A DNA stretch of 25,342 nucleotides from Ectocarpus siliculosus. Its lineage: Eukaryota; Sar; Phaeophyceae; Ectocarpales; Ectocarpaceae. The notes under the pieces were generated by a model. The model was not told where the DNA came from. It searched no databases and worked only from the letters and a program-made list of their open reading frames with translations. The translations under genes were made by a program, and so were the position numbers. This document shows, piece by piece, positions 1-25,342 of the stretch. Positions within the stretch are counted from its first letter, which is position 1. Every line of letters starts with the position of its first letter. The stretch lies in assembly GCA_000310025.1 (NCBI GenBank), contig FN649743.1:3712005-3737346 (forward strand), written 5' to 3'.

Positions 1-462
1 ATCGGCCCGGACGACGCCCCGTACCAAAACCAACGGTGAGGCACACAAACTTGTCGAAAGTGGCCCCGGGGTATGGGGCTCGTCGGGCCCCCCCGGTATA
101 TCGAAAGTAGCAACCCGATATCGAAACGCGTGTTGAGGGGGGCTCAAGCCGCGACAACCCTGAGAGAGGAAGCAGCAACAACAGAAAATATCATATCACG
201 ATCGATGACAGAAACAGTTTTGGAAGTACGAACGACGAAGACGGCGCTGCGCATCATCAAACGCTTCTGAACTCCTCCCTGAGATCTCTTCCTCCCTCTG
301 TCTGTCTGTCTCTCTGTCTCTCTCTGTCTCTCTTTCTCTCTCCCTCTCTCTGTCTCTGTCTCTCTTTCTGTCTCTCCCCCTCTCTCTCTCTCTGTCGCTG
401 TCTCTCTTTCTGTCCCTCTTTCCTTCTCCCTCTAATGATCTCTCACGCTATCTCTCTGTCAC
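1..462. other. Intronic sequence at left edge, with TC-rich microsatellite
   Basis: This is the downstream part of NUP155 intron 8. Bases about 289-435 are almost pure pyrimidine on the plus strand (TCTG/TC units). The rest is unique sequence. I see no supported exon. Confidence 0.5.
289..435. repeat. TC/TCTG-rich microsatellite
   Basis: Nearly uninterrupted pyrimidines on the plus strand, built from TCTC, TCTG and CCTC units, lying in intron 8 just downstream of NUP155 exon 8. It is complementary in composition to the purine tract at 656-833. Confidence 0.9.
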
Positions 463-642
463 CTGGCGCATCTCACGCTTGCGCTTGGCGCGCGTGATCA
501 AGTCCGATCCGATGAGTACGAGACGATCACCCTGCGCCAAGGCCTGGGCTAGAACCGTCACCCCGCCGCAGCAGTACGCGCCGTACACGGAAGGCGGTTG
601 CCTTTCCCACTTGGCCGGGAAACCGTCTGCGGGCTGGAACAT
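463..642 (-). CDS. NUP155: NUP155 exon 8
   Basis: There are 60 codons between an ACCCCTCAG acceptor and a CAG|GTGACA donor, phase 0 at both ends. The text GGVTVLAQALAQGDRLVLI fits the family segment in which the propeller closes with a 'leads to loss/alert of data' strand pair. The exon is bracketed by long complementary purine and pyrimidine tracts. No further acceptor is convincing between 462 and base 1, so the next exon lies outside the window. Confidence 0.8.
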
Positions 643-3600
643 CTGAGGGGTAAAGGACGGGAGAGAGAGAGGGGGGGGGGGGGCGGGGGGGAGGGAGGGA
701 GACAAAGAGAGAGCGGGAGGGAGAGAGAGCGAGAAACAAGAAAGAGAGAGAGACACACACACAGACAGACAGAGACAGAGGGGAGGGGAGAGAGAGCAGA
801 AGCGGAAAAGGGAGAAGGGGAGAGGGAGAAAACGAATGAAAAGAGCTGTGGCAACTGACGATGTGCAAAAGAAAACCCTGTGGATTCTACAAGCTGCCTC
901 AATCACCAGTGGGAAAGACTGACTGCAAAACTGCAACCAGTGCAACTCGACGAAGTTTCTCGCGTTGTTCTGAGGGCCCACAAAACAAAAATTGAGTCTC
1001 TTCGTCCAAAAGCGTTTCCGACAACAGTTACAATTTCCCGTTTCATGTAGCACCCAACAGGTGTACATGGCGCGGCCGGTGCTGACTGCAGCATTACATA
1101 GGCTCGAATGACGACTTGGATTCGACTAGAAGGGGCCACTGCACACGGCTGCGGCGCGATTTAGTCCTTGCCGAGGCCAAAAAGGGCACACAAAACACTG
1201 CAGTATTGAACACTCTGAGCGTAGCGAGTACTACAAATAAATATATTGGTGGTAATGTTGTATGCACCTGCTGCTGCTGCTGCTGCTGCTGCTGCGCCGT
1301 CGCGGTACCTACACCGCCATCAGCAGGCACCGGAGCCGCGCCCACCCCCCCCTGGTGCTGGTGCAAGTACTGCCAAAGCTTCTCCGGCGGGGGGCACCGT
1401 ATCTGCACGATGGTGAGCCGGAAGTTGTGCCGCTTGCCACCGCTGCTCACCAATCACATCGTTCGCCGCCAGGATGTTTGGCGTCAGGGGTAGACGGAGG
1501 GGAGCAAATAACGGTCAAAAGACTTGATAGCAGCACATTTTGTGACAACGCCAAAACGTTGATCACAGCAATCGATCTGGCCTCTCGCCCGACGACCTCA
1601 AGGGGAGTTTTACGGTCACAGCACAAACAGGTGTTCTACCTCTTCTTCCGAGACAGTTTTCGCGAAACAAGATTGCAAACAAAAAACAAGGAGGAAAGAA
1701 CGGCAGAGAAAAAGGAGCTAACCAAGGGCCACATCTCGAACGCCGCATACAAACCTGACGGCCACATATTGAACGATGCATCATCGCACCTGGAGCCGCA
1801 AGACAAGTAGATCCGCATCCCGGAGTCGGTTACTGCAACAAGTGCGACCGTCTTGCTCTCCGTTGCAGGCACCACTCCCAGAGAAACAATCTGCGTTTTT
1901 TGTTTTTTTCCCAACGGGTCGAATGGAACGGATACTCAAGGTTGCTGTCGCCGTTTTCTGCCCTTATGCATGCGTAAGGGTATGCCCTCAAAAGACGTCG
2001 GTATCGATGCTGAAAGAGCACAAGGACAATGATCTCCTGTGGTCACATTGCCCGTATGCATGCATTAGTTTTGGTATGTTGTTCATGTAGTCTAGGCTCG
2101 CGACCAACAGCAGCCGGCTACCCTTGTAGGTATAATCCATTCTACACAGAGAAGTGCTCACCTGGTGCTGCTTGGGGTCCTTGAAGGTCAAGTGGGACAG
2201 TCCGCTCTGACCGTTGCCATAGCCTTGGCAAAACCTGGCTGCCCTTATCCAGATATTGAACACGTTGTTCTGGAAGCAAAGCCACAGAGGACAAACAACA
2301 GAAGGGGGACAAGCAGACAGTAAGAAGGAAGGAACATAGAAGCTAGTCTCTTAAAAACATGGACACAACAGCAGTATACCGTCGCACCCGCTTCAAGGAC
2401 AACGTAGCTTTTCCAGATGCACGGTGCCTGGCAGGAACAAAAACAACAATAGGGAGGGGAACAAGAAAAAGAACCGCGCAATGGACACTATCCTTAGGAC
2501 GTTTCCTTAAAAGCGAGAACAACATAATAGACACCTTCTGGGAGCGCCGTGGGGACAAACAAGAGGTGCACCACAAGGTCACAAGACACAGACACAATAC
2601 CACGATGCCCAACTCCCGCGGGAAAGACGGCTTCTGTGGTCCACCCTTCTTGCTCTCATATTTCCTGGCGGTCTGATCTCTTGCTTTTACATTGGCAGAG
2701 GCGTTGTGATTCAACCGCAATGGGCGACCATAAGGAAACGCAAACACAAACCGAAGCCACACAACAAGAACGCCGCCGCCGCCGCCGCCGCCGCTCCTAC
2801 CGGGTACGGAGAAGGACCTACCTCCTCGCAGCGCTCTCAACCATGCCCTCGACACCCACCCACGCATATCGAAAGGTCGCGACAGACACCACACCGCCGG
2901 GGACATAATCTCAACGCTTGAATACTCCGCGACGAACGAGGGCAAAAAAAAAAAAAAACGGTAAGTTTTCGGGAAAGCTCTCGACGAGACGGTGCCAACG
3001 CCGCCAACGCCGAGAAACGAATCGAGCTTCCAAAACGGTTCCAGGAGGAAAAGTGGGGTGTGGCATCTCATGCCACCTGCTGCTAACTTTACGGTGGTGT
3101 GAACCAGGGAAAAAAAAAAAAAAAACGAACCATGCCTTCTGGGTGGTGCTGTTCCCATCAGCTCCGAGGTCGAACAGGTCTACATCCCCCGCCAGGTCGA
3201 GCGTGTAGAGAACGTTCCTGAGGGGGTCCACCACCACCTCCACAAGCACCCGCTCCGCGCGCCGCAGGCCCAACAGGGCAAACATCGAGTTCACGGGGCC
3301 TGGCCCCCCGCTGGAGGACTTGTGGGCGAGCCGGCTGCACTGTCGGGAGGGGACCGGGCTGCCCACCGAGAAGACCGAGTACCAGAAGCCGTAGGCCACG
3401 CTGTAGGTGAGCTCGTACAGGTTGCCGTCTTTTCCGGCCATGAAGACCCTGCCGTTCGGGTGCGCCGCGATCTTGAGCATGGAGACGCCGTCCGTCGAGG
3501 CCCGGAAGTTGGTCCGTCGCACCTAGGTTGTTCGGTGGCGGTGGTTGGTGGCGGTGGTGGTAGCGTTGTTGTTCTCGATAGTTGGTGTGTGGATGTTTTT

Positions 3601-6600
3601 CAGTTACTACTGCTGTTGAGTGTTTGTTCGTTTTTCTGTTATTATTGCTGCGGTTGTTGCTGTTGTGTTTTTGCTACTGGTTGATAATGATGCTGCTGCT
3701 GCTGCTGCTGCTGCCGCTGCCGCTGCCGCCGCTGCTGTTGAAGCGTCGTTGTTCATGATCCTGTGGTTGTCAAAACATTGTAATGATGATGGTACCGGTA
3801 CTATCGTTTAGGCGCCCTTGCTGCCGGGGGGGGGAGCGCAGAGTAGAAAATCGTGTTCGCATTAGTATCCCCATGTGAAACTGAGGCACCAACTATTTTC
3901 GTTGGCCAGCCGGCCATAACGCGGTCGATGCCAACGACAAAACGCACACACACCTGTATCCGTCGGTTCCTCGGACTCCCGGTCTCCTGCGGTTTCTCAT
4001 GGTACGTTACCGCGAGAAGGATCACCTCTACCGTGGTCGCGACCGCGAGAACGTGCTCCACCTCCTTGTTGAATACGCCCTTCTTGGGGGGGACCAGCGC
4101 CACCGTCACGATCACCTGGGACCCCGGTTTGCCATTGCGTGGGGAGGGGGGGGGGGGGGTATTCTTATGTTTTGTGGTTAGACGATTGACCACGCGTCCT
4201 CGAGAGGACGGAGGGGGCGGGGTTCAACAAACGCAGGCAGCAGAGAGTTGGACCACGGAAGGCACCACCCGCTCGAAAATGTTTCTTGCGCTGCATCGAA
4301 AGAGGACGCCACTTTCCCCCGTGTGTCTGCTGCAAAGGATCGGTTCTTCTCACACTTGAAACATGTTCGCATGAATACCACCCTTCTAAAATACGCCGCA
4401 GTTGCGTAATGATGCGTCTACACCGCTGGGACTTGGGGGAAAAGGTTGGATTTTTCAGGTGGCCGTTCGTCTTTCGAGTGTATTTTTCGGTCGGGGGGGT
4501 CCTTCCTCCCCTGTGTAGGTGCAACACGGTCGGTCTAGCCTACATGAAAGGTGACTCGACAGAACCGCAAACACGCAACACGAACCAACAGCAGATGACC
4601 CACTGCTGTGTGGAGGTACCCCTCGTCGGGGACGCGCAGCGTAACGTTACGACATGCAACAACAACAATAATTCAGTGGAAAGGCTCAAATAGACTCACG
4701 ACATGCAAGAACAACAACAACTCAATGTAAAGGCTCAAATCGACATGCAAGAACAACATCAATTTAATGTAAAGGCTTAAAAAGACCCAAAACAAGCCCA
4801 GCAGTATCCAGCAGGTTTGTGTCCCACCCACACCGCAAAGCCTTCAACACATCCCGTTAGACTACTATGACACGGTGGATATATCTCCAACAGGTGTTCT
4901 TGCTGTGATGGTAAGTGGTACACTTTTCTGAAAAAAAGAAAAAAGAGGGCGGCGGCGGCACGCACACACGCGTCGGCACCTGCTCCAGCTCCCTGAACTG
5001 CGTGAAGTCCTGGGTGTGGTAGTTCCAGAGGTAGAGCACGTTGTCCACCGTCATCCACGCGTGGTCGATCTCCGGCAACAAACCCATGAAGGTCATGCAC
5101 TCGACGCGGTCTCGCTCTCGCGACAGGGCCTCCGGCAGCATCGCGAACGACTTCGGCTGTATCTACGCCGCCGGAAAAACGCGTTCGCGGGAAGAAGGTA
5201 GTAGGGATGACGATGGGACGGTTAGGTTCCGGCTGGCTGCAGCAGCGGTTTGGATTTCCATTAAATTCACGGGGGTTTTCCAGTCTCGGCAGAGGGCCAA
5301 TTCATGTTCGAGAAGAATGTGGGTTAGGGCCGCGGCGGGGAGAGGGGGGTAAACGCATGCCGTCGTCGTTAGAGACCACAGACCTCGCATCTACCTCGCA
5401 CCTACAATACGGGGACGGAGCAACACGCCGGGTTTTCGCTAGAGATGGGCACCGGACGTGAAAAAGCAATAACCGATAACCGGCTCGGAGGCGTTATTCT
5501 CAAAATCCAATAACCGGTATAACCGGGTTTTTTCAGCCCCGGTTAACCGGTTAACCGGATCTGTAAGGAAACGCCTCCGCAATCTCTCAAACTTGGGTCT
5601 GTTTTGTGGGTTTAAACGGCATGCACGCCACCTTTTAATCACCCCGTCCGTGTTCCGCCGGTGTATGGCGCAGTACTTCACTCACACGATGTACTATAGT
5701 AGTGTCAGAGAAGAGATGGGCACCAGAATGGAACAACCAATGAGCAAAAACCGGCTAGGAGGTGCTATTCTCAAATAAAAAACCGCCGAATAACCGGTTT
5801 TTCAGCGCCAGTTGACCGGATAACCACCCGGTTAACCGGGGATAGCCGTTTGAAAAACGCCTCCTTTCCCAAATAACTCCGTTTTTTTTAGATGACCGTC
5901 ACTCATGAACGCCTGCTGGGTTTCCAAATAACCAAGTATTACCGGTTATTTTTCAAACGGTGCCCATCTCTAGTTTTCGCCGGCCCAAGCTACGTTTGAC
6001 GAGAGGATGAACCAGAAGCGGGGGAAGGGTAGATGGGGTAAAAGAGGGGCTTCGCCACGTACGTATATATTCATGCGTGCTGACAGTGAAGTCTTGTACG
6101 AGAACACCGAACTTTGGCGTGTAAGCATTGGAATAGGGGATCCTGTATCGTCTGTGGTTTGATGGCTAAAACTCCCCCCGGCTGATCATAAGCGAATGTT
6201 CCTCGAAGGAGGATCAGCAGTACTGCTGTAGGAATTGCGTAACGAACAGGACTTGAACACAGCTGCAATCGTTTTCCCAAGGAGGATGTAAACGCGCAAA
6301 ATGCTGCAGTTATTACGGAGCATATCCGATGTTCATTTGGGTTGCAGAGCAACGACGTCGCCGACTATATTCGTGAACCCTGAACCCCGCATGTTCCAAG
6401 GGCGCAATTCTCCCCGCAGCTAAATAGGTGTGACTCTTGCGCAAAGATAATGAGGCGTGCATACATAGTTGAGTGAGAGGGCAACGCCAGAAAACAGTTG
6501 CAATCAGCATCACTACTGCTGTAGGGGGAATTGTCTCTGTTACTAGTCTGGTGTCCGCTACTGCTGGGGTCCTGTGGCACCTGTCTATCCGTGCCTTTCG

Positions 6601-6874
6601 CCAAGGGGCTCCCGTCGCAAATATTCAAAAAAAGTGTGGCTATCTGCTGCGCGCGCCGATAGGCTGGCTGCCTTTGTCACACCTGCGGTGCCAAGTACGA
6701 GTTGGTGTAGGGATCGCAGAAGTAAGCTTGCGATGTGGACGCCATCCCAGTCGCCGTTAGCTGCTTCTGGAGCTCGGGAGAGAGCTCGTCCCTGCGGAGG
6801 TTGTGCAGCAGCACAGTGTTGGCGTTGCGAAGCACTCCAAACGGGTCATGGTCTTCCTCGGCTACCGCAGGCAT
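463..6874 (-). CDS. NUP155: Nucleoporin NUP155/Nup170 family, N-terminal part (gene continues past left edge)
   Basis: This gene encodes a scaffold nucleoporin of the inner ring of the nuclear pore complex. The family has an N-terminal seven-bladed beta-propeller followed by an alpha-solenoid, and it anchors the pore to the membrane and to Nup93/Nup205 partners. I rebuilt eight exons: 6683-6874, 4980-5162, 3954-4115, 3136-3522, 2162-2269, 1790-1890, 1268-1442 and 463-642. Joined, they give about 496 residues in a single reading phase. Recognisable family blocks appear in the right order: MGLLPEIDHAWMTVDN, the VALVPPKKGVF block, STDGVSMLKIAAHPNGRVF then MAGKDGNLYEL, NVLYTLDLAGDVDLFDLGADG, VALVAVTDSGMRIYLSC and RLTIVQIRCPPPEK. 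All introns are phase 0 except the one between 1790 and 1442, which is phase 2. The start is the ATG at 6874. The solenoid half lies off the left edge. Family assignment is secure; the least certain boundary is the end of exon 4. Confidence 0.9.
656..833. repeat. GA-rich microsatellite
   Basis: A GA/GGGA purine tract with a short CA/GACA interruption near 751-778. Read in the sense of the NUP155 gene it is a very long polypyrimidine tract leading to the acceptor of exon 8. Contains a run of about 11 G near 671. Confidence 0.9.
1268..1294. repeat. (CTG)9 trinucleotide repeat, coding (CAG on minus strand)
   Basis: Nine perfect CTG units on the plus strand, read as nine glutamine codons at the end of NUP155 exon 7. 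The outermost unit forms the exon side of the splice donor. Confidence 0.95.
1268..1442 (-). CDS. NUP155: NUP155 exon 7, ending in polyglutamine
   Basis: The acceptor GGTGAGCAG completes the split serine codon from exon 6. The exon encodes KRHNFRLTIVQIRCPPPEKL, matching the family LTLVHVRLPPGF segment. It continues through a Gly/Pro/Ala-rich loop into nine CAG codons whose last CAG is the splice donor (CAG|GTGCAT). In the family this position is a variable surface loop, so the glutamine run is probably tolerated. It leaves in phase 0. Confidence 0.87.
1790..1890 (-). CDS. NUP155: NUP155 exon 6
   Basis: This 101-base exon lies between an AAAACGCAG acceptor and a CCAG|GTGCGA donor. It enters in phase 0 and leaves in phase 2. 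It encodes IVSLGVVPATESKTVALV then AVTDSGMRIYLSC, clearly matching the family strand pair LVAVT..G.RLYLST near the end of the propeller. Confidence 0.88.
2162..2269 (-). CDS. NUP155: NUP155 exon 5
   Basis: There are 36 codons between a TTGCTTCCAG acceptor and a textbook CAG|GTGAGC donor, phase 0 at both ends. It encodes NNVFNIWIRAARFC and DPKQHQ. Similarity to the family is weaker here, but position, phase and splice sites fit the short helix-rich segment between the YDLG block and the VSL.V.....LVAVT block. Confidence 0.7.
2771..2793. repeat. (GCC)n trinucleotide repeat
   Basis: About seven CGC/GCC units in the intron between NUP155 exons 4 and 5. The surrounding 2270-3135 is intronic. It also holds two A homopolymers of about 14-15 bases (near 2943 and 3111), which read as T tracts in the gene's sense. 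Confidence 0.9.
3136..3522 (-). CDS. NUP155: NUP155 exon 4
   Basis: There are 129 codons starting at a CAACCTAG acceptor. It encodes STDGVSMLKIAAHPNGRVF, MAGKDGNLYEL and DPLRNVLYTLDLAGDVDLFD, the best conserved stretch of the N-terminal domain. The start is supported by phase 0 continuity with exon 3. The end is uncertain. A GC donor (AAG|GCATGG after 3136) keeps phase 0 with exon 5. A normal CAG|GTGGCA donor lies at 3077/3076 but is in the wrong phase and would include a phenylalanine run read from a 15-base homopolymer. Confidence 0.85.
3687..3735. repeat. CTG/CCG trinucleotide repeat
   Basis: An imperfect run of CTG then CCG units in the intron between NUP155 exons 3 and 4. Neighbouring sequence (3535-3680) is a GT/GTTG-rich low-complexity stretch. 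No exon is supported in 3523-3953. Confidence 0.9.
3954..4115 (-). CDS. NUP155: NUP155 exon 3
   Basis: There are 54 codons between a GGTCCCAG acceptor and a CAG|GTGTGT donor, phase 0 at both ends. The text VALVPPKKGVF and EVEHVLAVATTVEVILLAVTY matches the family block that in animals reads roughly VGLVKPKxGIF...HLLVLATPVDIVILGL. This is the second part of the beta-propeller. Confidence 0.88.
4161..4214 (+). repeat. Dispersed repeat, copy 1
   Basis: This stretch in NUP155 intron 2 shares a 21-base identical core (4185-4205, containing CACGCGTCCTCGAGA) with 24507-24527. Similar flanks precede it (TATTCTTATGTTTT against TACTCTTATGTTTT), and both cores are followed by CGGAGG. The two copies are 20 kb apart and both sit in non-coding DNA, which suggests remnants of one repeat family. 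Confidence 0.6.
4651..4782 (+). repeat. Three-copy minisatellite, unit about 42-49 bp
   Basis: There are three tandem copies, starting at 4651, 4700 and 4742. Each begins GACATGCAA(G/C)AACAACA and ends with AAAGGCTCAAAT or AAAGGCTTAAAA. Copy 1 has a seven-base extra tail. It lies in NUP155 intron 2. Confidence 0.85.
4980..5162 (-). CDS. NUP155: NUP155 exon 2
   Basis: There are 61 codons between a GCGTAG acceptor and a CAG|GTGCCG donor, phase 0 at both ends. It encodes the most diagnostic block of the family, MGLLPEIDHAWMTVDN followed by LYLWNY, which is the first propeller strands. Intron 1 before it is about 1.5 kb and contains the hAT-like element. Confidence 0.9.
5440..5972. mobile_element. 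Non-autonomous hAT-type DNA transposon (MITE), 533 bp
   Basis: The ends are perfect 15-bp inverted repeats: TAGAGATGGGCACCG at 5440-5454 and its reverse complement at 5958-5972. They are flanked by a perfect 8-bp direct repeat GTTTTCGC at 5432-5439 and 5973-5980. An 8-bp target duplication plus TIRs beginning TAGAGATGGGC is the signature of the hAT superfamily. There is no transposase; the interior is packed with AACCGG/CCGGTTA motifs resembling hAT subterminal transposase-binding repeats. The left end is duplicated internally in direct orientation (from 5712). It sits in NUP155 intron 1, where it should be neutral. The perfect TSD suggests a fairly recent insertion. An autonomous partner would have to be elsewhere in the genome. 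Confidence 0.88.
5712..5870 (+). repeat. Internal direct copy of the hAT element's left end
   Basis: AGAGATGGGCACC recurs at 5712. A diverged block (ACCGGCT.GGAGG.G.TATTCTCAAA) follows at exactly the same 38-base offset as at the true left end (5441 and 5479). Similarity continues to an ACGCCTCC motif (5571 and 5857). The copy lacks a flanking target duplication. Confidence 0.8.
6683..6874 (-). CDS. NUP155: NUP155 exon 1 (start codon exon)
   Basis: This exon holds 64 codons from ATG to SYLAPQ and ends at a CAG|GTGTGA donor. It corresponds to the acidic N-terminal extension before the propeller in this family (DHDPFGVLRNANTVLLHNL, then RRDELSPELQKQL). Just 5' of the ATG the minus strand reads TTTCTTAG, so a 5'UTR splice acceptor immediately before the start is possible. 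Phase 0 at the donor joins it directly to the next exon as ...LAPQ|IQPKSF. Confidence 0.8.
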
Positions 6875-7429
6875 GATCTAAGAAACGGCGGCACCGATCG
6901 ATCAAGTGGATGCCCAAATCCAGGCAACGAGCAACAACAACGCGTGGAGCGCAGCTTCACAACAAACACAGGTATTGGATTTGCTGCGTTTCTCCCAGAG
7001 TTGGTGCCAACCAACGTGTACTGCTGCCGTGCTGCCGCTGCGCTCCTTCTCGCTGCTCTCCTGTCTCGCTCGAGCACGCGGACCGACCAATACATTCGGC
7101 GGCACCCCTCCCTAGGGGGCTCCGTGTGTCAAAGCGTAACGGCGGAAAGTTTGTTCCTCTTCGACGAGGAGGCGAGAGTGCCCCCTCGCTGGTTCGCTGT
7201 GTTTGTTTGCCCGTCCGTCTTCTTTTTGGTGAGAATGGAAACAATTGGAGGGGGGTGATCTCATCTTGCTCAGCTATTAGGTTTATACTTCGAGACTGCT
7301 TGGCGGCATACATATTGTAGCGCTGGAGGGTGCAGCAGCTCTACTGTCGTCGATCGAAGACTCCTACTTGACAGTAGGAACGTAGGAACACGTAGATACG
7401 GGAAGGACCGTTACCACAGAACCTACATC
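6875..7429. promoter_or_regulatory. Candidate divergent promoter region
   Basis: About 555 bases separate the NUP155 start (minus) from the first possible ATG of the plus-strand gene at 7430. It is GC-rich with no TATA box I would trust. If the 7430 exon is real this is a bidirectional promoter; if not, it is only the NUP155 upstream region. Confidence 0.3.
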
Positions 7430-7549
7430 ATGGCATCCATCAGTATTCGAAGGGGAAAGCTGGCGCCTTCCGCCAGGAAGAAGCCCGCCGGCGCGTACGG
7501 GGCGTCGGACACAAACTGGAGAGTTGGTGTAGATCCACAATCTTTTGGG
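7430..7549 (+). CDS. Candidate first exon of a plus-strand gene
   Basis: An ATG at 7430 opens 40 codons (MASISIRRGKLAPSARKKPA, then GAYGASDTNWRVGVDPQSFG) ending at a GGG|GTGAGC donor in phase 0. That donor matches the GTGAGN type seen throughout the window. It could be the 5' exon of the gene ending at 10001, but I cannot bridge the phase change (phase 0 here, phase 2 needed by the 8.9-kb exon) with a convincing middle exon. Function unknown. Confidence 0.35.
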
Positions 7550-8865
7550 GTGAGCTGAAAAAGTACAACTTGTTTTTGATGACCATGAACTTACAAGCGA
7601 GGGGCGAGAGATGCGAAGACTCGCCCCCCCTTGTTCATTTGCGCCCGGCTCCTCTTTTCTCTCCACCTTTGGCCGTCAGTTTCTAAATCTCTCCGCCTAG
7701 GAGCATGGTTCTTAGCATAGTCTCTGAAGAAAATCAGAACCGAATCTGCGCCCGCCGCCGAGCCGCCAGATTGTTCCCGGCAAACCCGCTTGCCCGTGCC
7801 CCTAGCGTTGTATTCACGCCGGGCTTCCTGATAGAAGTCTCGAAACCGCAGGGCGTCACATTTGCTCCATACAGATGTGGCACCTCGGCTTGCCATTGAG
7901 CTCAGGTTGGGGTCTGATTTTCTTCTACTTGTACGGGGATCCTTCGAACATGCTCGCAGGCGGAGAGATTGAGTCACTACCGCAACAGGCGACGCCAACA
8001 ACAGCCTCCCGCTACCACCTCATCTTCCGCCATCGCTGCCGTCACCACCACCCCCCCAAGTCTACTCAGATGGATAGTTCAACCTGAGCTTGATGATCGT
8101 GCTTGCAGTGTTTCCGTGCGTTTTAGCGCTCGCGACACGAGACTACAACCACGCACGCGTCGCGGCCATGTCCCATCGGGGGATGCGCAAGTGACGCCAT
8201 AATACTTCATTCATTGTTTGGGTTCGATAAAGCTGGGAGGCCAAGAGAACCCTGCAAAACATGGTATCGAGCGCTTGGAGGCCAATAACCCTGCCCGTTG
8301 ATTTTTCGGCGGCCCACCACAAACGTCCGTAGATTTTCACCCACTGTATCCATGCATGTACCTCCAATTAGACGCAGAATATGCGAATGATCGGTGTTTG
8401 TACTGTATGTACGATCCCCATTTTTGTGCTCGCCATATGAAGACGTTCAACACCAAAAATTCGTGGGCTTATTGTGAATCCAAACGTGAGCCGTGTGAAA
8501 GGGGTCAGAAAAACAATGGTGGTGGGGTTGGCTTGTTTTGAACAGGGAGCAACACGCGACTAACCCTAACCCTAACCCTAACCCAACCGCAACAAGAAGA
8601 GCAACAAATTGCCGCCCACGAGAAACCATGCACGGTACTGTACTGTAATGGACAACGAACTCTCGGCGATTGGTCTTCCGTTGATAGCCATGTTAGAGAT
8701 CAACAAGCTCGGTTGACACGGGGTCATCAATGCGTATTGGGTCTTGGTCGACGAGTACCTGAATAATCCCTGCCCTGAACACGCTTACCGTGCCTGCGAC
8801 CACAACAGACAACATACGCCGAGTCTTGTAGCAGGGTGACGGAAGCGATCTTCCAGCCAAGAGAG
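7550..8865. other. Probable intron or intergenic sequence
   Basis: Several short open frames exist on both strands (for example 7591-8001 minus), but none has consistent third-position GC, good splice sites and sensible composition together. It contains the interstitial telomere-like tract at 8561-8584. No gene is claimed here. Confidence 0.4.
8561..8584 (-). repeat. Interstitial telomere-like repeat (TTAGGG)4
   Basis: Four consecutive TAACCC units on the plus strand (TTAGGG-type on minus). TTAGGG is a telomere unit used by many eukaryotes, including reported brown algae. Ordinary sequence and genes flank it on both sides, so it is internal rather than a chromosome end. Confidence 0.85.
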
Positions 8866-8912
8866 ATGGTCAACAAGAACGCCTCGGACGAGGTCTTCGA
8901 CGGGAGTTACAG
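8866..8912 (+). CDS. Candidate upstream exon of the 9.4-10.0 kb gene
   Basis: The frame MVNKNASDEVFDGSY has strongly GC-biased third positions, unlike its surroundings. A donor TACAG|GTACCG at 8912/8913 leaves phase 2, which fits the phase needed at 9416. The open frame also extends upstream to acceptor-like TAG/CAG at 8832-8835, so it could be an internal exon. It also extends downstream to about 8945, where another donor (AGA|GTATTG) exists. Start and end are therefore tentative. Confidence 0.4.
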
Positions 8913-9415
8913 GTACCGCACGACCGTGTCACGCTGGTCCGACTGGCTCAGAGTATTGGTTGGGATACTATTGCGGCAGCTCGGAAACGTTATCCCAACA
9001 GCAGTAGGAACGAATGAATGCGTCATAAAAGGGGGGTTTGAGGGCGCCGATGACACCTTCTCGCCGACACGAGCGGAGTGTCTCACCGGGCGATGCTGTA
9101 TCACCCCCCGTATTCTCACTGCCAGAAATATCCAAGTGATCAAGCACAATCGGCCACACAAGGGCATCAAGCTGCATGCTAGTGGTTTGTGCGACCCGTG
9201 CCCACACGCATGTAGATTGCCTCATTTCTTTTGCGACCTATGTGTCACGCCGGTCCGATACGGTTTATGTCGTTGATTTGTCTTTTGTAAATACGCGTCC
9301 TTTCGCAGATAATTAAACCGTTCCTTTTTACTGAATCCTCTTCACACGAAAAAATATGAACATCCGTGCATCCTTACTCCAACGGCGTTCTTTCTTGCCG
9401 TACGCACGCAAAAAG

Positions 9416-10001
9416 TCCACCACCGTCGGACCCGCGCTTCTCCACCGTCACGAGGATGGAGCTCACCAAGTCCGTGCATACCCCGGGCTACGCCATCCGG
9501 CGGCCGAAGGAGGGCTTCGACCGCCTCAACGCAAACCGCACCAACTACTCGCTCGGCCAGCACCCGACGACGGAGCTGAAGACCGCCACGGCGGAGCTCC
9601 AGATGAAGCATCCTCGCGACCAGCCCCGCGTGGACCAGCCCGCTGTGGGGGGATCGACGCTCCGGGACGGGTCCTACCGCCTCGACACGTCCGCGAGGGA
9701 CAGCGTTCGGCGCGGGGGCGGCGGCGGAGAGGGGGTGCTCGGGGTGCGGTTCGATGTGATCAACGGGCGGGAGGACGAGGGCGCTAGGGGGAAGGTCGCC
9801 ATGCGAACGGGGCCGCGGCGGACGCTGAACAACGCGGAGAAGGAGGTGCTTCATCCGACGGACGGGTGGGGGGACGTTCCCGGGGGGATGTACGTCGACA
9901 TCTTGACGGGGAAGGACAGGCGGAAGTTCGACGTGCCAGAGCGAGGGGCTGGGGCTCCCGTCAGGAGTGATACCGTTTCGGGGAGGACGCGCCCTTGGTA
10001 G
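9416..10001 (+). CDS. Unidentified small basic protein, terminal exon
   Basis: This is a clear coding exon. The frame is open from before 9416 to the stop at 9999-10001, with strong GC preference at third positions. If read from its own ATG at 9456 it gives 181 residues. If joined to 8866-8912 through an AAAAG acceptor at 9415 it gives about 210. Visible blocks are KSVHTPGYAIRRPKEGFDRL, NRTNYSLGQHPTTELKTA, MKHPRDQPRVDQP and PTDGWGDVPGGMYVDILTG. It is rich in charged residues and Pro/Gly, with a Gly-rich spacer near residue 90, and has no signal peptide or membrane segment. I do not recognise the family. The repeated short Pro/Gly/Arg turns are reminiscent of cytoskeletal or axonemal accessory proteins, but that is only an impression. 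Confidence 0.75.
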
Positions 10002-10684
10002 TACCAGCGGCAATTTGAACCAATGTGTGGATTTTGATACCCGTATCTGGTGGTGAAACTTCGTGTTCCGACTGTTGACATTCCATGATTGGGTGAATGC
10101 AGACACCGATAGAGTGGGGGAGAGGGAGAAGGTTCAGTGCAAACCGCAGTTGTCGAATGAAGGGTTGTCATGATATTTTTGAGTCGAAAAACGTTCTGTT
10201 TTTTCTGAATCATACTTTCTGCTCTGAGGCAAGAAACTTAATGAAAATCCGGAGAGCACCATAGTATCTTTCTCGGTCTTAAGAACAGTATTCATCGTGG
10301 GATGTCTCATCTCGGTCGGGACACAAGCACACATGGCCAAAGTCAAACACATGTTAACGCGTGTAACACAACACTACACAGGGGAAACAAAAAACACAGT
10401 ATAGCAAGGTGCCCCCCACCAACATCTGATGAAGCAACTCTGTTGACAACGAAAGACCTGAATGCATATACTTACACGGTCCAAACCCTATCTAACGTTA
10501 GCAGGCTGACCTCGAGAATGCCATACCCTCGAGTTCGCAATCAACCTCCCCTCCGTTTCGCAGCGAACTTCCACCTACCGTCGTTTGCAGCAGGCAACAT
10601 TACCTTGCGGTATGTATCGCAGCCTTTTCTGTTCACTCAACCTATCGAAAAAACACCCTACCTTATGTACCACATTTTCCTACT
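10002..10684. other. Convergent 3' intergenic region
   Basis: About 680 bases lie between the plus-strand stop at 10001 and the minus-strand stop at 10685, so both 3' UTRs must fit here. The sequence is AT-richer than the flanking exons. No canonical AATAAA was seen on either strand, and no RNA gene. Confidence 0.5.
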
Positions 10685-13600
10685 CTATCCTAGCACAGAC
10701 TTGATCGTGGCCGTCTCGACCCAAAACTCCGCACATGCCTGCCTAAAGCTTAGCATGGTCTCGTAGGCCCCCTTCCCGGTGCGCTCCATCGCCCACGCCA
10801 TTGCGACGGCACCTGCCTCGCCGCCGCACCCGCCGCCTACGCCGGCAAAAAGCACCCTCGGCCCGGTGGCAAACTCCGCCACGTCCCGAACCAATCTCGC
10901 CGCACTCGAGGGGGGCGAAGCCCCGCCGGTTTCCTCCCGACTTCGGTCCTTCTCCGTGCGGACGGAGACGCTCAGAATTCGAGATTTTTTTCCCGGCGTT
11001 CGGGAGTCTGACTGCTGCTGCTTAGACGTGGCCGGGTTGCCGTAGGTGGTGTTGACGCATACGATGTGGCTGATGCCGAGGGCCGGAAGAATGATCCCCA
11101 GGGGGGCCATCTCGTCTACCGCCAAGGCTGACGTCCCCCCCGCGGCCGCCCCCACGCAACAATCTCGCCACACTGTGGTGTTGCAGCACACCATGGTTTC
11201 CGAGCCCAGCTGCTGCCGCGCCGGACAAGCTGCTAGATTCTCGCCCTTACCTCTGATGCAGTCGCCGCCGCCGCCGCCGCCGCCGTCGGTTGGACCGTTA
11301 AGGGCCAGGAGGAACGCGCCGGTCCCCAACCGGTGCAAGCATCCGTCGCACCCTAGAACGCCCGACTGCTGTTTTGCGGCGAAGCTCCGGAGCGCGCCGA
11401 CGGTCGTGGACGGGTGGAACGGTGCCCGTCCTGCCGCCGCTTCTGTCGTCGCCTGTCCTCCGGACCCCCTTCCGCTGTGTGCTACGACCTCTGTCTGATG
11501 TTCCACCTGCGAGTGTTCCCCGCCGGGTGAGTCTCCTTGTCCACGAGGCATGCTGTGTGTGTTGGCATCGGGCGAACCCAGAGATGTGGCGGATTGATTC
11601 TTGGTCTTTGGTCGGGTTATTGTCGTCGGTGGATGCTTCTCGCTCCCGACGGGGAGGCTAGACACGACCGCCGTCAGCGCTTCGTCAACAACGCTCACCA
11701 CTCGGAGGGCGCTCGGTCGCTTGGCGGGGTTACGCACCAACATCGCCTCTAGGAGAGTCTTCACCGCCTTGGCGCAGCCGAGAGCGGCGAACGGGCACAG
11801 GCTCAGTGGTGGTGGCAACGGGGGTACCGACGCACCCTCAGCCACAGGAACCGTCCCGTTGCCAGCTCCGCCAACCACTTCGCCCGCCGTCAGGGTCACG
11901 AAAAACTCAGACCATTGCAGGTCTCTGAACAGGGGCTGCATAGAGAGCAGCTCGTACAGTAGACACCCAAGCGACCAAACGTCAGATGCGGTGGTGATTC
12001 CCCCAGCCGACTCTCCTCGGTCGGCACCCACAGCGGGGTCCGCGCTTGAAGGTCCACCACCACCGGTGCCGCCACCGCGTCCCGACAGGAGAACCATCTC
12101 CGGACTCTGGATACGTTCGGTTCCACGTGAACCACGCACGTCAAAAAAGAATTCATCGCCATTTGTGGCCGAGCCCGGGTCTGGCCCCGCAGCCGCAGGG
12201 AAGGCGTCGGTTGCCTTTGGCGGGCACCTCCGCCGCCGCCCGACGATCGCCTCCCCGAAGTCGGTTACGCAGACGGACGGCACTATATCCTGCTCCATCG
12301 CCAAGACGGTTCTGAGCCCTGCCGCTGTTGGCGAAGAGGTAAGGCACTCGTGGTACTCAGTCCTGCTGCTCCCGCCGCGAACGAGGACATTGTCGCACTT
12401 GAGGTCAAAATGGATGACACCCCTCGCCGCCATCGCACCCACGGCGGCGACGATTTGCCGGAAAACGGCGAGGTAGAGGGCTACCTCTGCGTCAGAACGA
12501 GGCCCACACGGAGACGTGCTTAGATCGTCTTTGTCGTTGTCGCTGCGCGCGGACCGCCAGTCGTTCAGGCTGCAAGCGCACCTTTCTAGGACCAAGACGT
12601 ATGACGTGGGTGTAACGCCGAAGTCGTAGAGGCGGCACACGCCGGGGACGTCGGCGAGAGCGCGAAGCGCGAGGGCCTCCAAGAAAACGTTCTGGCCCAC
12701 AGCGTCGTCCAAGTCGTCCCTTCCTATCACCTTCAAAGCAACCTCGCCCTGTTCGCGGCCACTCTTCGACCGTCGCGGCGGGACGCTCAACGAGGACTCT
12801 GCCAGCCTTGTTGGTGATTCCAGTCCATCTTCCTTTCCGGCAGAGGAAGGTGTGGAGGATGCTTGTGCTGACGCTAGATGGTACCGACCACCACCAAGCG
12901 GAAGAGGACACTCGGATACGATGACCCCGCCAAACCTTCCTGCCCCGATGTGATCCCCGTCGAGAGAGTAGCTCTGCGCGTCGAACAGCGCGGTGCAGAC
13001 TAGCTTCGCTAACACCGCCACCTCTGGGTGCCACTGCGACCTCAAGCTCGGAACGATGTGGGCGTTTCGATCGCTGTCAAAGAACGCTCTCAGCGAAGCA
13101 ATCTCCACCGACCCCCTGGCCGACGTCGGCGGCAAGATGTGCTCCCACGCCGGCGAATTGCCGTGGCCGCTCGGCGCAGTGGCCATGCACAGAAGAAGTT
13201 CGACGGCGTAGCGTTGGATCACGCTCAGATCGTTCTCGTAGTTGACTCGAGGCAAGACCTGATTGTTTTTGTCGTCGTCTCGCAGCCGCACTGCTTCCTC
13301 CTCCGACATTCTCTTCGCCCCTTGTGGGTGGCCCCCTGCCCCCGCGTCGCGCTCATTGTCCGTTTCGACTTTATGTCTCCTGCATTGGGGAAGCTGTCGT
13401 GGTGAGCGAGAATTTCCCGCCTCCGGCAATGGAACTCCTTTTTCCGGCCTCTCCTCCTCCTCCTCTCCTTCCTCTTCTTCTTCATCTTCATCTGACGACG
13501 ATTCTCCGTCGTTTTTGAGCAGCCCCGTGATCTCGCGTTCCGTGACTCTGCCACCGCTGTCCGCCATCGGGGGGCGGGTGTCGGATAGCACGGAAGCGCT

Positions 13601-16600
13601 GCGTACCATGCTGAAACCTCGCGACGACGAGCCGCCGCCGCCGATAGCGGAAGGCCGGTCGGTGAACAAGGGCGGGCGTAGAACTCGCGAGCTCCGCCCG
13701 CTCGGGAACACCGCTGTGGACAGCGACGCCTCGGAGCGCGAACCTGCCGCGCCCCTAACCGTGTCTAGAATGCGCGCCCCCCCCGTTGTAGGGGTGGATA
13801 GCGACGAGCCGGGGCCGAGCTGTGACGAAGAAACCCTCGTCCGAAACACCGGGGACTGAAGGTCTATCCTGGGCACCACGGACATCGAAGCGGCGGAATC
13901 GGCAGCGACGGACGGGCGTCCGTTGTTGCTGACCGCACTCGCGTCGTCCAACACGCTTTGTATTACGAAGTACGCGTCGTCGTCTTCGCTGTCGGCCTCG
14001 GCAGCACCAATGCCGCCGTCATCAGCAGCGATCGCTGTCGCAGGAACGTCGCCCCCCCCCTCAAACATGGTGGCCACGGTGGCATCCCCGCCCGCCCATG
14101 CACTTCTGCGGGCTCCACTTTCAACGGGCGCGTTTCGATTACCGTGTGACGAACACTCTTTTCCCGCTACGGCGTCAGACCGCTTGGTTTGGGTGGCAGG
14201 CGGAGGTATCACGCTGTTCGTGACATCTGAAGTCGGCCTGGAAGACACCCTCGGCTTTGACTGTTCTTTTGTCGTCGCCAGCTGGTGTCCACCTTTCTGC
14301 GTGGCACTAGCGGCCGTCCCCCCTCCCGCGGGCCTTGGGAGTGTCGAACGCGATCGACCCTTGACCCTCTCGGTGTCCCTTTTCCGGCTAGGGCGCAACT
14401 CTGCGGGATCCTTTCTGATCTCTTCGTCGCCGTCGTCGAAGCAGACGTGCACGGTGCCATCATCCCCGTTCATGCCCGCAACCCGCCCCGGAAACCACCT
14501 CGGCCTCCCGCGTTTCACGGACACGAGGCCGTCAACCCTATCCCCCACCGACAAAGAAGTCGTGGCATTCTCCGCGACGGCGCTACTGGAGCTGGCGCCA
14601 CAAGTTTCCGCGGTATCTGTTTTCGCGACTTGGTGGGTCGGAGAGGTGATGCCTGACCCGTTTACGGAAGACAGGTGCTCGGCGGACGGGCTGCGTGACA
14701 GGGAGCTTCGCGACGTCACTGTTGCGTCACAGCACGATGAATTCTCCACTGACCCGTGGACGGGTCTAGGTGATTTTTTTGTGGTGCCTGCCGCGTCGCC
14801 ACCCACTCCAAGGACGCGTTCTACTAAGAACGGTGCCACGCGGCAGTCGTCGAGCCGCTTCCGGACCGCCGCGTCCTGCACTGCTGCGAGCTCGACCAGC
14901 GCTTCGAGATGAAGGCGACAAAGAAGGACACTGCCCCGCCGCCTCGCGGCGGTGCCCTCCTGCTCTGTCTTTGGCTCATTCCGCGCCGCGCACGCAGCTT
15001 GACGCACCCGCTCGCTCGGCGGGGCCTCGTGGCTACCTTCAGGCTGAGATTGTCCGAGCAAGGCCTCACATTCTTTACGGAAACGCGAAAAGAGTGGGTC
15101 CACGAAAGCTTCTAGGCGCACCAGATCTTGCTCCTCGCGACTGGGGGTTCTCCCGTAAAGGGAGAAGTATGCAGCGCTCAGCCGCACAGCCGCCGCCGCC
15201 GCCAAACACGGGGAAGGGATCGGGCTGCCTACGTCAGGCTGTTTGGTTGGAACGGTTGCCGATGTGTCTGTCGCCTCTTCGATACTGGACCCGCTCTGAA
15301 GAGGTGTGGTCATCATCTTCAGGATTAGTCCGTCAGGTCGAAAAATGGGGGCCATTTCCCTTGCGACTAGAGCAGCAGCTTTTGATATTTCTTTTTCGTC
15401 CTTGTCCACCCTCTCTGGTACCGCCGAATCTGAGGTTTCTTGCAGGGTCTCCAGCAAAGTTCCAGCTCTGCGCACAATAGCTGCAGAACTCCCGAGCAGA
15501 GAAAACAGTAGCTCGTCCATAACATCTCCACCCCCAGTCAGTCTTCTTTCCAGGGCTTGAGCCCCTTCGAGCAGGGTGTGACCACCATGTGCTTGTCGCC
15601 AGTGTTGTCCTGCTTCGGCCCCCACCCCCTGTGAGGCATCTCCGTCTTCGGTAGATGTCACCGATATCAACTGGTTAAGCAGCTCCACTAGCACCGGGAC
15701 AATCGCGCCTTCACCGTCACGACGAGAAGCAGCCGAGCCGAGCGTGAGTGCCGCCCAGGCTGGGTTCTCGCCCCAAGCTACCGGTTGCCTCACAAGGACA
15801 ACCACCAACCTGGCCAGGTCAACAGCGGCCGGAGCGGTTAGCAGCAGCGACTCTTCCGCGTGCCCACTGCATCTTTGTGCCATCTCTGCAGAATCTTCCT
15901 GAACCTCGTGGTTGTCGTCGGACCGCCCGATATCGTAGCTCGCACCCGAAGAACATGTGCAGCGGAGGCCACGCTGTAGCATCTCGAAGGCGCGGCCGCA
16001 AAACCGTAAGGCATCGACACTTTGTTCCGCGGAAAGCACGGACCGCCACTCGCTGTTGAAGGCACCAGCGGCGAGTACCCTCCGGAGGAACAAACGGGTC
16101 ATCCACCCGCACTCCAAGCCCAGCCTGCACGCGTTGTGCACATGGCTTCGGTGTGACTGGGATGTCATCTCTTCGCCACACTCGTCGTGGTCAGTTCGTT
16201 GACACTGTACCCGTAGCACCGACAACCGGCGGTCCAGGTGGACCTCTCCCGCTCGTGACAGCAGCGCGATCCCGACGTTATCGAGCTCAAGCGGCCAAAC
16301 TGAGGGCTCACGCCGGGTATCGTGAGGACCGGCGTCGATCCTCCTGGCGTGGCCCACCACCGCCGGCTTGCTGCCACAGGTGGTAGTCACAGGTGCCGTT
16401 GCCCAAGCGTTGCCGTCGGTCCACGACAACGCTCCTACAAACGAGAGAACTTCCAGAGCGGCAACAAGTCTGTCTTCGGGATCACGCTCGGCCGGCGTCG
16501 ACGGGAGAAGGGACAGCAACATCTTCGCGATCGCAACCGCGGCCCCGAACACATGTGCGGTGGCCTGGCGCTTCTGCTGCGCCCGTGACGGCCGAGACAG

Positions 16601-17656
16601 CGGCGCAAATACCAGTGCCGAACCACGAGCCAAATCGACAACCAAAGTCACCGGGGAGTCATACGTCGGCAGCGCACGCAGGCTCCCGTGGTCCACTCTA
16701 TCCGAGTTCTCAACAGCCGGTGGGTGGTTTTGCGAACGGACGCCGTCGGAAGGCCCCTCGAAAGTGTCGCCGGTGATGGCGGTAGCAGATGGCGTGGATC
16801 CCGGTCTACAGTCCGGGGTGCGGTCGACCTGCTCAAGGGCGCCATTTTGCGTTGCTTGGTGAGGGCTGTGCCTGGCAGAGTATCCGCGACCGCCATCTAC
16901 TACCGGAGGCGATAACACCAGATACCCACCTCCAGGCTCTGTGCTGTGCTCGGCATACCCAGGAGCGGGAGACTGTTTGGGCGACGCCGGTGACGCGCGG
17001 GGGGAAACCCGGGCGAAGGTGGTGCCGGAAGTGCATGGGCTATCTCGATCGACGGCCACACTTGTAGCTTCTGCCGCCGTTCTCGTCACCGGGAGTTCCT
17101 CGAGAGACAAGCGAGGCATTTCTTTCCTGACACTGACATATCCTCCGCCGTGCGTCGCCGGCACGACGGTGTCTGCCGTGTCAGAATTGTGAAGGAGATT
17201 GCCATCATCATCCTCAATGATGCCGGATCCGTCAGTTTTGCCCGGTGCTTGCTCCACCGCCGGTGGAATACTGCCACCGCCGCTAGCCGCCCTCGTCCCT
17301 ACCACCACACCACCACCACCTCCCAAACACATTTCATCTCCACTAGCACCACAACGTTCACCATCGCCGCCACCATCACTTCCTCCACTACCCACTTCTT
17401 CTCCGCCACGCCCGTCATCACCGCGGACAGGGTCCCTGTCATTCGACAACAAAGGCTGGGGCAACGGCAGCGGCAGCGGGCAAGACGCCGCCGCATCCAC
17501 ATCAGTCACGACGGTAGGCGAAACACTTCGAACGGTCGGACACCCGGTCGAGGCTGTCCAGTCTCTCTGGGTTGTGCGACCAGTGCGCAAGGAGCACCCG
17601 CTGCCATGGCGAGCGGAGGCCCGGCTTGTTGCCCCCCGTGCGCTCAAGAACGTAGG
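10685..17656 (-). CDS. Giant kinase gene, last exon: Tudor-like, kinase and pseudophosphatase-like domains
   Basis: This is a 6,972-base uninterrupted exon from a CACGCAG acceptor to TAG at 10687-10685. Residues are numbered from the TTG at 17647. Helical blocks lie around 360-720. A Tudor-like segment is at about 1030-1088 (VGDRVDGL, PRWFPGRVAGM, DGTVHVCFDDGDEE). A run of Asp/Glu is near 1385. The kinase domain is about 1560-1990: glycine loop GAGRFGGV, VALK lysine K1639, helix-C glutamate in NVFLEAL, HFDLKCDN with D1748 and N1753, DFGEA with D1796, SPE with E1850, DVWSLG with D1889 and the late arginine R1977. HFD replaces HRD, so this is a non-RD kinase, yet all catalytic residues are present. 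After about 2160 the text follows a DSP fold but lacks its cysteine. Confidence 0.85.
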   Translation of the reverse strand, partial: PTFLSARGATSRASARHGSGCSLRTGRTTQRDWTASTGCPTVRSVSPTVVTDVDAAASCPLPLPLPQPLLSNDRDPVRGDDGRGGEEVGSGGSDGGGDGERCGASGDEMCLGGGGGVVVGTRAASGGGSIPPAVEQAPGKTDGSGIIEDDDGNLLHNSDTADTVVPATHGGGYVSVRKEMPRLSLEELPVTRTAAEATSVAVDRDSPCTSGTTFARVSPRASPASPKQSPAPGYAEHSTEPGGGYLVLSPPVVDGGRGYSARHSPHQATQNGALEQVDRTPDCRPGSTPSATAITGDTFEGPSDGVRSQNHPPAVENSDRVDHGSLRALPTYDSPVTLVVDLARGSALVFAPLSRPSRAQQKRQATAHVFGAAVAIAKMLLSLLPSTPAERDPEDRLVAALEVLSFVGALSWTDGNAWATAPVTTTCGSKPAVVGHARRIDAGPHDTRREPSVWPLELDNVGIALLSRAGEVHLDRRLSVLRVQCQRTDHDECGEEMTSQSHRSHVHNACRLGLECGWMTRLFLRRVLAAGAFNSEWRSVLSAEQSVDALRFCGRAFEMLQRGLRCTCSSGASYDIGRSDDNHEVQEDSAEMAQRCSGHAEESLLLTAPAAVDLARLVVVLVRQPVAWGENPAWAALTLGSAASRRDGEGAIVPVLVELLNQLISVTSTEDGDASQGVGAEAGQHWRQAHGGHTLLEGAQALERRLTGGGDVMDELLFSLLGSSAAIVRRAGTLLETLQETSDSAVPERVDKDEKEISKAAALVAREMAPIFRPDGLILKMMTTPLQSGSSIEEATDTSATVPTKQPDVGSPIPSPCLAAAAAVRLSAAYFSLYGRTPSREEQDLVRLEAFVDPLFSRFRKECEALLGQSQPEGSHEAPPSERVRQAACAARNEPKTEQEGTAARRRGSVLLCRLHLEALVELAAVQDAAVRKRLDDCRVAPFLVERVLGVGGDAAGTTKKSPRPVHGSVENSSCCDATVTSRSSLSRSPSAEHLSSVNGSGITSPTHQVAKTDTAETCGASSSSAVAENATTSLSVGDRVDGLVSVKRGRPRWFPGRVAGMNGDDGTVHVCFDDGDEEIRKDPAELRPSRKRDTERVKGRSRSTLPRPAGGGTAASATQKGGHQLATTKEQSKPRVSSRPTSDVTNSVIPPPATQTKRSDAVAGKECSSHGNRNAPVESGARRSAWAGGDATVATMFEGGGDVPATAIAADDGGIGAAEADSEDDDAYFVIQSVLDDASAVSNNGRPSVAADSAASMSVVPRIDLQSPVFRTRVSSSQLGPGSSLSTPTTGGARILDTVRGAAGSRSEASLSTAVFPSGRSSRVLRPPLFTDRPSAIGGGGSSSRGFSMVRSASVLSDTRPPMADSGGRVTEREITGLLKNDGESSSDEDEEEEEGEEEEERPEKGVPLPEAGNSRSPRQLPQCRRHKVETDNERDAGAGGHPQGAKRMSEEEAVRLRDDDKNNQVLPRVNYENDLSVIQRYAVELLLCMATAPSGHGNSPAWEHILPPTSARGSVEIASLRAFFDSDRNAHIVPSLRSQWHPEVAVLAKLVCTALFDAQSYSLDGDHIGAGRFGGVIVSECPLPLGGGRYHLASAQASSTPSSAGKEDGLESPTRLAESSLSVPPRRSKSGREQGEVALKVIGRDDLDDAVGQNVFLEALALRALADVPGVCRLYDFGVTPTSYVLVLERCACSLNDWRSARSDNDKDDLSTSPCGPRSDAEVALYLAVFRQIVAAVGAMAARGVIHFDLKCDNVLVRGGSSRTEYHECLTSSPTAAGLRTVLAMEQDIVPSVCVTDFGEAIVGRRRRCPPKATDAFPAAAGPDPGSATNGDEFFFDVRGSRGTERIQSPEMVLLSGRGGGTGGGGPSSADPAVGADRGESAGGITTASDVWSLGCLLYELLSMQPLFRDLQWSEFFVTLTAGEVVGGAGNGTVPVAEGASVPPLPPPLSLCPFAALGCAKAVKTLLEAMLVRNPAKRPSALRVVSVVDEALTAVVSSLPVGSEKHPPTTITRPKTKNQSATSLGSPDANTHSMPRGQGDSPGGEHSQVEHQTEVVAHSGRGSGGQATTEAAAGRAPFHPSTTVGALRSFAAKQQSGVLGCDGCLHRLGTGAFLLALNGPTDGGGGGGGDCIRGKGENLAACPARQQLGSETMVCCNTTVWRDCCVGAAAGGTSALAVDEMAPLGIILPALGISHIVCVNTTYGNPATSKQQQSDSRTPGKKSRILSVSVRTEKDRSREETGGASPPSSAARLVRDVAEFATGPRVLFAGVGGGCGGEAGAVAMAWAMERTGKGAYETMLSFRQACAEFWVETATIKSVLG

Positions 17657-20600
17657 CTGCGTGCGTGAGAGAGAGGGAGCGGAGCACGGAACGGTAAGAG
17701 ATCGGTGGTTCTTGTCAAGAATGGGGAACCAACGACACAGATGACCGGCGAGGTGGAGTCCTACAGGTACATGACTCCCGCCTTATCCCGGCGGTGCGAA
17801 ACCGAGGCAGCTCGTTGACGAATCACCTCGGTTGTCTGGGTAGCACATCATATCGTTCGCGGATCGCCACGCCTCGGACGCATCGCAAGTCAAATAGACT
17901 AGATATCGCAGCAGGAAATGCGGATGCAATCACGACCTAGATCACAAACCAATACCAAGAGCCCACAGCAAATTGTCGAATTGTATTAGTGTTCTAGACG
18001 GCGTTCTGATACTCGGGCTGACCAGGCCATTGGTCCCATGCACGTAGTGATGGTGTGACTGCTATAATTGATCGAAATCATTGACACAAGGCCGGTAATG
18101 GGGTAACCGAGCAGGGAATAACACTCACCAGATGTTCCGGCGCCGCCCGAGTAGAAGCCGTGGACAAGGTTACCGCCGCGCGCTGCGAACTACCCCGTGG
18201 AGACCCCCACTCTTTGGTGGCGAGAATCGAGTCCAGGGCGTCGAGCCGTAGCATCGGCGGGGAAATCCTCTCCCGGTGGGCGACAACATCAGTGCCGTGT
18301 CCGGTCCTCCGCTGCACTATCCCCTCACGCTCCCGGTGCTCTGATACGGAGGGAGTCGGCACGGATTCCGATCCGAGGCTGTCGTTGCCGGCAGCGACGT
18401 TCAGGCAGTCGTTGGCGTCGTCTTTTCGGCTGGTGTCAGGTCCACGGCCCACTCTTTCTCCCTTGCTGTCGCCCGACACCATCCTGCAGCTCCTCCCGGT
18501 GCTACCTCCGTCGGCGCTACCACCACCGGTTTTGAGCGCGTCCTCGAAGGCATGATCAGAATGTCTACAACATGCTTTCCCCCTCCTTTGGTGGAAAATT
18601 AGCCACCACGGAAGTCGTTGATCACGAGGGTCCGCTTCAGGGGAGGAGGATGCACCACCTTCTTCTTTTATTGGCCGGATAATCGCCCCGATGGTGCCGT
18701 GGGAAGGACCGGAAGCATTGGCGTCACCGTCGGGGAGGTTGGTCATTCCGCACGGAGACGCGTTCCCAGTGCACGGATAGCCCGTGCTATGATGATCGCA
18801 CAATTCCTCCTCTTCCCGAGCGGATTTCATCTGCACCAAAGCGAGGTGCAAAACGTCCGCCAGATGCCGTACCAAGCCTCGCTCGAGAAAGGCCGTCTCT
18901 ACCGCGGGGATTTCCAGCATCCCTTCGAGGAGAAATCTGGGAGCCTCTCGCAGGAGGGGCAAGGTACCCTGCCCCCCGCCGTCGTCGCAACAAAATGGCG
19001 CCGCGGCCGCGCAGAAGCCTTCCCACCACCGACCGAGAACAATCGGCGCCTCCTTGTCACTAATTCTGGCTGTTCCTCGGTCTGGTGTACCGTTCCCGAA
19101 CACCCTGGCCAGCAGGGCACGAGCCGCACCCGCGGCACAGACCGCTGTCGTCTGTGCCGCATCTCCTCGGGTCTCAGCCGCCGTGCGGCAACCGCCGTCC
19201 TCCGGTCGGCACGCCGCGGCTAACACCGCCCAGACGACTTCTCGCGTCGAAGCCCACCGTATTGCCTGGTCCAACGACGCCGCTTGCACCCCGCGTACGG
19301 TGAGAGCGAGCTCTTGTGGTTCCTCGGGCTGATAGCGAGTGCTGACCCCCCCGGCGCGTGGCGCCGTGGCAGATGGCGGCTCGCGTTGGCTGGGTTTCCT
19401 TGAGCCTGCGGCGCGTCTGTCTTCCCGTACAGGCTGCTCGGGGCCGAGCAGGCGTTTACCCCGCTCGTCTTCGAATCCGATGTCTTCTCCTACGTCGGGG
19501 ACGACTTGATTCGCGCCTGCTCGGTGCTTATGCCGCCGGCGCCATCGGCTACAGATTCTGGAAGAAAAAAATTTTCCTGGGCCGTTCAAATCGGAAAAGC
19601 AGAAAGCCGACCATATTTCCGCAGGAAACGTTGTGATGCTTAGTTGAAGTGTTGCCAACAATGGGTGAGAACAGGGAGGCATGGTTTTCATTCACCCTCG
19701 GAGTAAAAAGGTCCAAAATTTAGGTGGCCTAACTATCTGTACTTCCTACGTTGACTTTCCTTTAAGGCCTGAACCTCACGGCGCGACTCTGGTGTCTCTC
19801 CGCTAGAAGAAAGCCGCCGTACATTGATTCGAGGGGGGCCAAAACCGGCGCCATAACTACCCCCATCCAGATCTATCTGATGCCTGAGCCACATCAGCAA
19901 AAAAAGCAAGTGCTGGATGCAGAGCCATATGCAAAACCCATGGGGGCACCACAACCGCAAACCTCACCCCCCGGGCTTGGCGACGGCGAAGTGGCCTCCT
20001 CCAGCAGATCGGCGTAAGCCACCGGCAGAGACAGATAGCGTCTTGTGATCTTCTTTGCACTTGCTCTCTCGGTATTAACAGCTCTACTGCAGTCTCGGAA
20101 ATCGCCGTCCCCGCGAAACACATCTAACTCCTCGAGGACATACCGGTGCCGCACAGCCAGCGTGCCGGTGCCGCCGTCTTCTCGCTCAAGTCGAGCCATC
20201 ACTACCGACGCTCGAACGCAAGCGCGGCCACTGCTGCCGACATCGCTCGCGTGACCCCCGGTGACAGCACGGGGTCCTGCGGGGCCTAGCCGGGCAAAGA
20301 CTATGCCTGCCACTCGTGGGATCACCACGTAGCTCTGCCGGTCCTCGTTGTCGCCGCTGATTCGAAGGGAAATCTCCTCGGCTAAGGGCCTGGTGGCCCC
20401 GCCACTCTCGTTTGCCACGCAGTTGCCGTCTCTCGCCATCTCCCTGGCTAGTGTTGGAAGCCCTGGTGCCACGGAGTCTTCCAAGTCGCAGAGAGCTTCG
20501 AACCCCTCCGCCGGCAGTGTCCAGGACTTCTACATCAAAGGTTGCATTGGGGGAGGGGGGAGATACAAAAAATATTCAGTGGCGGCGAGGCGAAAGTGGC

Positions 20601-22427
20601 ACCCGCCTCCCGGGCGGCGTATCAAGGAATCTTCTGTTATGGTTCCTCAGCAAAAACCATTCAGGCCTCTTTAGTATCTGGTTTCTCCTATTCTTTGTCC
20701 TTCAAAGGCAAAGGGACTGAGTTTCCATCTCACAAGCGAACCCAGAAACGCCCCCCAATAAAAAAAGAGAACTCCCATCCCTTCATAAGCAGACGTTTCT
20801 AGGGCAGCAGGTCTAGAACGACAAAGAGCAGGGTATGGAACGGACCCGCCTCCCTCGGAACATAAACATAGCGAGAACAAAATCTGCTCATACCTAAACC
20901 GAGGAGTTTTGTCTCGCACAATACAATTTCTTGATATATTTGTCGCCTGCTAAGGCCAAATTCATTCCACGCTTGGCGGGGGGAGATCTCTGTCGAGTAG
21001 ACTACAGTACGCCAACAAGTAGGGAATCACCCCTTTTGGTCCAGATTTCAGGGTGTCAAAAAGGTCAGGCAACACGGACAGTGTAATAAACGCCGTTACT
21101 GTAGGCCTACTAGTTTAATGTACATACTGGCGTGCGTGAGGGATACCGTGCTCTGTACGTACCGTAAGAACCAGGCATGTTGTACCAAGTTCTTGTTTGA
21201 GGTATCGCCTTCAACACAACAAGAAACCATCATATTCGAACATATCATTATGGTACTATTGCAGCTGGAGAGCATTGAGGTCGCGTATATATGTATATAT
21301 ACCACAGCATGTTTGCACAACGTGTTTCGTAGCCACATCAATGGGATCAGGGACTCTTGGCCATCTGCATGTTGTGTCGCACCTGCTGTGCGCCGTCAGT
21401 CGCCTCTCTGCCCACCGACCTCTTTCCCTCGACCGCACCGACATCTTTTCGAAGACGAAAGGCCGGTCCGTCCAGAGGAGACGCCATAATCACTCCGCCG
21501 GGAAGCTTACAGTAGAGCACCAAACACGCTTCCTCGCTGCCATGTGCTTCCCTACCAGCAGCACGCGGTGCAAATAGTTGTGCACATCGACGTACGATCT
21601 TCCGCAGTGTGCCGGCGCTCGCTGAGAGAGGTGATAGCCCGGTCGCACCAAAGGCTGAAAGGTTGGTGTTTAGCATAGACTCTCCAGGCCCCGCTGTACC
21701 CAAATGTGTATGGGAAGCCCTGTTCAGCGCTTGGTGCGCCACAGCCACGCAAATCGTCCCAACCTCCGCACGGTTGTCCAGGGCCTTGACCTGATGGCCA
21801 TCACTCGTTGATTGAACAACGGCAACTGCGAGCCGGGCTGGTCGCAGCTGAGGTGGCGCTCGCTTATCACCTCTGGTGGAGTAGACATCACTGCTGTGCC
21901 CTGCAAAGCATGACGCGAAGCATACATACCAAAGCGTCAGCATGACCTGTGGGAGAGGCAGAGAAAACAGAATCTTGCGGCAAACGATCTTTCATGCGCG
22001 ATGAAAGATTTCGAAGATTCAGATGTTGTATGATCCCAAACGACCGGTCAACTGCTTCACTCCCGGTCGCTGGTGTGACGCGGGGTCTCACCTCCAATGA
22101 GTCTAGGCGATGTCGACGCAGTGACAGATGCATCGTCGCCGGCCGGATCTTCTGCTAGCGCATAGGTCGCCAAGTGCCGGGCGTCATCACATCCGTCCGG
22201 CGCAAGATATCTTTGCGCCGGGGTATTGGTGGTCTTGGTCTCTCTTCTACTACCCTGGACAAGACTTCCGCTCTCTCTGCTGGGGTTGTTGCTACCGCTT
22301 GGGGTTGTCTGTGGCCGGAGAACACCAATCATGCACACATGAAATCCTCGCGGTCGCCACTGTTGTACGGCCGCGCTTCTGTGGTGCTGTCCTGGTCGGT
22401 GTACATGTGCCGCAAACAGACCGGCTG
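10685..22427 (-). CDS. Giant protein kinase with Tudor-like module and C-terminal pseudophosphatase-like domain
   Basis: The gene encodes at least about 3,250 residues over five exons: 22092-22427, 21383-21900, 19968-20529, 18129-19516 and 10685-17656. Phases agree at every join and all four donors read GTG (GTGAGA, GTGCGA, GTGAGG, GTGAGT). Order along the protein: an unrecognised N-terminus; helical, leucine/alanine-rich segments that look like ARM/HEAT-type solenoid; a Tudor-like module; Ser-rich and acidic linkers; a kinase domain; then a degenerate dual-specificity phosphatase-like end. The kinase probably phosphorylates Ser/Thr, but substrate and location are unknown. The first exon and start codon are not identified and may lie upstream of 22427. 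The Tudor-like module suggests possible recognition of methylated partners (inference). It converges on the gene ending at 10001. Confidence 0.75.
17657..18128. other. Intron of the giant kinase gene (472 bp)
   Basis: Bounded by GTGAGT and CACGCAG on the minus strand. The acceptor is preceded by a CTCCCTCTCTCTC pyrimidine tract. No other feature seen. Confidence 0.75.
18129..19516 (-). CDS. Giant kinase gene, exon 4 of those seen
   Basis: About 462 codons end at a strong CTG|GTGAGT donor (phase 0) that joins the last exon as ...APEHL|PTFLSARG. The composition is Ala/Leu/Arg-rich helical, for example EVVWAVLAAACRPEDGG and RFLLEGMLEIPAVETAFL then RGLVRHLADVLHLALVQM, consistent with an ARM/HEAT-like solenoid. 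A Ser-rich, Gly/Asp-rich disordered stretch follows. The start is taken at GAGCAG|GC because it fits the phase-1 donor at 19968. A stronger-looking acceptor TTCTTCCAG at 19558 would fit instead if exon 3 ended at a CACCG|GTATGT donor. Confidence 0.7.
19968..20529 (-). CDS. Giant kinase gene, exon 3 of those seen
   Basis: About 187 codons run from a GATGTAG acceptor (KSWTLPAEGFEALCDLEDSV) to a GGGG|GTGAGG donor in phase 1. Includes SYVVIPRVAGIVFARLGP and RHRYVLEELDVFRGDGDF. No family recognised. The reading phase agrees with the exon upstream (QQ|KSW). Confidence 0.65.
20530..21382. other. Intron of the giant kinase gene (about 850 bp)
   Basis: AT-richer than the exons, with no convincing exon on either strand. 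It lies between the CAG|GTGCGA donor and the GATGTAG acceptor. Confidence 0.55.
21383..21900 (-). CDS. Giant kinase gene, exon 2 of those seen
   Basis: About 172 codons lie between a CTTTGCAG acceptor and a CAG|GTGCGA donor. It enters in phase 1 and leaves in phase 0, both matching the neighbouring exons. Contains AGTLRKIVRRCAQLFAPRAA and EEACLVLYCKLPGGVIMASP. No domain recognised. Confidence 0.6.
22092..22427 (-). CDS. Giant kinase gene, most upstream exon seen
   Basis: The acceptor follows a T11 tract and is of NAGNAG type (CAGCAG at 22430-22425). The donor GGAG|GTGAGA gives phase 1, matching the next exon. The 3' half is convincing (APDGCDDARHLATYALAEDP, then AGDDASVTASTSPRLIG). In the 5' half a different frame looks more protein-like (VCLRHMYTDQDSTTEARPYN, from about 22424 to 22345). 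A frameshift, a very short intron or a sequencing indel may therefore be present. Confidence 0.5.
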
Positions 22428-22591
22428 CTGCGCGAGAAAAAAAAAAAGTCTCGCTGCACACGCCTCTTTCGCTCTATGAACTCCCTACTCGCCGCTCTCC
22501 AGCTCCCTCAAGCTAGGGCTTTCCCCATTCTGCGAGCAGAACTTTGGCACAATTGGCCTATATGAGCATAAGCAAAAGCATACTCCGGAAA

Positions 22592-22609
22592 GAGCATATG
22601 CTCGAGCAT
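22592..22609. repeat. Overlapping perfect palindromes in a GAGCAT-rich patch
   Basis: GAGCATATGCTC (22592-22603) and ATGCTCGAGCAT (22598-22609) are both perfect 12-base palindromes sharing six bases. Further GAGCAT or AAGCAT copies occur from 22564 to 22655, giving six in under 100 bases. Confidence 0.8.
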
Positions 22610-23147
22610 ATTGTAGCAGAAAGGAGCATTGTGTTCACATTTGAGAGCATCATCATTCATTCGTCCATTCGTCCACTAACGCAGGCGTATCTCCAGCCGG
22701 GCACAAACGGGGTGCCGTGGTGTCGTGTTTCTTCGAAGAAGGCATCATGCTCAATTTTTCGATCACGCCTGTAACAGACTCGGAACCTTGCTCCTTGCTC
22801 GAACAAGAGCCCCCCCTTTGTAGGACTACCGTTGAAGAGGCGAGCGTGTGCGCAATGTGATGTATGTATGCGCCTTCCCCCCCCCCCGATTCTATAAGAT
22901 GTTTTTTTTGCGGGGGGTGTCGCATGTCACATGTCGCAATTTGATTTCCAAATGCGGGGGGTAGACTTCACCCCCCCGCTATTGTAATTACAAGTAGAAG
23001 GCATGATCCTTTGCGCAGTGTGTATCAACATGTTGCGACAGGTGTAGTGTGTTCGGGCTGTAACAATCCAGAAGTAGATGTACGGTAGTGTGTATACCGT
23101 AGGTTTAGCCAACCCTGAGAGGCAGCAGGCAAGCTCTATACCCCCCC

Positions 23148-23171
23148 CCCCTCTCAATCACCTGAGAGGGA
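23148..23171. repeat. Inverted repeat with 8-bp stem
   Basis: CCCTCTCA and TGAGAGGG are separated by six to eight bases, directly after a poly-C run. It could form a hairpin on either strand. No gene end is nearby that would make it a terminator. Confidence 0.6.
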
Positions 23172-23445
23172 TATCATACAACTGCATGAATGACAGTTTG
23201 GCTACAAATTGTTTCCACGCCCTGCAATGTACGAGGTCCCCCGCGCCGAACAAACAACCAGCGCAGAGAGGACACGGACATACATGTGGCAAGCACCACC
23301 GAAAACGTCGCCAACTCCACTTGATTTGACTTGTGTGTCACGAATCGACCGAGAGACATTTCCAAGTCTATCTGCGCCCGATGTATCTGCGCGAGTGCAA
23401 TGTCCGTCGTCTGCCTAGTGTTTTTACCGAGGGAATAAATGCTTT

Positions 23446-24318
23446 GTGGAACCTTTTAACTCCAACAAGAGAAAGACTAACGTATTCAATGTTACGCCAG
23501 GGAGTTTCGTGCTCGTGCAATCAAAGCAAACACAGTGGGCTGGCAAAACGTACGTCGTAGTAAGGCCGGCCCTGCTTCGCGTAGTAGCAAATCAAGCAAA
23601 CACCAGGATTAACGATCTCGACCTATCAGACAACCGCGTGCCACCAAATCCTACCTTCGACTGTATCACTAATGAAACCCAGTGCACTCGCGTGGGTGCA
23701 ACAACCCCGAGGAGGCTAATCCATCGGTTGGACAACCAAGGTAGGCCACCAAAACACACTATTAGATCACAAATACCATGGCACTCATGGACACACTTAT
23801 ACTCCAAGGGTCAATCCAATCACAACACTTGTGCAAAAACAACTTTTGGACACACGGACAAACAGGCGATTCATATGCAAAAGAGGCACGCCATGGCTCT
23901 TACACCAAGCGGGGCCAACTTTCCAAGAGGCAACAAAGAGGAACGCCGTTGTTTTTCTATCCGATATGTATCTCTCCGCACACACAAACAATGCATTCCA
24001 AACCACACGAGGGAACAACGAACAAACCAGCCCCGTAATGGACGAGACAACGCCCAAAGAGAAAATAAGGGGGATGATGACGCGAAATGGGACTCGAAAC
24101 ATTCCCCCCAAGAAATCCCCTCTCGAGATGGAAACCGTGAACAAAGCTCTACCATACTTTGGCCGTTCAAGAGGACCACACTTTCTCCAACTAACGTCTG
24201 TCAGGACGATTCCAGAATACTCCCAAACAACCATTCCATCTTAACCGAGAACTATGCTACGAGAAGGGGGCCTCAGGCTCACGCTGCTGAGGTCACAATC
24301 TACGACAGTCCGAGGTGA
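23446..24318 (+). CDS. Doubtful 290-codon open frame
   Basis: Open from ATG 23446 to a stop at 24316-24318. The N-terminal text NVTPGSFVLVQSKQTQWAGK then TYVVVRP faintly recalls the C-terminal end of retroelement integrases (G..VLV....W.G.Y.VV). After that the protein becomes low in hydrophobics and rich in Asn, Thr, Arg and Gln. The plus strand here is poor in T, which removes stop codons by composition alone, and other frames are also open (23831-24244 plus, 23797-24234 minus). It could be a decayed transposon fragment or chance. Confidence 0.2.
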   Translation: MEPFNSNKRKTNVFNVTPGSFVLVQSKQTQWAGKTYVVVRPALLRVVANQANTRINDLDLSDNRVPPNPTFDCITNETQCTRVGATTPRRLIHRLDNQGRPPKHTIRSQIPWHSWTHLYSKGQSNHNTCAKTTFGHTDKQAIHMQKRHAMALTPSGANFPRGNKEERRCFSIRYVSLRTHKQCIPNHTREQRTNQPRNGRDNAQRENKGDDDAKWDSKHSPQEIPSRDGNREQSSTILWPFKRTTLSPTNVCQDDSRILPNNHSILTENYATRRGPQAHAAEVTIYDSPR

Positions 24319-25076
24319 CATTCACAGAACTCAAGTTTCTTTTTACGTCTCAAAAAAAGTAGAACCTGAAGAAAATAAGCTACAAGAAAGAAAAAGGCAG
24401 CACGATAGACTAGGGCTGGCTGCCCGCCGACTATATCCCGCTCTCCGGAGGGAGGGTGTGTGTGCGTACTCTTATGTTTTTTTTTTGTTTGCCTTGTTGT
24501 TGGACCATTGACCACGCGTCCTCGAGACGACGGAGGACCCATCACCAATGGCCAATCGTTCCTAGAGGGGGGGGTAAAAAATCGCCGCTCCTTTCTGCGT
24601 GGCCCCCCGCACTGCCGCGAGGTAGAAGATCGCCTAAAAATACTCTTTACACCAAACAAGGCGATCAGTCGAGCCCGCGGTTTTGCTTTCGCACGCCGGC
24701 AGTGCACCTATAAGTCTGACGAGAAGCAAAACCAAAAACCCGTTTACATATGCCCTGGCTTGTTTGGCTTTCGCAGGTCGGCCGTGCACCAAAAGTCCGT
24801 CCCCCCAAAAAAAAATCAAAAAGACACTCGTACATACTCCGTGACTCGTGCGTGCTGAAGCACTCAGTTGATTACAAAAAAAAAAACTACTATTAGACGT
24901 AATCATCGCTGATGTTGTACGATTCGTCAAAAACAATCCTCATCGCTATCCTATCACAGCAGCAGCAGAAGTAGTCCCAGTACTCCAGCCCACCGCACAC
25001 GACCGTCGGCGCGAGTGCTGCTGCCTTGTCGTCGAAAAGCTATTTAACACGGACTTGTTGCTGCTGCAGCTGCTGC
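24319..25076. other. Intergenic/3' region
   Basis: Contains the second dispersed-repeat copy, A and T homopolymers, and two short CTG/CAG-type runs near 24959 and 25058. Probably includes the 3' UTR of the minus-strand gene ending at 25077. No gene supported. Confidence 0.5.
24469..24536 (+). repeat. Dispersed repeat, copy 2
   Basis: Shares the 21-base core at 24507-24527 and similar flanks with 4161-4214. A T run is inserted between the upstream flank and the core. Confidence 0.6.
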
Positions 25077-25258
25077 CTACTCGAACGCTAGCACGGACTT
25101 AGCCCCGGCCGAGAGCGCCACGTCTCTCGCGGTGTTGAAGTCCAGGTGTCCCGTAGGAATCCCATCCACCGACAGCAGCTTCGCCCCGGCGGGAATGGTG
25201 AGCTTGTCCCCGAGCACAGTATCCTCCAGGAGGAAAGCGCCGGTTGGAACGGGCGCTC
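25077..25258 (-). CDS. Terminal exon of an unidentified gene with PDZ-like C-terminus (5' part off window)
   Basis: From a CCGAACAG acceptor the minus strand is open for 59 codons to TAG at 25079-25077, with GC-biased third positions. The text LGDKLTIPAGAKLLSVDG and FNTARDVALSAGAKSVLAFE follows the PDZ pattern of 'GD.LL.VDG' strand pair, helix beginning with Ala, then a final strand. Family assignment is tentative because only the end is visible. It enters in phase 1. The intron upstream shows a pyrimidine tract in gene sense and runs into the window edge. Confidence 0.55.
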
Positions 25259-25310
25259 CTGTTCGGGTTCCAGGGGGTAGGGAGGGGGAGGTGGGGGTTA
25301 AAACATGTCT

Positions 25311-25313
<3 letters not shown>

Positions 25314-25342
<29 letters not shown>
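25314..25342. repeat. G homopolymer at window end
   Basis: At least 29 consecutive G residues close the window. In the sense of the flanking minus-strand gene it is a poly-C intron tract. Runs of this length are often mis-sized or mark an assembly edge. Confidence 0.9.

Follow-up and report, generated by a model that had tools for sequence, protein, structure and literature searches.

A very large kinase with a possible degenerate phosphatase tail in Ectocarpus siliculosus

Ectocarpus siliculosus (Phaeophyceae) carries a gene on contig FN649743.1 that raises the question of whether a kinase ends in a dual-specificity phosphatase (DSP) domain that no longer catalyses. The window, meaning the whole stretch of DNA that was analysed, contains 25,342 nucleotides (assembly GCA_000310025.1, positions 3,712,005 to 3,737,346 of the forward strand). 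An earlier note, made from the letters of this window, proposed an active-looking kinase with a built-in pseudophosphatase and regarded the arrangement as undescribed. Positions given below are those of the window, and all features of the kinase gene are on the minus strand.

The open frame and its kinase domain

Positions 10685-17647 (minus strand) form a single open reading frame of 2,320 codons from the first start codon, including the stop, or 2,365 codons counted between stops. In the other five frames, stop-free stretches reach at most 537 codons. All motifs quoted in the earlier note fall within the 2,320-codon frame. This frame probably forms the last large exon, with more of the gene upstream. 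A 537-codon frame at 18078-19691 would join it once an intron is removed. This probable intron of 472 bases (17657-18128, GTGAGT...GCAG) is in phase 0 on both sides, and its splice junctions read CTG/GTGAGT at 18128 and GCAG/CCT at 17656. The probable upstream exon of the same gene then covers 18129-19691 (minus strand), with a phase 0 junction and a provisional 5' end.

Third-position GC is 0.61-0.72 in the 80-codon bins from aa 1521 to 1921, 0.59 in the bin from aa 2001, and 0.75-0.79 in the bins from aa 2081, 2161 and 2241. The tail of the protein therefore appears to be coding.

A protein kinase domain is certainly present. It extends over approximately aa 1561-1990 (11678-12967; edges set by eye) with low-complexity insertions, and matches Pfam PF00069 in two stretches (query aa 1510-2010) with an E-value of 1.1e-19 and 71.3 bits, against a curated cut-off of 31.7. 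The same region matches the PHROGs serine-threonine kinase family phrog_2361 (E 4e-7), and its best PDB sequence match is TTK (E 3.3e-5). The five motifs on which the kinase assignment had first been based are all located by position. These are the glycine loop GAGRFGG (aa 1568-1574, 12926-12946), VALK with the ATP-binding lysine (aa 1636-1639, 12731-12742), the catalytic loop HFDLKCDN (aa 1746-1753, 12389-12412), the DFG motif within DFGEA (DFG aa 1796-1798; 12248-12262) and DVWSLG of subdomain IX (aa 1889-1894, 11966-11983). In the catalytic loop, HFD replaces HRD, and the catalytic Asp, Lys and Asn are all kept; this form is common in plant Raf-like kinases. IQSPEM (12095-12112) is assigned by eye to the place of the APE motif, with SPE for APE, and the late Arg of the kinase is present in NPAKRPS. 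The glycine loop, the VAIK Lys, the HxD Asp, the DFG Asp and the subdomain IX Asp are thus all found. Because the catalytic motifs are all present, the catalytic centre is likely intact and the kinase likely active, in agreement with its earlier description as active-looking from its residues.

The rest of the protein carries long inserts outside the tail. Pfam searches find no LRR in either of the two frames (2,320 and 537 codons) at E ≤1, or in aa 1-1508 at E ≤10. An Agenet/Tudor-like stretch lies at aa 1025-1095 (14363-14575; PF05641, E 0.0024, 18.7 bits, cut-off 27). Six Pfam families match these residues at E 0.0024 to 0.058, each under its curated cut-off.

No tRNA and no match to an Rfam family were found in the window. 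A 203-aa frame at 2911-3522 (minus strand) resembles the Nup133 N-terminal family (PF08801, E 3e-11) and marks a nucleoporin-like gene in the left part of the window; together with the likely spliceosomal intron, it is indicative of eukaryotic DNA. A 181-aa frame at 9456-10001 (plus strand), without a Pfam match at E ≤1, adjoins the 3' end of the kinase gene. Five copies of CTAACC, the complement of a TTAGGG-type telomeric repeat, are found inside the window at 8560-8588, and a 42-base tandem repeat is present in about three copies at 4648-4795. The last 29 bases of the window (25314-25342) are all G, perhaps a sequencing or assembly edge.

Sequence and predicted fold of the C-terminal tail

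The kinase domain is followed by a linker with approximate boundaries (aa 1991-2118, 11294-11677) and by a C-terminal alpha/beta region (aa 2149-2320, 10688-11203), which two low-confidence models and the profile comparisons described below mark as a possible degenerate DSP. Family searches do not place this tail. Pfam, NCBIfam and PHROGs contain no match to aa 2005-2320 at E ≤10, so that the curated cut-off of PF00782 is not reached, and aa 2010-2320 have no PDB sequence match at E ≤10. The filters of HMMER discard most matches above E 0.1, which bears on these family searches. With HMMER, a first-round DSP model scores -1.7 bits on the tail (E 0.14 for one sequence). An hhalign comparison of the tail with five DSP rows, one of them the analysts' own consensus, gives a probability of 1.8% over 19 columns from LGISHIVCVN onward. 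Scans of viral contigs return no relatives with the kinase plus tail, the tail alone, the kinase alone or a typed DSP consensus as the query, and tblastn of the kinase plus tail against phages and plasmids returns no match at E ≤1.

One element of the proposed resemblance to a DSP is LGISHIVCVN (aa 2190-2199, 11051-11080), which by its position and the DSP-profile alignment is the proposed counterpart of the DSP strand 'LGITHVLNV'. RILSVSV (10961-10981) is the proposed next strand and is a strand in neither model. ILSVSVRTEKD starts at aa 2224, RVLFAGVGGGCGGEAGAVAM at aa 2264 and AWAMERTG at aa 2284. The proposed place of the P-loop is occupied by RVLFAGVGGGCGGEAG (10811-10858), a glycine-rich segment. 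Here A-G-V-G-G-G-C-G-G stands against H-C-x-x-G-x-x-R-S; the His, Cys, Arg and Ser are lost and the Gly is kept. Throughout aa 2005-2320 there is no HC, and the HCxxGxxR P-loop is absent. The claim that the catalytic Cys is missing from the proposed P-loop is thus borne out, and the Arg is absent as well. If the DSP fold is granted, the tail would therefore be a STYX-like pseudophosphatase. GGC-like codons follow one another along the DNA of the loop, and this coding suggests that a triplet expansion may have overwritten the active site. An unspliced intron that breaks the P-loop was considered and rejected; the GT...AG there spans only 28 bases (by eye), probably too short for an intron.

Two CX5R strings occur in aa 2005-2320, at aa 2100-2106 and aa 2155-2161. 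Both are away from the P-loop place, and in both the Gly position of the motif holds another residue. The second reads CNTTVWR (11165-11185, minus strand) and lies between a predicted strand and a predicted helix. Shuffles of aa 2005-2320 contain 0.64 CX5R strings on average, and 48% of them have at least one.

Two AlphaFold models were made without an alignment, the first of aa 2119-2320 (pLDDT 40.7, pTM 0.41) and the second of aa 2149-2320 (pLDDT 43.0, pTM 0.38). Neither has any residue with pLDDT ≥70. Both consist of one or two early strands, helices, the strand HIVCVN, a helix, the strand VLFAG, a loop and two helices. We take this order to be that of the DSP fold apart from two elements: ILSVSV is not modelled as a strand, and WRDCCVGA, at the place of a DSP strand, is modelled as a helix.

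Foldseek searches of the PDB return three matches for the first model, none of them a DSP. The second model has 55 weak matches, of which none reaches E 0.001. The top match of the second model is the FAD domain of a P450 reductase (E 1.6). The best 50 of the 55 rows include 16 FNR/P450-reductase, nine ornithine carbamoyltransferase, nine chalcone-synthase-like and eight DSP-linked rows. Among these best 50, 4jmk, 7ncy (twice), 4b04, 1ohe and 9nym are DSPs by title, and 4yr8_H and 8otz_m are from entries whose other chains are DUSP16 and DUSP21. In BFVD, the second model has one named DSP at rank 4 of the 20 matches listed (E 1.9), and none of the matches is significant. The Foldseek matches are weak evidence because the models have low confidence. 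The predicted structures thus reproduce a DSP-like order, at pLDDT 41 and 43, but the fold search yields nothing significant for the proposed phosphatase fold.

Profile comparisons of the tail with DSPs

A position-specific profile was built from 34 DSP sequences, comprising 30 prokaryotic domains (L001 and L003-L031) and four PDB chains, and was aligned end to end to the tail. The domain L002, a second copy of the place of L001, was left out. In the genome of L002, which includes a contig from a Chlamydiae MAG, a frame of 516 aa contains a DSP (E 1.6e-18), and PF00782 occurs at E ≤0.001 in 129 of the 232 genomes of its phylum.

The 34-sequence alignment places LGISHIVCVN, RILSVSV, a helix, VLFAG and the next helix as they had been placed by eye. 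The tail has a Z of 3.5-4.0 against its own shuffles, and 9 of 4,000 shuffles reach its score (Z 3.7). None of 175 control stretches, each likewise compared with shuffles of itself, reaches Z 3.5; when the comparison was repeated with a smaller number of shuffles for each stretch, one of 159 controls lies above the tail. After correction for composition, the tail exceeds all 39 stretches of the same protein. Raw profile scores were rejected as sufficient, as 20 of 120 stretches from neighbouring frames equal or beat the tail; none of 77 stretches of the same protein and none of 42 from the other frames of the window do so.

The signal depends on the choice of profile and gap costs. The 30 prokaryotic rows alone, in the same alignment, give a Z of 3.64. 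The four PDB rows alone give 0.78, and 41 of 159 controls are as good. Strict gap costs lower the Z of the tail to 1.75, and four other settings give 2.84 to 3.83. With an automatic DSP profile (29 of the 30 loci), the Z is 2.20, below the highest value (2.79) among 20 other stretches of the same protein. A panel of seven alpha/beta families ranks DSP first on the tail at 2.20, followed by rhodanese (1.96), LMW-PTP (1.21), acetyltransferase (0.58), response regulator (0.36), NADP-binding (0.28) and carbamoyltransferase (-0.45). Two segments, LGISHIVCVN and the helix that follows the loop, contribute much of the DSP score. When LGISHIVCVN is kept and the rest is shuffled, 31 of 2,000 sequences are as good as the tail. 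LGISHIVCVN is the element that first drew attention to the tail, and a correction for the choice among many folds would leave little. The DSP layout reported for the tail is thus beyond chance with one profile (the 9 of 4,000 shuffles) but unclear with two others and under strict gap costs.

A positive yardstick consists of 20 weak PF00782 matches (E 5.6e-8 to 9.9e-7), hand-picked from the weaker matches listed. Five of the 20 are over the Pfam cut-off and 18 contain a CX5R string. Their Z is 5.6-19.4, and with the P-loop included all 20 exceed the tail. A comparison that is fair to a pseudophosphatase blanks the nine P-loop columns, and the tail then has a Z of 3.3; five of the 20 yardstick matches are lower and one of 159 controls reaches the tail.

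We tentatively prefer, at a little under an even chance, the reading of a very large kinase with an intact catalytic centre and a small alpha/beta tail, the latter most likely derived from a DSP and with catalysis lost. The tail is probably folded, and its identity as a decayed DSP is possible at a little under even. A quite possible alternative is that the tail is a lineage-specific small alpha/beta or helical domain other than a DSP, which serves an ordinary large protist kinase as a C-terminal extension for docking or autoinhibition. Its DSP look would then come from a strand, glycine loop and helix element that is common to many Rossmann-like folds. The absence of a significant family or fold match for the tail is consistent with such a domain, as are the fall of the DSP Z to 2.2 or 0.8 under other profiles and the other families among the best 50 of the 55 Foldseek rows, where FNR/P450-reductase (16), ornithine carbamoyltransferase (nine) and chalcone-synthase-like (nine) rows stand against eight for DSP. 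This alternative does not account as well for DSP being the best of the seven families; the NADP-binding and carbamoyltransferase families, with scores of 0.28 and -0.45, do not fit the tail. In addition, most elements, beyond a single one, are in DSP order in both models.

The glycine-rich runs, the pLDDT below 70 throughout both models and the long inserts elsewhere in the protein would also suit a tail that is largely low-complexity or disordered, open only through high GC and functionless by itself. Such a tail is improbable, as predicted helices and strands alternate in both models and third-position GC is 0.75-0.79 across the last 240 codons. The 34-sequence profile points in the same direction, with a Z for the tail that none of the 39 stretches of the same protein reaches, although with the automatic profile the tail is not above all 20. 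A very improbable reading makes the tail a phosphatase from a different class whose active site has moved, for instance to CNTTVWR at aa 2155-2161. This is one of the two CX5R strings found in aa 2005-2320; in the second model a strand immediately precedes it and a helix spans it. The string is nevertheless rejected as a real active site on its chance frequency in shuffles (mean 0.64; 48% hold at least one), the loop without Gly, the lack of a His before the Cys and the LMW-PTP Z of 1.21.

Under the preferred reading, a very large regulatory kinase would end in a DSP-descended, catalytically dead domain whose pocket may serve as a docking or phosphosite-binding module. The pocket could act in cis, on the phosphorylated loops of the kinase itself, or on substrates in trans, the mode of STYX-type proteins. 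The tail may select or shield phosphosites, as had been supposed, and would in this way govern which substrates the kinase retains. A fuller scheme, rather unlikely when taken as a whole, is a kinatase of reversed polarity in which a live kinase has its own phosphosite reader made from a decayed fused DSP with the P-loop overwritten by GGC-triplet expansion. In that scheme, the retained dead domain would hold a phosphorylated substrate at the kinase, leading to processive or primed phosphorylation by one polypeptide.

Comparison with known systems

Arabidopsis PHS1 has a kinase-like domain and a DSP in one protein. It would resemble the Ectocarpus protein in this pairing if the Ectocarpus tail is a DSP, and differs in having an active DSP and a kinase of the atypical actin-fragmin type. 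PHS1 is treated solely as a DUSP in the available part of one source (PMC9224382).

The pairing of kinase and DSP is published, so the architecture that the earlier note considered undescribed is already known. Kinatases of kinetoplastids contain a DSP, two pseudokinase domains and LRRs, and the available text of the same source lists proteins with kinase and phosphatase domains in Giardia, Tetrahymena and Dictyostelium (PMC2175518). A novel kinase with a DSP domain is described in Dictyostelium in the accessible portion of another paper (PMC1420674); it has the domain pair proposed for the Ectocarpus protein and is likened here by that description only. Among stramenopiles, oomycetes have kinase-phosphatase fusions, but the phosphatases in the available parts of the sources are PP2C/PPM and one PhoD, not DSP (PMC3019232, PMC10925823). 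Table 2 of the former, on accessory domains of Phytophthora infestans kinases, contains PP2C and no DSP (PMC3019232).

STYX has Gly in place of the catalytic Cys, according to the part of the source at hand (PMC3507883). The Ectocarpus tail likewise has Gly for the catalytic Cys at its P-loop, if its alignment is right. STYX is clearly a DSP by sequence (2r0b, E 3.3e-31 with a generic DSP query), whereas the Ectocarpus tail is not, and unlike STYX the tail is also without the P-loop Arg.

If the tail is a DSP, a close likeness is with the kinetoplastid kinatases (LmjF.34.2190, kin), which, in the available text, combine kinase and DSP domains in one large protist protein (PMC2175518, PMC13210143). 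The LRRs of the kinatases have no counterpart by Pfam in the readable part of the Ectocarpus gene. The kinatases have an active DSP and kinases that are judged inactive in the portion of the source available (PMC2175518), whereas the Ectocarpus protein has an active-looking kinase and a tail without the Cys and Arg. The possible new part is this polarity, in which the kinase is live and the DSP dead; the literature searched, of which coverage was partial, yielded no fusion of an active kinase to a pseudophosphatase. Should the tail prove not to be a DSP, the protein would be a large protist kinase of the ordinary kind that has a C-terminal extension of its own. As a dead DSP, the tail would make the protein the mirror image of the kinetoplastid kinatases, with their inactive kinases and active phosphatase as given in the available text (PMC2175518), and it could be used to test whether proteins that fuse a kinase to a phosphatase tend, time and again, to lose one of the two activities while the dead half is kept for binding.
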